Below, one piece after another: positions 1 to 64,000 of a DNA stretch of 64,000 bases; position 1 is the first letter of the stretch, and each line of letters starts with the position of its first letter. The DNA comes from Pseudogemmobacter hezensis (GTDB lineage Bacteria > Pseudomonadota > Alphaproteobacteria > Rhodobacterales > Rhodobacteraceae). The stretch is from contig NZ_JABJXT010000011.1 in the NCBI RefSeq assembly GCF_013155295.1, positions 62,001-126,000 of the forward strand, written 5' to 3'. The notes under the pieces were generated by a model. The model saw nothing but the letters and a program-made list of their open reading frames with translations. It was not told where the DNA came from and ran no database searches. The position numbers were made by a program, and so were the translations under genes.

Positions 1-2037
1 GGCCAGCTGACGCTTGCACAGGCACCGGCCATTGCCGCCGAAGAGGCCTATCGCCGCGCCGATGGCCTGATCCGCGAAATCGACGCCGTTGCACGCGAGC
101 GTCAGACCGACCAGCTTTTGCAACTCTGGCCCTCGCCGGTTAATCCGGCCAACTGGCCCGAGGCCGCAACCGGCGTCTCTGACACCGTCGTCCGGATCTG
201 GGGCGAGGTCTCCAGCGGCTGGAGCAATGACCGTGCCCGCACCCATTTCTTCGACTCGCTGCCGCTGATCCTGCTTCTGCTGGCGGTTTTCATCGCCACG
301 ACCGTCTTTGCCCGCCCCTGGATCGAGGCCTTCGCTGAACGCCTGCGCATCGGAAAAACTGAGGCCAGACGCCGCATTTTCGGTCTGATCGCCTCGCTTG
401 GCCAGGTTGTCGTGCCCTCGATCGGCATCATCGCCCTGTCGGTAGCCCTGGACAGAACGGGCTTTCTGGGAACCATCACCGGGGGCGTCGCCTCGGCATT
501 GCCCTGGCTTGGGGGGCTGTTGTTCATCGCTTTCTGGCTGGGGGCGCGCAGCTTTCCGCGCAACAGGCCCGATGATGATCTGCTGGCGCTGACCCCAGGC
601 CAGCGCGCCGAGGCGCGGGTGCTTTCTGCCCTTATGGGCGTTGTGCTGCTGATCAATGCGCTGCGTATGCTGACGATGGCGGGGCAGAATTACGCGGATG
701 CGGTGACCTCGGTTGTAAGCTTTCCGATTGTTCTGGCGGCCAGCGTGCTTTTGTATCGCATGGGCCGGATCATGCGCCTTAGCAGCGAGATCGGCGGCAA
801 AAGCATCAGCTATGGCGCGAAACTGCTGGGCTTTCTGGGCTATGCGCTGAAGGGGGTGGGCCTCGCCGCGCCTGTGCTGGCGGTCTTTGGCTATGTTTCC
901 GCAGGGTCGGCGCTGGCCTTCTCGTCTATCCTGTCGCTGGGCCTTCTGGGCTTCCTGATCATTTTGCAGCGCTTCCTCTCGGATCTCTGGGCCGTGATCT
1001 ACCCGGCCGCAGATGCCGAGGCCGAGAATGAGCGCCTGGTTCCGGTGCTGCTTGGCTTTGGGCTGGCGCTTTTGTCGCTGCCGCTGTTTGCGCTGATCTG
1101 GGGCAGCCGTCTCGCGGATCTCAGCGAGCTCTGGACCAGGTTCCGAGAGGGCTTTCAACTGGGGGCAACCCGCGTATCGCCCACCGATTTCCTGCTTTTC
1201 GCCGTCATCTTCGTGCTGGGCTATCTGGTCACGCGGGTCTTTCAGGGGGCGTTGCGCAACTCTATCCTGCCGCGCACCAGAATGGATCGCGGCGGCCAGA
1301 ATGCGCTGGTCTCGGGCACCGGCTATATCGGCATTTTCCTTTCGGCGCTGGTGGCGATCAATGCGACCGGGATCGATCTGTCTGGCCTTGCCATCGTCGC
1401 CTCGGCACTGACCGTCGGTATCGGTTTCGGTCTGCAAAATATCGTGCAGAACTTCGTCTCGGGCATTATCCTGATGATCGAGCGTCCGGTCTCTGAGGGG
1501 GACTGGATCGAGGTCGGCACCACCCAGGGCGTGGTCAAGACAATCTCGGTGCGCTCGACCCGGATCCAGACATTTGACCGCAATGTTGTGGTGGTGCCAA
1601 ATGCCGATCTTGTCAGCCAGCGTGTCACCAACTGGACCCGCTTTGGCCTTGCCGGGCGGCTGATTGTGCCGGTCTCCGTCGCCTGGGGCGAGGACAATCG
1701 GCGCGTCGAAAAAATCCTGCGTGAGATCGCCGAGGCGCAGCCGATGGTCATCCTGAACCCGCCGCCGACCGTGGTGCTGCAGGGCTTTGCCGGTGGGGTT
1801 CTGAATTTTGAAATCCGGGTGATCCTGCGCGATGTGAATGCGTCAGGTGCGGTGCGAAGCGATATCAACCATATGATTGCAGAGCGTTTTATCGCCGAGC
1901 AAGTGGCAATGCCGCAGACCAGCGCGGTGATAACCCTTGGCAATGCGGGCGAGTTGGGCGAGGCATTGCGCCCGGTTGCAACCGCTGCCCCGGATGAGAG
2001 CCAGGGGCAGGCGGTGGGCCCGGGCCAGCCCCGATGA
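1..2037 (+). CDS. MscS-type mechanosensitive channel with DUF3772-like N-terminal region (5' end missing)
   Basis: The frame is open from the first base, so the N terminus lies upstream; 678 residues are visible. The first ~70 residues are a soluble, helix-rich region of the kind seen in DUF3772 channels. About ten hydrophobic segments follow, and then the conserved MscS pore and beta domain: a glycine/alanine-rich helix ending in GIGFGLQNIVQNFVSG, then the RPVSEGDWIEV and VPNADLVS motifs typical of the family. It should form a large inner-membrane tension-gated channel that releases solutes on hypo-osmotic shock. Its stop overlaps the start of the next gene by four bases (ATGA), so the two are probably co-transcribed. 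The family call is firm; the gating role is inferred. Confidence 0.9.
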   Translation, partial: GQLTLAQAPAIAAEEAYRRADGLIREIDAVARERQTDQLLQLWPSPVNPANWPEAATGVSDTVVRIWGEVSSGWSNDRARTHFFDSLPLILLLLAVFIATTVFARPWIEAFAERLRIGKTEARRRIFGLIASLGQVVVPSIGIIALSVALDRTGFLGTITGGVASALPWLGGLLFIAFWLGARSFPRNRPDDDLLALTPGQRAEARVLSALMGVVLLINALRMLTMAGQNYADAVTSVVSFPIVLAASVLLYRMGRIMRLSSEIGGKSISYGAKLLGFLGYALKGVGLAAPVLAVFGYVSAGSALAFSSILSLGLLGFLIILQRFLSDLWAVIYPAADAEAENERLVPVLLGFGLALLSLPLFALIWGSRLADLSELWTRFREGFQLGATRVSPTDFLLFAVIFVLGYLVTRVFQGALRNSILPRTRMDRGGQNALVSGTGYIGIFLSALVAINATGIDLSGLAIVASALTVGIGFGLQNIVQNFVSGIILMIERPVSEGDWIEVGTTQGVVKTISVRSTRIQTFDRNVVVVPNADLVSQRVTNWTRFGLAGRLIVPVSVAWGEDNRRVEKILREIAEAQPMVILNPPPTVVLQGFAGGVLNFEIRVILRDVNASGAVRSDINHMIAERFIAEQVAMPQTSAVITLGNAGELGEALRPVATAAPDESQGQAVGPGQPR

Positions 2038-2753
2038 CAACGCTGTTGTTCCGCCGGGATCCCTATCTGCAGGAGGCACCGGCCGTTGTGTTGCAGCACT
2101 CGCCTGAGGGGGGTATCGTTCTTGATCAGAGCCTCTTTTTCCCCACAGGCGGCGGGCAACCTGGCGATTCCGGCTGGTTGATCTGGGAGGGGGGGCGCGT
2201 TGTGATCGCCACCACGACCCGCAATGCCGATGGTGTGATCGTGTTGGTGCCGGGCTCTGCATCGGCTTTGCCCCCTTCGGGCGCGGCGGTCGTTCAACGG
2301 CTGGATTGGGAGCGGCGCTACCGTCATATGCGGATGCACACGGCCTTGCACCTCTTGTCGGCGGCGGTCTCCCGGCCCGTAACGGGCGGGCAGATTGGGG
2401 CGGCCAAAAGCAGGCTTGATTTTGACATTCCCGACCCGGTCCCTGAACGCGGAAATCTGGAAGAGCGGCTCAATCTGCTGATTGGCAGCGATCTTCGGGT
2501 CACCGAAAGCATGATCGCGGAAGAAGATCTTGCCGCACAGCCGCAGCTTGTGCGGCAAATATCGGCACCTCTGCCACAGGGGCACGGACGTCTGCGCCTT
2601 GTTGGGATTGGCGAAGGGGCGGGGCAGATTGATCTGCAGGCCTGCAGCGGGACGCATGTCGCGCGCATCGGCGAGATTGGTCGGATCCAGGTCGCCGAGA
2701 TCGCCCGAAAAGGGCGCAACAGCCACCGTATTTCCATAACGCTGGACAGTTAG
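2034..2753 (+). CDS. Alanyl-tRNA editing protein, AlaX type
   Basis: The 239-residue protein matches the free-standing editing domain of alanyl-tRNA synthetase, which hydrolyses Ser- or Gly-tRNA(Ala) in trans. The zinc-binding HxxxH motif is visible as HTALH (His102, His106) and the second half as CSGTH (Cys204, His208). The N-terminal glycine-rich segment FFPTGGGQPGD is the usual substrate-binding loop. Length fits the AlaX-M class, longer than AlaX-S and without a C-terminal oligomerisation domain. The start ATG overlaps the channel gene's stop, implying translational coupling. Nothing in the sequence explains why a channel and a tRNA proofreader are paired. About 100 bases downstream separate it from the convergent cheB. 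Confidence 0.9.
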   Translation: MTTLLFRRDPYLQEAPAVVLQHSPEGGIVLDQSLFFPTGGGQPGDSGWLIWEGGRVVIATTTRNADGVIVLVPGSASALPPSGAAVVQRLDWERRYRHMRMHTALHLLSAAVSRPVTGGQIGAAKSRLDFDIPDPVPERGNLEERLNLLIGSDLRVTESMIAEEDLAAQPQLVRQISAPLPQGHGRLRLVGIGEGAGQIDLQACSGTHVARIGEIGRIQVAEIARKGRNSHRISITLDS

Positions 2754-2849
2754 GTTTCCTGCACGGCCGTCTGCCTGCCGGTCTCATGGTTCGTGATACC
2801 GATGCTGGGGCAGGCGGCATGTCTCTGCCGTATTGGAGCGTATAGGGCG

Positions 2850-3872
2850 TTATGTCTGGCGCATTTCAGCCACGGATGATCGTTTGCGACTATGGGCAAG
2901 AAGCATCTCTGAAATTTTTCCCAGCGGCAGGCTTTCGACCGCCGCGCCCAGTTCCGCCGCCGCACGCGGCATTCCGTATACTGTAGAACTGGCCTCATCC
3001 TGAGCAAAGGTCATTGCACCGGCACGGCGCAACTCCAGCAAACCAGCCGCGCCATCCCGCCCCATGCCGGTCAGCAAAACGGCGGTGACTGCTGGCGCGA
3101 AAGAAACCGCTGAACGAAACAGCATGTCGACAGAAGGGGTATGGCCTGAAACAGGCGGCCCAAAACTGAGATCGCAAAGGACCGGCTTTCCCGGCGTAAG
3201 CGTCAGATGACCCGGGCAACCGGCGCCAACGACAACAGTTCCCGGAAGCATCTTCACCCCGCTTGCCGCAGGCTGCACCTTTGCCGCGCAGCAGCGCGCG
3301 AACAGGCGGACCAGACTGTCGGAAAAGCCAGCCCCCGTATGCTGGACGATTGCACAGGGCGGACAATCGGCAGGAAAAGTTGAAAGAATCGTTAATAGCG
3401 CATCGATTCCACCAGTCGATGCGCCCATCAGGATCAGTTTTTCCGGGGCAAATCCTCCGGTCTGGGTTGGCCGGGGCATTGATGGATATCGGCGTAACTC
3501 AGTGGGCGTTGCAACAGGTTTTGGTTTGGCTGCGGTTTGTAACCAGCGTTGCAATTCATCCGGGCCATCCGCCCGCCTTGCCGCAGAAGCGAGGTCCATC
3601 ACGACCTCACCTGGAAGGCTTTCCGGGATTTCAAGCCAGGCCGTCTGTGACACGCGAAACAGGGACAGGAGGCCTTCAAACTCTGGCATCCGTGCAAGTT
3701 CTTTGCCGTTCAACGCCACGGCAGGCTCGGCGCGCTCACTGAGAATATAGGCAGTTGAAAGGTCTGATGCCACCCCGCTGATGTCGTAGTTTTTCAACGA
3801 GGAAATTCGACGGCTAAGGCGAGCCGCTGTTATTGCCCGTGCCGTCACGATGATAACCTTACTGGTGTTCAT
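2850..3872 (-). CDS. cheB: CheB-type protein-glutamate methylesterase with a degenerate receiver domain
   Basis: CheB removes methyl groups (and deamidates) chemoreceptors during adaptation. Residues ~143-330 are a complete methylesterase domain with the catalytic triad: Ser152 in GASTGG, His178 in IVQHTGAGFS and Asp273 in TGMGRDGAAG. Residues 1-~90 have the spacing of a receiver domain (KVIIVTA strand, then PAVALNG), but the acidic pair is absent and the phospho-acceptor position appears to be Asn55. Activation by CheA phosphorylation is therefore unlikely (inference). I chose the ATG at 3872, with GGGGAA upstream, because it starts directly at the receiver-like strand; a longer in-frame start at 3953 adds an uncharacteristic leader. 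It is the last gene of the che operon, 141 bases after the unknown gene. Confidence 0.88.
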   Translation of the reverse strand: MNTSKVIIVTARAITAARLSRRISSLKNYDISGVASDLSTAYILSERAEPAVALNGKELARMPEFEGLLSLFRVSQTAWLEIPESLPGEVVMDLASAARRADGPDELQRWLQTAAKPKPVATPTELRRYPSMPRPTQTGGFAPEKLILMGASTGGIDALLTILSTFPADCPPCAIVQHTGAGFSDSLVRLFARCCAAKVQPAASGVKMLPGTVVVGAGCPGHLTLTPGKPVLCDLSFGPPVSGHTPSVDMLFRSAVSFAPAVTAVLLTGMGRDGAAGLLELRRAGAMTFAQDEASSTVYGMPRAAAELGAAVESLPLGKISEMLLAHSRKRSSVAEMRQT

Positions 3873-4013
3873 CCGTTCCCCGCATGACTGCATCGAAAGA
3901 CGTAATGCGGCTGAAGCCGAGCATGAATGGCCGAAACGGACGCTCCAGGGCATTGTGGATGATCATCTTTTATGTCTGCCCCTTTCTTTGCTGCGCTGGA
4001 TTGGCCAGGACGT

Positions 4014-4442
4014 TCAAAACAAAATATCCCGGATTGCGCCCTTCTGGATTTCCGGCTCGTTTATGCCAAAGAGGGCTCGAATCTCTGCCAATTTTGCGCT
4101 TCTTCCCAGGATTGTTGCCTCAATGGGAGAGGCGTGATCGATTAAGGAATCGGCAAGCTGCCGCGCCAGAGATTGCAAGTCCTGAAGGCGTTGCAGAACA
4201 CGGCCAATTTCCTGCAATCCAAGCTGTGTCTTCGTATTGTCCCTAATCGGCATCGTTATTAGGCTTTGAGGTTCGTTTTCAATTGAAGATACTATTTCCG
4301 CCATAAGTGTGTGTTCGATCACAGAAAGAATGGAATGAGTTTCACCAATTCCTTTTTCCAGCGCATTCAGTATTATTGACAAGCTCAATTTGTCTTTAAA
4401 ACCATAGAGGCTATTGTCTGAATCTTTCGATTTTCCTGTCAT
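4014..4442 (-). CDS. Unknown small helical protein of the chemotaxis operon
   Basis: I do not recognise this 142-residue protein. Its start overlaps the stop of the preceding cheY by four bases, so it is translated as part of the che operon. It is predominantly helical with no signal peptide or membrane segment. A long amphipathic helix (about residues 72-103) contains QRLQDLQSLARQ, and the protein ends in a hydrophobic/acidic tail, AIRDILF. The layout faintly recalls CheZ-like CheY phosphatases (helical hairpin with QDL, plus a C-terminal CheY-binding peptide), but the CheZ DxxxQ signature is not clearly present. Base composition is visibly AT-richer than the rest of the window. A CheY-directed accessory role is only a position-based guess. 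Confidence 0.75.
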   Translation of the reverse strand: MTGKSKDSDNSLYGFKDKLSLSIILNALEKGIGETHSILSVIEHTLMAEIVSSIENEPQSLITMPIRDNTKTQLGLQEIGRVLQRLQDLQSLARQLADSLIDHASPIEATILGRSAKLAEIRALFGINEPEIQKGAIRDILF

Positions 4443-4825
4443 AGCGGGCCGACGACGCGTTCGATCGCTGTTTTTACGGTTGCTGGCGTAAATGGTTTGC
4501 GGATCAGGTTATTCAGGCCTAGCTCCTGGCCTCGTTTCAGAACCTCTGGCGAGGGTGTTCCAGTTATCAGGATAAAACCAATTTTCTGCGTGGCTGTATT
4601 TCTACGTAAAGCAGCCAGAAGATCCAGGCCTGAAAGCCCTGGCATATTCATGTCGGAGATCACCAGGTGAACCGGGCTGCTGGCGAGCTTTTCAAGGACA
4701 ACACCGCTGTCTGACTCAGTGACAAAATGCTTTATCCCGATTTCTTCGAGTGATTGGGCGATCAGTGCACGGCTGACCGACATGTCATCGACCACCATCA
4801 CACGCAGGTTGTCTTTTAGACTCAT
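4439..4825 (-). CDS. cheY: Single-domain response regulator, CheY-like (second copy in operon)
   Basis: This 128-residue protein is a bare receiver domain. It has the acidic pair Asp13-Asp14 (VVDD), the phospho-acceptor Asp58 (LVISDMNMP), the conserved Thr in ILITGT and Lys110 (IRKPF). Such proteins carry the signal from CheA to the flagellar motor or act as phosphate sinks. It lies 13 bases after cheR and overlaps the unknown gene behind it. It differs clearly in sequence from the CheY encoded just upstream of cheA, so the operon supplies two non-identical receivers. Which of them binds the motor cannot be read from the sequence. The start is preceded by AAAGGG at suitable spacing. Confidence 0.9.
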   Translation of the reverse strand: MSLKDNLRVMVVDDMSVSRALIAQSLEEIGIKHFVTESDSGVVLEKLASSPVHLVISDMNMPGLSGLDLLAALRRNTATQKIGFILITGTPSPEVLKRGQELGLNNLIRKPFTPATVKTAIERVVGPL

Positions 4826-4838
4826 ATTGGTAACCCTT

Positions 4839-5711
4839 TTAGTTGGCGATCCGCCGGTATGAGGTTATTCCGGCGCTGACCAGATCTTTGACGGCCGGAC
4901 CTGAAACGCGCTCGGAGTGTCCGATAAAAAGCATCCCGCCAGGACGCAGAAGTTGAGAGAACCTGCTCCAGAGGCGGGCCTGTGTGGGTTTGTCGAAGTA
5001 AATCGCCACATTGCGACAAAAAATTGCGTCAAATGGCCCCTTCATAGGCCAGTGACCAACAAGATTTAGTTCAGCAAAGCGGATCATTTCGGTAACTTTT
5101 TGATCGATGTTGAATTTATTATCTGCATCCTGTCTCACAAAATTTGACAGAAGATGTTTCGGGATGGATCGGCGTTCGTCATCCGGATACTTTGCTGTTC
5201 GTGCCTTGATGATAATTGAGGAATCAATATCTGTTGCGAGAATGCGAATGTTCAGCCGGGATGCTTCCGGCAATAATTCCAGGATTTTCATCGCGATCGA
5301 GCAGGGCTCCTGGCCTGCCGAGCAGCCTGCCGACCAAATTCGCAGCCGTTGCCCCGATCTGAGACGCGCGAGATTCGGCTTCAGAAGCATTTCGGCAAGC
5401 AGATCGAAGTGATGCGATTCCCGAAAAAAACTGGTCACATTGGTGGTCAGCGCACTGATCAATGCCTCACGTTCCGGCGTATTCGGATCAGCCTCTATTC
5501 GTGACAGGAAGCTAGCTATATCCGGGCACCCGGTTTCCTGCAGCAGACGCAACAGACGGGTATGCACCACCTGCTTTTTATTATCCTGCAGAAAGAGCCC
5601 AAACTCGCGATGGGCGATCTCTGCCAATCTGCGGAAGTCGACATCACTGAATGGTGGCGCATGGGGCAGACTGTCAGCTTTGGCAGAGCGGGGGCGCACA
5701 GTCAGGGTCAT
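4839..5711 (-). CDS. cheR: Chemoreceptor glutamate methyltransferase CheR
   Basis: CheR transfers methyl groups from S-adenosylmethionine to glutamates on chemoreceptors, opposing CheB. The 290-residue product has the N-terminal helical domain (around FRRLAEIAHREFGLF) followed by the Rossmann methyltransferase domain. The cofactor motif RIWSAGCSAGQEPCS, the ILATDID strand and the FDAIFCRNVAIYFD segment are all typical. I chose the ATG at 5711 because it overlaps the cheW stop as ATGA, the pattern of other junctions in this operon; an in-frame ATG seven codons upstream is possible. The region has lower GC than the flanking operons. No pentapeptide-binding receptor is encoded in the window. Confidence 0.92.
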   Translation of the reverse strand: MTLTVRPRSAKADSLPHAPPFSDVDFRRLAEIAHREFGLFLQDNKKQVVHTRLLRLLQETGCPDIASFLSRIEADPNTPEREALISALTTNVTSFFRESHHFDLLAEMLLKPNLARLRSGQRLRIWSAGCSAGQEPCSIAMKILELLPEASRLNIRILATDIDSSIIIKARTAKYPDDERRSIPKHLLSNFVRQDADNKFNIDQKVTEMIRFAELNLVGHWPMKGPFDAIFCRNVAIYFDKPTQARLWSRFSQLLRPGGMLFIGHSERVSGPAVKDLVSAGITSYRRIAN

Positions 5712-6172
5712 GCTGCCTGCTTTGCCTTGCATTGGATTACGGCCTCCAGGTCGATAACCCGCGTCATGCCCTCTTCCATCTGGATGATCCCTGTGATTGA
5801 CGCGCGTGTGTTTTCAGAGCGAATGTCCGGCGTTTCCTGGATCTGTGATTTCGCCACCGACAAAATTTCCGAAACAGCCTCGACCAAAAGTCCAACGGTC
5901 TGGCTGCCGATGGTCGCAACTACGACGACATTGCGTGGATTGTCGGTTGTTGGCCCCGGCCCGAAGCGGGCCGAAAGGTCGTAAATCGGAATGACAGAAC
6001 CGCGCAGGTTCATCACGCCGAGGACTTCTTTTGGGGCATGTGGCAGCGGGGTTACCGTGCTCCATCTGCGGATTTCACGGACATGGGAAATATCCAGTGA
6101 AAAGCTCTGTGCACCGGCAAAAAATGTCACAAACTCTGCATCTTGTCTGGCTGCGGCGTCAGTGGATGGCAT
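5708..6172 (-). CDS. cheW: Chemotaxis coupling protein CheW
   Basis: CheW is the SH3-like adaptor that links chemoreceptors to CheA at the inner membrane. The 154-residue protein carries the family landmarks in order: VTFFAGAQSFSLDISHVREI, then LPHAPKEVLGVMNLRGSVIPIYDL and a C-terminal VIDLEAV strand. It has normal CheW length with no extra domain. Its start lies 14 bases inside the end of the frame encoding the CheA P5 domain and its stop overlaps cheR, consistent with translational coupling along the operon. It is the only true CheW here: the other CheW-like frame just upstream is better read as part of CheA. Confidence 0.92.
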   Translation of the reverse strand: MPSTDAAARQDAEFVTFFAGAQSFSLDISHVREIRRWSTVTPLPHAPKEVLGVMNLRGSVIPIYDLSARFGPGPTTDNPRNVVVVATIGSQTVGLLVEAVSEILSVAKSQIQETPDIRSENTRASITGIIQMEEGMTRVIDLEAVIQCKAKQAA

Positions 6173-6776
6173 GGGGCGCTCCGGGGTTGGGGGGCGAGGT
6201 CATAATTTTCTGAACCTGCATGGACTGCGCGGCTTGCGCTGATGCGGGTGAACTGTTTTGCGCAATGGCAGCTGTTCGAACGCCGTTGAAACCGTAAAGG
6301 CTGGAGGTCAGCGCCTCGGTGTCCAGGATCAGGGCGATCTGCCCATCGCCCAGCACAGTTGCCGCAGAGACGCCGGGAATTGCACCATAGTTGGAATCCA
6401 GCCCTTTGATCACCACTTGCCGCTGGTCGAGCACTGCATCAACGATCAGGGCGCAATGGGTCTGCGCATCGGTTTCAACCAGCAAAGCCAAAGGAGAGTG
6501 TGCGGGGTCGCGGCTGCCAAAGCCAAGGCATTGCGCAACGTCGATCATTGGCAGAAAGCGTCCTCTGATCGCCAGAAGCCGGTCATTCGTGCCGATTAGG
6601 TGCAGGTCAGAGGGGGCTGGCCTGATTGTCTCAATGACGGATGAAATGGGGATCACCATGGTCTGGCCTGCTACAGAGATGACCATGCCGTCCATCACGG
6701 CGAGGGTGAGGGGGCAGGGAGATGGTGAACTCTGACCCCTGGCCCAGGGTAGAACTGATCGCGATGCGTCCACCAA
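6159..6776 (-). CDS. cheA: CheW-like P5 domain of CheA, displaced into another frame
   Basis: This frame encodes the P5 regulatory domain expected at the end of CheA, not an independent CheW. Its recognisable part begins at CPLTLAVMDGMVISVAGQ, the classic junction that follows the CheA kinase-domain ending GQGSEFTISLP. The homologous part therefore starts near 6713; the ~20 codons before it are only the out-of-frame reading of cheA DNA. Downstream it has VIPISSVIETIRP and LAIRGRFLPMIDV, the receptor/CheW-binding fold, then an unusual ~35-residue Ser/Ala/Gln tail. It overlaps cheW by 14 bases. If the frameshift is real, this domain would be made only by slippage or from an internal start. If it is a sequencing error, the product is one normal CheA of about 820 residues. 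Confidence 0.8.
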   Translation of the reverse strand: MVDASRSVLPWARGQSSPSPCPLTLAVMDGMVISVAGQTMVIPISSVIETIRPAPSDLHLIGTNDRLLAIRGRFLPMIDVAQCLGFGSRDPAHSPLALLVETDAQTHCALIVDAVLDQRQVVIKGLDSNYGAIPGVSAATVLGDGQIALILDTEALTSSLYGFNGVRTAAIAQNSSPASAQAAQSMQVQKIMTSPPNPGAPHAIH

Positions 6777-8619
6777 GCGCTGTTACCGCATTCTTGACCA
6801 CGTCGAGGCCGACGCCGCGACCGGAGAGGTTCGATACTTTATCGGCGGTAGAAAAACCAGGCAGAAACAGTAAGTTATCTATTTCGGCATCGCTTAGCTC
6901 TGCCCCTTCGGTGACGAGGCCACGGGATATCGCCTTTGCAAGCACCTTGTCCCTGTCGAGGCCGCCGCCATCATCGCTGATGGTGATGATCACGCTGCCA
7001 GAGCGATGAGCGGCTGACAGGCGGATTGTGCCCTCGGGGTCTTTTCCCGCAAGTGCACGGGCTGCGCTGTTTTCCAGGCCATGGTCGACTGCATTGCGGA
7101 TCATATGGGTTAACGGGTCGGCGAGCCGCTCGACCACTGTTTTGTCAACTTCGGTTGTGTCACCGACTGTGACCAGTCTTGCGGGTTTTCCGGTGGCCTC
7201 AGATGCCTCACGAACGATGCGGGACATGCGCTGAAAGAGCGGCTTCACCGGCTGCGCACGGATCGCCATCACCGCCTCCTGGAGGTCGCGCGCCAGCAGG
7301 CGGTAGTCCTCGGTATGGCTGATAATCTCTGTTTCGGCGGGCAGCGACAGGTCGGTCACGCTTTGCTCGATCATCGCCTGGTTGATGATAAGTTCGCCCA
7401 CGGCGTTGATCAGACGATCGACCCGTTCCAGATCCACCCGCAGCGTGGGTTTTGGGCCGCGGTTATCGCTTTCATCTTCGGCTTTTGACGGGCGTTTGCG
7501 TGGCGCAAGAGGCTGTGGCGTATCGGCGGTCTGGCTGTCTGAGACACCGACACCGGCCGTGGCAGCCCCGAGCTCCGCCATGACTGCTGCGGCACTTGTT
7601 TCAAGCCCTTCGGAGTGGATCGGCATTTGGGGGGGCGGGGGCGCCGCATCAGGGTTGCTGAGCACTGATGGGCCGGCTTCGATTACTCTGGGCGAGTTTT
7701 GGGGCGCGATTTCCAGGTTGCAGAGGCCACGAACAAATTCAAAATGCGCGTCGATTTCAGCATGGCTGACAGATGACGGAAGGTGAACTTCCCAGCCTAG
7801 CCAGGGCGATTCGGGCGAATAGCTGTCGGGTTTGGGGCAACGGCTGAGATCTGGCGTAATCCGGGATGCGCCAAGCGCTTCAAGGCCGCAAAGCAAAGGG
7901 AATGGATCATGGCCGTTGGTATATAGCGAGGCCCAGGGACGAAAATGGATGATCCAGCCCTGTGCAGGGGCCTCATCTTCGGTGGTGGCAGGCACGGATC
8001 CTGGCGTGGCAGGGCTGAGGCCGTCAGCCGATGCCTCGCCCGGCGATGCTGTTTCTTCAAACCCTGTGCCGAACTCTGTTGTCCTATCCGGATCAGCCCC
8101 ATCAGAGATATGCGGTGTGGATGAGGGCGGCCCGGCCCCTGGCGCACCTGGGTCGGTAAACTCTGCCGAAAGGCCGAAGTCCAGGGTGATGGCGCTGAAA
8201 CCGAAATCGGCGTCTTCGGCGGGGTCCTCAAAACCGGCATCCCCGAGGCAGGCGTCGAGATTGGCCAGAAAACCTGCGGTGATGTCGTCGTCTATGCTGC
8301 GCTCTTCATGGGCAGCCTCGACCAGATCGGCCAGGTGATCGGCCGAGCGCAAAAGGACGTGCATCGCCTCATCGGTCAGCTCCATCCGGTCAGAGCGGAT
8401 CTCATCAAGCACTGTTTCAAACCGATGGGCAAAGGCCACGAGATCATCCAGCGCGAAGGCCCCGGCACCACCTTTGATGGAATGCACCGCCCGGAACACC
8501 GCATTCAGGCATTCACTGTCTGCCTCGCCGCTTTCCATACGGGCAAGGCCCTCGGCCAGGGCCTCAAGCAGATCCTCACATTCCTCGAAAAACGTGTCGC
8601 GGATGGACTGCATGCTCAT
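6631..8619 (-). CDS. cheA: Chemotaxis histidine kinase CheA (P1-P4), frameshifted before P5
   Basis: CheA autophosphorylates and passes phosphate to CheY and CheB. Domains in order are: P1 Hpt (phospho-acceptor His46 in AVHSIKGGAGAF); an acidic linker and a P2-like CheY-binding domain around IIHFRPWASLYTNG; a Pro/Ala-rich linker; P3 dimerisation (RVDRLINAVGELIINQ); and P4 kinase with N box (HMIRNAVDHGLE), G1 (DDGGGLDRDKV), F box (FLPGFSTAD) and G2 (GRGVGLDVVKN). After TISLP the frame departs into PHPRRDGRHGHL, while the expected LTLAVMDGM continues in the neighbouring frame. One extra base in the G run at 6710-6714 (C run on the coding strand) explains this exactly. The start overlaps the cheY stop by four bases. 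Confidence 0.9.
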   Translation of the reverse strand: MSMQSIRDTFFEECEDLLEALAEGLARMESGEADSECLNAVFRAVHSIKGGAGAFALDDLVAFAHRFETVLDEIRSDRMELTDEAMHVLLRSADHLADLVEAAHEERSIDDDITAGFLANLDACLGDAGFEDPAEDADFGFSAITLDFGLSAEFTDPGAPGAGPPSSTPHISDGADPDRTTEFGTGFEETASPGEASADGLSPATPGSVPATTEDEAPAQGWIIHFRPWASLYTNGHDPFPLLCGLEALGASRITPDLSRCPKPDSYSPESPWLGWEVHLPSSVSHAEIDAHFEFVRGLCNLEIAPQNSPRVIEAGPSVLSNPDAAPPPPQMPIHSEGLETSAAAVMAELGAATAGVGVSDSQTADTPQPLAPRKRPSKAEDESDNRGPKPTLRVDLERVDRLINAVGELIINQAMIEQSVTDLSLPAETEIISHTEDYRLLARDLQEAVMAIRAQPVKPLFQRMSRIVREASEATGKPARLVTVGDTTEVDKTVVERLADPLTHMIRNAVDHGLENSAARALAGKDPEGTIRLSAAHRSGSVIITISDDGGGLDRDKVLAKAISRGLVTEGAELSDAEIDNLLFLPGFSTADKVSNLSGRGVGLDVVKNAVTALGGRIAISSTLGQGSEFTISLPPHPRRDGRHGHLCSRPDHGDPHFIRH
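6710..6714 (-). other. Homopolymer run that breaks the cheA frame
   Basis: The plus strand reads five G here (five C in the coding sense). With four, CheA would read TISLPLTLAVMDGM without interruption; with five, it runs out of frame for about 27 codons to a stop at 6631. This is the most economical position for the single-base difference. True mutation, phase-variable tract, ribosomal slippage and sequencing error all remain possible. Confidence 0.75.
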
Positions 8620-9008
8620 GGATGTGCCTTTCCTGAACCGGAATAGCCGGTGACCCGGCGCAGGACTGCGATCAGCTGCAAATCCTCAAAGGGTTTGACC
8701 AGCCAGCCTGTCGCGCCTGCGGCCCTTGCCCGTGCCTTCAGGGCATCGCCACTTTCGGTGCTGAGCACCAGGATCGGCACCCGCGAATTATGGGTGCCTG
8801 AGCGAATCGCTTCGATCACGCCAAAACCATCGAGGCGGGGCATGTTGATATCGGTGATGACCACATCGGGATCGACCTCGGCGAACATGCTGACGCCATC
8901 AGCCCCGTCATTGGCGGTGGCGCAGTCAAAGCCCGCATTTTCCATCGCCTGACGCAAAAGCGTGCGGATGGTCAGGGAATCATCAATGGCCAGGACGCGC
9001 AGGCTCAT
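8616..9008 (-). CDS. cheY: Chemotaxis response regulator CheY
   Basis: The 130-residue product is a single receiver domain: acidic pair Asp9-Asp10 (AIDD), phospho-acceptor Asp53 (VVITDINMP), Ser/Thr switch residue in LVLSTES and Lys105 (LVKPF). It is expected to take phosphate from CheA and relay it to the flagellar switch or compete as a sink. Both ends overlap neighbouring genes by four bases (ATGA junctions with the STAS gene before and cheA after). STAS-cheY-cheA order at the head of the operon is a common alphaproteobacterial arrangement. This copy is more GC-rich than the second cheY near the operon end. Confidence 0.92.
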   Translation of the reverse strand: MSLRVLAIDDSLTIRTLLRQAMENAGFDCATANDGADGVSMFAEVDPDVVITDINMPRLDGFGVIEAIRSGTHNSRVPILVLSTESGDALKARARAAGATGWLVKPFEDLQLIAVLRRVTGYSGSGKAHP

Positions 9009-9409
9009 GTGGAGCGCCCCTCTGACATGGGGGCCGGGGAAGCGGACGGCTCTGGCGCTATGGGCAATGCGTTGATCAGGCCCAGCAGTGTCAGTTGCGC
9101 ACGGTGCAGCGTCGAGACGCCTGAGATCGCAAAGGGGATGCCGCGTTCGCGCCGATCTGCGGCCTCGGTCAGCAACAGTTCGGCCAAAAGCCCGCTGAAC
9201 TGACGCAGCCCTGCGGCATTGACCCTAAGCGCGGTGTCACGGTTGTTGTGGAAAAAGGCCGCGAGCGAGGGATCCGCCAGCGGATCGGCCCGCGATGGCA
9301 GATCCAGCACCACAGTCTGCGCGGGCATTGCGGTCCCGCAGGCCGCCGCGGCAGAAATCGCTGCCTGCTCTGGCAGAGCGGGCGGAATTTGCTGGTTCAG
9401 AGTGGGCAT
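9005..9409 (-). CDS. STAS-like protein heading the chemotaxis operon
   Basis: The 134-residue protein has a STAS-like core (about residues 30-110): an initial strand TVVLDLPSRAD, then VNAAGLRQFSGLLAELLLTEA and a strand FAISGVS followed by a helix. Small STAS proteins often open alphaproteobacterial che operons, but their biochemical role is not settled; there is no obvious phosphorylatable Ser in the canonical DSSG context here. I chose the ATG at 9409 because GAGGT lies about ten bases upstream; longer in-frame starts at 9439 and 9511 lack a good ribosome-binding site. The stop overlaps cheY by four bases. The divergent promoter region (9410-9657) is shared with the taurine aminotransferase gene. 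Confidence 0.7.
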   Translation of the reverse strand: MPTLNQQIPPALPEQAAISAAAACGTAMPAQTVVLDLPSRADPLADPSLAAFFHNNRDTALRVNAAGLRQFSGLLAELLLTEAADRRERGIPFAISGVSTLHRAQLTLLGLINALPIAPEPSASPAPMSEGRST

Positions 9410-9563
9410 CGGCCACTTACCTCGGTTGAAACTTCCCATTCCCAACAGGGATAAGTCTGCGAAACTTAAGGAAAGGTTGTTTCCGCCCCGATTTGCCGGG
9501 AAATCGCGCATTCGCCCGGGGTTTATTCGCTAAAATCCTGATCTTTTTCGCGCGGCCTTTTAA

Positions 9564-9596
9564 CTGGCCTTAATGTCGTTTCCGGTCTGGCCCTAA
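9564..9596 (+). promoter_or_regulatory. TauR-type direct repeat upstream of tpa
   Basis: Two ten-base direct repeats, CTGGCCTTAA (9564-9573) and CTGGCCCTAA (9587-9596), lie 23 bases apart, two helical turns. From memory, the GntR/MocR activator TauR of Rhodobacter capsulatus recognises a direct repeat CTGGACYTAA upstream of tpa; each copy here differs from that at one base. A -10-like GATAAT (9616-9621) lies just downstream of the second repeat. The location directly ahead of the taurine-pyruvate aminotransferase gene makes taurine-dependent activation likely. No tauR gene is present in the window. Confidence 0.65.
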
Positions 9597-9657
9597 GGTT
9601 GTGCTGCATTTGGGCGATAATGACGCCAAAGGCGATCTCGCAGGGAAAGGCAGAGCC

Positions 9658-11037
9658 ATGGAAGGCATTCAGGGCATGAATGATATGGGACGAGTGATCG
9701 AGGCCGATCGCGCCCATGTCTGGCACCATCTGGCGCAGCATAAGGCGTTTGAGACCTCGGACCCGCGCGTGATCGTCGAGGGCAAGGGCATCCGCGTCTG
9801 GGATGCCAGGGGCAAGGAATATATCGACGCGGTTTCGGGCGGCGTCTGGACGGTAAACGTCGGCTACGGCCGCGAAAGCATCGCCAATGCGGTGCGCGAT
9901 CAGCTGGTGAAGATGAACTATTTCGCGGGTGCTGCGGGCTCGGTTCCGGGCGCCCTGTTTGCGGAAAAACTGGTCACCAAAATGCCGGGGCTGACCCGGG
10001 TTTACTATTCCAACTCGGGCTCTGAGGCCAATGAGAAGGTCTATAAGATGGTGCGCCAGATCGCGCATCGTGTGCATGGCGGCAAGAAGTGGAAGATCCT
10101 TTACCGCGACCGCGACTATCACGGCACCACCATCGGGGCGCTGGCCTCGGGCGGCCAGGACGAGCGTTCAAAGCAATATGGCCCCTTCCCGGAGGGCTTT
10201 GTGCGGGTGCCGCATTGCTTAGAATACCGCAAACAATGGGACGTGGAAAACTACGGCGAGCGTGCCGCTGACGCCATCGAAGAGGTGATCCTGCGCGAAG
10301 GTGCCGATACCATCGGCGCGCTGGTGCTGGAGCCGGTGACCGCAGGCGGCGGCGTGATCGTGCCCCCCAAAGGCTATTGGGAGCGCGTGCAGGAAATCTG
10401 CAGGAAATACGATATCCTGCTGCATATCGATGAGGTCGTCTGCGGCATGGGCCGGGCCGGGGCCTGGTTCGGCTATCAGCTTTACGGCATCAAGCCCGAC
10501 TTCGTGACCATGGCGAAGGGCGTGGCCTCGGGCTATGCGGCGATCAGCTGCACCGTGACCACCGAGCGCGTTTTCGAGATGTTCAAGGATGATGCCTCGG
10601 ACCCGCTCAGCTATTTCCGCGATATCTCGACTTTTGGCGGCTGTACCTCGGGTCCGGCGGCGGCGCTGGAGAATATGCGCATCATCGAGGATGAGAAGCT
10701 GATCGAGAACACCATCGCCATGGGGGATCGCTGCCTTGGCAACCTGCAGGCGCTGATGGAAAAGCATAAGGTGATCGGCGATGTGCGCGGCAAGGGCCTG
10801 TTCCTTGGCGCAGAGCTGGTGGCTGATCGCCAGACCAAAGAGCCGGTGGCTGAAAAGCTGGCGGCACAGGTGGTGGCGGAATGCGGGGCGCAAGGCGTGA
10901 TCATCGGGGTGACGAACCGCTCGATCCCTGGGTTCAACAATACGCTGTGCCTTTCGCCCGCGCTGATCGCCACGCCCGAGAATATCGATGAGATCACCGG
11001 GGCAATCGACGTGGCACTGACCCGCGTCTTTGGCTGA
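9658..11037 (+). CDS. tpa: Taurine-pyruvate aminotransferase
   Basis: This 459-residue class III PLP aminotransferase matches the Tpa subgroup, which converts taurine plus pyruvate to sulfoacetaldehyde plus alanine, the first step of taurine use. Features are the N-terminal RVIEADRAHVWHHLAQHK, SGGVWTVNVGYGRE, the cofactor-binding SGSEAN, Asp258 in HIDEVVCGMGR and the Schiff-base lysine Lys287 in TMAKGVASGYAAIS. I chose the ATG at 9658 because GGGAAAGG sits about ten bases upstream; a GTG at 9601 is possible but adds an atypical leader. The substrate call rests on overall resemblance plus the TauR-like repeat upstream. The usual partners xsc, pta and tauABC are not adjacent, so the pathway is split or incomplete here. 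Confidence 0.85.
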   Translation: MEGIQGMNDMGRVIEADRAHVWHHLAQHKAFETSDPRVIVEGKGIRVWDARGKEYIDAVSGGVWTVNVGYGRESIANAVRDQLVKMNYFAGAAGSVPGALFAEKLVTKMPGLTRVYYSNSGSEANEKVYKMVRQIAHRVHGGKKWKILYRDRDYHGTTIGALASGGQDERSKQYGPFPEGFVRVPHCLEYRKQWDVENYGERAADAIEEVILREGADTIGALVLEPVTAGGGVIVPPKGYWERVQEICRKYDILLHIDEVVCGMGRAGAWFGYQLYGIKPDFVTMAKGVASGYAAISCTVTTERVFEMFKDDASDPLSYFRDISTFGGCTSGPAAALENMRIIEDEKLIENTIAMGDRCLGNLQALMEKHKVIGDVRGKGLFLGAELVADRQTKEPVAEKLAAQVVAECGAQGVIIGVTNRSIPGFNNTLCLSPALIATPENIDEITGAIDVALTRVFG

Positions 11038-11139
11038 TCACACGTCCAGGGGCCAAGGCGGCGTCAGGGGTCAAAGCGGCCCCGAAAGCGGCCAGGCCTG
11101 ATTGCAGGCTGTGGGAGAGATCCCGCAGCCCGTTCTTTT

Positions 11140-11658
11140 TCAGGGATCCTGCCTCCCGGCCGAGGCGAGGTCCCCAAATGCCGCAGGCAGCTGCAAAGCG
11201 CCGATGGGGGCAGGGCGCCCAAACCCCAGAGAGAGCACAAATTCATCGGGGATCCCGGCGCAGGTCAGGCCGGGCTGCGCGGCAAAACCGAACCGCCCAT
11301 AATAGCCCGGATCGCCGACCAGCGCCGCCCCCTGCAGCCCCTGCGCCTGCAGCCGCGCCAAAGCCTCACGCATCAGGGCGGCCCCGATGCCAGCCCCCTG
11401 CGCCTCTGGTGCGACCGAGAGCGGAGCGATCAGCGCGAATGCCCCCTCAGTGCCGATCCGGCAAAGCGAGGCCGCCAGATGGCCGATCAACTCGCCCCCG
11501 CGCCCGGCCAGCAGGGACAGTATCAATGCGCCTGACACCTCCAGCGCTTTGAACAGTTCCGCTTCATTGCCGTCACGATGCGGGGCGGTCAGGAAGGCGC
11601 GGGTGATCAGCGCCATGATCGGGGCGCGGTCTTCGGGGCTGGCATCACGGATGCGCAT
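11140..11658 (-). CDS. GNAT-family N-acetyltransferase
   Basis: The 172-residue protein has the GNAT fold: an N-terminal MRIRDASPEDRAPI strand-helix, a central LIAPLSVAPEAQGAGIG segment (motif A, with a variant of the Q/RxxGxG/A acetyl-CoA loop) and LVGDPGYYGRFGF near the C terminus. The last motif is typical of the YhbS-like subgroup, whose substrates are mostly unknown. The ATG at 11658 is chosen for its AAGGA about eight bases upstream; a longer frame to 11745 has no support. It is transcribed away from the mutarotase gene across a ~117-base gap and has no evident operon partner. The acetyl acceptor cannot be inferred. Confidence 0.85.
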   Translation of the reverse strand: MRIRDASPEDRAPIMALITRAFLTAPHRDGNEAELFKALEVSGALILSLLAGRGGELIGHLAASLCRIGTEGAFALIAPLSVAPEAQGAGIGAALMREALARLQAQGLQGAALVGDPGYYGRFGFAAQPGLTCAGIPDEFVLSLGFGRPAPIGALQLPAAFGDLASAGRQDP

Positions 11659-11775
11659 GGGGATCCTTTCAGGCGGGTCGGGCGGGCCTTTCCGGCCGGG
11701 AATGGCGGCAGTCAGGGGTTCTGGACGCCGCCAGCGGCGCGGCATATCCTGGCCATCGAAGCAGGGAGATCAGGA

Positions 11776-12225
11776 ATGCTCAAGGGAATTGACCATCGGC
11801 TGAATTCGGATGTGCTGGGCACGCTGCGCGCAATGGGGCATGGCGATATGCTGATCCTGTGCGACACCAATTTTCCCGCGCATTCGGTGGCCAAACACAC
11901 CGTGCTGGGCCGCCCGCTGCTGATGGAGAATCTGACCTCGGCCGAGGCGGCGAATGCCATCCTCTCGGTGCTGCCGCTGGATGATTTCGTGCCCGATTTC
12001 GCGGGCCGGATGGAGGTGGTCGGTGATGCGGGCGCCTGGCCTGCGGTGCAGCTTGAGGTCCAGGCCGAGATCGACCAGGCCGAGGGCCGCGCCCGCCCGC
12101 TGCCGGGGATCGAGCGCTTTGCCTTTTACGATCTGGCAAAACAGGCCTATGCCGTCGTCCAGACCGGAGAGCGCCGCTTCTACGGCTGCTTCATGCTGCG
12201 CAAGGGCGTCATAGCGCCAGTCTGA
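11776..12225 (+). CDS. RbsD/FucU-family sugar mutarotase
   Basis: The 149-residue protein opens with MLKGIDHRLNSDVLGTLRAM followed by GHGDMLILCDTNFPAHS, the signature of the RbsD/FucU family, which interconverts pyranose/furanose or alpha/beta forms of ribose and fucose. The GHGD histidine and the C-terminal FYDLAKQAYAVVQTGERRFYG motif are both present. Sequence style leans to the FucU branch, but the neighbour 90 bases downstream is ribokinase, which favours ribose feeding (inference). The start at 11776 aligns with the family's N terminus and has AGGGAGATCAGGA before it; in-frame codons upstream encode no family sequence. The stop falls in the first unit of a 12-base tandem repeat. Confidence 0.85.
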   Translation: MLKGIDHRLNSDVLGTLRAMGHGDMLILCDTNFPAHSVAKHTVLGRPLLMENLTSAEAANAILSVLPLDDFVPDFAGRMEVVGDAGAWPAVQLEVQAEIDQAEGRARPLPGIERFAFYDLAKQAYAVVQTGERRFYGCFMLRKGVIAPV

Positions 12226-12261
12226 GCGCCAGCCTGAACGCCAGTCTCAGCACCCGCCTGA
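12214..12261 (+). repeat. Four imperfect 12-base tandem repeats at the mutarotase stop codon
   Basis: Units GCGCCAGTCTGA, GCGCCAGCCTGA, ACGCCAGTCTCA and GCACCCGCCTGA follow one another from 12214. The first unit contains the real stop, and the copies put further in-frame TGA codons behind it. Probably replication slippage; no regulatory role is evident. Confidence 0.75.
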
Positions 12262-12315
12262 ACGCTGAATTTCTGTAGTTTAGCAATCCGCCCGCCCAAT
12301 CCCCGGAGCCGTAAA

Positions 12316-13248
12316 ATGACAGTCGCAAAGCCCATTATCGTTCTGGGCATCTTCAACGCCGATGCGGTTTACCGCGCCAGCCGCCAGCCCAAAATCGGCG
12401 AAACGATCATGGGCCAGGACTTCCGGCTGGAGCCGGGCGGCAAGGGCTCGAACCAGGCGGTGGCGGCGGCAAAGGCGGCGGGCCCCGGCAATGCGGTGCA
12501 TATCATTACCCGGCTGGGGCGCGATGATTTCGCCAAAATGGCCCGCTCGGTCTGGCAGGATGCGGGCGTGATCCCCGAGGTGAAAGAGGATCCCGAAAGC
12601 CATACCGGGTCTGCCTTTATCTTTATCGAGGCGGCAACCGGGAACAATGCGATCATCGTTGCCGCCGGGGCAGGGGCCAGGATCTCGCCTGATGACCTGC
12701 AGGCCCGCGCCGATCTGATCCGGGGGGCGGGCGTTTTCATCACCCAGCTGGAACAACCGCTTGAGGCCGCCCGCACCGGCCTGCGCCTTGCGCGGCAGGC
12801 GGGGGTGACGACCATTCTGAACCCCGCACCTGCGGCGGAACTGGACGATGATCTGCTGGCGCTTTGCGATTTCATCACGCCAAACGAATCCGAGGCAGAG
12901 CTGCTGACCGATATCCCGGTCACCGATATCGACAGTGCCGCCCGGGCCGCTGATGCGCTTTTGTCGCGCGGGGTGGGGGCTGTGGTGGTGACGCTGGGCG
13001 CGAATGGCGTGCTTTACCGCGACCGGAGGACGCAGTTGCATATCCCGGTGATCAGCGCGGGCCCGGTGGTCGAGACGACAGGCGCGGGCGATGCCTTCAA
13101 CGGTGGCTTTGCGGTGGCCCTGTCAGAGGGGATGGAGATCGGTGCCGCACTTCGATTCGGCAATGCGACAGCCGGGCTGAGTGTGACACGCGCAGGCGCG
13201 GCGGCGGCGATGGCGGATCGGGCGCAGATCGACGCTGTTCTGCGCTGA
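12316..13248 (+). CDS. rbsK: Ribokinase (PfkB family)
   Basis: The 310-residue protein phosphorylates ribose at O5 using ATP, feeding the pentose phosphate pathway. PfkB landmarks are the sugar-binding loop EPGGKGSNQAVAAAKA (residues 39-54), the central TILNPAPAAEL, the ITPNESEAELLT segment and the C-terminal signature ETTGAGDAFNGGF with catalytic Asp259. Length and motif order are those of bacterial ribokinase. It follows the RbsD/FucU-type mutarotase by 90 bases, with GGAG ten bases before the ATG. No ribose transporter or LacI-type regulator is next to the pair. A strong terminator follows at 13323. Activity on deoxyribose or another pentose cannot be excluded. Confidence 0.88.
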   Translation: MTVAKPIIVLGIFNADAVYRASRQPKIGETIMGQDFRLEPGGKGSNQAVAAAKAAGPGNAVHIITRLGRDDFAKMARSVWQDAGVIPEVKEDPESHTGSAFIFIEAATGNNAIIVAAGAGARISPDDLQARADLIRGAGVFITQLEQPLEAARTGLRLARQAGVTTILNPAPAAELDDDLLALCDFITPNESEAELLTDIPVTDIDSAARAADALLSRGVGAVVVTLGANGVLYRDRRTQLHIPVISAGPVVETTGAGDAFNGGFAVALSEGMEIGAALRFGNATAGLSVTRAGAAAAMADRAQIDAVLR

Positions 13249-13322
13249 TCTTGCAAAGAGGCAGCGGCACCAAGGCCCTGTGATCCTTTGCGAAGCTGCG
13301 ATCTTTGGTGAAAATGCACAGG

Positions 13323-13347
13323 AAAAGGGGGCTATGCCCCCTTTTTT
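13323..13347 (+). terminator. Intrinsic terminator after rbsK
   Basis: AAAAGGGGG, a five-base CTATG loop, CCCCC and six T form a compact GC stem with a U tract, about 75 bases after the ribokinase stop. It separates the sugar genes from the phosphate operon. Confidence 0.85.
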
Positions 13348-13388
13348 ACTGCCCTGATCGCCCCGGACAGGGGCGCAGCCCTGTCTGT

Positions 13389-13431
13389 CCCCATCCGGCC
13401 GCCATCCGGCCCCCACCCGACCCCCATCCGA
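13389..13431 (+). repeat. Four imperfect 10-11-base tandem repeats upstream of pstC
   Basis: Four copies of a CCNCCATCCGR-like unit (CCCCATCCGGC, CGCCATCCGGC, CCCCACCCGA, CCCCCATCCGA) run between the rbsK terminator and the putative Pho box. The ~11-base period matches one DNA turn. The rest of 13249-13545 holds the terminator, the Pho-box candidate and no credible gene. Confidence 0.6.
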
Positions 13432-13454
13432 CTTCGGGCCAAGTTTTTGGAAAA

Positions 13455-13472
13455 CTGTCACACTGGGGTTAC
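13455..13472 (+). promoter_or_regulatory. Possible degenerate Pho box before pstC
   Basis: CTGTCAC, four bases, then GGGTTAC follows the 7-4-7 layout of PhoB sites (consensus CTGTCAT-N4-CTGTCAT). The first half matches at six of seven positions and the second only weakly. It lies about 75 bases before the chosen pstC start, where a PhoB-activated promoter is expected, and phoB is in the same operon. Confidence 0.35.
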
Positions 13473-13545
13473 AAAACCGAAGCATGACCACCGCAGAAGG
13501 AAGGTGCCCGCTTACGGGCTTCCTGTAACCCGAACGGACGTGGTC

Positions 13546-15006
13546 ATGACGGTCCTGCCTCTTTTGATGATACTCGCGGTGCTTGCCGCCGCAGGTTTCG
13601 TCCTCGGTCGCCAGCGTGCGCTGGCTTTGGCCGGGGGCGAGCCCCGCACACTCCATTCTTTGCCTGCCTATTATGGCTGGTACACGGCGATTATGGCATT
13701 CGTGCCTGCCTTTATAGCCCTGATTGTCTGGCTTTTGATCCAGCCATTCTATGTCGAGCGTGCGGCCCTGCCGCATCTGCCGACCTCGGTGCAGCAAGAT
13801 GATACGGCGCGCCAGCTGGCGATGACGGATGTGCGGCGCATTGCCGCCGGTCTTGATGCCGCGGCCGCGCAGGGCAAGCTGACCGAAAGCCAGATTGCCG
13901 CGATGGATGCGCCGACGCCCGAGCTGGACGCGGCCCTTAAAGATGTGCGCGTGGCGCTTGTCTCCAGCGCCACAGCCGAGGGGCTGGCGGGCGCGAAAGC
14001 CTATCGCAGCAGCCTGGCCACCGTCTCGGTTGTCCGCACTGTGGTGATCGGGCTGATCGCTCTGGGCGGGCTTGCCTGGGCGCTGAAGGTCATCGCGCCG
14101 GATTTCTGGGCCCGCAACCGCGTTGAGAAAGTCGTGTTGCGGCTTTTGATGCTGGCCTCGCTGATCGCCATTCTGACCACCGTCGGCATCATCTGGTCGC
14201 TTTTGTCGGAAAGCTTCAACTTCTTCAGCCAATATCCGATCGGGGATTTCTTCTTCGGTCTGACCTGGAACCCGAAATTCGGCGGCGGCTCGGAACTCGG
14301 TTTCATCCCGCTGTTCTGGGGCACCATCTATATCACCATCATCGCGCTGCTGGTCGCGGTGCCGCTGGGCCTTTTCGCGGCGATTTACCTGGCGGAATAT
14401 GCCAGCAAACGCACCCGCGCCTGGGTCAAGCCGATGATCGAGGTGATCGCGGGGATCCCGACCGTGGTCTACGGCCTTTTCGCCCTGATCACCGTCGGCC
14501 CCTTCCTGCGCGACTTCTTCGCGGCCCCGATGGGCTTTGGCAACTCGGCGGCCTCGGTGATGACCGCAGGCATCGTGATCGGGCTTCTGAACATCCCCTT
14601 CATCTCGTCGCTGTCCGACGACATCATCAACGCGGTGCCGCAATCCCTGCGTGACGGCGCCTTCGGCCTTGGCTCGACCAAATCCGAGACCATCCGCCAG
14701 GTGGTGCTGCCCGCAGCCCTGCCGGGGATCGCAGGCGCGATCCTGATGGGCGCATCGCGTGCCATCGGCGAGACGATGATCGTGGTGATGGGGGCAGGTG
14801 CCGCCGCCAAACTCAGCCTGAACCCCTTTGAGGCCATGACCACAATGACGGTGAAGATCGTCGGTCAGCTGACCGGGGACACCGATTTCAACAGCCCTGA
14901 AACCCTTGTGGCTTTCGCACTGGGCATGACGCTCTTCGTCATCACCCTTCTTCTGAACGTGATGGCCGTCTGGATTGTGCGGAAATACCGGGAGCAATAC
15001 GAATGA
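13546..15006 (+). CDS. pstC: Phosphate ABC transporter permease PstC
   Basis: PstC is one of two membrane subunits of the high-affinity phosphate importer. The 486-residue product has an extended N-terminal part (two membrane segments and a ~120-residue hydrophilic loop) before the core permease domain, as in many alphaproteobacterial PstC proteins. The core shows FIPLFWGTIYITIIALLVAVP, the EVIAGIPTVVYGLFA segment and the ABC-contact EAA loop around DGAFGLGSTKSETIRQVVLP. The ATG at 13546 is chosen because the hydrophobic segment starts there; upstream in-frame codons overlap the promoter region. It overlaps pstA by four bases. The binding-protein gene pstS, usually just upstream, is absent. 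Confidence 0.92.
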   Translation: MTVLPLLMILAVLAAAGFVLGRQRALALAGGEPRTLHSLPAYYGWYTAIMAFVPAFIALIVWLLIQPFYVERAALPHLPTSVQQDDTARQLAMTDVRRIAAGLDAAAAQGKLTESQIAAMDAPTPELDAALKDVRVALVSSATAEGLAGAKAYRSSLATVSVVRTVVIGLIALGGLAWALKVIAPDFWARNRVEKVVLRLLMLASLIAILTTVGIIWSLLSESFNFFSQYPIGDFFFGLTWNPKFGGGSELGFIPLFWGTIYITIIALLVAVPLGLFAAIYLAEYASKRTRAWVKPMIEVIAGIPTVVYGLFALITVGPFLRDFFAAPMGFGNSAASVMTAGIVIGLLNIPFISSLSDDIINAVPQSLRDGAFGLGSTKSETIRQVVLPAALPGIAGAILMGASRAIGETMIVVMGAGAAAKLSLNPFEAMTTMTVKIVGQLTGDTDFNSPETLVAFALGMTLFVITLLLNVMAVWIVRKYREQYE

Positions 15007-16424
15007 GCGATATCTCCGCAAATACCCCGGGCGCAGGCCCGACTGCGGGTGGCCCGAATGCTGGTGGCCCGAATGCTGGCGGCAAACCAAAGGTTTCGAT
15101 CCTTGGTCAGTCGGCCCGGATGAAAGCACGCAACCGCACCGAAAGCGTCTTTAAGGTGCTTGGCCTGACCGCGATCCTCTTCAGCCTGGCGATCCTTGCG
15201 CTGATGATCTTCACCATCTTCCGCGATGGCACCTCGGCCTTCTTCCAGACCCGTATGTCGGTTCCCGTCACACTCAGCGCCGAGGTGCTGGATCCGGCCG
15301 GAAACCGCAACCGCGATGAGATGACGAAACAGACCACCATGACCTATAACAAGGTCATCAATGAGGCCTTCCTGGCTGCGCTGGCGGCAAAAGGGATCAA
15401 GACCGACGATGTTCCTGCAAAGGAGCTGACCGATATGATCTCGAAAGGGGCGGCGGGCGAGCTGCGTGCCGATGTGCTGGCAGACCCCTCGCTGATCGGT
15501 CAGACGATTGACATCGCGCTGGTCGCAGGCGGGCGGATCGATGGCTATATGAAGGGCCGCGTGACCCGGGCCAGCGCCGAGCGTGACACCAATGTCACCA
15601 TGGGCCAGCTGGATGTCGCAGACCGGATGAAAGAGGCGGGGATGCTGTCCACCTCCTGGAACTGGGACTTCCTGACCAATACCGACAGCTCTGACACCAG
15701 GCCTGAAACCGCAGGCGTCGGCGTGGCGATCCTTGGCTCGGCCTATATGATGTTTCTGGTGCTGATCATGTGTGTGCCGGTCGGTGTGGCGGCCTCGATC
15801 TATCTGGAGGAATTCGCGCCGAAAAACCGCTGGACCGACCTGATCGAAGTCAATATCGCCAATCTCGCGGCTGTGCCTTCGATCGTTTACGGGATCCTCG
15901 GCCTGGCGATCTTCATCAATGTGCTGGGCGGCCAGATGGGGGTTGAGGCGCTGAAGATGTCGGCATCGCTGGTGGGGGCGCTGGTTCTCAGCCTGCAGAC
16001 CCTGCCGACGATCATCATCGCCACCCGCGCGGCGATCCGGGCTGTGCCCCCCTCGATCCGCGATGCGGCGCTTGGGATTGGCGCGTCAAAGATGCAGACC
16101 GTGTTCCACCATGTGCTGCCGCTGGCGATGCCGGGCATCCTGACCGGAACCATTCTGGGCCTTGCCTCGGCTTTGGGCGAAACCGCGCCGCTTTTGCTGA
16201 TCGGGATGGTGGCTTTCGTGGCCAATTATCCGGCAGCGCCCTGGGATGGCGGTTTCTCTGATCCGGCGACCGCGCTGCCGGTGCAGGTTTACTCCTGGGC
16301 CTCGCGCTCTGACCCGGCCTTTATCGAACGGTCGAACGGTGCCATCATCGTCCTGCTGGTCTTCCTTCTCATCATGAATGTCACGGCCATCATCCTGCGC
16401 CGTCGGTTCGAGCGCCGCTGGTAA
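15003..16424 (+). CDS. pstA: Phosphate ABC transporter permease PstA
   Basis: The second phosphate permease subunit, 473 residues. The N terminus carries a Gly/Pro/Asn-rich repeat (two tandem GGPNA units from a 15-base DNA duplication at 15048-15077). A membrane segment, a ~160-residue periplasmic-type insertion and the core six-helix permease domain follow. EFAPKNRWTDLIEVNIANL, AAVPSIVYGILGLA and the EAA loop AALGIGASKMQTVFHHVLPLA are typical. PstA proteins of this length occur in Rhodobacterales. It is translationally coupled to pstC (ATGA overlap) and 24 bases ahead of pstB. It works at the inner membrane with PstB. Confidence 0.92.
   Translation: MSDISANTPGAGPTAGGPNAGGPNAGGKPKVSILGQSARMKARNRTESVFKVLGLTAILFSLAILALMIFTIFRDGTSAFFQTRMSVPVTLSAEVLDPAGNRNRDEMTKQTTMTYNKVINEAFLAALAAKGIKTDDVPAKELTDMISKGAAGELRADVLADPSLIGQTIDIALVAGGRIDGYMKGRVTRASAERDTNVTMGQLDVADRMKEAGMLSTSWNWDFLTNTDSSDTRPETAGVGVAILGSAYMMFLVLIMCVPVGVAASIYLEEFAPKNRWTDLIEVNIANLAAVPSIVYGILGLAIFINVLGGQMGVEALKMSASLVGALVLSLQTLPTIIIATRAAIRAVPPSIRDAALGIGASKMQTVFHHVLPLAMPGILTGTILGLASALGETAPLLLIGMVAFVANYPAAPWDGGFSDPATALPVQVYSWASRSDPAFIERSNGAIIVLLVFLLIMNVTAIILRRRFERRW
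15048..15077 (+). repeat. 15-base tandem duplication inside pstA
   Basis: GGTGGCCCGAATGCT occurs twice in direct succession, in frame, encoding a repeated GGPNA unit in the cytoplasmic N-terminal tail of PstA. It looks like a recent slippage event in a tolerant region. Confidence 0.8.
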
Positions 16425-16448
16425 GGCGCGCAGAGGCAAAAGCGAGTT

Positions 16449-17252
16449 ATGAATATGAACGATATGCGAATTGCTGATCGCACCGTTGATGCAAACGGTA
16501 TCCGTATCAAAGCCAGCGGCGTCCAGGTCCATTATGGCGACAGCCATGCGATCAAGGATGTCTCGGTCGATATCCCCGACAAGGCGGTCACCGCCTTCAT
16601 CGGGCCCTCGGGCTGCGGGAAATCGACCTTCCTGCGCACCCTGAACCGGATGAATGACACCATCCCGATCTGCCGCGTGCAGGGCAATATCCTGCTGGAT
16701 GGCGAAAACATCTACGACAAGCGCGTCGATCCGGTGCAGCTGCGGGCCAAAGTGGGCATGGTGTTCCAAAAGCCGAACCCCTTCCCGAAGTCGATCTATG
16801 ACAATGTGGCTTACGGCCCGCGCATCCACGGGCTGACCCGCAACAAGGCCGAACTTGACGGCATCGTGGAATCAAGCCTGCGCAAAGCCGCGCTCTGGAA
16901 TGAGGTCAAGGACCGTCTGCACGCACCGGGCACCGGGCTGTCAGGCGGCCAGCAACAGCGTCTGTGCATCGCACGCGCTGTGGCGACCTCGCCCGAGGTG
17001 CTGTTGATGGACGAGCCCTGCTCGGCGCTGGACCCGATTGCGACGGCGCAGGTCGAGGAGCTGATCGACGAGCTGCGCTCGAATTTCTCGGTGGTGATCG
17101 TGACCCACTCGATGCAGCAGGCCGCCCGGGTCAGCCAGAAAACCGCCTTCTTCCACCTGGGCAATCTGGTGGAATTTGGCGAGACCTCGCAGATCTTTAC
17201 CAACCCCAAAGATCCGCGCACCGAATCCTATATCACTGGCCGTATCGGCTGA
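16449..17252 (+). CDS. pstB: Phosphate ABC transporter ATPase PstB
   Basis: The 267-residue ATPase drives phosphate import. Visible are Walker A (GPSGCGKST), the Q loop in [21 protein letters not shown], the ABC signature LSGGQQQR, Walker B ([13 protein letters not shown]) and the switch His in [13 protein letters not shown]. The PKSIYDN and CSALDP variants are characteristic of PstB as opposed to other ABC ATPases. It sits between pstA and phoU in the canonical order with short spacers. Besides transport, PstB takes part in repressing PhoR signalling together with PhoU (family knowledge). An alternative in-frame ATG two codons downstream cannot be excluded. Confidence 0.95.
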
Positions 17253-17266
17253 CGGGAGCGAGAAAT

Positions 17267-17968
17267 ATGCAAGATTCACATATTGTTTCCGGCTTTGACC
17301 GTGATCTGGAAGGCGTCCAGGCCCAGGTGATGAAGATGGGTGGTCTGGTCGAGAAGGCGCTTCTCGACGCGGCCGAGGCGCTGGAGCTGCGCGATGAGGC
17401 GCTGGCCAATAAGGTGCGCCAGGGCGACAAGGCGATTGATGGTCTGGAAGAGCTGATCCAGACCGAATGCGCCCGCATCATCGCCCAGCGGGCGCCTGCG
17501 GCATCCGACCTGCGCACCGTTCTGACGGTGATGCGTCTGGCCACCGCGCTGGAGCGTTCGGGCGATTACGCCAAGAACCTGGCGAAGCGCAGCCTTGTGC
17601 TGATGGGCGTGGCCCCGGTCGGCACCGCCACGGGCACCGTGCGCCGGATGGCAAAGCTGGTCGTGCAGCAGATGTCGGATGCGCTGGATGCCTATATCGC
17701 CCGCGATGTGGTGCGCGCCCGCGAGATCCGTGCCCGCGATCAGGAAATCGACCAGATGTATTCCGGTCTCTTCCGCCAGCTGCTGACCTATATGCTGGAA
17801 GATCCGCGCACCATCACCGCCTCGATGCACCTGCATTTCATTGCCAAGAACATCGAGCGCGTCGGCGATCATGCCACCGGGATTGCCGAACAGGTGATCT
17901 ATCTGGTCGAGGGGGAACTGCCCTCGGATGATCGTCCGAAACATGATGCCGTGTCCGAATCCGTCTGA
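17267..17968 (+). CDS. phoU: Phosphate signalling protein PhoU
   Basis: PhoU links the state of the PstSCAB transporter to the PhoR/PhoB two-component system, repressing it when phosphate is plentiful. The 233-residue product consists of two PhoU helical bundles. The metal-binding E/DxxxD-type clusters are seen around DKAIDGLEELIQ and RARDQEIDQMYSGL, and the conserved LHFIAKNIERVGDHATGIAE occurs near the C terminus. I chose the ATG at 17267, 14 bases after pstB with GGGAGCGAG upstream; the longer open frame behind it only overlaps pstB out of frame. It is followed 30 bases later by phoB. Confidence 0.95.
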   Translation: MQDSHIVSGFDRDLEGVQAQVMKMGGLVEKALLDAAEALELRDEALANKVRQGDKAIDGLEELIQTECARIIAQRAPAASDLRTVLTVMRLATALERSGDYAKNLAKRSLVLMGVAPVGTATGTVRRMAKLVVQQMSDALDAYIARDVVRAREIRARDQEIDQMYSGLFRQLLTYMLEDPRTITASMHLHFIAKNIERVGDHATGIAEQVIYLVEGELPSDDRPKHDAVSESV

Positions 17969-17998
17969 ACCGATCCCGCTCTGAAGGAGTAAGCATAT

Positions 17999-18691
17999 AT
18001 GGCACAGGACGGCAGACCGACCGTGCTCCTGGTCGAGGACGAGCCCGCACAGCGCGAAGTTCTCGCCTATAATCTCGATGCCGAGGGGTTCCGGGTGGTT
18101 CCGGCCGACAATGGCGAGGATGCGCTGATCCTTGTCGAGGAAGAGGCCCCCGATATCATCATCCTTGACTGGATGATGCCGAAGCTGTCCGGCATCGAGG
18201 TCTGTCGCCGCCTGAAAATGCGGCCCGAGACGCGCGGCACGCCGATCATCATGCTGTCGGCGCGCGCCGAAGAGGTGGACCGGATCCGCGGGCTTGAGAC
18301 CGGGGCGGATGACTATGTCATCAAACCCTATTCGGTGCTTGAGCTGATGGCCCGCACCCGCGCCCAGCTGCGCCGGGTGCGCCCGTCAACGGCGGGCGTG
18401 GTGCTGGAATATGGCGATATCCGCCTCGATCCGGAAACGCATCGGGTTTACCGATCCGACAAGGTGCTGAAACTGGGCCCGACCGAGTTCCGCCTGCTGA
18501 CCACGCTGATGGAAAAGCCGGGTCGGGTCTGGTCGCGCGAGCAGCTGCTTGACCGGGTCTGGGGGCGCGACATCTATGTCGACACCCGCACGGTGGATGT
18601 CCATGTCGGGCGTCTGCGCAAGTCGCTGATGCAGTTCGGCGGCGAGGATCCGGTGCGCACGGTGCGCGGCGCGGGCTATGCGCTAGGGTAA
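17999..18691 (+). CDS. phoB: Phosphate regulon response regulator PhoB
   Basis: The 230-residue protein has an N-terminal receiver (acidic residues Glu13-Asp14, phospho-acceptor Asp57 in IIILDWMMP, Lys109 in VIKPYS) and a C-terminal OmpR/PhoB winged-helix DNA-binding domain with KLGPTEFRLLTTLMEKPGRV and DTRTVDVHVGRLRKSL. Phosphorylated PhoB activates phosphate-starvation promoters through Pho boxes. AAGGAG lies about eight bases before the ATG. It closes the operon pstC-pstA-pstB-phoU-phoB. The sensor kinase gene phoR, commonly linked, is not adjacent. Two hairpin terminators follow. Confidence 0.95.
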   Translation: MAQDGRPTVLLVEDEPAQREVLAYNLDAEGFRVVPADNGEDALILVEEEAPDIIILDWMMPKLSGIEVCRRLKMRPETRGTPIIMLSARAEEVDRIRGLETGADDYVIKPYSVLELMARTRAQLRRVRPSTAGVVLEYGDIRLDPETHRVYRSDKVLKLGPTEFRLLTTLMEKPGRVWSREQLLDRVWGRDIYVDTRTVDVHVGRLRKSLMQFGGEDPVRTVRGAGYALG

Positions 18692-18697
18692 AAGGGG

Positions 18698-18717
18698 GCG
18701 CCCCTTCGGGGCGCTTT
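18698..18717 (+). terminator. Hairpin terminator directly after phoB
   Basis: GCGCCCC-TTC-GGGGCGC followed by TTT, starting seven bases after the phoB stop. The stem is strong and the U tract short. Confidence 0.6.
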
Positions 18718-18757
18718 CGCCTTCGGCGGAAGAGGTTTTCCTGCCAGTCATATCTAT

Positions 18758-18790
18758 AAAAAAGCCCGCCGATGTTTCGGCGGGCTTTTT
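18758..18790. terminator. Bidirectional intrinsic terminator between phoB and choV
   Basis: AAAAAGCCCGCCGA, a TGT loop, then TTCGGCGGGCTTTTT: a near-perfect stem with A and T tracts on both sides. It can stop transcripts from phoB (plus) and from choV (minus, stop at 18813). Confidence 0.9.
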
Positions 18791-18812
18791 GCATCGCTCA
18801 GGCGAATAGGGT

Positions 18813-19844
18813 CTAGCCGCGCGGATTGAGCAGTTTTCCCAGCACCGCATTGGCGCGGATGGTGCCAAGGCGGGTGCCGCTTTCCACCACCGCCAGCGTG
18901 TCGGTGCCGGCGGTAATCGCCTCCATCACTTCGCGCACCGGCATTTCGGGATGGATCTCGCGGGTTGCGGGATCGCTGCTGCCCGGTTCCATCACATCGC
19001 GGGCGGTCAGGACGCCCAGCGGGTTCATATGGGCCACGAAATCGGCAACGTAATCCGAGACCGGATTGGCGATGATTTCCCGCGCCGTGCCGCATTGGAC
19101 GATCCGCCCGCCCTCCATCAGGGCGATGCGGTTGCCCAGTTTGAAGGCCTCATCCAGATCATGGCTGACGAAGATGATGGTGCGTTTCAGCCGCGCCTGC
19201 AGATCCAGCAGCTCATCCTGCAGATGGGCGCGGATCAGCGGATCAAGCGCCGAGAAGGGCTCGTCCATCAGAAGGATCGGCGCCTCGGTCACAAAGGCGC
19301 GGGCAAGGCCGACGCGCTGCTGCATGCCGCCGGACAGCTCGCCCACTTTGCGATCCGCCCATTGCGAAAGGTTGACCAGGGCCAGCTGGCGGTCGACCCG
19401 CTCGCGCCGCTCGGCGGGGGGGATACCTGCAAGCTCCAGCCCGAGGCCCACATTGTCACGAACCGTGCGCCAGGGCAGCAGGCCAAACTGCTGGAAAACC
19501 ATGGCGATGCGGTTGGCGCGCAAGCCCCGCAGCGCATCCGGCCCGGCATTGGTGACCGAGACCATGCCCTTGCCGTCATGGACGCGCACCTCGCCGCGCA
19601 CCACCGGGTTCAGCGCATTCACCCCGCGCAAAAGCGTCGATTTGCCAGAGCCAGAAAGACCCATCAGCACAAGGATCTCGCCCTCGGCGACGCTCAGGCT
19701 GCAATCATGCACGCCCAGAACCTGGCCCGTGCGGGCCTGGATCTCGGTGCGCGACAGTCCCTGATCCATCAGCGGCAGGGCACGGTCGGGATGCTCGCCG
19801 AAGACAATCGAGACGCGGTCAAATTCTACAGCGTTTCCGGTCAT
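18813..19844 (-). CDS. choV: Choline ABC transporter ATPase ChoV
   Basis: The 343-residue ATPase belongs to the ProV/OpuA class. Walker A (GLSGSGKST), LRANRIAMVFQQFGLLPWRT, signature LSGGMQQRVGLAR, Walker B (PILLMDEPFSALDP) and switch His in FVSHDLDEAF are all present. The C-terminal ~70 residues (from LTARDVMEPG) resemble a single, shortened CBS-like segment. The N-terminal insertion ALPLMDQGLSRTEIQARTG is typical of choline-type ChoV. With choX and choW it imports choline, which BetA and BetB in the neighbouring divergent operon oxidise to glycine betaine. The start overlaps choW by four bases. The choline rather than betaine specificity is inferred from the bet genes alongside. Confidence 0.9.
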   Translation of the reverse strand: MTGNAVEFDRVSIVFGEHPDRALPLMDQGLSRTEIQARTGQVLGVHDCSLSVAEGEILVLMGLSGSGKSTLLRGVNALNPVVRGEVRVHDGKGMVSVTNAGPDALRGLRANRIAMVFQQFGLLPWRTVRDNVGLGLELAGIPPAERRERVDRQLALVNLSQWADRKVGELSGGMQQRVGLARAFVTEAPILLMDEPFSALDPLIRAHLQDELLDLQARLKRTIIFVSHDLDEAFKLGNRIALMEGGRIVQCGTAREIIANPVSDYVADFVAHMNPLGVLTARDVMEPGSSDPATREIHPEMPVREVMEAITAGTDTLAVVESGTRLGTIRANAVLGKLLNPRG

Positions 19845-20707
19845 TTGCCCCTCACACGCAGGATGCGGTCCAGCATCACGGCCACGACAACGATGATCAG
19901 CCCGGATTCAAACCCAAGCGCGGTATTGCCCTGTTGCAGCGCCCGCACGACCGGGATGCCAAGGCCATTCGCCCCCACCATCGCCGCGATCACCACCATC
20001 GACAAAGACAGCATGATGGTCTGGTTCAGCCCCACCATGATCTGCGGCAGCGCCCAGGGCAGTTCCACCTTGCGCAGCTTTTGCCAGGGCGTGGCGCCAA
20101 AGGCCGTTGCCGCCTCGGTCAGGGCCTGGGGGGTTGACGAGACGCCCAGATAGGTCAGCCGGATCGGCGCGGGCAGCACGAATACGACCGTGGCCAAAAG
20201 GCCCGGCACCATACCCAGCCCGAAAAACACCACCGCCGGGATCAGATAGACGAAGGTCGGCAGCGTCTGCATCAGATCAAGCACCGGCGAAAGTGCTGCA
20301 TAAAGTTTCGGGCGATGCGCACAGGCAATGCCAATCGGCACCCCCACCAACATGCAAAACAGGCAGGCGTAGAACAGCAGCGCCAGGGTCTCGGTGGTGG
20401 CCTTCCAATAGCCCTGGTTCAGAATGAACAAAAAGCCCAGCAGCACCAGCAGGCACAGCTTCCACGACCGTTGCCGCCACCAGGTCAGCGCGATGATCAG
20501 CGCCACGACGATGGTCGGATGCGGATATTGCAAGAGGCTCAGCGTGCCATTGATCAGCCAGCCAAGCCCGTCGCTGATCATGTCAAAAAGCCCGCCAAAG
20601 CTGGTTTTCAGCCAGTCAACGACGGTCTTTGCGGTGGCACCGACCGGGATCTTGCCGATCTTCTCTATGCCGAAAAACGCGAGAAGCGAGGCGAAAAATG
20701 CGTCCAT
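19841..20707 (-). CDS. choW: Choline ABC transporter permease ChoW
   Basis: The 288-residue inner-membrane subunit has about six membrane segments after a ~50-residue N-terminal region. LMQTLPTFVYLIPAVVFFGLG is the ProW-family hallmark, and the ABC-interacting loop is TEAATAFGATPWQKLRKVELP. It is the partner of ChoV (overlapping ATGA junction) and follows choX after a 156-base spacer containing a strong GC hairpin, which may reduce expression relative to the binding protein. GGACAGG precedes the ATG. The encoded transporter is of the betaine/choline/proline class; the bet genes point to choline. Confidence 0.92.
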   Translation of the reverse strand: MDAFFASLLAFFGIEKIGKIPVGATAKTVVDWLKTSFGGLFDMISDGLGWLINGTLSLLQYPHPTIVVALIIALTWWRQRSWKLCLLVLLGFLFILNQGYWKATTETLALLFYACLFCMLVGVPIGIACAHRPKLYAALSPVLDLMQTLPTFVYLIPAVVFFGLGMVPGLLATVVFVLPAPIRLTYLGVSSTPQALTEAATAFGATPWQKLRKVELPWALPQIMVGLNQTIMLSLSMVVIAAMVGANGLGIPVVRALQQGNTALGFESGLIIVVVAVMLDRILRVRGK

Positions 20708-20809
20708 TGCAACCTGTCCAACCAGGGGAAAAGGGGCTGCGGCATGGGGCAGGGCGGCCTTGCCCGAAGGCTAAGCGCAAAACGCCCGCCCTTGCCGCGA
20801 GGTGCAGGC

Positions 20810-20830
20810 GGGGCCGGGCGGGCCGGCCCC
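20810..20830 (-). other. GC-rich stem-loop between choX and choW
   Basis: GGGGCCGG-GCGGG-CCGGCCCC is a perfect eight-base stem with a five-base loop in the choX-choW spacer and has no U tract. Such intercistronic stems commonly protect the upstream binding-protein mRNA from 3' decay; here this is inference. Confidence 0.55.
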
Positions 20831-20863
20831 TGTTCGGGTTTTATGCCCGAATGTCGAAAGAGA

Positions 20864-21793
20864 TCAGTTCAGGCTGGCCTCGACCGCAGCCACAGCATCA
20901 CCGCCGTCTTTGGTGGTGACGCCCGCAAGCCAGGGCTTCCACGCCTCGGGGTTGGCCTTCAGCCAGGTCTTTGCCGCCTCATTCGGGTCGGTGCCGTCAT
21001 TGAGGATCGCGCCCATGATCTCATTTTCCATCGCCAGCGAAAACTCCAGGTTTTCCAGGAATTTGCCGGTGTTCGGGCATTCTGCGACATAGCCCTTACG
21101 GGTATTCGTCGCCACAATCGCGCCACCGAAATCAGGGCCGAAAACCTCATCACCGCCCGCCAGATAGGTGATCTCGAAATTCGAGTTCATCGGATGCGGC
21201 TCCCATGCGAGGAAGACGATCGGCTTGTCGGATGAGGTATTGCGCTCGACCTGGGCCAGCATCCCCTGTTCCGAGCTTTCAACGATGTCAAAGCCGCCAA
21301 GGCCGAACTGATCGGCGCCGATCATGTCAAGGATCAGGCGGTTGCCGTCATTTCCGGCCTCAATCCCGTAGATCTTGCCCTCAAGCGCGTCTTTTTGCGC
21401 AGCGATACCCGCGAAATCATTCAGCCCAAGCGCCGCGCCTGCCTTATTGGTGGCCAGCGTATATTTCGCCCCGGTCAGATTGGTGCGGACCGTATCGACG
21501 GTGCCAGCCTCACGATAGGGGGCGATATCGGCCTCCATCGTTGGCATCCAGTTGCCCAGGAATACATCGATATCGCCCTCGGCAAGGCCCGCATAGGTGA
21601 CAGGCACCGACAGCATTTTGACCTCGGTCTCATAGCCCAGAGCGCCCAGAATCCCGGTCGTGGCGGCAGTGGTTGCGGTGATATCGGTCCAGCCGACATC
21701 CGAGAAAACGATCTTATCGCAGCCCGCCGCCTGGGCGGCCCCGGTAAGAGTAACAATCGCAGCACTGGCAAGAAGAATGGAACGAAGGTTCAT
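20864..21793 (-). CDS. choX: Choline-binding periplasmic protein ChoX
   Basis: The 309-residue solute receptor starts with a signal peptide (MNLRSILLASAAIVTLTGAA, cleaved near AQA-AGC). The mature part resembles OpuAC/ChoX: CDKIVFSDVGWTDITATT, FLGNWMPTMEADIAPY, and the segment LAWEPHPMNSNFEITYLAGG carrying ligand-cage aromatics. ChoX binds choline (and weakly acetylcholine) for the ChoVW importer. I chose the ATG at 21793 because the signal peptide begins there and AGGGG lies about eight bases upstream; an in-frame ATG thirteen codons earlier is less likely. It is the first gene of choXWV and is transcribed divergently from betI, with a BetI-like operator in between. Confidence 0.9.
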   Translation of the reverse strand: MNLRSILLASAAIVTLTGAAQAAGCDKIVFSDVGWTDITATTAATTGILGALGYETEVKMLSVPVTYAGLAEGDIDVFLGNWMPTMEADIAPYREAGTVDTVRTNLTGAKYTLATNKAGAALGLNDFAGIAAQKDALEGKIYGIEAGNDGNRLILDMIGADQFGLGGFDIVESSEQGMLAQVERNTSSDKPIVFLAWEPHPMNSNFEITYLAGGDEVFGPDFGGAIVATNTRKGYVAECPNTGKFLENLEFSLAMENEIMGAILNDGTDPNEAAKTWLKANPEAWKPWLAGVTTKDGGDAVAAVEASLN

Positions 21794-21867
21794 GAGAGAT
21801 CCCCTGGCTCTGTTGGCCTGCCCGGGCGCCATTGGCGCATTAAGGCAGTGTCAGTTGAAAGTTATTG

Positions 21868-21887
21868 TTGATTGACGAGTCAATAAA
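21868..21887. promoter_or_regulatory. BetI-like operator in the choX/betI intergenic region
   Basis: TTGATTGACG / AGTCAATAAA is an imperfect 20-base palindrome (8 of 10 arm positions match) between the divergent choX and betI starts. It resembles the remembered BetI operator pattern (TTGATTG...CAATCAA). BetI repression relieved by choline would control both operons from one site. Confidence 0.65.
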
Positions 21888-21933
21888 CTTCATGCTTTTC
21901 CCATATGGCAAGAGTTTTGTTGGATATGGGCAG

Positions 21934-22521
21934 ATGCCGAAGCTTGGAATGGAGCCTATCCGAAAGGATGCGCTGATCAAAGCCACCATTGTCGAAATCG
22001 GCAAGACCGGGTCGCTGGATGTGACGGTCAGCCAGATTGCGAAACGGGCCGGGATGTCGCCTGCGCTGGCGCATCACTACTTTGGTTCCAAAGAAGAAAT
22101 CTTCCTTGCTGCAATGCGGCATATCCTGACGCTTTACGGGGCCGAGGTGCGCGGCGCGCTGGCGGTGACCGAAGGCGCAGAGGCGCGGCTGCGGGCGGTT
22201 CTGCGGGCCTCTTTCAGCCCCGGAAACTTCCGCCGTGAGGTGGTGGGGGCCTGGCTGAATTTCTGGGTTCTGGCCCAGACCTCTGAGGGCGCGCGGCGGC
22301 TTCTGGCGATTTATCAGGGGCGACTGCGTTCGAATCTGCTGGCCCCGCTGCGCGAGCTGGCCGGGGATCGCGCCCTCGAACTGGCCGAGGCGCTTGGCGC
22401 GATGATCGATGGGCTTTACCTGCGCGAGGTGCTGAAATCGGGCACCCCCGATGGTGAGGGCGCGGCGCGGATGGCGAAATCCTATCTCGAAGCGGAACTG
22501 AGGAAAGGCGAACAGGCATGA
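21934..22521 (+). CDS. betI: Choline-responsive TetR-family repressor BetI
   Basis: The 195-residue protein begins [19 protein letters not shown], the diagnostic BetI N terminus. A TetR helix-turn-helix follows ([25 protein letters not shown]), then a helical ligand-binding domain including [19 protein letters not shown]. BetI represses bet genes in the absence of choline. The ATG at 21934 is chosen for this alignment; the open frame continues upstream through the operator. The stop overlaps betB by four bases (ATGA). The palindrome 47 bases upstream of the start is its likely binding site, giving autoregulation plus control of choXWV. Confidence 0.93.
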
Positions 22522-23972
22522 AAGCGCAACCCAAAGCGAGCCATTTCATCGACGGCGAATGGGTCGAGGACGCCGCGGGCGCTGAAATCCAGGTTCTCTA
22601 TCCGGCCACGGGTGAGGTGATCGCCCGCCTGCATGAGGCGACGCCTGCGGTGATTGAACGGGCGCTGGCCTCGGCGGCGCTTGCGCAACAGGCCTGGGGC
22701 CGCATGCGCCCGGTCGACCGCGCCCGCGTGCTGTCAAAAGCGGCGGCGCTGATCCGTGAGCGGGGCGAGGAGCTGGCGCAGCTGGAAACGCTGGACACCG
22801 GCAAGCCGATCCAGGAGACGCGGGTTGCCGACTGGCCCTCAGGCGCGGATGCGCTGGAATATTTCGCGGGCCTTGCGCCCACGGTGACGGGCGAGACGAT
22901 CCCGCTGGGCCAGGACATGGTCTATACCCTGCGCGAGCCTTTGGGCGTCTGCGTCGGCATCGGGGCCTGGAATTACCCCAGCCAGATCGCCTGCTGGAAA
23001 TCCGCGCCCGCGCTGGCGATGGGCAATGCGATGGTGTTCAAACCCTCAGAGGTTACGCCTCTTGGGGCGCTGCAACTGGCGCAGATCTATATCGAGGCCG
23101 GGCTGCCTGCGGGGCTTTTCAACGTGGTGCAGGGGCGCGGCGCGGCGGGGGCCTCGCTGATCTCTGATCCGCGGGTGGCAAAGGTGTCGCTGACGGGCTC
23201 GGTGCCGACCGGGCAGAAGGTCTATGCCAAAGCGGCCGAGGGACTGCGCCATGTGACGATGGAGCTGGGCGGAAAATCCCCCCTGATCATCTTTGATGAC
23301 GCCAGCCTTGAGGATGCGGTCGGCGCGGCGATGCTGGCGAATTTCTACTCATCCGGTCAGGTCTGCTCGAACGGCACGCGGGTTTTCGTGCAAAAAGGGC
23401 TGAAAGATCAGTTCCTTGCGCGGCTGGCGGCGCGGGCGGTGAAGATCCGCATGGGCGACCCGCAAGATGATGAAACGCAGATGGGGCCGCTGGTTTCGGC
23501 GCTGCAGCTGGAGAAAGTCACCGGCTATATTGCCCGGGCAAAGGCCGAAGGGGCGCGGCTGGTGACAGGTGGCGGGCGCGGCGCGGCAAATGACGGCTGG
23601 TTCGTCGAGCCGACCGTTTTCGCCGATGTCACCGACCAGATGGAGCTGGCCCGCGAAGAGGTCTTTGGCCCTGTCATGGCGGTGCTCGATTTCGAGACCG
23701 AGGAAGAGGTGATCGCCCGCGCCAATGCCACCGATTTCGGCCTGGCGGCAGGGGTGTTCACGCGTGACATCACCCGGGCGCATCGGGTGATCGGCCAGTT
23801 GCAGGCGGGAACCTGCTGGATCAACGCCTATAACCTGACCCCGGTCGAGGCCCCCTTCGGCGGCGCGAAAATGTCGGGCGTCGGGCGCGAAAACGGCCAT
23901 GCCGCCATCGAGCATTATTCTCAGGTGAAGTCGGTCTATCTGGGCCTTGGCCCGGTCGACGCACCTTACTGA
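22518..23972 (+). CDS. betB: Betaine-aldehyde dehydrogenase
   Basis: BetB oxidises betaine aldehyde to glycine betaine with NAD(P)+. The 484-residue protein shows the aldehyde dehydrogenase landmarks: the cofactor-binding segment PWNYP-like [25 protein letters not shown], the general-base Glu in [15 protein letters not shown] and the nucleophilic Cys in [34 protein letters not shown] near the C terminus is typical of BetB. It lies between betI (overlapping) and betA (114 bases on), as in other Rhodobacterales. The product is a compatible solute and, in this group, also a carbon and nitrogen source. Confidence 0.95.
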
Positions 23973-24086
23973 TGTCAAAGCGCCGGGGCTGATCCCCGGA
24001 CAATCTGGAAACGGGGCCGGGCGGGCCCTGGCTGGTGAAAGCAATTTCGCCAGACGGCCTGCCTTTGCCCGGAGGGAGAAGCGAAC

Positions 24087-25736
24087 ATGGTCGCCGATTA
24101 TGTGATTGTGGGTGCGGGTTCGGCCGGTTGCGCCATGGCCTACCGTCTGACCGAGGCCGGAAAGCGGGTCACGGTGATCGAATTTGGCGGCTCGGATTTC
24201 GGGCCCTTCATACAGATGCCGGGTGCGCTGTCCTATCCGATGAACATGCCGGTCTATGACTGGGGCCTGAAATCAGAGCCAGAGCCGCATCTGGGCGGCC
24301 GGGTTCTGGCTACCCCGCGCGGCAAGGTGATCGGCGGCTCGTCCTCGATCAATGGCATGGTCTATGTGCGCGGCCATGCCAAAGATTACGACACCTGGGC
24401 CGATATGGGGGCCTCGGGCTGGTCCTATGCCGATGTGCTGCCCTATTTCAAACGGATGGAGCATTCTCACGGTGGCGAGGGTGCGGAATGGCGCGGGCAG
24501 AACGGCCCGCTGCATATCACCCGTGGCCCGCGTGACAATCCGCTGTTCAACGCCTTCATCGAGGCGGGGGCGGCGGCGGGCTATCCGGTCACCCAGGATT
24601 ATAACGGCCGCCAACAGGAGGGGTTCGGCCCGATGGAGGCGACGATCTGGAAGGGGCGGCGCTGGTCGGCGGCCAATGCCTATCTGAAGCCCGCGATGAA
24701 GACCGGAAATCTGCAGGTGGTGCGCGGGCTTGCGCGGCGGGTGGTGATTGAAAACGGCCGCGCCGTCGGGGTTGAGGTTGACACCAAATCCGGGCGTCAG
24801 GTGATCCGCGCGGGCGCAGAGGTGATCCTTGCCGCCTCGTCGATCAACTCGCCAAAGCTGCTGATGCTGTCGGGGATCGGCCCGGCGGCGCATCTGAAAG
24901 AGCACGGGATCGCGGTCGTCGCGGACCGCCCCGGCGTGGGCGCCAATCTCCAGGACCATATGGAGATCTATATGCAATTCCAGGCGACCCAGCCGATTAC
25001 GCTTTACAAGTATTGGAATTTGCTGGGGAAAGCCTGGGTTGGCGCGAACTGGCTGTTCCTGGGGCGTGGGCCCGGCACCTCGAACCAGTTCGAGGCCTGC
25101 GGCTTTATCCGCTCGCGGGCGGGGGTGGAATATCCTGACATCCAGTATCATTTCCTGCCCATCGCCGTGCGCTATGACGGCAAGGCGGCGGCGGGCGGCC
25201 ATGGCTTCCAGGTCCATGTCGGGCCGATGCGCTCAAAATCGCGCGGCTCGGTGACCCTGCGGTCCGACCGGCCAGAGGATGCGCCGGTGATCCGCTTCAA
25301 CTATATGTCCGACCCCGAGGATTGGGTCGATTTTCGCGCCTGCGTGCGGCTGACGCGTGAGATCTTCGCGCAGGATCCAATGGCGCAATATGTGAAGCAA
25401 GAGATCCAGCCGGGCGCGGGCGTGCAGTCGGATGACGAGATCGACGCCTTCATCCGCGAACATGCGGAAAGCGCCTATCACCCCTGCGGCACCGCGCGGA
25501 TGGGGCGGCGCGACGATCCGATGGCGGTGGTTGACCCCGAATGCCGGGTGATCGGGGTCGAGGGGCTGCGGCTTGCCGACAGCTCGATCTTCCCGCAGGT
25601 CACCAATGGCAACTTGAACGGGCCCTCGATCATGACCGGGGAAAAGGCCGCCGATCACATCCTGGGCCGCCAGCCCCTGGCGCCTTTGAACAATGAGCCC
25701 TGGATAAATCCCGCCTGGGCGACGGCGCAGCGATGA
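24087..25736 (+). CDS. betA: Choline dehydrogenase (GMC oxidoreductase)
   Basis: The 549-residue FAD enzyme oxidises choline to betaine aldehyde at the inner membrane. The N-terminal dinucleotide fold [20 protein letters not shown], the GMC signature regions ([39 protein letters not shown]-type segment) and the active-site His in [13 protein letters not shown] are clear. The C terminus, [18 protein letters not shown], is the usual GMC signature. GGAGGGAG precedes the ATG. It is the last gene of betI-betB-betA; with choXWV it provides complete uptake and conversion of choline. No betC (choline sulfatase) is present in the window. Confidence 0.95.
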
Positions 25737-25818
25737 ATTTCGTTGAATTGATCCGCGTCAAAGTGATGTGATGGGTTTGGGTTTAACCTTTCCTCAACAC
25801 CAAGGAAGGAGACTGTCT

Positions 25819-26058
25819 ATGTCGAACACGCCCCACACGCTGCAAGAGGAATTTCCGGGCGAAGAGGCCCGCATCACCGAACTGAAGGTCTCGAACCCCC
25901 GCTTTGCCAAATTGCTTGAGGAATATGACGAGGTGAACGATCAGGTTCACCGCGCGGAAAGCCGGATTGATACTGTGTCTGACGAGCATGAGGATGGGCT
26001 GCGCCGCACCCGCTCGCGGATCAAGGATCAGATCTATGCGATGATCCAGGATCGCTGA
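25819..26058 (+). CDS. YdcH-family small coiled-coil protein (DUF465)
   Basis: This 79-residue acidic protein matches the YdcH/DUF465 family: a short N terminus, then SNPRFAKLLEEYDEVNDQVHRAESRID and the C-terminal basic helix RRTRSRIKDQIYAMIQ. The central part is a predicted coiled coil. No biochemical function is established for the family. The ATG at 25819 is chosen because GGAAGGAG lies just upstream; a longer frame from 25768 adds residues not seen in the family. It stands alone between betA and a terminator, so its relation to the bet operon is probably incidental. Confidence 0.88.
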   Translation: MSNTPHTLQEEFPGEEARITELKVSNPRFAKLLEEYDEVNDQVHRAESRIDTVSDEHEDGLRRTRSRIKDQIYAMIQDR

Positions 26059-26087
26059 GGGCGTCTTTGGCACCCGCAGGAAACGAC

Positions 26088-26120
26088 ACAGGCCGCGATT
26101 GTTCGCGGCCTGTTTGATTT
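26088..26120. terminator. Intrinsic terminator after the YdcH-like gene
   Basis: ACAGGCCGCGA-TTGT-TCGCGGCCTGT is an eleven-base perfect stem followed by TTGATTTT. It ends the plus-strand unit and faces the minus-strand oxidase gene whose stop is at 26158. Confidence 0.88.
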
Positions 26121-26157
26121 TGGTGATCTGGGGAATAAGGGGCAGGGCCCCTTACAC

Positions 26158-27465
26158 CTATAATCCCAGCCTGTCGCGCAGCGAGAACCAGGTCATCGCG
26201 GTCACCAGCAGCGGCCAGCGCAGGGCCTGACCGCCGGGAAAGCGGCGATGCGGCAGATCGGCGATCAGATCAAAGCCGGTGCTGGCCTGATCGGCAATCG
26301 CCCCGGCCATCAGCTTGCCTGCCAGCGTTGCCAGCGCAACACCATGACCGGAATAGCCCGAGGCGGAGAACACATTCTTCGCCGGCCGCGCAAAACAGGG
26401 CATGCGGTTGACGGTGATCGCCAGCGTGCCGCCCCAGGCATAGTCGATCTTTGTCTCGGCCAGCTGGGGATAGATCTCCAGCAGCGGCTTGCGAACCACC
26501 TTCGCCACATCGGGAAAGCGGTAGCCATAGCTTTCCGCGCCGCCAAAGATCAGCCGGTCATCATGGGAAAGACGCCAGTAATTCACCACGAATTTGGTAT
26601 CGTGAACGGCAATCGGCTCTGCCAGAACCTCTTTTGCCTTTGCGCCCAGAGGCTCGGTCGCAATGACGAAATTGTTGATCGGCATCACCCGCGCGGCGAT
26701 CTTCGGCTCCAGCGGGCCGACATAGCCGTTCACCGCCAGCACCATATGATCGCAGATCACCCGCGCCTGGGCCGCTTCCGCCACGGGCTTTTCGCCATAG
26801 ATCAGCCGGGTGACCTCGCTTTCTTCATAAATCCGCACGCCGAGCGCCGCGGCCCTTTTCGCAAGGCCAATCACGAAATTCAGCGCGTGGATATGGCCCG
26901 CGCCGCGGTCAATATCGCCGCCCCTGAACGCCTCTGAGCCCACCAGCGCCCGGATCCCGGCACGGTCCAGCGGCTCGACCTCGTGATAATCATAGTCGCG
27001 GGCCAGCTTTTCGGCATAGGCCTTTGCGTGATCGACCTCTGACTGCTTCCAGCAGCCATGGGCGATGCCGGGGCGGTAATCGACGCCCTCCATCCCGGCT
27101 GCCAGATCGCGCACCAGCGCTTTGGCATCCTGCGCCAGATCCCAGAGCTTGCGGGCATTCGCCTTGCCCGCGACATTTTCCAGCCAGTCCTGGTCCTGGC
27201 GCTGGCCAGAGCCCACCTGGCCACCATTGCGGCCAGAGGCGCCAAAGCCGACGCGATGCGCCTCAAGCACCACGACCGACAGGCCCTTTTGCGCCAGATG
27301 CAGCGCGGCTGAAAGGCCGGTATATCCGGCCCCAACCACACAGACATCGGCGCGGATCTCGCCCGAGGCTTTGGGGAAAGCCTCAAGCGCCACACGTGTC
27401 GCCGCATACCAGCTGTCGGGATAGTGTCCCGCCCGGTCATTGGCGTGAAGAAGATTCAGTGCCAT
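26158..27465 (-). CDS. puuB: FAD-dependent gamma-glutamylputrescine oxidase-like enzyme
   Basis: The 435-residue protein is a DAO-fold flavoenzyme: the N-terminal dinucleotide motif ADVCVVGAGYTGLSAALHLA, then FGASGRNGGQVGSGQRQDQD, characteristic of the PuuB-like group, and ASGYSGHGVALATLAGKLM near the C terminus. PuuB oxidises the gamma-glutamylated amine made by PuuA, releasing an aldehyde, ammonia and hydrogen peroxide. Its place 12 bases behind a PuuA-like ligase gene supports this role. It is the last gene of the minus-strand amine cluster. The C-terminal ~40 residues contain a hydrophobic stretch. The exact amine (putrescine or another) is not determined by sequence. Confidence 0.8.
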   Translation of the reverse strand: MALNLLHANDRAGHYPDSWYAATRVALEAFPKASGEIRADVCVVGAGYTGLSAALHLAQKGLSVVVLEAHRVGFGASGRNGGQVGSGQRQDQDWLENVAGKANARKLWDLAQDAKALVRDLAAGMEGVDYRPGIAHGCWKQSEVDHAKAYAEKLARDYDYHEVEPLDRAGIRALVGSEAFRGGDIDRGAGHIHALNFVIGLAKRAAALGVRIYEESEVTRLIYGEKPVAEAAQARVICDHMVLAVNGYVGPLEPKIAARVMPINNFVIATEPLGAKAKEVLAEPIAVHDTKFVVNYWRLSHDDRLIFGGAESYGYRFPDVAKVVRKPLLEIYPQLAETKIDYAWGGTLAITVNRMPCFARPAKNVFSASGYSGHGVALATLAGKLMAGAIADQASTGFDLIADLPHRRFPGGQALRWPLLVTAMTWFSLRDRLGL

Positions 27466-27477
27466 CTTTCCCCGCGA

Positions 27478-28833
27478 TCAGACGTTGAGCAGCAGGTGCT
27501 CACGCTCCCATGGGCTGATGACCTGAAGGAACTCTTTGTATTCGTTGCGTTTCACCGAATCGTAGCATTTGATGAAATCAACGCCCATCACCTCTTTCAG
27601 CGCCTCATCCTCATCCAGAAGATCAAGCGCATCGCCCAGGTTCACCGGGATCTCATCCGAGTCGATATAGGCCGAGCCGGTGAATTCGGGCCGGGCGGCC
27701 TTCTTCTCCATCAGGCCCAGATAGCCGCAGGCCAGCGTTGCCGCGATGCCCAGATAGGGATTGCAATCCATCCCCGGCAGACGGTTCTCAATCCGCCGCG
27801 CTGCCGGGCCAGAGATCGGCACCCGCAACCCGGTGGTGCGGTTGTCGCGCCCCCATTCCAGATTGATTGGCGCTGCAAAATCAGGGACATAGCGGCGGTA
27901 GCTGTTCACATAGGGCGCCATCAGCGCAATCGCTGCGCCCATGTGGTTTTGCATGCCGGCGATGAAATGGTTGAACTCTTCGGTCTCGGCCCCTTTGGCC
28001 CCTGCGAAGATGTTCTTGCCCGATTTCGAATCCACGATCGAGGTGTGGATATGCATGGCCGAGCCAGGCTCGCCCGCGATGGGCTTGGCCATGAAGGTCG
28101 CAAAACAGTCATGGCGCAGCGCCGCCTCGCGGATCAGCCGCTTGAAGAAGAAGACGTGATCGGCCAGCTCAAGCGGGTCACCATGCGCCAGGTTCAGTTC
28201 GATCTGGCCCGCGCCGCCCTCTTGCAGGATGCCGTCAATCTCCAGCCCCTGGGCCTCGGCGAAATCATAGATGTCGTCGATCACTTTGCCATATTCGTCG
28301 ATGGCGGAAAGCGAATAGGCCTGTTTTCCGGCCGCGCGACGCCCGGTGCGGCCCATCGGCGGGATCACCGGCATATTCGGGTCGATATTGCGCGCGGTCA
28401 GGAAGAATTCCATCTCGGGGGCGACGACCGGCTTCCAGCCCTGGGCCTCATAAAGGCCGATGATGCGGCGCAGGACGTTGCGCGGGCTGAAGGGCACCAG
28501 ATTGCCCTGCTGGTCCTTCGCGTCATGGATGACCTGCAGCGTGATATCGGCGGTCCAGGGCGCGGCGGTGGCGGTGGTCCAGTCCGGCTCCAGGATCATG
28601 TCCGGCTCGGTGAAGGCATCAAAGGGGCTGTCGGCCCATTCGCCGGTGATGGTTTGCAAGAAGATCGAATTCGGCAGGAAGTAATTGGTTTGCTTTGCGA
28701 ATTTCGCAGCGGGCATGGCCTTGCCACGCGCCACACCGGCAATATCGCCGATCACGCATTCAACCTCATCGACGCGGCGGTTGCCGATATAGTCCCTTGC
28801 GGCTGCGGGCAGTTTTTCGGTCCATTTGGACAT
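27478..28833 (-). CDS. puuA: Glutamine-synthetase-like gamma-glutamylamine ligase (PuuA-like)
   Basis: The 451-residue enzyme has the glutamine synthetase beta-grasp N domain and catalytic C domain, with VVAPEMEFFLTARN, GAGQIELNLAHGDPL, MHIHTSIVDSKSGKNIF and ENRLPGMDCNPYLGIAATLA. It lacks the adenylylation loop and dodecamer features of GlnA and fits the PuuA branch, which joins glutamate to an amine using ATP. It lies between the amidotransferase and oxidase genes; a second, different ligase gene precedes the amidotransferase. Together they imply gamma-glutamylation of imported amines. Whether the two ligases have different substrates or form hetero-oligomers cannot be read here. Confidence 0.85.
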   Translation of the reverse strand: MSKWTEKLPAAARDYIGNRRVDEVECVIGDIAGVARGKAMPAAKFAKQTNYFLPNSIFLQTITGEWADSPFDAFTEPDMILEPDWTTATAAPWTADITLQVIHDAKDQQGNLVPFSPRNVLRRIIGLYEAQGWKPVVAPEMEFFLTARNIDPNMPVIPPMGRTGRRAAGKQAYSLSAIDEYGKVIDDIYDFAEAQGLEIDGILQEGGAGQIELNLAHGDPLELADHVFFFKRLIREAALRHDCFATFMAKPIAGEPGSAMHIHTSIVDSKSGKNIFAGAKGAETEEFNHFIAGMQNHMGAAIALMAPYVNSYRRYVPDFAAPINLEWGRDNRTTGLRVPISGPAARRIENRLPGMDCNPYLGIAATLACGYLGLMEKKAARPEFTGSAYIDSDEIPVNLGDALDLLDEDEALKEVMGVDFIKCYDSVKRNEYKEFLQVISPWEREHLLLNV

Positions 28834-28872
28834 GAGTCACACTCTGGTTGGGGCCGGGCGAAAGGGGGCGCA

Positions 28873-29583
28873 TCAGGCGCCCTGGCCGGTCCTGGTCTGG
28901 TGAGAAAGAAAGAAATCAGCGATTTTTTCGGCCATTTTGGTCGTCCCCAGGGGGGCGTCGATCTTCTCGGTCGCGGCATCCAGAATATCCTGCGGCACAA
29001 GGCCGGGGCCGCGGAATTTTATCAGCCCTTCGATGAAGTCTTTCTTAAATTCCGGATGCGGCTGCACAGTCAGCATGCGGTCATCATACAAAAGCCCGGC
29101 ATTCGAGCAGAAATCGGTCGAGGCGATCACCTTCGCCATCTCTGGCTTTTCCACCACCTGATCCTGGTGCCAGGCGTTCAGGGTGATGGTTTCAGCATCA
29201 GGGCCGGATCCGAAATGATAATCCGTCGGGCCGACCGACCAGCCGCCTTTGTATTTCTCGACCTTGCCACCCATCGCCTGGGCGATGATCTGATGGCCAA
29301 AGCAGATGCCGACCACCGGGACATGTTCGGCATAGGCCTTGCGGATGAACTCTTCCAGCGGCCTGATGAAAGGGTGATCCTCATAGGCACCGAAACGCGA
29401 GCCGGTGATCAGCCAGCCGTCGCAGTCATGGACGGAGGCGGGAAACTCCATCTCCATCACGGTATAGCGGCGGAAATCGAGGCCACGATCCGCCAGCAGG
29501 CGCTCAAAAAAATCGGGATAATCGCCCATCGTGGGTTTGAGAGCGTCGGGCGAGGCTCCGGTTTGCAGGATGCCGATGATCAT
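28873..29583 (-). CDS. Class I glutamine amidotransferase-like hydrolase
   Basis: The 236-residue protein has the class I amidotransferase triad: nucleophile Cys in VGICFGHQIIAQAMGG, and His/Glu in LTVQPHPEF. It also has the substrate-adjacent WHQDQV motif of the GMP-synthase-like subgroup. In this cluster it most plausibly hydrolyses a gamma-glutamyl bond, the job PuuD does in E. coli, although PuuD itself is a peptidase C26 protein of a different subgroup. The ATG at 29583 begins the first conserved strand MIIGILQTG; the longer frame to 29652 runs through the intergenic space. It is flanked by the two glutamine-synthetase-like genes, 39 and 89 bases away. Confidence 0.82.
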   Translation of the reverse strand: MIIGILQTGASPDALKPTMGDYPDFFERLLADRGLDFRRYTVMEMEFPASVHDCDGWLITGSRFGAYEDHPFIRPLEEFIRKAYAEHVPVVGICFGHQIIAQAMGGKVEKYKGGWSVGPTDYHFGSGPDAETITLNAWHQDQVVEKPEMAKVIASTDFCSNAGLLYDDRMLTVQPHPEFKKDFIEGLIKFRGPGLVPQDILDAATEKIDAPLGTTKMAEKIADFFLSHQTRTGQGA

Positions 29584-29672
29584 GGGGAAGGGCCTGAGAA
29601 TTTGGGTTTTGACTGTCGCATCAATCGTGTGCCCGGCCCCGTCTTTGGTCAAGAGGGGCCGGGCTGAAAGCG

Positions 29673-31010
29673 TTACACGGTATCGAGATAAAGCTCGACC
29701 ATCTCTTCGGGCGAAAGCTCGGCGGTGTAATGCAGCTCCTGGCGTTTGGTCATCACCATATTGCGGATCATCTCCTCGGGGAGGAAACGCTTCACATGCG
29801 GTGAGTGTTCAAACGCGTCGATGGCGTCTTTCCAGGTCGTTGGGATCTGCGGCAGATCCAGCGCATAGGAATTGCCGCTGATCGGGGCGACGGGCTCTTT
29901 CTGATCCTCGATCCCCGACAGAGCGGCGCCAAGAATGGCGGCCAGCATCAGATAGGGGTTCACATCGCCGCCTGCGACGCGGTGCTCGATCCGGCGGGCC
30001 TGGGGGTTGCCCGAGGGGATGCGGATCGCGGCGGTGCGGTTCTCATAGCCCCAGCAGATCGCGGTGGGGGCATGGGCATCGGGGACAAGGCGGTCATAGC
30101 TGTTCGCATGGGGGGCGAAAAGCAGGGTGGAATCATGCATCGCCTCCATACAGCCGGCCACCGCATGGCGCAGCATGGCGGTGCCTTTCGGGCCGCCGGA
30201 ATCGAAGACATTGTCGCCCTTGCGGTCGATCACCGAGAAATGCGTGTGCAGCCCCGAGCCAGAGTAATCCAGATAGGGTTTCGCCATGAAGCTGGCCGCG
30301 AAACCGTGACGCCGCGCCAGACCCTTCACCAGCATCTTGAACAGCCAGGCATCATCGGCGGCGCGCAGCGCGTCGTCGCAATGCATCAGATTGACCTCGA
30401 ACTGGCCAAGCCCGGTTTCCGAAGTGGTGGTATCGGCGGGGATATCCATCGCCTCGCAGGCGTCATAGAGGTCGGTGAAGAAGACGTCGAAGGCGTCAAG
30501 CGCCCGGATCGACAGCGCCTCGGCGGCCTTGCGGCGCTTGCCCGAGCGCGGGCTAAGCGGCACCTGCAGCGATTTGCCGGAATCGTCGATCAGGAAGAAT
30601 TCCAGCTCCATCGCGCAGACGGGGGTAAGGCCGCGCTCTTTATAGCGGTCAACCACCGCCCGCAGCGCGTGCCGGGGATCGCCCTCATAGGGCTGGCCGT
30701 TTTCACGATACATCCAGATCGGCAGCAGGGCCGAAGGGGCCTCAAGCCAGGGCATCGGCATGAAGCCGCGCTCTGTTGGGCGCAGGGTGCCGTCCTGGTC
30801 GCCCTCTTCGAATACCAGAGGGCTGTCGTCGATATCCTCGCCCCAGATGTCGAGGTTCAGAACGGAATAGGGGAAACGAATGCCGCTTTTCACCACGTTA
30901 TCGGCGAAACGTGCCGGGACGCGTTTGCCACGCGCCTGCCCGTTGAGATCGGCCGCAGCCACACGAATCGTGCGAACCTGCGGGTGTTTTCTGAGCCAGT
31001 CCTTCATCAT
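29673..31010 (-). CDS. Second glutamine-synthetase-like gamma-glutamylamine ligase
   Basis: The 445-residue protein is a paralogue of the ligase two genes downstream but clearly divergent. Family segments are VCAMELEFFLIDDSGKS, GLGQFEVNLMHCDDALRA, GLHTHFSVIDRKGDNVFDSGG, GYENRTAAIRIPSGNPQARR and EHRVAGGDVNPYLMLAAILG. It lacks GlnA-specific regulatory features. Start choice is uncertain: two adjacent ATGs (31010 and 31007) begin the first conserved helix MKDWLRKHPQ, no good Shine-Dalgarno is visible, and an in-frame ATG at 31076 exists. It heads the enzyme part of the cluster, about 210 bases after the transporter genes on the same strand. Confidence 0.83.
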   Translation of the reverse strand: MMKDWLRKHPQVRTIRVAAADLNGQARGKRVPARFADNVVKSGIRFPYSVLNLDIWGEDIDDSPLVFEEGDQDGTLRPTERGFMPMPWLEAPSALLPIWMYRENGQPYEGDPRHALRAVVDRYKERGLTPVCAMELEFFLIDDSGKSLQVPLSPRSGKRRKAAEALSIRALDAFDVFFTDLYDACEAMDIPADTTTSETGLGQFEVNLMHCDDALRAADDAWLFKMLVKGLARRHGFAASFMAKPYLDYSGSGLHTHFSVIDRKGDNVFDSGGPKGTAMLRHAVAGCMEAMHDSTLLFAPHANSYDRLVPDAHAPTAICWGYENRTAAIRIPSGNPQARRIEHRVAGGDVNPYLMLAAILGAALSGIEDQKEPVAPISGNSYALDLPQIPTTWKDAIDAFEHSPHVKRFLPEEMIRNMVMTKRQELHYTAELSPEEMVELYLDTV

Positions 31011-31218
31011 GATTTCAGTCAGCAAGCACGGAGACGATACCCGCGCCCCGCTGTGATGGCCTGTTTCCCGGCCCACATGATGCGCAAGGTCTCAGACCAT
31101 GCTTCTGGTCCTTCCCTTGGTTTGATCGCCTCTCCCGCCGGGCATATGGCCCCGATTGAAACGCTGTGGTCGAGCGGGTCCGGGCGGGTGCCCGGATAAT
31201 TTGATCAAATACAGGCTA

Positions 31219-32049
31219 CTACCGGATCAGCTGAGGACGCAAGCGAATTCTGCGCTTTTGGTGGCTGGGCAGGTGGCGGTTCAGCCTCTGGTTGATAAGG
31301 CCGAAGAGGCCGATCAGACAAAGCGTCAGAATGATGAAATAGAAGGCAACGATCGGATAAGAGATGAAGGGGTTGAAGGTCTTATCGGCGAAGTAATTGG
31401 CGTAATATAGCGCGTCGCCGCGTTGCTGGAAGGCCGGGAAGCCCGAGAAGAACACCAGTGTGGTGGCGTGGAACAGGAAGATCGCCTCGTTGGTATAGGC
31501 GGGCCAGCCAAGGCGCAGCATGGTCGGCCATTCGATGCGGAAAAAGCGGTCACGCCCGGTGATGCCATAGGCGTCGGCGGCCTCCAGATCGCCGCGCGGC
31601 ACCGTCATCAGCGCCCCGTAGAAGATCTCGGCGCTATAGGCAGAGGTGTTCAGGAACAGCGTGAACGCCGCCCCGGCCCAGGCGCTGGCCATCCAGGCGG
31701 TGGGGATGGTGAAAAGGCCAAACACATCAACAGAGCCGCGCAGGACCGTGGTGATGAAGAAATAGACCAGGAAGAACTGGATAAAGAGCGGCGAGCCGCG
31801 GAAGATGAAAATATACCACTCGGCCGGTTTGCGCAGCCATTTGCGGTGCGAGGCCTTGGCCAGTGCCAGCGCGATGGCAAAGCAAAAGCCCAAAGCCAGC
31901 GCCAGCAGCCCGAAGTAAAGGTTCCACAGCATCCCCGAGCCGATCAGCACGAACTGATCGCAAAGGGTGATATCGGTGGTGGGCAGCGCATTCTGGCCAA
32001 ATCCCAGTGAGCGCAGCCAATAGGCCTGAACGGTTTCCCAGCAGGTCAT
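31219..32049 (-). CDS. Polar amino acid/amine ABC transporter permease (HisM-like)
   Basis: The 276-residue membrane protein has five or six membrane segments and the HisMQ-type loop AADAYGITGRDRFFRIEWPTMLR that docks to the ATPase. YIFIFRGSPLFIQFFLVYF is the typical inner-gate motif of this permease family. It overlaps the other permease gene by four bases (ATGA) and is the last transporter gene before the glutamine-synthetase-like enzymes. The family imports polar amino acids, opines or related amines; substrate choice depends on the binding proteins upstream in the operon. Inner-membrane location is certain from hydrophobicity, the ligand is not. Confidence 0.9.
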   Translation of the reverse strand: MTCWETVQAYWLRSLGFGQNALPTTDITLCDQFVLIGSGMLWNLYFGLLALALGFCFAIALALAKASHRKWLRKPAEWYIFIFRGSPLFIQFFLVYFFITTVLRGSVDVFGLFTIPTAWMASAWAGAAFTLFLNTSAYSAEIFYGALMTVPRGDLEAADAYGITGRDRFFRIEWPTMLRLGWPAYTNEAIFLFHATTLVFFSGFPAFQQRGDALYYANYFADKTFNPFISYPIVAFYFIILTLCLIGLFGLINQRLNRHLPSHQKRRIRLRPQLIR

Positions 32050-32927
32050 GCCGCGTCCTTCCGAAGGGTTTCGCCGGCGCGGGTGGCCTGGCCATGGCTG
32101 AGGCGGCGCGACAGCCGCGAAAGCGCGATCTCAGAGACCCGGGTCAGGGTCAGATAAAAGACCAGCAGCGCCAGGAAGTAGTAAAGCCGCCAGTCGCCAT
32201 GCGGATAATCGAAGCGCGCCGATTTCGAGGCCCCCATCTCACGCGCCCAATAGACCACGTCCTGGATGCCCAGCAGAAACAGCAAAGGCGTCGCCTTGAT
32301 CAGGATCAGCCAGAGGTTCGACAGGCCCGGCAGCGCATAGGTCCACATCTGCGGCACCAGAATGCGGCGGAAGGTCTGGCGTGGGCTCATGCCATAGGCC
32401 TCGGCGGTCTCGATCTGGGCGCGGGGCACGGCATCCATGGCGCCTTTCAGAACATTGGCCGCGAAGGCCCCGAAAACAATGGCAAATGTCAGAACGGCCA
32501 GCGCGAAGGCATAGGCCTGATGCACGAAAGGCGAGGCATTGTTCGGCGGCACTTTGGCCGCCGGGCAGACGCGGAATTCAAGGCCCTGGCGCACCGGCTC
32601 TGTCCAGTCGGGGCAGCGGATCTGATGGGTCAGCCATTCCAGCCCCTGGTCCAGCGCGATCACGAAGAACAGGAAAAACACGATATCGGGGATGCCGCGC
32701 ACCATGGCGGTGTAAAGCTTGCCCAGCCAGCGCACCGGCGCAAAATGCGAGCGCGAGGCCATCGCACCGCCAAAACCGAAGGCCAGCGCCGCCGGGGCCG
32801 CGACCACCAGAAGCGCCATCACGGTGATGAAGGAGTAGTAAAACTCCATATGTTTGGGCGTCGTCAGATAACACGAGAGCCAGGTCAGCCCTTCCAGTGT
32901 CTTTGGCTCGGCACAATATTCAAACAT
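32046..32927 (-). CDS. Polar amino acid/amine ABC transporter permease (HisQ-like)
   Basis: The 293-residue permease carries a HisQ-like core with MVRGIPDIVFFLFFVIALDQG and the EAA-type loop TAEAYGMSPRQTFRRILVPQM. Between the second and third membrane segments is an insertion of about 50 residues containing two Cys (IRCPDWTEPV...FRVCPAAKVPP), which is unusual for HisQ proteins; it may form a disulfide on the periplasmic side (inference). It overlaps the HisM-like gene and is preceded by a 155-base spacer with a strong hairpin after the first binding-protein gene. It forms the channel with its partner and is powered by the ATPase encoded at the operon head. Confidence 0.9.
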   Translation of the reverse strand: MFEYCAEPKTLEGLTWLSCYLTTPKHMEFYYSFITVMALLVVAAPAALAFGFGGAMASRSHFAPVRWLGKLYTAMVRGIPDIVFFLFFVIALDQGLEWLTHQIRCPDWTEPVRQGLEFRVCPAAKVPPNNASPFVHQAYAFALAVLTFAIVFGAFAANVLKGAMDAVPRAQIETAEAYGMSPRQTFRRILVPQMWTYALPGLSNLWLILIKATPLLFLLGIQDVVYWAREMGASKSARFDYPHGDWRLYYFLALLVFYLTLTRVSEIALSRLSRRLSHGQATRAGETLRKDAA

Positions 32928-33033
32928 GGAACGGCCCTGGCGCGGCGGCCATGCGGGTGCAAAGCCACGTGTTGGTCAGATGTCGCCGCCGCGCAGGATG
33001 GTGTCAGGCGCGGCGGCGGGATTAAGGCGGGCA

Positions 33034-33068
33034 GGCGGCAGGGGGATCTCAGTCCCGATCCTGCCGCC
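33034..33068 (-). other. Stem-loop between binding-protein and permease genes
   Basis: GGCGGCAG (33034-33041) pairs with CTGCCGCC (33061-33068), extended by an inner GATC/GATC pairing, 15 bases after the binding-protein stop. There is no U tract. It probably stabilises the abundant receptor mRNA while thinning read-through to the permeases (inference). Confidence 0.5.
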
Positions 33069-33082
33069 ATAATACCCTTAAA

Positions 33083-33802
33083 TCAGAAGGGGGTGTAGTT
33101 GCCGGCGAACCACTCATCGGTCAGCTTGTTCAGCGAGCCATCTGCCTTCATCGACTGGATTGCAGCGTCAAATTTCGCCTTCAGCTCGGTGTCGGATTTG
33201 CGCAGGCCGATGCCGATGCCGTCGCCCAGCAAAACGTCCTCGCCGAAGATTTCCAGCCCGTCACCGACCTGGGTCAGCAGGAAGTCCTCATCCGCCATCA
33301 CGGCTGCGGCCTGACCATTGCGCACGGCGGCCACGGCCTCATCGGGGGTTGCGAATTCCAGCAGCTGCGCGCCCGAGGCGGCGACATGCGCGGCCTGGAT
33401 GGTGCCGACCTGGGCCGCGATCACACCGGAATCAATCGGGGTATCGGGCGACATCGCCGCATAGGACGAGGGCGAGGGCTGGGTGTAGTTTTCCGAGAAA
33501 GCGATTTTCTCGCGGCGCTCGTCGGTGATCGACATGCCAGCCATGATCGCGTCGTAATTGCCCGACTGCAGGTTCGGAATGATCGAATCCCAGTCATTCT
33601 TGACGAAGATACATTCCAGGCCCGCGCGTTTGCACAGCTCATTGCCCAGAACGATCTCAAAGCCGTCCAGCTCGCCTTTGTCGTTGATCAGGTTATAGGG
33701 CTCATAGGCGCCCTCGGTGCCGATACGCACCGGATCGGCGGCGGCGATACCGGCGCCAAATGCGGTAAGGGCGGTGGCAAGCAGCAGTTTCTTCATTTTC
33801 AT
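33083..33802 (-). CDS. Periplasmic solute-binding protein, family 3 (first of two)
   Basis: The 239-residue receptor starts with a clear signal peptide (MKMKKLLLATALTAFGAGIAAA). The mature domain shows IGTEGAYEPYNLINDKGELDG, DAIMAGMSITDERREKIAFS and the C-terminal GSLNKLTDEWFAG, as in the lysine/arginine/ornithine-binding family. The ligand carboxylate/amine cradle (Asp in the FEIVLGNELCKRAG region and Arg in ITDERREKI) is conserved, suggesting an amino acid or amine ligand. It lies between a second, distinct receptor gene (42 bases upstream) and the permease pair, so one transporter core appears to be served by two receptors. Confidence 0.88.
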   Translation of the reverse strand: MKMKKLLLATALTAFGAGIAAADPVRIGTEGAYEPYNLINDKGELDGFEIVLGNELCKRAGLECIFVKNDWDSIIPNLQSGNYDAIMAGMSITDERREKIAFSENYTQPSPSSYAAMSPDTPIDSGVIAAQVGTIQAAHVAASGAQLLEFATPDEAVAAVRNGQAAAVMADEDFLLTQVGDGLEIFGEDVLLGDGIGIGLRKSDTELKAKFDAAIQSMKADGSLNKLTDEWFAGNYTPF

Positions 33803-33843
33803 CTCCCGAAGATTGCTTTTGGTTATGGGGGCTGGCCCTTTTG

Positions 33844-34554
33844 TCAGAACCAGTCGTTATACAGTTTGTCCAGTGTGCCGTCAGCTTCCATCGCCTGGAT
33901 GCTGTGGTCGATCATCGCCTTTAGCTCGCTGCCCTTGCAGACGGCGATCCCGGTGCCCTCATCGGGAATTTCCACCCAATAAAGCGTACCAAGCCCCTGG
34001 CCGAATATCAGATGCTCGAGGTCGGGGCGCTCATTGAACGGCCCAAGCGCCAGATCGGCGGCACCGCTGGCGACTGCGTTCAGCGCGGCCGCCTCGCTGC
34101 CGTAGCTGCGGAAATCCAGCGCCTCTTTGCGCAGCCATGTCTCTTGCATGGTGCCCGCCTCGACCGAGATCCTCGCCTCTGATGGCTCTGGTGCGCCCGG
34201 TTTGCCGACAAACCATTCCGCCGCGCCGCCGCTGGAATAGGGGATCGACATATCGACAAGAGCGCGGCGTTCGGGCGTGATTGCCATGCCCCCCAGAACC
34301 ACGTCAAAGCGCCCCTCGGCGACGCCCGGGATCAGCTCTGAAAAGGGTGCGGTCCGCCATTCGCAGTCACGCGCGTTGCGGGTGCAGATCTCGATCATGA
34401 TCTCATAGTCCATGCCCGACAGATTGCCCGCCTCATCGCGCAGGATATAGGGCGGGAACGAATCCTCGGTGCCGATCACCAGCGGCTTTTCGGGGCCGCT
34501 GGCGGCCAGCCAGACGGTGGCGGAAATGGCTGAGATACTGGCTATACAGGACAT
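33844..34554 (-). CDS. Periplasmic solute-binding protein, family 3 (second, divergent)
   Basis: The 236-residue protein resembles the family 3 binding fold (VIGTEDSFPPYILRDEAGNL; DVVLGGMAITPERRALVDMS; GTLDKLYNDWF at the C terminus) but is only distantly related to the receptor encoded next to it. Its N terminus, MSCIASISAISATVWLAASG, is a short, poorly basic signal-like sequence that also offers an early Cys, so export by the usual route is less certain. It contains four Cys, two in the ICTRNARDCEW region. It sits 12 bases behind the ATPase gene. Possible roles are a second ligand specificity or a signalling receptor; neither is shown by sequence. Confidence 0.82.
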   Translation of the reverse strand: MSCIASISAISATVWLAASGPEKPLVIGTEDSFPPYILRDEAGNLSGMDYEIMIEICTRNARDCEWRTAPFSELIPGVAEGRFDVVLGGMAITPERRALVDMSIPYSSGGAAEWFVGKPGAPEPSEARISVEAGTMQETWLRKEALDFRSYGSEAAALNAVASGAADLALGPFNERPDLEHLIFGQGLGTLYWVEIPDEGTGIAVCKGSELKAMIDHSIQAMEADGTLDKLYNDWF

Positions 34555-34566
34555 CAGGGCCTCGCC

Positions 34567-35337
34567 TCAGACCATAGTGGCCGAGAGGAAACCGCGCAGC
34601 CGCTCGGACTTTGGCTGGCCGAACAGCTGCCCGGGCGGGCCTTCCTCTTCGATCCGGCCCTGGTGAAGGAAGATCACATGATCCGAGCAATCCGCGGCCA
34701 GCCGCATGTCATGGGTGACAAGGATCATCGTGCGCCCCTCATCGGCCAGGGCCTTGATCACCTTGACGACCTCTTGCTCAAGTTCCGGGTCCAGCGCTGA
34801 GGTCGGCTCGTCAAACAGCAGGGCGCGTGGCTCCATGCACAGGGCCCGGGCGATGGCGGCGCGTTGCTGCTGGCCACCCGAGAGCTGCGCAGGCCAGGCA
34901 TCGGCCTTGTCGGCAATGCCGACCTTGGCCAGATATTCGCGGGCTTTCGCCTCGACCTCGGCCGGGTCGCGCTTCATCACGGTGACCGGGGCCTCCATGA
35001 CGTTTTGCAGGATCGTCATATGGGCCCAGAGGTTGAACTGCTGGAACACCATCGAAAGATTGGTGCGGATGCGGGTGACCTGGGCGCGGTCAGCCGGGTG
35101 CCTGCGCAGCCCTTCGCCTTTCCAGCGCACGGATTCGCCCTCAAAAATCACATCGCCCTGCTGGCTGTCTTCCAGCAGATTGCAACAGCGCAACAGCGTT
35201 GATTTCCCAGAGCCGGATGAGCCGATCAGCGAAATCACATGACCGCGTGGCGCGCTGAGGTCGACACCTTTCAGCACTTCCAGCGGCCCATATGATTTGT
35301 GCAGACCACGGATCTCGATAACGGGCACTTCTGCCAT
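34567..35337 (-). CDS. Polar amino acid/amine ABC transporter ATPase (HisP-like)
   Basis: The 256-residue ATPase powers the importer. Walker A (GSSGSGKST), the Q loop in SMVFQQFNLWAHMTILQNV, signature [15 protein letters not shown], Walker B (ALLFDEPTSALDP) and the switch His in LVTHDMRLAADCSDHVIF are intact. LLRCCNLLEDSQQGDV with WKGEGLRRHPADRAQV is typical of the HisP/GlnQ group with the histidine/opine-type insertion. It is the first gene of a minus-strand run: ATPase, two receptors, two permeases, then ligase-amidotransferase-ligase-oxidase. That order ties the importer to gamma-glutamylamine catabolism. Upstream lies a 329-base regulatory-looking gap. Confidence 0.92.
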   Translation of the reverse strand: MAEVPVIEIRGLHKSYGPLEVLKGVDLSAPRGHVISLIGSSGSGKSTLLRCCNLLEDSQQGDVIFEGESVRWKGEGLRRHPADRAQVTRIRTNLSMVFQQFNLWAHMTILQNVMEAPVTVMKRDPAEVEAKAREYLAKVGIADKADAWPAQLSGGQQQRAAIARALCMEPRALLFDEPTSALDPELEQEVVKVIKALADEGRTMILVTHDMRLAADCSDHVIFLHQGRIEEEGPPGQLFGQPKSERLRGFLSATMV

Positions 35338-35666
35338 AAAACCTGGATCTTCCCCTGTTAACGACTTGTTATTGGCGGCTTGTTATCTGGCACGTGATGC
35401 GCGGCAATGCCAGACTGCCTTTGCACCAGTAGGGCGCAGAAAAAGGCGGTTTGCAATGCGGTTTTGCGCCCCCGCCGGGTTTGTCCGCTGCAAGTTGCAG
35501 CGTATTGCGCGGCAATCTGGCAGTTGCGGCCGGGCCGGGGATGCGCCGCCGCTGCAGGATCTGCGGCGCCGCTTTTGCGGCGAATCCCCCCCCGCTGTGA
35601 CGAATCCCCCCGATGTGCCGAAGCCCCGGGGGGGATGGTTTCCGGCGGTTTGCTGCAGTTTGCGGC
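35338..35666. other. Intergenic region with several short repeats, no gene
   Basis: No credible coding frame. It contains CTTGTTAT twice, 14 bases apart (near 35366-35387); GCGCGGCAAT twice (near 35400 and 35507); CGAATCCCCCC at 35581-35591 and 35601-35611 with a complementary GGGGGGAT at 35629-35636; and a palindrome at 35422. The region holds the promoter of the amine operon (minus) and the 3' end of the TerB-like gene. Confidence 0.6.
35422..35438. promoter_or_regulatory. Possible NtrC-like palindrome upstream of the amine operon
   Basis: TGCACC-AGTAG-GGCGCA has inverted arms matching at five of six positions and resembles the NtrC site pattern TGCACC-N5-GGTGCA. It lies 85 bases before the ATPase start of a nitrogen-scavenging type operon. 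No convincing sigma-54 promoter was found on the minus strand below it, so the call is tentative. Confidence 0.25.
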
Positions 35667-36107
35667 CTACGACTGCTTTTCGGCCTTTTGCCGCGCCAGG
35701 GCGTTTTCGACATCGCTCAGCCCGAAGAGGCTGGCGACCATGCGCAGCAGGCGATCCTCATCGGGGTCGCGGCTGCCATCGGCCAGGGCCACAGACCACA
35801 GGGCCTGCATCAGATCGCTGCGCTCCTCGGGGCTGGTGGCGGCCTTCAGGGCGCGGGTAAAGCGCACGGTATCGGGGGCCTCTGCCTCCAGCGCCTCGGC
35901 CTCAGCGCGCAGGGCGGCTGCGCCAAAAGCGTCCAGCTGAAAGCGCTGCATCAGCACGCGGTCGATCCGCTCGACCTCTTCAACCGCATAAAGCCCGTCT
36001 GTACGCGCCAGCCGGACCAAAAGCGCCGCCAGAGCCAGCCGCGCATCGGTGTCTTTCAAAGGCTCGGGGGCGGGGGCCAGCAACTGGCGCAAAAGGTTCT
36101 GTATCAT
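35667..36107 (-). CDS. TerB-family protein
   Basis: The 146-residue all-helical protein matches the TerB/tellurite-resistance-like fold: LALAALLVRLARTDGLYAVEEVERIDRVL in the N-terminal half and LWSVALADGSRDPDEDRLLRMVASLFGLSD in the C-terminal half. Acidic residues in the paired D-G-x-x-x-x-E-E loops bind metal in characterised TerB. Single-domain relatives are widespread in alphaproteobacteria and are mostly unconnected with tellurite; their role is unknown. It stands alone, convergent to nothing and divergent from infA. Its downstream region contains a C-rich/G-rich pair of repeats that could form a hairpin. Confidence 0.8.
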   Translation of the reverse strand: MIQNLLRQLLAPAPEPLKDTDARLALAALLVRLARTDGLYAVEEVERIDRVLMQRFQLDAFGAAALRAEAEALEAEAPDTVRFTRALKAATSPEERSDLMQALWSVALADGSRDPDEDRLLRMVASLFGLSDVENALARQKAEKQS

Positions 36108-36314
36108 GGGGCAATTCTAGCGCGAAACCAGGCCCCGCGCCAGCGCCAGCGGCGGGCCTCTTTGGTCACAGTTTTGCGGGTCAGATCCATGCCCTCGCGC
36201 CCGGCCGCGGCACAAAAAGCCAGAAAACGCTTGTAAAGCCCCTGCGCAAGGCGCATATGCGCGGCGCAGAAGGCCTGCAGTTCCTGCGGGCCCTTATTCT
36301 ATTTCGGAGTGAAC

Positions 36315-36533
36315 ATGGCCAAGGAAGACATTCTCGAATTCCCCGGTGTCGTGAAGGAACTCCTGCCCAATGCGACATTCAAGGTCGAACTCGACAATGG
36401 CCATGAACTGATCGCAACCATGGCAGGCAAGATGCGCAAGAACCGCATCCGCGTTCTGGCTGGCGACAAGGTGCAGGTGGAAATGACCCCCTATGACCTC
36501 TCGAAAGGTCGCATCAACTATCGCTTCAAGTAA
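36315..36533 (+). CDS. infA: Translation initiation factor IF-1
   Basis: The 72-residue product is a complete IF-1: a single OB-fold with [20 protein letters not shown], the strand [20 protein letters not shown] and the C-terminal [18 protein letters not shown]. It occupies the ribosomal A site during initiation. GGAG lies seven bases before the ATG; an overlapping GTG two codons upstream is less likely. It is followed within a dozen bases by maf and then the RNase E/G-like and yacG genes, a conserved alphaproteobacterial cluster. The ~200 bases upstream (36108-36314) contain the promoter, with TATTCT near 36295, but no other gene that I can support. Confidence 0.97.
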
Positions 36534-36545
36534 GCGACCCCTGCT

Positions 36546-37121
36546 TTGCGACTGATCCTCGGATCCGCCTCGCCGCGCCGGAAAGAGCTTCTGGCGCAAA
36601 TGGGAATTGTTCCCGACCTGATCTCGCCGCCCGATATCGACGAGGATCCCCGCAAGGGAGAGTTGCCGCGTCCCTATGCGGCGCGGCTGGCGCGTGAAAA
36701 GGCGCTGGCGGTTCAGTCTGATCCCGATGACATCGTTCTTTGCGCCGATACCACGGTGGCGCTTGGCCGCCGGATCCTGGGCAAGCCCCGCGATGCGGCA
36801 GAGGCGGCTGCTTTCCTGGCCCTTCTGGGCGGGCGTCGCCATGAGGTGATAACCGCCGTCGCCCTGCGGCGCGGTGAGCGTATCTGGGCCCGCGAAAGCC
36901 TCTCTGTCGTGAAGATGAAGCGCCTCTCGGATGATGAGATGAACGCCTATCTGGCCAGCAATGAATGGCAGGGCAAGGCGGGCGGCTATGGTATCCAGGG
37001 GCTGGCTGGCGCGTTTTTGCCATGGATATCGGGTAGTTACAGCGGAATTATGGGCTTGCCGGTCGCCGAGACCGCGCAGCTTTTGACGGCCGCAGGCTGG
37101 CCGGTCTGGAGGCAGGCATGA
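36546..37121 (+). CDS. maf: Maf-family nucleotide pyrophosphatase
   Basis: The 191-residue protein is a Maf/HAM1-like NTP pyrophosphatase that removes non-canonical or surplus nucleotides. Family motifs: [14 protein letters not shown] at the N terminus, AREKA, the metal/base pocket [17 protein letters not shown], and [25 protein letters not shown] near the C terminus. The start is a TTG at 36546, the only codon that begins exactly at the conserved N-terminal strand; there is no ATG upstream in frame before the infA stop. The gene begins 12 bases after infA and overlaps the RNase gene by four bases, so it depends on the infA transcript. Confidence 0.9.
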
Positions 37122-38158
37122 AGGGTCGGGTCGTTCTTCTCGATATGATCGACGGGCGCGAGGCGGCGGCTGTGCTGGTTGACGGTCGCCTGGAAGATCT
37201 GGCGATTGATCCGGCAGAGCCGGGTTTCGCGCCGGGCGCGATTTACCGCGCGGTGGCGGATCGGCCTGTCAAAGGGCAGGGCGGGATTTTCGTGAAACTG
37301 CCCGATGGCGGCAGCGGTTTTCTGCGCCAGATTTCGGGCATTGCACCCGGCCAGCGGCTGATCGTCCAGGTCAGCGGCCCGGCCGAGCCTGGCAAGGCGA
37401 TCCCGGTCTCGACGCGGGTTCTGTTCAAATCGCGCTATGCGATTGTCACGCCCGGTGCCCCCGGCCTGAACATTTCGCGCCGGATCCGCGATGAGGAACT
37501 GCGCGAAGAGCTGGACAGTCTTGCAACTGCGGCGATGCAGGGGGCGGCCCCGGATCTGGGGCTGATCCTGCGCTCGGTCTGCCAACAGGCAGAGCCAGAG
37601 GAAATCAGCGAAGACATCGCCCAGCTGCGCGGCCTTTCCGAGGCGGTGCTTGCCGATCTGTCGGGCGGGCCGGAACTCTTGCTGGATGCGCCGGGCGCAC
37701 ATGAGCTGGCCTGGCGCGAATGGGGCGATCCCGCGCCCGATGAGGTGATCGAAGAGCCCGGCTGCTTTGGCGATCATGGCGTGGCCGATGCGCTGGATGA
37801 GCTGCTGGACCCGCGCGTTGGTCTGCCCGGTGGCGGCCATATCTGGATCGAGCCGACGCGGGCGCTGGTGGCGGTCGATGTGAACACCGGCCCGGATACC
37901 TCGCCTGCGGCTGCGCTGAAGATCAATATCGCCGCGGCCCGCGAGCTGCCGCGCCAGCTGGCCCTGCGTGGCCTTGGCGGTCAGGTCGTAATCGACTTTG
38001 CGCCGATGCCGAAACGCGACCGCAATATCCTGGAGCAGGTGATCCGCGCCGCCTTCAAAACCGGCGGCGAGACAACCCTTGCCGGCTGGAGCGGGCTGGG
38101 CCTCTTCGAGCTGACCCGGCGGCGCGAACGTCTGCCGCTAAGCGAGCTCTGGTCGTGA
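37118..38158 (+). CDS. Short ribonuclease E/G-family protein
   Basis: The 346-residue protein has the S1-like segment ([23 protein letters not shown]), a linker with [21 protein letters not shown], and the DNase I-like catalytic part with both metal-binding aspartates ([10 protein letters not shown] and [12 protein letters not shown]). It lacks the CPxCxGxG zinc-link and the C-terminal domain of full RNase E/G, and the RNase H-like insertion is reduced, so it is much shorter than RNase G (~490). Related short forms occur in this gene cluster in other Rhodobacterales (from memory). It overlaps maf before and yacG after by four bases each. Endonucleolytic activity on RNA is plausible but unproven for such minimal forms. 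Confidence 0.83.
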
Positions 38159-38346
38159 CCTGCCCGGTCTGCGGCAAGCCGACCGAGGCGGCGTCCCGGC
38201 CCTTTTGCTCGAAACGATGTGCCGATGTCGATCTGGCCCGCTGGCTGGGCGGCAGCTATCGCATCGCCGGGACCGAAAGCCCGGATGCAGATGCCGAAAT
38301 CCCCGATGATGACGCGCAGGGGCCGGGCGCATCTGCTCGGCCGTGA
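38155..38346 (+). CDS. yacG: DNA gyrase inhibitor YacG (zinc-binding)
   Basis: The 63-residue product carries the YacG zinc knuckle CPVCGKPT...PFCSKRCADVDLARWL with ligands Cys3, Cys6, Cys18 and Cys22, followed by GSYRIAG and an acidic tail. YacG binds the GyrB C-terminal region and inhibits gyrase in E. coli. It starts with GTG overlapping the RNase gene's stop (GTGA). As the last gene of infA-maf-RNase-yacG it matches the conserved alphaproteobacterial order. Downstream is a hairpin and then the promoter region of the MHS transporter. Confidence 0.9.
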   Translation: MTCPVCGKPTEAASRPFCSKRCADVDLARWLGGSYRIAGTESPDADAEIPDDDAQGPGASARP

Positions 38347-38387
38347 CGTAAAGCGGCCATTTCGAAATCTTCAGGTCTGCGTTCCGC

Positions 38388-38416
38388 AAGGCCCGCCTCT
38401 TCCGGGGGCGGGTCTT
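38388..38416 (+). terminator. Hairpin after yacG, possible terminator
   Basis: AAGGCCCGCC pairs with GGCGGGTCTT over ten bases with a nine-base loop, about 40 bases after the yacG stop. There is no immediate U tract, so termination efficiency is doubtful. Confidence 0.45.
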
Positions 38417-38425
38417 GTGCAGTTA

Positions 38426-38438
38426 TGCAATTTTTGCA
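38426..38438. promoter_or_regulatory. Short palindrome TGCAA-N3-TTGCA upstream of the MHS transporter
   Basis: A perfect five-base inverted repeat with a three-base TTT centre, about 120 bases before the transporter start and 65 bases before the sigma-54-like elements. It could be an activator site. It is short enough to occur by chance. Confidence 0.25.
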
Positions 38439-38502
38439 ACCCGGCCAGTCACCTGCGCTTTGCCGCTTTCACAGAACTGTGCAAAGCGTTACCGCGAACG
38501 CC

Positions 38503-38517
38503 TGGGGCGCGGATTGC
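38503..38517 (+). promoter_or_regulatory. Sigma-54-like -24/-12 promoter for the MHS transporter
   Basis: TGGGGCGCGGATTGC aligns with the consensus TGGCACG-N4-TTGC: the invariant GG and GC are 12 bases apart, and TTGC is exact. It would start transcription about 30 bases before the ATG at 38561. Sigma-54 control is common for organic-acid carriers, but two bases in the -24 element deviate. Confidence 0.4.
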
Positions 38518-38560
38518 GAAAAACGCGCCGCCAATGCAATAAAATTACCCGGAATGAAAA

Positions 38561-39868
38561 ATGACAGACATTTCCCAGGCCGGTGGCGCTGATGCCACCA
38601 AGGCGGGGCCGGCGAACTCTCCGCGGCGTGTGCTGCTTGCGAGCCTGATCGGCACCACCATCGAGTTCTTTGACTTCTACGCCTATGCCACCGCGGCCGT
38701 GCTGGTCTTCCCGGCGCTGTTCTTCCCGGGCTCTGACCCGATGACGGCGCTGCTGGCCTCTTTTGCGACCTTCTCGATCGCCTTCTTTGCGCGTCCCTTC
38801 GGCGCCATTGTGTTCGGCCATTTCGGGGATCGCATCGGCCGTAAGGCCACGCTGGTTGCCGCCCTTTTGACGATGGGGGTCTCGACCGTCATCATCGGCA
38901 TGCTGCCGACCTACGCGCAGATTGGCGTCGCGGCGCCCCTGCTGCTGGCGCTTTGCCGCTTTGGTCAGGGCTTTGGCCTTGGCGGTGAATGGGGCGGCGC
39001 GGTGCTGCTGGCGACGGAAAACGCGCCCGAGGGCAAGCGGTCCTGGTATGGCATGTTCCCGCAGCTGGGCGCGCCTGTCGGGCTGTTCCTTTCGTCGGGC
39101 TTCTTCTGGATCCTGCTGCATTTCATCTCGGAAGAGCAGTTCATGGCCTGGGGCTGGCGTCTGCCCTTCCTTGCCTCGATCCTGCTGATCGCCCTGGGGC
39201 TTTGGGTGCGGATGTCGATTTCCGAAACCCCGGAATTCGCCAAAGCCATCGAGAAAGAAGAGCGCGTGTCGGTGCCTGTCGCCGAGGTGTTCAAAAACCA
39301 CAAGCGCAGCCTGTTCCTGGGCACCTTCGTGGCGCTGGTGACCTTTGTGCTGTTCTATATCTGCTCGGCCTGGCTGCTTGGTTATAATATCAAGACTTTG
39401 GGTATCCCGTTCAAGGATGCGCTGCTGATCCAGATTTTCGGCTCTATCGTCTTCGGGATTGCGATTCCGATTGCGGGCAAGATTGCAGACCGGGTTGGCC
39501 GCTACAGCTTCCTGATTGTGGTGACTGTGCTGATCGGCATCTTCTCGTTCTTCCTCGGCCCGCTGATGCAGGGCACGGCAGAGGATGAAAGCTCGATCTA
39601 TCTCTTCGTGACCTTCGGCATGTTCCTGATGGGGCTGACCTATGGCGTGATCGGGGCCGTGCTGGCGGCGCCCTTCCCGACGCGGGTGCGCTATACCGGA
39701 TCGTCGATCACCTTCAACTTTGCGGGCATTTTCGGCGCCTCGCTGGCCCCCTATGCCGCGACCTGGCTGCAGGCGAATTACGGCATGGCTTATGTCGGCT
39801 ATTACCTGCTGGCCGCGGCGGTGATCACGCTGATCTGTATCGTTGCTTCGGGCCGCGAAGAGGTCTGA
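38561..39868 (+). CDS. MFS transporter of the metabolite:H+ symporter (MHS) family
   Basis: The 435-residue protein has twelve predicted membrane segments. It begins with the MHS-type motif LLASLIGTTIEFFDFYAYATAA and shows FARPFGAIVFGHFGDRIGRKATL, LALCRFGQGFGLGGEWGGAVLL and the central loop MSISETPEFAKAIEKEERV. Members carry dicarboxylates, shikimate, proline/betaine, alpha-ketoglutarate and related solutes with protons; the sequence does not settle the substrate, although FGLGGEWGG and the central loop are shared with citrate/ketoglutarate-type members. The gene is monocistronic between a hairpin and a strong bidirectional terminator and has a possible sigma-54 promoter. Confidence 0.9.
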   Translation: MTDISQAGGADATKAGPANSPRRVLLASLIGTTIEFFDFYAYATAAVLVFPALFFPGSDPMTALLASFATFSIAFFARPFGAIVFGHFGDRIGRKATLVAALLTMGVSTVIIGMLPTYAQIGVAAPLLLALCRFGQGFGLGGEWGGAVLLATENAPEGKRSWYGMFPQLGAPVGLFLSSGFFWILLHFISEEQFMAWGWRLPFLASILLIALGLWVRMSISETPEFAKAIEKEERVSVPVAEVFKNHKRSLFLGTFVALVTFVLFYICSAWLLGYNIKTLGIPFKDALLIQIFGSIVFGIAIPIAGKIADRVGRYSFLIVVTVLIGIFSFFLGPLMQGTAEDESSIYLFVTFGMFLMGLTYGVIGAVLAAPFPTRVRYTGSSITFNFAGIFGASLAPYAATWLQANYGMAYVGYYLLAAAVITLICIVASGREEV

Positions 39869-39885
39869 GCCGCCCGTCATATCAA

Positions 39886-39920
39886 TAAAAAAGGGCCGGA
39901 GCATTGCTCCGGCCCTTTTT
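39886..39920. terminator. Bidirectional intrinsic terminator
   Basis: AAAAAAGGGCCGGAGCA-TT-GCTCCGGCCCTTTTT is a long perfect stem with A and T tracts on the two sides. It ends the MHS transporter gene on the plus strand and the secreted-protein gene (stop at 39948) on the minus strand. Confidence 0.92.
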
Positions 39921-39947
39921 CATTCGGATGCCCTGAAAGCCGGGGCC

Positions 39948-40832
39948 TCAGTTGCCGCCTTCGATGGCCTCAGACGCGGCATGCTGAATCCATTCTGGCC
40001 AGGTCGAGCGGTCTGCGGGCCAGGATTTCGGCTCTTCATCGCCCTCATTCTTCCAGACCGCGACCGCCTGCTGGCTGTCTTTGTCGATCCACAGCCAGGC
40101 CCATTCGCTGAGGCAGGCCAGCTTGTTGCAGGCATTGCCGCTATAGCCCTGATCGATCAGGTCGCCAGAGCCCATCTGCACCAGAATGCCGGCATATTCG
40201 TCCCAGTCGCTGGCACTCATGCTGGAGGTAAACTCAGCATAGACCGGCGCAAATCCAAGCGCATCGCTGGGATGTTTGCCCGCAAGCCAGGCGAAATCCG
40301 CCCAGGTCTGGCCCTCAATCGGGGCGAAGGCTTTCGGGCCCTGATCCACCAGGCCAGACGCGGGTGTCCAGCTGTAGACCTGGGCGGGAAGGCCCGGATA
40401 GGCCCCGGTCTGGAACAGCAGCTGATCGGGCGAGGCGGTCATCTCGAACCAGCTGCAGCTTTCAATCGGGCCGTCCAGCTTTGGCACGCCATCTGCAAGC
40501 GAGATCACAAAGGGCGTGCCGCCACAGGCATTGCCACCAGAGCCTGCAACCCCGGTGACGACCGTCTGGCCTGCCACCTCGACGGTGCCATCAAGGAAGA
40601 TCAGCCCGTTGGTCAGGATCGGTTCACCGTCAACCACAACTGCCTGATCGAAATCCTCGGTCTCGGTGACCGTCACAATGTGGCCGCCGAGATCGACGCT
40701 GTCGGGACGGGCGTTTTCGGCAAATGCCATCATCGGCGTCGAGAGCAAAAGCGCGGCGAGAATGCCGCGCCTTGTGCTGCGCCTTGTGCCGCGCCTTGTG
40801 ACGGTGGCGATCGCAGGGAGGGATAGGGTCAT
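39948..40832 (-). CDS. Secreted protein of unknown function
   Basis: I do not recognise this 294-residue protein. It has an N-terminal export signal: a basic stretch with three tandem TRR units, then GILAALLLSTPMMAFA and a cleavage site before ENA. The mature part is acidic and rich in Gly, Ala, Asp and Trp. It has four Cys that could form disulfides (GNACGGTPF, ESCSWF, NACNKLACLSEW) and several W-containing segments near the C terminus. AAGGAGG lies ideally before the ATG at 40832, so strong translation is expected. It is not in an operon: a terminator follows and about 240 bases separate it from glmM. Periplasmic or extracellular location is inferred; function is unknown. Confidence 0.8.
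   Translation of the reverse strand: MTLSLPAIATVTRRGTRRSTRRGILAALLLSTPMMAFAENARPDSVDLGGHIVTVTETEDFDQAVVVDGEPILTNGLIFLDGTVEVAGQTVVTGVAGSGGNACGGTPFVISLADGVPKLDGPIESCSWFEMTASPDQLLFQTGAYPGLPAQVYSWTPASGLVDQGPKAFAPIEGQTWADFAWLAGKHPSDALGFAPVYAEFTSSMSASDWDEYAGILVQMGSGDLIDQGYSGNACNKLACLSEWAWLWIDKDSQQAVAVWKNEGDEEPKSWPADRSTWPEWIQHAASEAIEGGN
40765..40800 (-). repeat. Three 12-base tandem repeats in the signal-peptide coding region
   Basis: CCGCGCCTTGTG, CTGCGCCTTGTG and CCGCGCCTTGTG follow each other exactly and encode three TRR-G/S units, enlarging the positive charge of the signal-peptide n-region. A copy-number change would keep the frame and could tune export. Confidence 0.85.
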
Positions 40833-41074
40833 GCTGACCTCCTTCAGTGGTTCAGGCACGCGCCTGTGTTCAGAGAGAAATCTGCCGCAAAGCTGCAGGA
40901 TGCGCCAGCAGGCAAAACCTCACCCCTGGGGTGTCCGGCAAAACCCGGCCTGGTCTTAGAGGGCGCAGCGGCCCTTGGTCGCGCCTCAGGGGGGCGGATG
41001 GCGCTTTGAGAGTATTTTATGGGAGGGCAGGCCCCGGGGGGCCTGCCGCGGGGGCCTGCAGCATCCGGCGTCGC

Positions 41075-42448
41075 TTAGCCCGGCTGGTCTGCCACGGCCC
41101 CGGCGGCCCCGGCGGCCGCGACGCTGGCCGCGATCTCATCGACGACATCGTTCAAAAGCGCCTCATCCACGCATTCCGCCATGACGCGGATCAGCGGCTC
41201 GGTGCCGGATTTGCGGATCAGAATGCGGCCCTTGCCCGCGATCCGGGCCTCATTGGCGGCAATCACCGCTTTGACCTTTGCATCATCCAGCGGCAGGGCA
41301 CCGTCGGTATAGCGCACATTCTTCAAAAGCTGCGGCACGGTTTCGAACTGGCGCACCAGCTCGGATGCTTTGCTGCCAGAGCGCACCATTTCCGCCAGGA
41401 ACTGCAGCGCTGCCGCCAGCCCGTCGCCGGTGGTGGCGTAATCTGTCATCACGATATGGCCCGATTGCTCGCCGCCCAGGTTGAAGCCGCCCGCCCGCAT
41501 CCGCTCGACCACATAGCGGTCGCCGACGGCGGTGCGCTCAAGCCCGATCCCCTGCGAGGTCAGGAAGCGCTCAAGCCCCAGGTTCGACATCACCGTCGCC
41601 ACCAGCGCGCCCCCGCGCAGCCGCCCATCTGCCGCCCAGCGGCTGGCCAGCAGCGCCATTATCTGATCGCCATCGGCCACCTGGCCGAATTCATCCAGGA
41701 TCATCACCCGGTCGGCATCCCCATCCAGCGCAATCCCCAGATCGGCGCCATGGGCCACCACCGCCGCCGCCGCCGTCCCGGTATGGGTTGATCCGCAGTT
41801 GTCGTTGATATTGGTGCCATTGGGGGTGACGCCCAGCGGGATCACGGTCGCGCCCAACTCCCACAGCACCTCGGGGGCGGCGCGATAGGCGGCCCCATTG
41901 GCGCAATCGACCACCACTTTCAGCCCGTCCAGCCGCAGCCCGGGCGGGAAAGAGGTTTTGACAAATTCCTGATAGCGCCCGCGGCCATCCTCAATCCGTT
42001 TGGCGCGGCCGATATTATGGGCCTGGGCGGGCTGGATCTCGCCCTCGATCATCGCCTCGATCTCGCGCTCGGCCTCATCAGACAGTTTGAACCCGTCGGG
42101 GCCGAAGAATTTGATGCCATTGTCGTGATGCGGATTGTGGCTGGCCGAGATCATCACCCCCAGATCCGCCCGCATCGAGCGGGTCAGAAAGCCCACGCCA
42201 GGCGTCGGCACCGGGCCCAGCAGCAGCACATTCATCCCCGTCGAGGTCAGTCCGGCGGTCAGCGCGTTTTCCAGCATATAGCCCGAAAGGCGGGTGTCCT
42301 TGGCGATCACCACCCGATGCGCATCCGTGCCGTCCCGGCGAAAGTAACGCCCGGCAGCCTCGCCCAGCCGCAGCGCCATTGCCGCAGTCATCGGCCAGCT
42401 ATTGGCACGGCCCCTGACACCGTCAGTTCCGAAAAGCTTCTTCGCCAT
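41075..42448 (-). CDS. glmM: Phosphoglucosamine mutase
   Basis: GlmM converts glucosamine-6-phosphate to glucosamine-1-phosphate for peptidoglycan and LPS synthesis. The 457-residue protein begins [16 protein letters not shown] and shows the phosphoserine loop [20 protein letters not shown], metal-binding DGDADR in [16 protein letters not shown] and the C-terminal phosphate-binding [14 protein letters not shown]. All catalytic elements are intact. The last ~20 residues are Ala/Gly-rich and variable. It follows folP by three bases, and folB-folP-glmM is a frequent order in Rhodobacterales. The about 240 bases between it and the unknown secreted-protein gene hold no gene. Confidence 0.96.
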
Positions 42449-42451
42449 TGC

Positions 42452-43498
42452 CTATTCCTCGTGGTAATTGCCCTGGATCGCCTGCCAGATCGACAGGGCC
42501 TGGCGGGTCTCTCTTGTGTCATGAACGCGCAGGATCTGCACGCCACTGGCCGCGCCCTGCAGCGCCACCGCAACCGAGCCGGAAACCCGCTCTGACGCAG
42601 TGGCGGCCCCGGTGATCGCGCCGATAAATTTCTTGCGTGAGGCCCCCAGCAGCAGCGGCAGGCCGAATTCGTGAAAACTGCCCAGGTCCCGCAAAAGCTG
42701 CAGGTCATGCGCGGTGGTCTTGCCAAAGCCGATGCCGGGGTCGAGGATCAGGTTTTCCGGCCGGATCCCGGCGCTCAGCGCGGCCTCAACCCGCTGAAAA
42801 AGGTGATCGCGCACCGCCCAGAGCACATCGTCATAATGGGCGTGTTTTTGCATGGTCTCGGGCGTGGCAACCGAATGCATCAGCACAATCGGGGCCCCCG
42901 ATTGCGCCGCCAGCGCCGCCATATCCGGGTCAAACCGCATGGCCGAAACATCGTTGATGATATTCGCGCCCGCCTGCAGCGCGGCCTCGGCAACGGCGGC
43001 CTTGCGGGTGTCGATCGAAATCGGCGCGGTGATGCCGGCGGCCCGCAGGGCGGCAATCACCGGCGCGGTGCGGGCGATTTCTTCGGCAACCGGCACCTCA
43101 GCCGCGCCTGGCCTGGTGCTTTCGCCGCCAATATCCAGGATCTCGGCATCGCGCAGCATCTCTTGCGCGCGGGCCAGCGCGGCCTCTGGCAGGTTATGGC
43201 GGCCGCCATCGGAAAAGCTGTCAGGGGTGACGTTCAGAATGCCCATGATGCGCGGCTGGTTAAGGGAAAGCCCGACCAGATCGGCCCGCGCTGCGCTGAT
43301 CCGCGCAAAGCCCGCCCCGTGATGCGCATCGTCGCGCACCTCGGCGGCTGTGCCGTCACGCCCGCTCAGCCGCGCCTCGTTCCACCACAGGTGGCGGCTG
43401 CCGCCAAGGCTGCGACGCGGTGCCGTTTGGGCCGCGCTTGCGCCGCTGCGGGGCAGGGGCTGAAGGATCTGATCGGGGTCAGGCAGGCTGAAGGACAT
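42452..43498 (-). CDS. folP: Dihydropteroate synthase
   Basis: FolP joins p-aminobenzoate to hydroxymethyl-dihydropterin diphosphate. The 348-residue product has an N-terminal extension of about 85 residues and then the TIM-barrel: RIMGILNVTPDSFSDGGRH, ILDIGGESTRPGA, ISIDTRKAAVAEAAL, INDVSAM, LDPGIGFGKTTAHDLQLL and LLLGASRKKFIGA. All pterin and diphosphate contacts are present. The ATG at 43498 is the first plausible start after folB's stop at 43567; its ribosome-binding site is weak and the open frame continues upstream into folB. The gene is adjacent to folB, whose product acts two steps earlier in the same pathway, and just ahead of glmM. Confidence 0.93.
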   Translation of the reverse strand: MSFSLPDPDQILQPLPRSGASAAQTAPRRSLGGSRHLWWNEARLSGRDGTAAEVRDDAHHGAGFARISAARADLVGLSLNQPRIMGILNVTPDSFSDGGRHNLPEAALARAQEMLRDAEILDIGGESTRPGAAEVPVAEEIARTAPVIAALRAAGITAPISIDTRKAAVAEAALQAGANIINDVSAMRFDPDMAALAAQSGAPIVLMHSVATPETMQKHAHYDDVLWAVRDHLFQRVEAALSAGIRPENLILDPGIGFGKTTAHDLQLLRDLGSFHEFGLPLLLGASRKKFIGAITGAATASERVSGSVAVALQGAASGVQILRVHDTRETRQALSIWQAIQGNYHEE

Positions 43499-43566
43499 AT
43501 TTGCTGCAGTTTTGTGCTTTGTCCGGCGCTTTTGCGACTTTGGCCGGGCCGTGACAAGGGCCGCAA

Positions 43567-44481
43567 TCAGACCTTGCGGGCCGGGATGCGGCTTCCCGCC
43601 GGAACTGAAACATCGCCGTGAAGGATCAGCTCTGCCGCCGCCATTTCCTCGGCCAGCCACAGGGCCAGCGCCACCGCATCACGGCTTTGCGGCCCGTCAA
43701 CCGCATCCAGCACCAGTTTCGAGGGCGCCCATACCACCGAGCGGCCGCGCCGGATCGCCCAGTCGATTTCGGTTCGTGAGGAAACCACCACGCAGCGCGG
43801 ATCGCGGGCGGCCAGCACCCAGGCGTTTTGCTCAATCGCCAGCAGATCGACGCGGCGCTGCGTCGGGCGGTGCCCTGTCTGCGGCCGCGCCATATCGGGC
43901 AGGCCGACCGTGAAGATCACCGGCACGCCCGGGGCCAGCAGCTGATCGATTCGCGCTGCCAGATCAGGGGCATGGATGGTTTCATTGTCGAGATAGGCGA
44001 CCCGCGGATGCACCAGGTCATCACTGTCGCCATCCTCGCTGCGCAGCGGGATTTCAGCGCGCGAGCGCACGATCTCAACCCCAAGCGCATAGGGGCCGAC
44101 ATCGAGTTTTTCGATGCGGATGAAAGCGCGCATCGCCTGGGGCTCGGCCAGAAGACGCTCGGCCAGGTGTTCGGCCAGCGTCTCCAGCAGGTTCAGCCGC
44201 CCGGTCGCCAGCTCGGCGGCGATTGATTCGGTGATCCGGTCATAAGAGAGGATGCGGTCGACATCATCTTCCAGCGGCTGCGGCGTCGGGCGCACCTCGA
44301 TCACGATATTGAAACGCAGGCGCTGTTTATGGCCGCGCTCTTTCTGAAAGGCGCCGATATCGGCCTCGACGATATGGTCGCGCAGGCTGATCCGGTCGCG
44401 CGGATCTGCGCCTGCAGAGGCCTCAGAGCGTTCCTGAGGATGGGCAAAAGCCATTGCGCTGTCGCTGGTCGTCATGGTCAT
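43567..44481 (-). CDS. folB: Dihydroneopterin aldolase with an extra C-terminal domain
   Basis: Residues ~30-140 are a FolB domain (7,8-dihydroneopterin to 6-hydroxymethyl-dihydropterin plus glycolaldehyde): DHIVEADIGAFQKERGHKQ with catalytic Glu48, LNLLETLAEHLAERLL, and catalytic Lys125 in FIRIEKLDVGPYALG. Free-standing FolB is about 120 residues; this one has 304. Residues ~158-300 form a second domain whose end (APSKLVLDAVDGPQSRDAVAL and then ALWLAEEMAAAELILHG) loosely resembles amino-acid-kinase-fold proteins, without a recognisable nucleotide-binding glycine loop. AGGAGGG precedes the ATG at 44481. The role of the extra domain is unknown to me; it precedes folP on the same strand. Confidence 0.88.
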   Translation of the reverse strand: MTMTTSDSAMAFAHPQERSEASAGADPRDRISLRDHIVEADIGAFQKERGHKQRLRFNIVIEVRPTPQPLEDDVDRILSYDRITESIAAELATGRLNLLETLAEHLAERLLAEPQAMRAFIRIEKLDVGPYALGVEIVRSRAEIPLRSEDGDSDDLVHPRVAYLDNETIHAPDLAARIDQLLAPGVPVIFTVGLPDMARPQTGHRPTQRRVDLLAIEQNAWVLAARDPRCVVVSSRTEIDWAIRRGRSVVWAPSKLVLDAVDGPQSRDAVALALWLAEEMAAAELILHGDVSVPAGSRIPARKV

Positions 44482-44688
44482 GCGCCCTCCTGCGGGCAAA
44501 ATGGCCAGGGAAACTGGCACGCCGCCGGGGCGACATTTGCCCCGCGCCGCGCAACCCCAGGGGGAAAGTGCGGCACGGGTAGCGCATGATTAGCAGCAGC
44601 AAAGCCCGATCCCAAGTCATTAACCGACCTGTCCTGACCGGGAACAGACCGGCGTGCCCTGTCTGGTCTGTCAGGCGGGCCTTTCAGA

Positions 44689-45774
44689 TCAGCCGCGGAC
44701 GCCGGGCTGACGGTAGAAAAGATGCGAGCCGATGGCGGTGGTATGGGCGAATTGCTTCGACCAGGAGGGCCGGACGCCATAGGTGTGGAAATGGGTGGCG
44801 CCGGCGGTCAGATTGCGGGGCGCGCCGCTCAGCATCAGGCTGGCGATCCGGCCTGCAACCTCACGCGGCGTCTTTTCACGCATGGTGGTCGAGGTGCCGT
44901 CGCAGGTATAGGAAAACTGGCAGCCGCCGCTATTGGCCTGACGCACAACGCCGCAGACGCTGGCCGGATAGCGGCCGCTGTCACGCCGGTTCAGGATCAC
45001 TTCGGCCACCGCGAACTGGCCCTGCAGGCTTTCGCCGCGCGATTCGAAGTAGATCGCCTCGGTCAGGCATTGCCATTCGCGCCCGCTTTGGGTGATGGGC
45101 TGCGCCATCAGCCAGTTCATGTCATAGCGCAGGGCGGCCTTTTGCAGCCCCTGGGTCTGGCCGCTCTGGCCATTTGTGGGGGCAGAGGCCTGCACGATAT
45201 TTGCCTCGGCAGCCCCTGCCGTCGCGGGCTTGCCCAGCAGGGAAAACCCGTTGCGCGTGGTGGTTTTCCTGACCACCCGGCGGATCTTCTTGCCCTCAGG
45301 CGTGTCGATGATGGTTTCAGAGACCACCTCTTCGGTGACCTGAACATTGCCCGAATTCGTGGCCGAGACCTTTGCCGCATTGCGCGACGCGCCGCCTGAG
45401 ATCAGCGTGCCAGAGGGCTTTGTGCTGATCACCCGGCTTTTTGCGGCAGGGGCGACCAAAGGCGCGGCGGCATTCGCCACGATTTGCGGGCTGACAATGG
45501 CCGCGCCCTGGACGGGCTGCGCCAGAACCGCACCATTGGGCGCGGCAACCGGCTGGCGGGTGGCCCGGCCAGAGGTGTCATTCTCCAGATCGTTCAGATG
45601 CGATTTTTCATTGCCAAGCAGCTGGCCCATCTGTCCGGCCAGATCAAGCTGCGGCCTGTTCATGTCACTGCGCGTGACCTCTGCATGGGCCGCCATCGGG
45701 GCAGCCAGCTGGGTGAGGGCGACGGCGGCGGTCACAGCGACAGCTGCCATCACATTCCCTGAGCGTTTCATCAT
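44689..45774 (-). CDS. SleB-type cell wall hydrolase, secreted
   Basis: The 361-residue protein has a signal peptide (to about AAHA), a long disordered Ala/Ser/Thr/Val-rich middle (residues ~50-215) and a C-terminal Hydrolase_2 domain. That domain shows CLTEAIYFESRGESLQGQFAVAEVILNRRD, with the likely catalytic Glu in the AIYFESRGE motif, plus CGVVRQ, CQFSYTCDG and ATHFHTYGVRPSW. Relatives are spore-cortex-lytic SleB/CwlJ enzymes; in alphaproteobacteria they act as periplasmic muramidases/transglycosylases in wall turnover. Four Cys in the domain probably form disulfides. The N terminus begins MMK, with AGGA upstream. It is a single gene with a 250-base upstream gap. Confidence 0.87.
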   Translation of the reverse strand: MMKRSGNVMAAVAVTAAVALTQLAAPMAAHAEVTRSDMNRPQLDLAGQMGQLLGNEKSHLNDLENDTSGRATRQPVAAPNGAVLAQPVQGAAIVSPQIVANAAAPLVAPAAKSRVISTKPSGTLISGGASRNAAKVSATNSGNVQVTEEVVSETIIDTPEGKKIRRVVRKTTTRNGFSLLGKPATAGAAEANIVQASAPTNGQSGQTQGLQKAALRYDMNWLMAQPITQSGREWQCLTEAIYFESRGESLQGQFAVAEVILNRRDSGRYPASVCGVVRQANSGGCQFSYTCDGTSTTMREKTPREVAGRIASLMLSGAPRNLTAGATHFHTYGVRPSWSKQFAHTTAIGSHLFYRQPGVRG

Positions 45775-45931
45775 CGGGTTCCTGCTCTGTTACCCCAAGG
45801 CCTGGATTTCACCAAACTCTGGTGGCACCAAAAACGCGGCTTTGGCCAAAACTATGGCGCGGGCCGCACAACAAGTGGGTTGAGTAGGCGAATCGTCCGC
45901 CTTCGGTCCAGTATTGTTGCCAAATCGTCAC

Positions 45932-45973
45932 AAGAACTCTGTTGGCGTCGGCGAGAATACGCCGACAGTTCTT
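45932..45973 (-). other. Extended hairpin between ppdK-like and sleB-like genes
   Basis: On the minus strand AAGAACT-GTCGGCG-TATTCT-CGCCGAC-(eight-base bulge)-AGTTCTT forms two stacked seven-base stems. It lies ~50 bases after the PPDK-like stop and ~160 bases before the hydrolase start. It lacks a U tract; it could be a weak terminator or part of the hydrolase leader RNA. Confidence 0.5.
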
Positions 45974-46023
45974 AAGAAATACTTTAGCTGCGCGTCACAA
46001 CCACATGATATTGTGTTTTTATT

Positions 46024-48579
46024 TCACCTGGACGCATGTTCCCCAAGGGCCAGATGGGCCGCCGCGAGTCGCGCCATGGGCACGCGATAGGGGCTGCAAG
46101 AGACATAATCGAATCCCGCAGCGCGGCAAAAAGCGATGGAAAGCGGGTCGCCGCCATGCTCGCCGCAGATGGAAAGCCGCAGTTCCTGGCGGGTTTCGCG
46201 CCCGCGTTCCGCACCGATCAGCAGCAATTCGCCCACCCCGTCCTGGTCGAGGATATGGAAGGGATCCTCGGGGAAAACGCCCTGCTGCACATAGGTGTTC
46301 ATGAACCGCCCGGCATCGTCGCGCGACAGACCATAGGTCATCTGGGTCAGGTCATTGGTGCCAAAGGACAGGAAGGCCGCGTGCTGCGCGATCTCACCCG
46401 CCCGCAGGCAGGCGCGGGGCGTTTCCACCATCACGCCCAGCCGATAGTCGAAATCGGCGTTTGCCCTGGTGCGCACGGCCGCCGCGACGGCGTCGATGCG
46501 GGTTTTGACCAGCTCGACCTCGCGGGCGGCCGAGACGAGGGGGATCATCACCTCGGGCACGATCACCGCGCCGCGCCGGGCACTTTCGATCGTGGCCTCA
46601 AAGATCGCCTGGGCCTGCATGTCGTAGATCTCGGGCAGCACCACGCCGAGGCGCACGCCGCGCATGCCCAGCATCGGGTTGACCTCGCGCAGCGCCTCGG
46701 CACGGCGGGTGACCTCGGAAAGCGGGCGGTCCAGCGCCTCGGCCAGCTCGCGCAGCCCTTCGCGTGAGGCGGGCAGGAATTCATGCAGGGGCGGATCAAA
46801 CAGGCGGATGCAGACCGGAAGCCCCTGCATGATGTTGAAAAGCTGGACGAAATCCTCGCGCTGCATCGGCAGCAGCCGCGACAGCGCCGAGGCGCGGTCG
46901 GCCGAGGTATCGGCGAAGATCATCTCACGCATGACGGTGAAGCGGTCTTCCTCAAAGAACATATGTTCGGTGCGGCACAGCCCGATGCCCTCGGCGTTGA
47001 AATTCCGGGCGGTGGCGGCGTCCGAGGGGGTGTCGGCATTGGCGCGCACGCCGATGTCGCGGAACTCATCCGCCCAGGTCAGCAGCTGGCGGAAACTGTC
47101 GTCCAGCGCAGGGGGCAGCATTTCGGCCGCGCCCGCCAGCGCCTCACCGCGCGAGCCGTCGATGGTGATGATATCGCCCTCGCGGAAGATGCGGCCATCG
47201 CGGGCGGTCAGTTTGCGGTCCTTGCCGTCAAGGCGCAGATCGGAGGCGCCGACCACCGCAGGCAGGCCAAGACCGCGGGCGATCACGGCGGCATGGCTGG
47301 TCATGCCGCCGCGTTCGGTCAGGACGGCGGCGGCGGAATGCATGCCGCGGATGTCTTCGGGCGCGGTCTCGCGGCGCACGAGAATACATTGCTCGCCACG
47401 TGCGGCAGAGGCCTGGGCGGCCTCAGAGGTGAAGACCAGGCGGCCCGTTGCGGCCCCGGGCGAGGCGGCGATGCCGGTGGCGATCACGTCGCGGATGCCG
47501 CGCGGATCGACCTGATGGTGCAACAACTCGGACAGCGCGCGCGGCTCGACCCGCAACACCGCCTCGGACTTCGGGATCACCCCATCCTCGGCCAGCGCCA
47601 CGGCGATTTTCAGCCCGGCGCGGACAGAGCGCGTCACCCGAATCGCATCAAGCACCGAGAGGCGGCCATCCTCGACGGTGAATTCGATCTGCATTTCCTC
47701 GCGCAGTTTGGCGCGGCAGGCGGCCCCCATGCGGATCAGATCCTGCATGATTTCAGGGGCTTCCTCTTCCAGTGAGGGGCCGCGCGGGTCGCGGGTCAGG
47801 TAAAGCGCCTCACGCGCGGCAAGCGCGTCACGGCCCTGGCTTTGGCCCAGATAGCGGCCGGTGATGCGGTTTTGCCCGGTGACGCTGTCGACGAACTGGA
47901 TGACGCCAGAGCCGGATATGCCCTGGCCGATGCCCTGGGCCATTTCCTGGACCACAAGGCCAAGGGCGGCATCCTCTGGCGCCCCTTTGGCCGAGCGCAG
48001 CAGGCGGGCCGAGGTGCCCTCCCACGCCCGCGCCATCGAGCGCAGCACTTCGGAAAGCTGGCGGGCCGGGTCTTCGGGGAATGGCTCGTCGGTCTCATAT
48101 TCGTAAAGGCGGCGCAGCTCGCGCAGCGCATCGGGGCCGGGCCGGACATCCTCGAACATATCGGGGTCAAGCCGGGCGACATTGATCGCATAGCCCTGGA
48201 TGAAGCGGCACCAAAGCGCATCGGCGGCCTCGCGGCCATGGGTTTCGCAAAGGGCGGCGTGGCGGGCGGCGTTCAGCCCGATATTGAGGATGGTTGCCGG
48301 GCCGCCCCAGTCGGGATTGGCGGGCGAGGCGCGGACAGAGACCAGCGGGCCTGCGGTCTGGTCGGTGCCGAAATGGGCAAGGATCGCGCTCGCATCAACG
48401 GGTTGCCCCTGGGCCAGCGCGCGGATCGTGGCGGCAGGCAGGGCAACCGATTGTGGCACCGGCAGCTCAAGGCGCACCAGCCGCTGCAGGCATTTCGCCT
48501 TCCAGCCATGCGCCTCGGTGGCGATGGGGGCGGAGGGGGTGATTTCCGAAAAGGCGGTGAGGGTCACTTGTTTCTGCAC
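46024..48579 (-). CDS. ppdK: Pyruvate phosphate dikinase-like protein with altered nucleotide-binding domain
   Basis: The 851-residue protein has PPDK architecture. The swivelling domain is intact with phospho-acceptor His429 in GGMTSHAAVIARG. The C-terminal PEP/pyruvate barrel is intact (LCRTEHMFFEEDR, MLGMRGVRLG, SFGTNDLTQMTYGLSRDD, CGEHGGDP). The N-terminal ATP-grasp part is eroded: no GGKGANL loop, VSVRASPANPD instead of VSVRSGAKFSMPG, GRYLGQSQG where GEFL-NAQGED is expected, and LSVLDAIRVT in place of the ATP-contacting LQTR. Whether it still uses ATP is doubtful. The start is GTG at 48579 with AGGAG eight bases upstream; an ATG at 48669 lies in the spacer. It follows glyS by 140 bases. 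Confidence 0.85.
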   Translation of the reverse strand: MQKQVTLTAFSEITPSAPIATEAHGWKAKCLQRLVRLELPVPQSVALPAATIRALAQGQPVDASAILAHFGTDQTAGPLVSVRASPANPDWGGPATILNIGLNAARHAALCETHGREAADALWCRFIQGYAINVARLDPDMFEDVRPGPDALRELRRLYEYETDEPFPEDPARQLSEVLRSMARAWEGTSARLLRSAKGAPEDAALGLVVQEMAQGIGQGISGSGVIQFVDSVTGQNRITGRYLGQSQGRDALAAREALYLTRDPRGPSLEEEAPEIMQDLIRMGAACRAKLREEMQIEFTVEDGRLSVLDAIRVTRSVRAGLKIAVALAEDGVIPKSEAVLRVEPRALSELLHHQVDPRGIRDVIATGIAASPGAATGRLVFTSEAAQASAARGEQCILVRRETAPEDIRGMHSAAAVLTERGGMTSHAAVIARGLGLPAVVGASDLRLDGKDRKLTARDGRIFREGDIITIDGSRGEALAGAAEMLPPALDDSFRQLLTWADEFRDIGVRANADTPSDAATARNFNAEGIGLCRTEHMFFEEDRFTVMREMIFADTSADRASALSRLLPMQREDFVQLFNIMQGLPVCIRLFDPPLHEFLPASREGLRELAEALDRPLSEVTRRAEALREVNPMLGMRGVRLGVVLPEIYDMQAQAIFEATIESARRGAVIVPEVMIPLVSAAREVELVKTRIDAVAAAVRTRANADFDYRLGVMVETPRACLRAGEIAQHAAFLSFGTNDLTQMTYGLSRDDAGRFMNTYVQQGVFPEDPFHILDQDGVGELLLIGAERGRETRQELRLSICGEHGGDPLSIAFCRAAGFDYVSCSPYRVPMARLAAAHLALGEHASR

Positions 48580-48718
48580 TGCAGCACTCCTGGCACGGCT
48601 GGCAGAATAGGGCGGATTTTTTATGGCGCAAGCGCTGTGATGGGCGCGGGGGGCAGTGCCTCCGGCCATATGATCCCGCCCCCCGGCGCGTTTTGCGCAT
48701 GGGGGGCAGGGGCGGGGC

Positions 48719-50884
48719 TTAGCCCTCGACTTTGGTCAGATCAGCGGTGCCCGAGCAGATGGCGCGGATCCGGTGCAGCAGGTTCAGGCGGTTTCTGCGG
48801 ATGATCTGGTTGTCGGTATTGATCTGGATCGTGTCGAAGAAGGCATCGATCGGGCCGCGCAGCGCCGCCATGGCCTGCATGGCAGTGGCGAAATCCTCGG
48901 CCTGCATGGCGGGGGTGATCTTCGCCTCGGCCTGGTCGAGCGCGGCAAAGAGGGCGCGCTCCTCATCTGTCTCGGCCAGTTTCGGATCCGGGCCGAAGCT
49001 ATATTCGACGCCGTCTTTTTCCTCGGCCTGGGTCAGGATGTTGTTGGCGCGTTTGTAGCCCTGAAGAAGGTTCTTGCCGTCCTCGGTTTTCAGCGTGTCG
49101 GAAAGGGCGGTTGCGCGTTTGACCAGCAGCGCCAGATCATCGCTGCCGGGCATGGCCAGGCAAGCGTCGATCACGTCATGGCGGATGCCCTGGTCTTTGA
49201 GGAAGACTTTTAGACGGTCGTGGAAGAAAGCGAGGAGACTTGCGACATCTTCGTCATGGGCAGGGCGTATCCAGCCTTCGAGCGAGCCTGAAAAAATCTT
49301 CATCTCATCCGCAGAGGCTCCGCGTGACAGGCTGTCATGGCGGGCAGTGCGGTAATCATAATCACCCAGTGCCGTTCTGAACAGTTTGGTGAGGCTGAGA
49401 TTGATGTCATTCCCCAGCACCAGCCGGATCACGCCAAGCGCGGCGCGGCGCAGGGCGAAGGGGTCTTTCGAGCCGGTGGGTTTCTCGTCGATAGCCCAGA
49501 AGCCGGTCAGGGTGTCGAGTTTGTCGGCCAGCGCGACTGCGACCGAGACAGGCTCGGACGGGACGGCGTCAGAGGGGCCGAGGGGCGAATAATGGTCGCG
49601 GGCGGCATTGGCGACCGCCTCAGGCTCGCCTGCCTGCAGCGCGTAGTAGCGGCCCATCACGCCCTGGAGTTCGGGGAACTCGCCGACCATCGCCGAGCGC
49701 AGGTCGAGTTTGGCAAGACGCGCGGCATGTTCGGCCTGATCGGGGTCAGCGCCGACCAGGGGCGCGATCTCGCGGGCGAGGGAGGCGATGCGGGCAATGC
49801 GGTCTGATTGCGAGCCGAGCTTCGACTGGAAGGTGACATGGGTCAGGCCCTCGGCCCATTCCTGCATGCCCGCTTTCGCCACCCGCAGGTCGTTTTCCCA
49901 GAAGAAGCGCGCATCCGACAGCCGCGCGGTCAGCACTTTCAGATTGCCCGCAAGGATCGTCGCGCCGTCATCCGGCGTCTCGATATTGGCGACGGTCAGG
50001 AAGGCCTCAATCCGGCCGGTTTTCGGATTACGGGCCGAGAAGAATTTCTGATGTTCGCGCATGCTGGTTTGCAGAACCTCGGGCGGCAGGCCAAGGAAGG
50101 CTTCGGGGATCTGGCCCATCAGCGGCACCGGCCATTCGACAAGGCCCGCGATCTCGGTCAGAAGGGCGCGGTCCTCGACCACCTCCAGCCCGGCGGCGAA
50201 GGTCAGGTTTTTGGCGCCATGGGCGATGGCCTCTTCACGCTCGGCCTGGTCCAGCATCACTTTGGCGCGGCGGAGTTTGGCGGCGTAATCCTCAAATGAG
50301 GTGACCGCAAAGCGACCCGGCCCCATGAAGCGGTGGCCCTCGGTGGTGTCGCCCGAGGGGATGCCATCGACCGACAGCGGAACCACGGTGGCGCCGGCCT
50401 CATCATGCAGGATGCAAAGGATCGAATGCAGCGGGCGCACCCACCGCAGGGAACCTGTGCCCCAACGCATGGATTTCGGCCAGGGGAAGTTGCGGATCGC
50501 AGCTTCCAGCACCTCGGCGATGATCTCTGCCGCGGCGCGGCCGGGCTTTTCCACCACCGCAAACCAGACCTCGGCCTTTTTGTCGGCGCGTTTTTCCAGC
50601 TGATCGAGGCTCAGCCCGGTCGAGCGCAGAAACCCGTCGATTGCCGCCTGGGGCGCATCGGTGCGCGGGCCCTTGCGCTCTTCGCGGGTGGGGCGGCTTT
50701 CGGAGGAAAGCCCTTCCAGTGCCAGCACCAGGCGGCGCGGCGTTGAGAAGGTGCCAGCGCCCGAATAGGTCAGCCCGGCCTCAACCAGGCCATCGGTGAC
50801 CAGTTTTTTCAGCGCCTCACGGGCGGCGCCCTGCATGCGGGCGGGGATTTCTTCGGAGAAGAGTTCAATCAGAAGATCAGGCAT
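48719..50884 (-). CDS. glyS: Glycyl-tRNA synthetase beta subunit
   Basis: The 721-residue beta subunit of the bacterial alpha2beta2 GlyRS starts with MPDLLIELFSEEIPARM, the family hallmark. It continues with TPRRLVLALEGL, the HD-like central region (SKLGSQSDRIARIASLA; VVGEFPELQGVMGRYYA-type motif) and a C-terminal tRNA-binding helical domain. It recognises tRNA(Gly) and assists the alpha subunit encoded by glyQ upstream. A small membrane-protein gene lies between the two subunit genes, with a 172-base gap before glyS. The length is somewhat above the E. coli protein (689). The PPDK-like gene follows on the same strand. Confidence 0.96.
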   Translation of the reverse strand: MPDLLIELFSEEIPARMQGAAREALKKLVTDGLVEAGLTYSGAGTFSTPRRLVLALEGLSSESRPTREERKGPRTDAPQAAIDGFLRSTGLSLDQLEKRADKKAEVWFAVVEKPGRAAAEIIAEVLEAAIRNFPWPKSMRWGTGSLRWVRPLHSILCILHDEAGATVVPLSVDGIPSGDTTEGHRFMGPGRFAVTSFEDYAAKLRRAKVMLDQAEREEAIAHGAKNLTFAAGLEVVEDRALLTEIAGLVEWPVPLMGQIPEAFLGLPPEVLQTSMREHQKFFSARNPKTGRIEAFLTVANIETPDDGATILAGNLKVLTARLSDARFFWENDLRVAKAGMQEWAEGLTHVTFQSKLGSQSDRIARIASLAREIAPLVGADPDQAEHAARLAKLDLRSAMVGEFPELQGVMGRYYALQAGEPEAVANAARDHYSPLGPSDAVPSEPVSVAVALADKLDTLTGFWAIDEKPTGSKDPFALRRAALGVIRLVLGNDINLSLTKLFRTALGDYDYRTARHDSLSRGASADEMKIFSGSLEGWIRPAHDEDVASLLAFFHDRLKVFLKDQGIRHDVIDACLAMPGSDDLALLVKRATALSDTLKTEDGKNLLQGYKRANNILTQAEEKDGVEYSFGPDPKLAETDEERALFAALDQAEAKITPAMQAEDFATAMQAMAALRGPIDAFFDTIQINTDNQIIRRNRLNLLHRIRAICSGTADLTKVEG

Positions 50885-51056
50885 GACAGCACCGCGATAT
50901 GTGAGTGCCGCAGTCCCTACCCATTCTTGCGCCAGATCACAACAGAGGCGAATGCCTCACCGCCAATCGGGGCGGCAGATCCGGCAGCGGGGCGGGGGGC
51001 GGCCAGTGGGTGAAAAAAAGAACGCGAATAACGGCGTAAAACGCCGGATTAACGGG

Positions 51057-51557
51057 TTACGGTGTGCCCTCGGCCTCGCCGTTCAGCTGATGCCAGGCGA
51101 AGGCGCGGCCATCGGGGAATACCGCGACCACCCGATCAACGCCGGGGTTGATATTCTCTTCGGCCAGAAAGGCCAGCGCCTCGCCGGTTTCCAGCGCATG
51201 GCCGACCTCATCCGCCTTATAGCAGCCAAACCAGCTGGGGCCGTTCAGAGGCTCGGGCTTTTCATAGATCACATAGGTCTCGCTCAGCATGGCCAGCGAA
51301 AGCGGCGTGGTGAAACAGGCGCGAAACCGCAGGGGCGAGCTGTCAGCGTCGATCCCCTCGACATTTTCCGCAACGATCAGCTCTGGCTGGTCAGATCCGA
51401 TGGGCGTCAGCCGGATCTCGGTCTCGCCCGGGCCGAAGGCCACCGGCTGGTAGAAGGCGTAAACCTGCAGCCAATACATCAAAGCGCCTGCCACCAGACC
51501 TGTCACGACCAGCCCTCCTGCTGCGATTTTCCCGAAATTGACCCGGCGGGCCGTCAC
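51057..51557 (-). CDS. Small membrane-anchored protein between glyQ and glyS
   Basis: The 166-residue protein has one N-terminal membrane segment ([22 protein letters not shown]) followed by a ~135-residue extracytoplasmic domain with two Cys (FRACFTTPL and WFGCYKADE) that may pair, and a C-terminal [17 protein letters not shown] strand. I recall a conserved Rhodobacterales family of unknown function (DUF6446) in this position, but cannot verify the number. Its start overlaps the glyQ stop by four bases, so it is coupled to glyQ translation. No enzyme motif is visible. A link to translation is only suggested by position. Confidence 0.78.
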
Positions 51558-52531
51558 GCTGTTGTCTCCGCCGTCATTTCTGCGTCACGCCCGGCTTCGG
51601 TCTGGCGGAAGGCATCGGCGCATTTCTTCGCCAGCGCCCGCACCCGGCCGATATAGGCCTGACGCTCGGTGACGGAGATCACGCCCCGCGCATCCAGAAG
51701 GTTGAAGAGGTGGCTGGCCTTGATCGTCTGATCATAGGCCGGATGCGCCATGATGATCGTTTTGCCGGTTTTCGGATCCTGAGGCGGGAAGTCCAGCAGG
51801 CGCTGGCATTCGGCCTCGGCATCCTCGAAATGGCGGAACAGCATCTCGGTGGTCGCACCGTCGAAATTGTGGCGCGAGTATTCTTCCTCGGTCTGGCGGA
51901 AGATATCGCCATAGGTCAGCGGGATCGGCGCATCGGGGTTGTTGAAGGGCATGTCCATGACATGGCCGACATTCATCACATACATCGCAAGCCGTTCCAG
52001 ACCATAGGTCAGCTCGCCCGATACGGGTTTGCAGTCATGGCCGCCGACCTGTTGGAAATAGGTGAACTGGCTGACCTCCATCCCGTCACACCAGACCTCC
52101 CAGCCAAGACCCCAGGCGCCCAGCGTCGGGCTTTCCCAGTCATCCTCGACAAAGCGGATGTCATGCAGGCCCAGATCGATGCCGATCGCCTTCAGCGAAC
52201 CGAGATACAGCTCTTGCAGGTTTGCGGGGCTGGGTTTGATGATGACCTGATACTGATAGTAATGCTGCAGGCGGTTCGGGTTTTCGCCATAGCGCCCATC
52301 GGTCGGGCGGCGCGAGGGCTGCACATAGGCGGCAGCCCAGGGTTTGGTGCCAAGGCTGCGCAGGGTGGTCGCCGGGTGGAAGGTGCCGGCACCGACCTCC
52401 ATGTCATAGGGTTGCAGCACCGCGCAGCCCTTGTCGGCCCAGTAGTTTTGCAGCCTCAGGATGATTTCCTGAAAGCTTCTGGGCGTCGTGGTGCCCTGAT
52501 CGGCGGCCTGATTTGCGCTGTTTTGTGCCAT
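51554..52531 (-). CDS. glyQ: Glycyl-tRNA synthetase alpha subunit
   Basis: The 325-residue catalytic subunit carries the class II core: [35 protein letters not shown] region, [29 protein letters not shown] with motif 2 arginines, [21 protein letters not shown] and [13 protein letters not shown] (motif 3). It charges tRNA(Gly) together with GlyS. The start is uncertain: ATG at 52531 (MAQNSANQ, with GGGAAAG upstream) is preferred; ATG at 52567 is in frame twelve codons earlier. The N-terminal ~17 residues before the core are Gln/Thr-rich and disordered. The gene opens the glyQ-membrane protein-glyS-PPDK-like unit. Confidence 0.95.
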
Positions 52532-52933
52532 TTCCAAAGCTTTCCCGGTTTCGGCGGCAATTGGCATGGTCGGTGCCAGGCCCTTGCCGCCACGTATATC
52601 AGTGGCGCATCTTTTGCGGCATGGGCCTGGCGCGCAGTGGCTGCGACCCGGCAAAACCCTGCCAGCATTCGCGCATGTCCCTATCCATTGCCGCGCCCCG
52701 GGTCAATCACAGCGCGATCACAGGTCAACCACCGGCCCAGCACTGGTCAATCACTGGCCCATCACTGCGCGCATCTGCGGGCACGCACGGTCACATCATG
52801 GCGAGCAGCGGCCGCCTTTGGCCTTGTGGGGCTTGTTCTCATCCCCGGGGGCGGTATTGGTAACCTCTATGTGATAAAACAGATGTAATCCGGGCGGAGC
52901 CTTCCCCCGGCCAGCCGGAAGCACTCAGCCCGT
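52532..52933. other. Intergenic region upstream of glyQ and the SPOR-domain gene
   Basis: A 402-base divergent promoter region with no credible gene. It contains a three-copy 22-base tandem repeat (52701-52766) and AT-richer sequence (TATTGGTAACC...GTGATAAAA) near 52855-52885 that may hold the plus-strand promoter. Overlapping open frames here are not supported by composition or ribosome-binding sites. Confidence 0.6.
52701..52766 (+). repeat. Three 22-base tandem repeats
   Basis: Units start with GGTCAATCAC, GGTCAACCAC and GGTCAATCAC at 52701, 52723 and 52745; each consists of two related 11-base halves ending in ATCAC or AGCAC. The period is two helical turns. The array is non-coding and too compact for a CRISPR array, since there are no spacers. 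Confidence 0.85.
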
Positions 52934-54802
52934 ATGATTTTTTCCCGATTCACACCCCGCCAGCATGTTTTGCGCCCGATGCTGCTGATTGCCACCCTGC
53001 TGACGGTTTTCGTAAACGCAAAAGCGGCCACCGCCCAGGAGAGGCGCTGGATCCAGGTCGAGGCGCTGCCGAACCTGACCCGCGCCAATGACCGCGCCGC
53101 CGCTTTCCAGCAAAGCCTCAATCAGCATGGCATCAGCGGGATCTGGGGCTTTGGCCTGCCGTCGGGCTGGTTCGGGGTGGTGATCGGCCCCTATGACGGC
53201 GAAGAGGTGGGCGGCGTTCTTGCTTCGCTGAAGTCAGAGCGGCTGATCCCCTCTGACAGCTATATCACCGACGGGCGCGAGTTCCGCGATCAGTTCTGGC
53301 CAGCGGATGGCGCGGCTCCGCCTGCTGAAGCGGTCCCTGCGGAAGTGCCCCCTGCCGAAGTGACACCCGCCGAAGAGATTTTCCCCGAAGAGGTGCTTTC
53401 AGCGCCCCAGCCAGCGCCCCAGCCGGATCAGGCTGCACCGGAGGCTGAGATCGTCGCTGAACCGGCAGATGAAACCCCGGCCGAGGCGCGTGCCTCTGAG
53501 GCCGCGCTTGACACCGATCAGCGCAAAAGCCTGCAGGCTGCGCTGCAATGGTTTGGCCATTACCAGGGCGGCATTGACGGCGCATTCGGCCCCGGCACCC
53601 GCAACTCGATGGCGGCCTGGCAGTCGGCCCAGGGGCTGGAGCCGACGGGCATCCTGACCACCCGCCAGCGCGAGGCGCTGCTTTCCGCCCATCAGGGCGA
53701 GGTGATCGCCTTTGGCTTCGCAGGCGTCGAAGAACAGGAAAGCGGCATCGACGTGACGCTGCCGCTGGCGCTGGTCACATTCGACCGCTACGAGCCGCCC
53801 TTCGTTCATTACCGTGAGAAAAACGGCTCTGGCCTGTCGCTGGTGCTGATCTCGCAACCCGGCGATCAGGGCAGCCTTGCGGGGCTTTACGACGTGATCG
53901 GCAGCTTTGAGGCGATGCCCGCTGGCGGCACCCGCGCCCTGCGCGACAGCGAATTTACCATCGAGGCCACGGATGCCCGCGTTCACAGCCGGGCCGTGGC
54001 GCGGCTGAGCGGCGGGCTGATCAAGGGCTGGATGGCTTTCGGCAAGCCCGAAAACGCCGCCCGCGACGCCCGGATCTATGAGGTGATCAGCGCCAGTTTC
54101 CGCGCCGTGGGCGATACCGCGCTTGATCCGGGCCTTGTGCCGCTGGATGAGGCCGCCCGTCGCGGCCTGGTGGCCGGGATTGAGGTGAAAAAGCCGATCC
54201 GGGGACGCTCGGGCTTTTATGTGGCGGCGGATGGGGCGGTTCTGACCACCTCAGAGGCGGTGCAAAGCTGCGGCCGTATCACGCTTGATCACGCGACCGA
54301 GGCGAAGCTGGTATTTGACGAGGCGGGCCTTGCGCTTTTGCGCCCGGTGACGCCGCTGGCCCCGGCTGCGGTGGCGACTTTCGCCGCCAGCCCGCGCCCG
54401 GGCGCAGGGATCGTGGTGGCGGGCTATCCCTATGAGGGCCGCCTGCCAGCCCCCGTCCTGACCCATGGCAGCTATGAAGAGGCGGGCGGGCTGGACGGAG
54501 CGCCGGGCCTTGCGCGGCTGTCGGTTGCCACCCAGGCCGGGGATGCCGGCGGCGCGGTGCTGGATGGATCGGGCGCGGTGATCGGCATGCTTTTGCCCGC
54601 GCAGGCGGCGCGTGCCGGCGCGGCTCAGGGCCAGGAGCTGCCCGCTGACGTGGCCTTTGCGGCGGATACCGCACGGATCAGCACGGCGTTGCAGGGCGCG
54701 GGGATCACGGTTGCCCAATCGGCGGCTGCCCCGGCCCTGGCGCCGGAAACCCTGAACCGCACGGCGCGGGGGATGACGGTGCTGGTATCCTGCTGGCAGT
54801 AA
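52934..54802 (+). CDS. Secreted SPOR / peptidoglycan-binding / trypsin-like pseudoprotease protein
   Basis: The 622-residue protein has, in order: a signal peptide (residues 1-~35); a SPOR-like domain (~38-112, WIQVEALPNLTRANDRAAAF, FGVVIGPYDGEEV); a Pro/Glu/Ala linker of degenerate PAEV repeats (~128-185); a PG_binding_1 domain (~193-252, LQWFGHYQGGIDGAFGPGTR); an unassigned ~150-residue domain; and a trypsin-like fold (~425-600). In the last, the catalytic positions are changed: LTTSEAV replaces TNAHVV (Glu441 for His), AGLALLRP replaces the Asp motif (Gly465), and GDAGGAV replaces GNSGGPL (Ala538 for Ser). It therefore looks like a septal or wall-binding scaffold rather than an enzyme. A terminator follows. 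Confidence 0.82.
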   Translation: MIFSRFTPRQHVLRPMLLIATLLTVFVNAKAATAQERRWIQVEALPNLTRANDRAAAFQQSLNQHGISGIWGFGLPSGWFGVVIGPYDGEEVGGVLASLKSERLIPSDSYITDGREFRDQFWPADGAAPPAEAVPAEVPPAEVTPAEEIFPEEVLSAPQPAPQPDQAAPEAEIVAEPADETPAEARASEAALDTDQRKSLQAALQWFGHYQGGIDGAFGPGTRNSMAAWQSAQGLEPTGILTTRQREALLSAHQGEVIAFGFAGVEEQESGIDVTLPLALVTFDRYEPPFVHYREKNGSGLSLVLISQPGDQGSLAGLYDVIGSFEAMPAGGTRALRDSEFTIEATDARVHSRAVARLSGGLIKGWMAFGKPENAARDARIYEVISASFRAVGDTALDPGLVPLDEAARRGLVAGIEVKKPIRGRSGFYVAADGAVLTTSEAVQSCGRITLDHATEAKLVFDEAGLALLRPVTPLAPAAVATFAASPRPGAGIVVAGYPYEGRLPAPVLTHGSYEEAGGLDGAPGLARLSVATQAGDAGGAVLDGSGAVIGMLLPAQAARAGAAQGQELPADVAFAADTARISTALQGAGITVAQSAAAPALAPETLNRTARGMTVLVSCWQ

Positions 54803-54850
54803 ATCTTTGCAGCCTGGCCTGATTGGGGCCGGGCAGCGTCAATGATAAAT

Positions 54851-54884
54851 ATGGGGCAGGCCGGATCGGCTCTGCCCCATTTTC
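54851..54884 (+). terminator. Intrinsic terminator after the SPOR-domain gene
   Basis: ATGGGGCAG pairs with CTGCCCCAT around an inner GCCG-AT-CGGC helix, followed by TTTTC. It is 48 bases after the stop. Confidence 0.82.
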
Positions 54885-54962
54885 GTGGTGCGGGCGACTG
54901 ATGATCCTTCAGGGTGATGCTTCCGGGTGATCCTGCCCGGCGATCCTGCGGCGGTTATGCCC

Positions 54963-56411
54963 TCAGGCCCGCCAGAACGAGGGCAGCAACAGAACCAGCA
55001 CCGCCAGCAACCCCAGCCGTCCCAGGATCATCGCCAGCCCCATCACCGCAATCGCTGCATCGGGGAAATCGACGAAAGTCCCGGTCCGCTCGACCAGCGG
55101 GCCAAAGCCGTAGCCCACATTCCCCAGCGTGGTCCAGATCGCGAAAAGCGCCGATTCCAGATCCACCCCGATCAGCGTCAGCACCACGCTGAAGAGGCCA
55201 AGGATCAGGATATAGCCCGAGATGAACATGATCAGCGCCTGGATGATATCCTCTCCCACCGCGCGGCCGGCATATTTCACCGGATCGGCGGAATGGGGCA
55301 GGGCGATGCGGCGGACCTGGGCGCGCAGCACCGCAAATGAGATCTGCACCCGAAACACCGAAAGCCCCGATGCGGTCGAGCCTGAACAGGCCCCGATGAT
55401 CCCGATGATCAGCGCCACCACCAGCATCAGCCCGTCCCAGGTGGGAAAGCTGCCGGAAAAGAACCCGGTCGAGGACATGATCGAGGTCAGGTTGAACAGG
55501 CTTTCGCGGAAGGCGGGCTCGGCCTCCATGTCAGAGGTCAGCAGGCGCCAGATGAAGACGATCAGCACCGCCAGCCCAAGCCATGTCAGATAGGCCCGCA
55601 CCTGCGGGTCGCCCCACAGCGCGGCAGGCTGGCCATTGACCATCTGCACATAGCGGATGAAGGGCAGGCTGCCCGCCAGCATGAAAAACACCGCCACATA
55701 TTCCCCCGCCCCCTGAAAGGCGTTGAAGGAACTGTCATAGGGCGAGAAGCCCCCCGTCGCCACCGTGGTCAGCCCATGAACCACCGCCCCCAAAGGCGGC
55801 ATGCCGATGCCCAGATAGGTCAGCATGCAGATGCAGGTCAGTGCCACATAGATCAGCATCAGCTGGCGGGCGATATCGGTGGCCCGCGGCAGGGCCTTGC
55901 CGAAAGTGTCAAAGCCCTCGGTGCGGAAAAACTGCATGCCGCCCACCCGCATCAGCGGCAGGAAGATCATGGCGATAAAGGCAATGCCAAGGCCGCCGAT
56001 CCAGGTGGTCATGCCGCGCCAGAGGTTCATCCCCATCGGCAGGGCGTCCAGCCCGGTGATCACCGTGGCCCCGGTCGTTGTCAGCCCCGAGACCGCCTCG
56101 AACCAGGCGTGCAAATAGCCAAGGCCCGGCGCGCCAAGCATATAGGGCAGACCGGCGAAACAGGGCAGGATGAACCAGATCGCCGAGGTCAGCGCCCAGG
56201 CCTGGCGCACCCCCAGCGAATGGGTCTGGCTGTTGGCGGTTGCCAGCGCAACGCAGGTGCCCACCGACCCGGTGATCAGGGCGGCCCGCAAAAACGCCTG
56301 GGCATTCCCATCCCCCGCCCGCCAGTCAAGGATCGCCGGCGCCAGCATCAACAGCGCAAGGACGATCAGAATGCGTCCGATAACATAGGCCACGGGTCTG
56401 AGGTCGATCAT
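54963..56411 (-). CDS. trkH: TrkH-family potassium uptake protein
   Basis: The 482-residue membrane protein has the repeated M1-P-M2 layout of Trk/Ktr/HKT transporters. Selectivity-filter-like loops appear as SGLTTTGATVITG, VHGLTTVATGGFSPYD, MSSTGFFSGSF and TTLGNVGYGFGPL. It mediates K+ uptake across the inner membrane, normally with the NAD-binding TrkA subunit, whose gene is not in the window. The ATG at 56411 begins the hydrophobic N terminus; an in-frame ATG 12 codons upstream is possible and neither has a strong ribosome-binding site. It is a single gene, with the DUF1287 gene upstream on the same strand about 76 bases away. Confidence 0.93.
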   Translation of the reverse strand: MIDLRPVAYVIGRILIVLALLMLAPAILDWRAGDGNAQAFLRAALITGSVGTCVALATANSQTHSLGVRQAWALTSAIWFILPCFAGLPYMLGAPGLGYLHAWFEAVSGLTTTGATVITGLDALPMGMNLWRGMTTWIGGLGIAFIAMIFLPLMRVGGMQFFRTEGFDTFGKALPRATDIARQLMLIYVALTCICMLTYLGIGMPPLGAVVHGLTTVATGGFSPYDSSFNAFQGAGEYVAVFFMLAGSLPFIRYVQMVNGQPAALWGDPQVRAYLTWLGLAVLIVFIWRLLTSDMEAEPAFRESLFNLTSIMSSTGFFSGSFPTWDGLMLVVALIIGIIGACSGSTASGLSVFRVQISFAVLRAQVRRIALPHSADPVKYAGRAVGEDIIQALIMFISGYILILGLFSVVLTLIGVDLESALFAIWTTLGNVGYGFGPLVERTGTFVDFPDAAIAVMGLAMILGRLGLLAVLVLLLPSFWRA

Positions 56412-56487
56412 GATGCAAGGCTTATGCGCAGCCAGAGGCGCGGTCAAATCCCTTTACAGCCAGGGGAAACCGGGTCCGTATGGCAGC

Positions 56488-57135
56488 TTACGCGCCGAGG
56501 CGCTGCAGCTTTCTCAGCACTTCGGGGGTGATGCGGTAAAGCCCGGTCATGCGAAACTCGAACAGGCGGTCCTCGATCAGGCTGCCACGGCCGATATTAT
56601 GGACGATCAGCGGCGTGCCCCCCGCGCTTTTGCCGCTGCCCACCACCATCAGATGCGCCAGGTCGCCGGGGATCAGGCAGGTCACCACATCGCCGGGCTT
56701 ATAGGCGGCGGGATCCTCGCTGACCGGGATTTCGGCCCCGGTGCGTTCAAAGAGGCGGCGCAGATTGGGCACCCTTCGGTGGTCGATATTGCGGTCGGGG
56801 CGGCTCAGGCCCCAGTTTTTCGGATAGGCGGCGAAATTCGCCCGCATATCGGCATTGACCGCCAGTTGCAGATCAAGACCATGCGCCACCCGCAGGGCGC
56901 GGATCAGCACATCGGTGCAGACCCCGCGCTCGGGCGCAACATCGCCGCCGGGGAAATCCAGCGCCACATAGGCCGGGTCGTAGATGGTGACGACGCCCTG
57001 CTGCGCCTCGGCCGCGCGGGCGATTTCGGGGCCCGGATCTCTGGCGGGATCGTCAGACGCCCCTTCGGCCCGCAAAAGGGCAGGGGCCAGAAACGGGGCC
57101 GCCAAAAGCCCGATTGCCGCACGACGCGCGATCAT
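56488..57135 (-). CDS. DUF1287 family secreted protein
   Basis: The 215-residue protein has a signal peptide (MIARRAAIGLLAAPFLAPAL, cleavage near LRA-EGA) and a domain that fits DUF1287: VVTIYDPAYVALDFPGGDV, GVCTDVLIRALR, DRNIDHRRVPNLRRLF, YKPGDVVTC and HLMVVGSGKSAGGTPLIVHNIGRG. The conserved Cys in GVCTDV, the His in HLMVV and the HNIG motif suggest an NlpC/P60-like cysteine hydrolase fold acting on the wall (inference; the family is uncharacterised). Two Arg follow the start, but the motif is not a classical Tat signal. It is transcribed in the same direction as trkH and folE2, with short gaps. Confidence 0.85.
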   Translation of the reverse strand: MIARRAAIGLLAAPFLAPALLRAEGASDDPARDPGPEIARAAEAQQGVVTIYDPAYVALDFPGGDVAPERGVCTDVLIRALRVAHGLDLQLAVNADMRANFAAYPKNWGLSRPDRNIDHRRVPNLRRLFERTGAEIPVSEDPAAYKPGDVVTCLIPGDLAHLMVVGSGKSAGGTPLIVHNIGRGSLIEDRLFEFRMTGLYRITPEVLRKLQRLGA

Positions 57136-57178
57136 CCCTTACCCCGCTTTGCTTTCGTTGCGGCCTGACCCCGCCCGC

Positions 57179-58270
57179 TCAGCCGATGTGAAACAGCGAC
57201 TGGAACAGGCGCGGATCAAGGCTGGTCGCGGCGAAGGTTGGCCCCTCTGTCAGCAAGGATACCGCATCATGCGAGTGAAGGCTTTCCTGATGGCTGGCCA
57301 TCACGCGAAAGTCACCGATCCGGGGATCTGCCTGCAGAACCTGGCAAAAAGAGCGCGCCGCATCCTCGACAAAGATCGGATTGGCGGCGTTCAGCTCGGC
57401 AAAGGCCTGCTCATCCTCGCGTTTGACCATCACCTGGGTCTCGGTGACCACGGCCTTGCGGGCCAGATCGATCAGATCCTCAAACCAGAGCGTCTCGCCC
57501 GGGCGCACCACCACCGAGATCCGCGCGACAGAGCGCTGCGAATGCGGCGTCGCCAGCTGGCCACGGGTGCGGCGGGCATGTTCAGACAGCTCCAGCGAGC
57601 AGGGGCAGGTCGAGGAATAGACATAGTCGAAATGGATGATCCGAAGCCGCTCGCTGCCCTGATCGACCAGCTCCAGCGCGAAATCGTAATATTGCCAGCC
57701 AGTCAGGCCCGAACGCAGGCTTTCGACCTTAACCGGAAGGGAAAAGCGCATCTGGATGCGGGCGTCGAAGCTTTCCAGATCGCGGCGGTAATCCTCAAGC
57801 GCGGCCTCGATCACCCCGAAACTGAATGATTGTTCGGCATGGGCATAGAAAGAGCGCATGATGCGGCTCATATTGATGCCCTTTTTATCGGCCTCCAGGC
57901 TGACGGTGCCGGTGACCGAGGTTTCCAGCCGGACCTCACCCGCGTCGCGGGTCTGAAAGCGGATCGGCAGGCGAAAGTTTGAGATGCCCACATGCTGGAT
58001 CTGCACATGCGCCCCGGTGATCAGGCTGGAGGGGCCGTTTTGCAGATCGGGCAGGGTGGCGCGATAGGCCTGATTTGCCTCAAACGCCTCGGGATAGGTC
58101 CGGCTGAGCAGCGGATAGCCCTGTCCGGCCAGCAAAGACCCGGCCTCGGGGGCAAGCTCTGCGACCGCCCCGGCACCGGCATTTTCGGCCCAGCGGTGCA
58201 AAAGCTGCAGCGCGGCCTTAGCCTCTTCACGCGTCGGGCGCGTGTCCAGCTCACGGTCGTGGACGGTCAT
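57179..58270 (-). CDS. folE2: GTP cyclohydrolase FolE2
   Basis: FolE2 converts GTP to 7,8-dihydroneopterin triphosphate, the first step of folate and queuosine synthesis, and is the isozyme not homologous in detail to zinc-dependent FolE1. The 363-residue protein shows the FolE2 motifs: ISNFRLPIRFQTRDAGEVRLE, GINMSRIMRSFYAHAEQ, STCPCSLELSEHARRTRGQ (with the conserved Cys) and MVKREDEQAFAELN. Its product is the substrate (after dephosphorylation) of FolB, encoded elsewhere in the window. The upstream 150 bases contain no obvious Zur-type palindrome, so zinc control is not supported. No other cyclohydrolase is seen here. Confidence 0.94.
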   Translation of the reverse strand: MTVHDRELDTRPTREEAKAALQLLHRWAENAGAGAVAELAPEAGSLLAGQGYPLLSRTYPEAFEANQAYRATLPDLQNGPSSLITGAHVQIQHVGISNFRLPIRFQTRDAGEVRLETSVTGTVSLEADKKGINMSRIMRSFYAHAEQSFSFGVIEAALEDYRRDLESFDARIQMRFSLPVKVESLRSGLTGWQYYDFALELVDQGSERLRIIHFDYVYSSTCPCSLELSEHARRTRGQLATPHSQRSVARISVVVRPGETLWFEDLIDLARKAVVTETQVMVKREDEQAFAELNAANPIFVEDAARSFCQVLQADPRIGDFRVMASHQESLHSHDAVSLLTEGPTFAATSLDPRLFQSLFHIG

Positions 58271-58421
58271 GGGAAGATCCTTTCGGTTCGGGCCGCGCTG
58301 CTCCTGCAGAGGCGCGGGCCGTCAATTTCCGGATGAAACCAGCGGAGTGATAAATCGCCGGGACGCCTATGAGATAAGCAGGCCTGTCACAATAGCAAGC
58401 ACGAAACGCCCGCTTTTGCAA

Positions 58422-58450
58422 AAATAAGGGGGGCAAAGCCCCCCATATTT
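58422..58450 (-). terminator. Intrinsic terminator after metZ
   Basis: On the minus strand a GGGGGGC-TTT-GCCCCCC stem is flanked by AAATAT and TTATTTTT, four bases after the metZ stop. It ends the metZ transcript ahead of folE2. Confidence 0.88.
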
Positions 58451-58453
58451 CAC

Positions 58454-59632
58454 TCAGACCTTTGCCAGCGCCTGGTCGAGATCGGCGATCAGGTCGCCTG
58501 CATCTTCCAGCCCGATCGAGAAGCGGATCAGCCCGGGCGCAATGCCAAGGCTTTGCTTTTGCTCATCCGACAGGCGCTGATGCGTGGTCGTTGCCGGATG
58601 GGTGGTGATCGACTTGGCATCGCCCAGGTTGTTCGAGATCTTGGGGATCTGCAGCGCATTTTGCAGCCGGAACGCGCCCTCTTTGCCGCCCTTGACGACA
58701 AAGCTGACAATGGTGCCGCCGGTGCCCATCTGCGCCATAGCCAGATCATATTGCGGATGCGATTTCAGGCCCGGATAGATGATTTTCTCAATCTTGTCAT
58801 GGCCTTCCAGATATTCGGCAATCTGCAGCGCCGAGGCCGCCATCGCCCGGCAGCGCAGATCCAGCGTCGCCATCCCGTTCAGCATGATCCAGGAGGTGAA
58901 AGGGCTCATCGCGCCGCCGGTGTGCTTCATATAGGGCTGCACGACCTTCTGGATGTAATCCGCCGAGCCGCAGATCACGCCACCAAGCGCACGCCCCTGG
59001 CCGTCGATATGTTTGGTGGTCGAATAGACCACCACATCGGCGCCCAGATCGACCGCCCGCGAGAAAATCGGCGTCGCAAAGACATTGTCGCAGATCACCA
59101 GCGCGCCATGTTTATGCGCGATCTCGGCCACGCCTTTCACATCGACGATTTCCAGCGTCGGATTGGCCATGCTTTCGAAGAACACGGCTTTGGTCTCGGG
59201 CGTGACGGCGGCCTCCCAGGCGGCAAGATCGGTGCCGTCAACAAAGGTTACCCGCACGCCATAGCGCGTCAGCACGTCTTCCAGGATGTAAAGACAAGAG
59301 CCGAACAGCGCCTTTGCCGAGACCACATGATCCCCGGCCTTCAGCAGCGAGGTCAGCGCGCCATTGACGGCCGCCATGCCGCTGGCAGTGGCGAATGCAT
59401 CCTCGGTGCCCTCAAGGCCTGAGATGCGCTCTTCGAACATGCGGGTGGTGGGGTTGCCGTAGCGGGCATAGATGAACTCATCCTCGCCCGATTTGATGAA
59501 CCGCGCCTCGGCGGTTTCGGCATCGGGATAGGCAAAACCCTGGGTGAGAAAAATCGCCTCGGCCATTTCGCCATACTGGCTGCGGCGGCTGCCTTCATGG
59601 ACCAGTTTCGTGCGTGTCTTCCAGTTCGTCAT
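58454..59632 (-). CDS. metZ: O-succinylhomoserine sulfhydrylase
   Basis: MetZ makes homocysteine directly from O-succinylhomoserine and sulfide, using PLP. The 392-residue protein begins with TRTKLVHEGSRRSQYGEMAE and shows ARYGNPTTRMFEERISGLEG, the Cys/Met-enzyme signature DVVVYSTTKHIDGQGRALGG with the PLP lysine, and SPFTSWIMLNGMATLDLRC. LVHEGSRRSQ and FLTQGFAY are features of MetZ rather than cystathionine gamma-synthase. GGGAG lies 12 bases before the ATG. Its 5' leader contains a SAM-II-like riboswitch core, so high S-adenosylmethionine should lower its expression. It stands alone with its own terminator. Confidence 0.93.
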   Translation of the reverse strand: MTNWKTRTKLVHEGSRRSQYGEMAEAIFLTQGFAYPDAETAEARFIKSGEDEFIYARYGNPTTRMFEERISGLEGTEDAFATASGMAAVNGALTSLLKAGDHVVSAKALFGSCLYILEDVLTRYGVRVTFVDGTDLAAWEAAVTPETKAVFFESMANPTLEIVDVKGVAEIAHKHGALVICDNVFATPIFSRAVDLGADVVVYSTTKHIDGQGRALGGVICGSADYIQKVVQPYMKHTGGAMSPFTSWIMLNGMATLDLRCRAMAASALQIAEYLEGHDKIEKIIYPGLKSHPQYDLAMAQMGTGGTIVSFVVKGGKEGAFRLQNALQIPKISNNLGDAKSITTHPATTTHQRLSDEQKQSLGIAPGLIRFSIGLEDAGDLIADLDQALAKV

Positions 59633-59703
59633 CGCGGCAAGGCTCCCGGGGCCATAAGCATGTCAATGACCGGAAAATGCGGCAGGGCGAAGACGTCCCG
59701 TCA

Positions 59704-59757
59704 CCTCTTTAGCGGCTTGTTTAACGTGGCCCGCAATCCGGTCAACAAAGCGCCACG
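59704..59757 (-). promoter_or_regulatory. SAM-II-like riboswitch core in the metZ leader
   Basis: On the minus strand a six-base stem CGTGGC/GCCACG encloses a loop containing TTGACCGGATTGC and is followed by TTAAACAAGC and CGCTAAAGAGG. This order (P1, loop with ACCGNATTGC, then TAAA and GCTAAARAGG) is the SAM-II pattern I remember. The loop GCGG can pair with the downstream CCGC to make the P2 pseudoknot. The start of metZ is 72 bases downstream, farther than usual. SAM-II elements typically control metA/metX/metZ genes in alphaproteobacteria. Confidence 0.65.
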
Positions 59758-59794
59758 CCATTGCCTTACGCCCGGGGGGCGGCGCGGTCAAGCC

Positions 59795-61006
59795 TCAGCG
59801 CAGGCCCAGACCCGCCCGCATCAGTCCGCGCCGGACCGGGGTCAGCGAATAGAACAGATCCAGCGCCCCTGCCCGCAGATCGCGTAAGCCCTGCGCCCCC
59901 GCCATCGAGGCGCGGTTCAGAAGGTCGATCCCGCTTAGCCGCAGCGTGATATCGGTGTGGCGGGCGCGGTGATAGGCGGCCAGCAGCTGGGGGCTGCCCG
60001 GATCGCCATTCGGCCCGGCCGCCGCGTCACGTGCCAGATCCAGCAGCACCCGCAGATCGCTGAGCGACATGTTCAGCCCCTGCGCCCCGATCGGTGGCAC
60101 CACATGCGCGGCCTCGGCCATCAGGGCCACCCGCTGCCCGGACATCTGCATGGCCATCTGGCTGATGATCGGCCAGACATGGCGCGGCGTCGCCAGCTGC
60201 ATCTGGCCAAGGATGCCGCAGGAGCGGATGTTCATCTCACGGGTGAAATCCGCATCACTCAGCCCTGCAAGGCGTGCCGCCTCTGGCCCGCGCTCCATCC
60301 AGACGACGGAAGAGGCGGGCTGCCCGTCACGATCAGGCAGCGGCACCATGGTAAATGGCCCGCCGCTACGGTGCACCTCGGTCGAGACATTTTCATGCGC
60401 CCGCTGGTGGGTGACGGAAAAGACCAGCGCCTTTTGGCCGTAACGTATTGTTTTAACGGGGATATTCAGCGCATCACGGATCAGCGAGTTGCGCCCGTCA
60501 GCGGCGATCAGCAGCCGCGCCGCCACCTGCGAGCCATCGCTGAGCGTCACCAGCGCCTCGGCATCGCGGGTCAGCACCGCGCGCGCGGCGATCCCGGGGC
60601 GAAAGGTGACATTGGGCATTTCCTGCAGCCGGGCGACCATCTCGCGGCGCAAAAGCCAGTTTGGCAGATTATAGCCGAACGGCTGTTCAGATATGTCGGC
60701 GGCATCAAAATCCTTGATGATCCGGGCGCCGGGCTCTGCGCCGCCGGAATCGACGATGCGCATCACCTGCAACGGCGCTGCATGGGCAGACAGCCGCGAC
60801 CAAAGCCCGGCCTCTTCCAGCAAGGAAATCGAGGGCTGCAAGAACGCGGTGGTGCGCAGATCAGCGCCGCTGGCCCCCTCATTGGCGGCAACGGGGGCGG
60901 GATCAACGCAGATCACCTCATAGCCGGCCGCGCCAAAGGCCGCCGCGGCGGTCAGCCCGGCAATGCCACCGCCTGCGATCATGATACCTGTCTGCACGCG
61001 CTGCAT
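59795..61006 (-). CDS. UbiH/UbiF/COQ6-family FAD-dependent hydroxylase
   Basis: The 403-residue flavoprotein monooxygenase hydroxylates the ubiquinone ring (or a related aromatic). It shows the N-terminal FAD motif GIMIAGGGIAGLTAAAAFG, GADLRTTAFLQPSISLLEEAGLW, LIAADGRNSLIRDAL (DG motif) and the second FAD motif MAEAAHVVPPIGAQGLNMSLSD. The LRTTAF and VVPPIGAQGLN segments are typical of the UbiH/F group. Which ring position it modifies is not readable. The ATG at 61006 (MQRVQTG) has AGGAC upstream; an in-frame start at 61081 is less likely. A small membrane-protein gene lies 100 bases upstream on the same strand. Confidence 0.88.
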   Translation of the reverse strand: MQRVQTGIMIAGGGIAGLTAAAAFGAAGYEVICVDPAPVAANEGASGADLRTTAFLQPSISLLEEAGLWSRLSAHAAPLQVMRIVDSGGAEPGARIIKDFDAADISEQPFGYNLPNWLLRREMVARLQEMPNVTFRPGIAARAVLTRDAEALVTLSDGSQVAARLLIAADGRNSLIRDALNIPVKTIRYGQKALVFSVTHQRAHENVSTEVHRSGGPFTMVPLPDRDGQPASSVVWMERGPEAARLAGLSDADFTREMNIRSCGILGQMQLATPRHVWPIISQMAMQMSGQRVALMAEAAHVVPPIGAQGLNMSLSDLRVLLDLARDAAAGPNGDPGSPQLLAAYHRARHTDITLRLSGIDLLNRASMAGAQGLRDLRAGALDLFYSLTPVRRGLMRAGLGLR

Positions 61007-61106
61007 GTGATCTGTCCTGCAAGGTTGCACCGGGGGCAGTCTATCCGCCTGAACGCCCAAGGGCCAGTGGCGCGCGCGCAAAGGGCGGCATGCCTTTCGG
61101 CAGAAA

Positions 61107-61379
61107 TCAGGGCCAGGAAATCGCTACAAAGAAGGCGAACATCACCGGCACCATCGCCAGCGCCGCCATGGCCAGCGCCGCAAGGCCCCAGGTCTGAATG
61201 GCCAGCACCATCCCCAGAACCAGCACCGGGATCAGCCAGAAGATATTGTTGATATCCTGGGCAATCTCGCGGCGAACCCGGTCAAAAACAGGGCCCAGAA
61301 CCGGAATGCGGCGCAGGATTCCGCGCGATGGCCTGGTCCGGGCGGTGGTGATGGGCTTGGCAGATGCAGTGCTGGACAT
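61107..61379 (-). CDS. Small protein with two membrane segments, unknown function
   Basis: I do not recognise this 90-residue protein. It has a basic Ser/Thr/Arg-rich N terminus (about 30 residues with RILRRIP-type basic patches), a short amphipathic stretch DRVRREIAQDINNIFW and two membrane segments (LIPVLVLGMVLAIQTWGL; ALAMVPVMFAFFVAISWP) that would form a hairpin in the inner membrane. AGGGAC precedes the ATG at suitable spacing and the frame matches the GC-rich codon use of its neighbours, so it is probably real. It lies between the UbiH-type gene and the HAD nucleotidase gene, all on the minus strand, about 100 to 160 bases from each. Confidence 0.7.
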   Translation of the reverse strand: MSSTASAKPITTARTRPSRGILRRIPVLGPVFDRVRREIAQDINNIFWLIPVLVLGMVLAIQTWGLAALAMAALAMVPVMFAFFVAISWP

Positions 61380-61536
61380 GGTAGTCCCTGTAAGGGCTGA
61401 GAACGGTGAGATGGATAATCCCTGTATCTCTCTTATCGCATTTCGCCCCGCGCTTCACCCGGGCGCGGGCGGGGCGCGATGTCGCACTGCGACAATCGGC
61501 CTCTGTCCGGTTGGAACGGCTTTCAGACCTTAGACC

Positions 61537-62199
61537 TCAGGCCTCGGCCAGCCGCGCAAAAAAGCTGTTCAGATCCGTGGTCTGGTAATGGATATGCGCG
61601 TTTCCGGGCGCATCGTCTGAGGGCGTGGGGGTAACCAGCACCGTGCGCATCCCCATCAGATGCGGCTCTGCGAGGTTGCGCGGGTCATCCTCAAACATCA
61701 CCGCCTGTTCAGGGGCAAAGCCATCCAGACGCAGAACAGCCTCAAAGGCTGGGCGGCCGGGTTTTGGCTGATAGCCGGTTTCCTCGATGCCATAAATGGC
61801 GTCGAAAAGACCCGAAAGGCCGCGCCGCTCCAGCACCCTTGTCGCATAAAGCGTGTCGGCATTGGTGAAAATGATGCGTCGCCCGGGCAGGGCAGAAATC
61901 TGCCGCGCCAGGGTGTGGTCCCTGGTCAGCCCTGAAAAATCAATATCATGAACATCCGCCAGAAAATCCGACGGATCGATACTATGCGCGGCCATCAACC
62001 CCGCAAGCGTGGTGCCATGCGCCTGCCAATAGCTTTCGCGCAGCGCATCGGCCCGCATCTGGTTCAGGCCCAGATTGCGCATGACCCAGGCCGTCATCCG
62101 CTGCTCGATCTGGTCGAAAAGGCGCGTGACAGGGGGGTAAAGCGTATTGTCGAGGTCAAAGACCCAAGTGGAAATGTGACTAAAATCTTGCTTCAGCAT
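61537..62199 (-). CDS. HAD-family pyrimidine 5'-nucleotidase-like phosphatase
   Basis: The 220-residue protein is a HAD hydrolase of the SDT1/pyrimidine 5'-nucleotidase type. Motif I is WVFDLDNTLYPP (nucleophile Asp and acid/base Asp), motif II IIFTNAD, motif III Lys in GYQPKPGRPAFE and motif IV MFEDDPRNLAEPHL. The helical cap with LFDQIEQRMTAWVM is typical of this subgroup, which dephosphorylates UMP/CMP and some cofactors. The substrate is inferred from subgroup only. It is transcribed away from the GntR gene; the 281 bases between them hold a palindrome at 62307 and no gene. Confidence 0.88.
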   Translation of the reverse strand: MLKQDFSHISTWVFDLDNTLYPPVTRLFDQIEQRMTAWVMRNLGLNQMRADALRESYWQAHGTTLAGLMAAHSIDPSDFLADVHDIDFSGLTRDHTLARQISALPGRRIIFTNADTLYATRVLERRGLSGLFDAIYGIEETGYQPKPGRPAFEAVLRLDGFAPEQAVMFEDDPRNLAEPHLMGMRTVLVTPTPSDDAPGNAHIHYQTTDLNSFFARLAEA

Positions 62200-62306
62200 G
62201 GATCAGTGATAGCAGGAATTTCCGGGCCGCAAAGCCCTGACAAATTTCCGGTTTTTCTGACAGACGTGAAGCCGCCTGGAGGACTGCAATCGCCACGTGT
62301 CACAGG

Positions 62307-62326
62307 GGCAAATCGGGGCATTTGCC
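62307..62326. promoter_or_regulatory. Perfect palindrome upstream of the GntR regulator
   Basis: GGCAAAT-CGGGGC-ATTTGCC has seven-base arms matching exactly, lying between the divergent HAD phosphatase and GntR genes, about 155 bases before the regulator start. It may be an autoregulatory operator; the arms do not match a GntR consensus that I know. Confidence 0.4.
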
Positions 62327-62480
62327 TTGCTGCGGCAATGTGATGCAGGGCTTGCCTCAGGCCTGGGGGATCACTAGGCTTTGCCGCCATACTGTGTGCA
62401 GGTGCGGCCGGGACCGGGTGGACCGGGGGCGCCTGCAGGGGCCAGTACAACAATGCCTGGCCGGTCAAAGGAAGCCTTGA

Positions 62481-63116
62481 ATGCAAAAAGACGCCTATAC
62501 ACTGATCCTTGAGGCGATTGAGGCGCGTCAGTTCCGACCCGGAGAGCGGCTGGTCGAAAGCGAGCTGGCCGAGCGGTTTGGCGTCTCACGGACCCCGGTG
62601 CGCGAGGCGCTGCAGCGGCTTGAGACACAGTCGATGTTAAAGCGCGACGGGCGCAGTCTGATCGTGGCGACACTGGACCACAACCAGCTGGCAGAGCTTT
62701 ACGCCGTGCGCACCGAGCTGGAGGGCCTGGCCGCACGTCTTGCCGCCCGCCATGCCACGGAAGAGGAGATTCGCGTTCTGCAAAGCATGGTTGCCGACGA
62801 TCAGGCCCTTTTGGGCGGAGACCCGGCAGCCCTGAGTCGTGCGAACAAGCGGTTTCACAAGCAGATCCACCTGGCCAGCCACAACCGTTTCCTGGTGCAA
62901 CAGCTGGACCTGCTGCATCGCTCTATGGCGCTGATGGCGCAGACTTCTTTTGCGGCCGAGGGGCGGGATGGGGTCGCGCTTGGCGAGCATGAGGCGATTG
63001 TGGCGGCGATTGCGGCCCGGGATGAAAACCGGGCCTGGCAGGCCTTGCGCACCCATATCAGCCGCGCCTTCGAGACGCGTCTGCGGGTTGAGGCGGGTGA
63101 GCTGAAGCTGCGCTAA
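62481..63116 (+). CDS. GntR-family (FadR/VanR-type, FCD domain) transcriptional regulator
   Basis: The 211-residue regulator has an N-terminal winged helix (LILEAIEARQFRPGERLVES; ELAERFGVSRTPVREALQRL, the typical recognition region) and a C-terminal all-helical FCD ligand domain (LYAVRTELEGLAARLAARHA; FHKQIHLASHN; GEHEAIVAAIAARD; LRTHISRAFE). The metal-binding histidines of the FCD fold (in FHKQIH, EHEAI and THISR) are conserved, suggesting a small organic acid ligand. AAGGAAG lies before the ATG. No adjacent catabolic genes identify its target: downstream is a convergent glycosyltransferase gene. The palindrome at 62307 is a candidate binding site. Confidence 0.92.
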   Translation: MQKDAYTLILEAIEARQFRPGERLVESELAERFGVSRTPVREALQRLETQSMLKRDGRSLIVATLDHNQLAELYAVRTELEGLAARLAARHATEEEIRVLQSMVADDQALLGGDPAALSRANKRFHKQIHLASHNRFLVQQLDLLHRSMALMAQTSFAAEGRDGVALGEHEAIVAAIAARDENRAWQALRTHISRAFETRLRVEAGELKLR

Positions 63117-63141
63117 GGGGGCGTGTTTGGCCTGATATATG

Positions 63142-64000
63142 TCAGGATTTCTTTCGGTTAGGGGGGGATTCTGTCTGATCAAAGAGGCCGTGGCTGGTTT
63201 TGTCCCAATAGAAGGGGTGGGTGATCAGTTCCCACAGGGCTTTGAAACCGGCGAAAGTGGCCAGCGGCTGGTAGAAATGCAGCGTAAACACCCAGAGTTT
63301 TGAGATCCGGTGCCCCGCCTGGCGCAAAGCCAGAATGCCCAGGGTGAAATCCACCACTGCCGCCAGGATGAAGGTGGTCAGCAAGACCATCATCACGCCC
63401 TGGGGCAGGGCCTCGGCCAGCGGATGCGGCAGGCCAAAGGCAATCAGCCAGAAGCTCCATAACAGCGGTGCAAGCAGCGTCTGCAATGCGGCCCCCAGAA
63501 ACATGACCTGAAAGCCGATAAAGGCCGGCGTCCCGACCTCACGCCAAAGCCTCCGCGGATGCCGCATATGCACGATCCAGGTCATCATATGGCCCTTGAT
63601 CCAGCGCGAGCGCTGCCGGATCCAGGCCAGGGGACGGCAATTCGCCTCTTCGCGGGTCACCGTGGTCATCAGCGCCGTGCGATAGCCTTTGCGCGCCAGC
63701 CTGATTCCCAGATCGGCATCTTCGGTCACATTATGCGCGTCCCATGCGCCCAGCTCTTCCAGCACATCGCGGCGGAAAAACAGCGTGGTGCCGCCCAGTG
63801 GAACCATCAGCCCCAGCCGCGCCACGCCGGGCAGAATCAGCCGAAACCATGCGGCATATTCGATGGTGAACATCCGCGCGATCCAGTTGGTGGCCGGATT
63901 GTAGTAATCCAGCACGCCCTGCAGGCAGGCGAGGCTGGAATCGCTTTGCCGGAACCGCGCCACCACACGGCGGATCTGGTCCGGCTCGGGCGCGTCTTCG
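63142..64000 (-). CDS. Family 2 glycosyltransferase, membrane-bound, cellulose-synthase-like (5' end missing)
   Basis: The frame runs off the right edge of the window; reading continues through EDAPEPDQIRRVVARF, so the catalytic N-terminal part lies beyond. The visible ~285 residues show the GT-A processive glycosyltransferase features: the FFRRDVLEELGAWD and VTEDADLGIRLARKGYRT segments (TED motif with the catalytic-base Asp), the product-binding RQRSRWIKGH (Q/RxxRW motif) and four or more membrane helices at the C terminus. Relatives synthesise beta-linked exopolysaccharides or transfer sugars to lipids; the product is unknown. It converges on the GntR gene with a 25-base gap. Confidence 0.87.
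   Translation of the reverse strand, partial: EDAPEPDQIRRVVARFRQSDSSLACLQGVLDYYNPATNWIARMFTIEYAAWFRLILPGVARLGLMVPLGGTTLFFRRDVLEELGAWDAHNVTEDADLGIRLARKGYRTALMTTVTREEANCRPLAWIRQRSRWIKGHMMTWIVHMRHPRRLWREVGTPAFIGFQVMFLGAALQTLLAPLLWSFWLIAFGLPHPLAEALPQGVMMVLLTTFILAAVVDFTLGILALRQAGHRISKLWVFTLHFYQPLATFAGFKALWELITHPFYWDKTSHGLFDQTESPPNRKKS

Follow-up and report, generated by a model that had tools for sequence, protein, structure and literature searches.

A one-base frame change at the P4/P5 border of the only detected cheA gene in the Pseudogemmobacter hezensis assembly

In the established division of roles among the domains of CheA, P5 couples the kinase to CheW and the receptors. This domain (the CheW domain) was present in 100% of the CheA sequences surveyed, according to the available part of PMC10782961, so that on this evidence a CheA lacking P5 corresponds to no known natural architecture. 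Loss of related functions by frameshift is on record for natural isolates of Listeria monocytogenes, where the accessible text of PMC2532693 describes a frameshifted flaR and the inactivation of motility genes. The canonical CheA of Rhodobacterales has the order P1-P3-P4-P5, and its gene stands in chemotaxis clusters alongside cheY, cheW, cheR, cheY and cheB. The locus described here, in a 64,000-nucleotide stretch of the P. hezensis genome (the window), has the same companions, and its cheA encodes the same four core domains in the same order; it departs from the canonical arrangement in that P5, in the assembly, is in a different frame from P1-P4.

The frame break in cheA

The 662-aa ORF 8619-6631 gives Pfam matches in a single frame to Hpt (E = 5.5e-16), H-kinase_dim (E = 7.3e-16) and HATPase_c (E = 3.7e-18), so that the P1, P3 and P4 domains of a CheA are all present, and no Pfam hit to P2 was obtained in cheA. 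It ends in GQGSEFTISLP followed by 26 unrelated residues, just as the first-pass annotation had read it, namely as a P1-P4 kinase running into nonsense up to 6631. In the overlapping 205-aa ORF 6776-6159 Pfam matches a CheW domain (E = 1.4e-25). This ORF also holds LTLAVMDGMVISVAG, the sequence with which P5 is expected to begin; P5 is thus encoded not within the same protein as the kinase but directly downstream in another frame. When the single 815-aa CheA of a sibling species was aligned by tblastn, its residues 1-627 matched in one frame at 67% identity and residues 627-815 in the next at 73%, the switch falling at 6712/6713. The break therefore sits exactly at the P4/P5 border, where the plus strand has five G at 6710-6714 (five C at 6714-6710 of the minus strand), and the earlier claim of a split between P4 and P5 holds, coordinates included. 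That annotation was also right that the frame from 6776 continues into P5, but not in treating 6776 as its start: the TTG there is merely the first start-type codon of the P5 frame and is not credible as a gene start. From these comparisons we take the gene to be a cheA ortholog, the predicted product of which is an incomplete CheA.

A codon-usage Viterbi model, serving as a homology-free frameshift finder, was run over 447,013 bases and recovered 184 of 300 simulated indels. It placed a switch at 6714 with a score gain of 2.0, one of 13 candidates in the bases scanned; under a stricter penalty this switch was lost and a single candidate remained, which is not in cheA. Another candidate, on the plus strand of the window at 37084, coincides with the overlap of ORFs 36546-37121 and 37118-38158 and was taken as a false positive, and five of the 13 weak candidates cluster at one contig end (G000:C3:146001-156921, L134), which is perhaps decayed mobile DNA. 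The model is too weak as a frameshift finder and by itself supports the cheA break weakly; what establishes the break in the sequence is homology.

We compared the border with that of relatives. Among 13 genomes searched as siblings, own genome included, 12 gave a CheA match; without the own genome CheA was found in 11 of 12, in an unbroken frame of 734-886 codons as against 684 here, the one sibling with no match in this search being G008. With P4 and P5 as separate queries, both domains fell in the same frame at all 91 relative loci (L031-L121), or 89 distinct ones, as L031/L118 and L077/L121 each appear to be one locus under two ids. The proline codon concerned is covered by a run of two C at 71 of these loci, three at five, four at 12 and five at three. 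At the border the run is four C long in each of the four nearest siblings, and the three relative loci with five C are all in frame. A further 20 family loci, some of which may belong to genomes already included under another name, were picked for short or near frames from loci matched in 142 of 295 genomes, a set with one genome per species. In 19 of them the two domains are in one frame. The exception, L194 (G208:C4:35000-40000), is broken ∼30 codons before the border and comes from a genome that is 64% complete. An out-of-frame arrangement at the border itself was thus found in none of the 91 loci and none of the 20, and relatives that naturally encode P1-P4 and P5 as separate proteins, which the first-pass annotation had named as a refutation, did not turn up. 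One CheA relative, L193 (G229:C2:386648-387385), has one TAG stop counted in its open frame, with P4 and P5 in one frame.

The P5 sequence itself bears on the age of the lesion. For the P5 core, the mean distance to seven outgroups is 0.206 for the window compared with 0.202-0.208 for four siblings, and the ratio of window to siblings comes to 1.06 for P1, 1.09 for P3-P4, 1.04 for CheW and 1.00 for P5. Measured against the nearest four siblings, pN/pS is 0.254-0.260 for P5 taken as a whole, higher than for P3-P4 (0.072-0.094). Because the tail of P5 is variable, the rate test was redone with outgroups on the first 136 residues, over which the window lineage is not faster. Given that P5 has not drifted, the break is either recent or absent from the DNA. 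Intact orthologs in relatives, a single lesion and little decay are together the features of a recent pseudogene, and all three are found here.

The cluster and the chemotaxis gene set

The genes of the cluster follow one another on the minus strand in the order STAS-like, cheY, cheA, cheW, cheR, cheY, a small ORF and cheB (Table 1). CheY, CheW, CheR, the second CheY and CheB are each in one frame against all six siblings listed. The two less conserved members are the STAS-like gene, with 37-40% identity to siblings, and the 4014-4442 protein, which gave no Pfam hit at E values up to 5 and matches four of 11 sibling loci over partial length with 26-45% identity, far below its neighbours.

Table 1. 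Features of the chemotaxis cluster (positions in the window)
Feature	Position	Strand	Evidence
cheB methylesterase; first 26 residues of the ORF unmatched in siblings	2850..3953	-	Pfam, sibling alignment
Small 142-aa protein, poorly conserved	4014..4442	-	sibling alignment, Pfam
cheY-type response regulator	4439..4825	-	91-95% identity to five siblings listed, 87% to the sixth
cheR, one frame against 6/6 siblings listed	4839..5732	-	Pfam, sibling alignment
cheW, overlaps 3' end of P5 frame	5708..6172	-	Pfam, sibling alignment
cheA 3' part: P5 (CheW-like) and variable tail, other frame (mechanical ORF 6159-6776)	6159..6713	-	ORF, Pfam, tblastn
cheA 5' part: P1 (Hpt), linker, P3 dimerization, P4 kinase, final 26 unrelated residues	6631..8619	-	ORF, Pfam
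Five-C run, four C in the four nearest sibling species; site of frame change	6710..6714	-	sibling comparison, tblastn
cheY-type response regulator upstream of cheA	8616..9008	-	Pfam, sibling alignment
STAS-like protein, head of cluster	9005..9511	-	below Pfam cut-off

Searches of the genome with PF02895 and PF00015 found one CheA only and one receptor only, hence no spare copy, and the two CheW domains found are those of this P5 and this CheW. FlhA has an open frame, and none of the 23 reference ORFs with a match on the flagellar contig C24 showed a frame split, though some of these ORFs are probably spurious. In the sibling G008 (98% complete) FlhA is present, and CheA and the chemoreceptor domain were not found. 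Either this sibling has naturally lost chemotaxis while keeping its flagellar genes, or its assembly has a gap; chemotaxis may thus have been lost within the genus.

Reliability of the assembly

The genome comprises 4,601,821 bases in 64 contigs, with a G+C content of 62.5% over 1,005,211 sampled bases. The available part of PMC9044078 describes an assembly of P. hezensis D13-10-4-6 made from NovaSeq reads by merging three assemblies and closing gaps; if this paper is the source, small indel errors are possible in such a merged, gap-filled sequence.

We screened 459 reference ORFs, from 620,000 bases of the sibling G012, against 605,211 bases of the genome. Of these, 133 with 45,538 residues in all, spurious ones among them, passed the rule on identity and coverage, and five were flagged as lying in more than one frame. 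The only clean one-base split accepted among the 133 is cheA, which suggests that such errors are uncommon in this assembly. A second flag, R2_71846, which from the look of its sequence we take to be mutY-like, is broken up by 106 G followed by 10 N (L177:19112-19227; G000:C12:159112-159227). Poly-G runs are an artefact of a kind seen with two-colour short-read data, and this interruption is plainly an artefact of assembly. The other three flags were judged to be faults of the reference ORFs: R1_32010, presumably an exopolyphosphatase gene, is over-extended upstream in the reference; in R2_140489, a receptor gene, the receptor part (residues 289-922) is in one frame with no stop and the upstream part has five stops; and R2_96675 was judged by look to be spurious antisense. 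In-frame stops occur in 13 matched pieces, three belonging to flagged ORFs and ten to others. In six of these ten the stop lies at most 37 residues from an end. In the remaining four it is further in, and each of these ORFs faces a long open opposite strand; we judge the four, though this is unproven, to be spurious antisense. Clean splits are therefore rare in the part of the assembly that was compared, yet the assembly is not flawless. The window itself is free of N, and none of its single-base runs reaches a length of nine.

Explanations and comparison with known systems

The account we favour, with somewhat more confidence than doubt, is that a recent one-base change in the length of a short C run inactivates the only detected cheA. 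The cell would then make a P1-P3-P4 kinase with a foreign tail of 26 residues and without P5. Docking of such a kinase to CheW and the receptor would fail, and with it chemotaxis. Translation would stop at 6631, ∼460 bases before the start of cheW (6172), and because the rest of cheA would go untranslated in its own frame before cheW is reached, polarity might lower the expression of cheW and the later genes. Leaky +1 slippage on the C run, an idea that draws on the behaviour of tRNA-Pro, could leave a trace of full-length CheA.

An error of assembly or consensus, with an unbroken gene and an ordinary CheA beneath it, is a serious though somewhat less probable explanation. An undecayed P5 and a pathway otherwise intact where it was tested are also what such an error would leave. 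Short-read chemistry seldom miscounts a run of five bases, which counts against an error, as do the lack of any N or run of at least nine bases in the window and the standing of cheA as the only accepted clean split in the screen. The artefact in the mutY-like gene, the break elsewhere in the cheA of L194, which shows that such breaks occur in assemblies, and the merged, gap-filled short-read assembly described by the probable source paper (PMC9044078, in its available part) speak for it. A recent ordinary loss-of-function frameshift, with an assembly slip as its main rival, is the most likely explanation overall, and no finding points to a novel type of genetic switch. Of the options raised in the first-pass annotation, an inactivating mutation and a sequencing error are thus the ones retained, and the evidence does not support a phase-variable homopolymer or programmed slippage.

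Phase variation, by which gain or loss of a C would toggle chemotaxis, is very unlikely. The change is indeed one of run length in a C tract, and a C5/C6 difference between strains is reported for a meningococcal gene in the accessible part of PMC5084427. Against this, six bases is the shortest tract known to switch and frequent indels in shorter ones are held to be unlikely, as far as the available text of PMC2831843 goes; at five bases, against four in the nearest siblings, the run falls below every tract length that this survey names. The preponderance of two-C runs among the relative loci (71 of 91) further indicates that no long tract is kept at the site. Nor is the run unusual: G/C runs of exactly five bases occur 103 times in the window and longer ones 30 times, and the longest in cheA is a C7 at 7635 inside the open frame, with a C6 at 6194 likewise inside the frame in use there. 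The five-C run stands out by its effect alone. Programmed or leaky +1 frameshifting, giving CheA forms with and without P5, is less probable again. The zero-frame CCC CCU would, by sequence reasoning from known tRNA behaviour, allow a proline tRNA to slip forward with full re-pairing, but neither this motif nor an out-of-frame arrangement is conserved. Conservation is what one would expect of programmed frameshifting, and the border is in one frame at every one of the 91 loci and at 19 of the 20 further ones, the exception breaking ∼30 codons earlier. We give just as little weight to a true split system, with P5 made from a start of its own and acting in trans. A split CheA does exist within the Rhodobacterales, in CheA3/CheA4 of Cereibacter sphaeroides, but there it is P1 (Hpt) and not P5 that is separated from the kinase, and every CheA surveyed has a CheW domain (both from the available part of PMC10782961). 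No compared relative is divided at the P4/P5 border, and the P5 frame of P. hezensis offers no start other than the TTG at 6776 and codons further inside, where inspection by eye showed no ribosome-binding site. There is also only a slight chance that the C run acts as a leaky slip or low-rate contingency site setting what share of the cells, or of the CheA molecules, has a receptor-coupled kinase; if it did, it would be an adjustable chemotaxis switch in this species.

If the favoured loss-of-function frameshift is real, P. hezensis would be one more flagellated bacterium to lose chemotaxis through a single-base change in its only CheA, a finding of an ordinary kind that opens no new mechanism; we found no report of this cheA case in the literature, which is not proof that none exists. 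It might also bear on the conflicting statements about the type strain, which PMC9044078, as available, calls motile in its abstract and non-motile where it describes the species. The conflict is itself neutral on a CheA defect, since this would affect taxis and not swimming as such. The genome could also be misread as encoding an unusual P5-less CheA.

Among described systems, the locus resembles CheA3/CheA4 of Cereibacter sphaeroides in that CheA functions are spread over two polypeptides; in that pair, however, P1 is apart from the kinase and each protein has its own P5, whereas the frameshift here cuts the kinase from P5 (PMC10782961, available part). The likeness to flaR of Listeria monocytogenes is that of an isolate-specific frameshift in a motility-related gene (PMC2532693, accessible text), the difference being that the gene here is cheA and that the frameshift is known from one genome.
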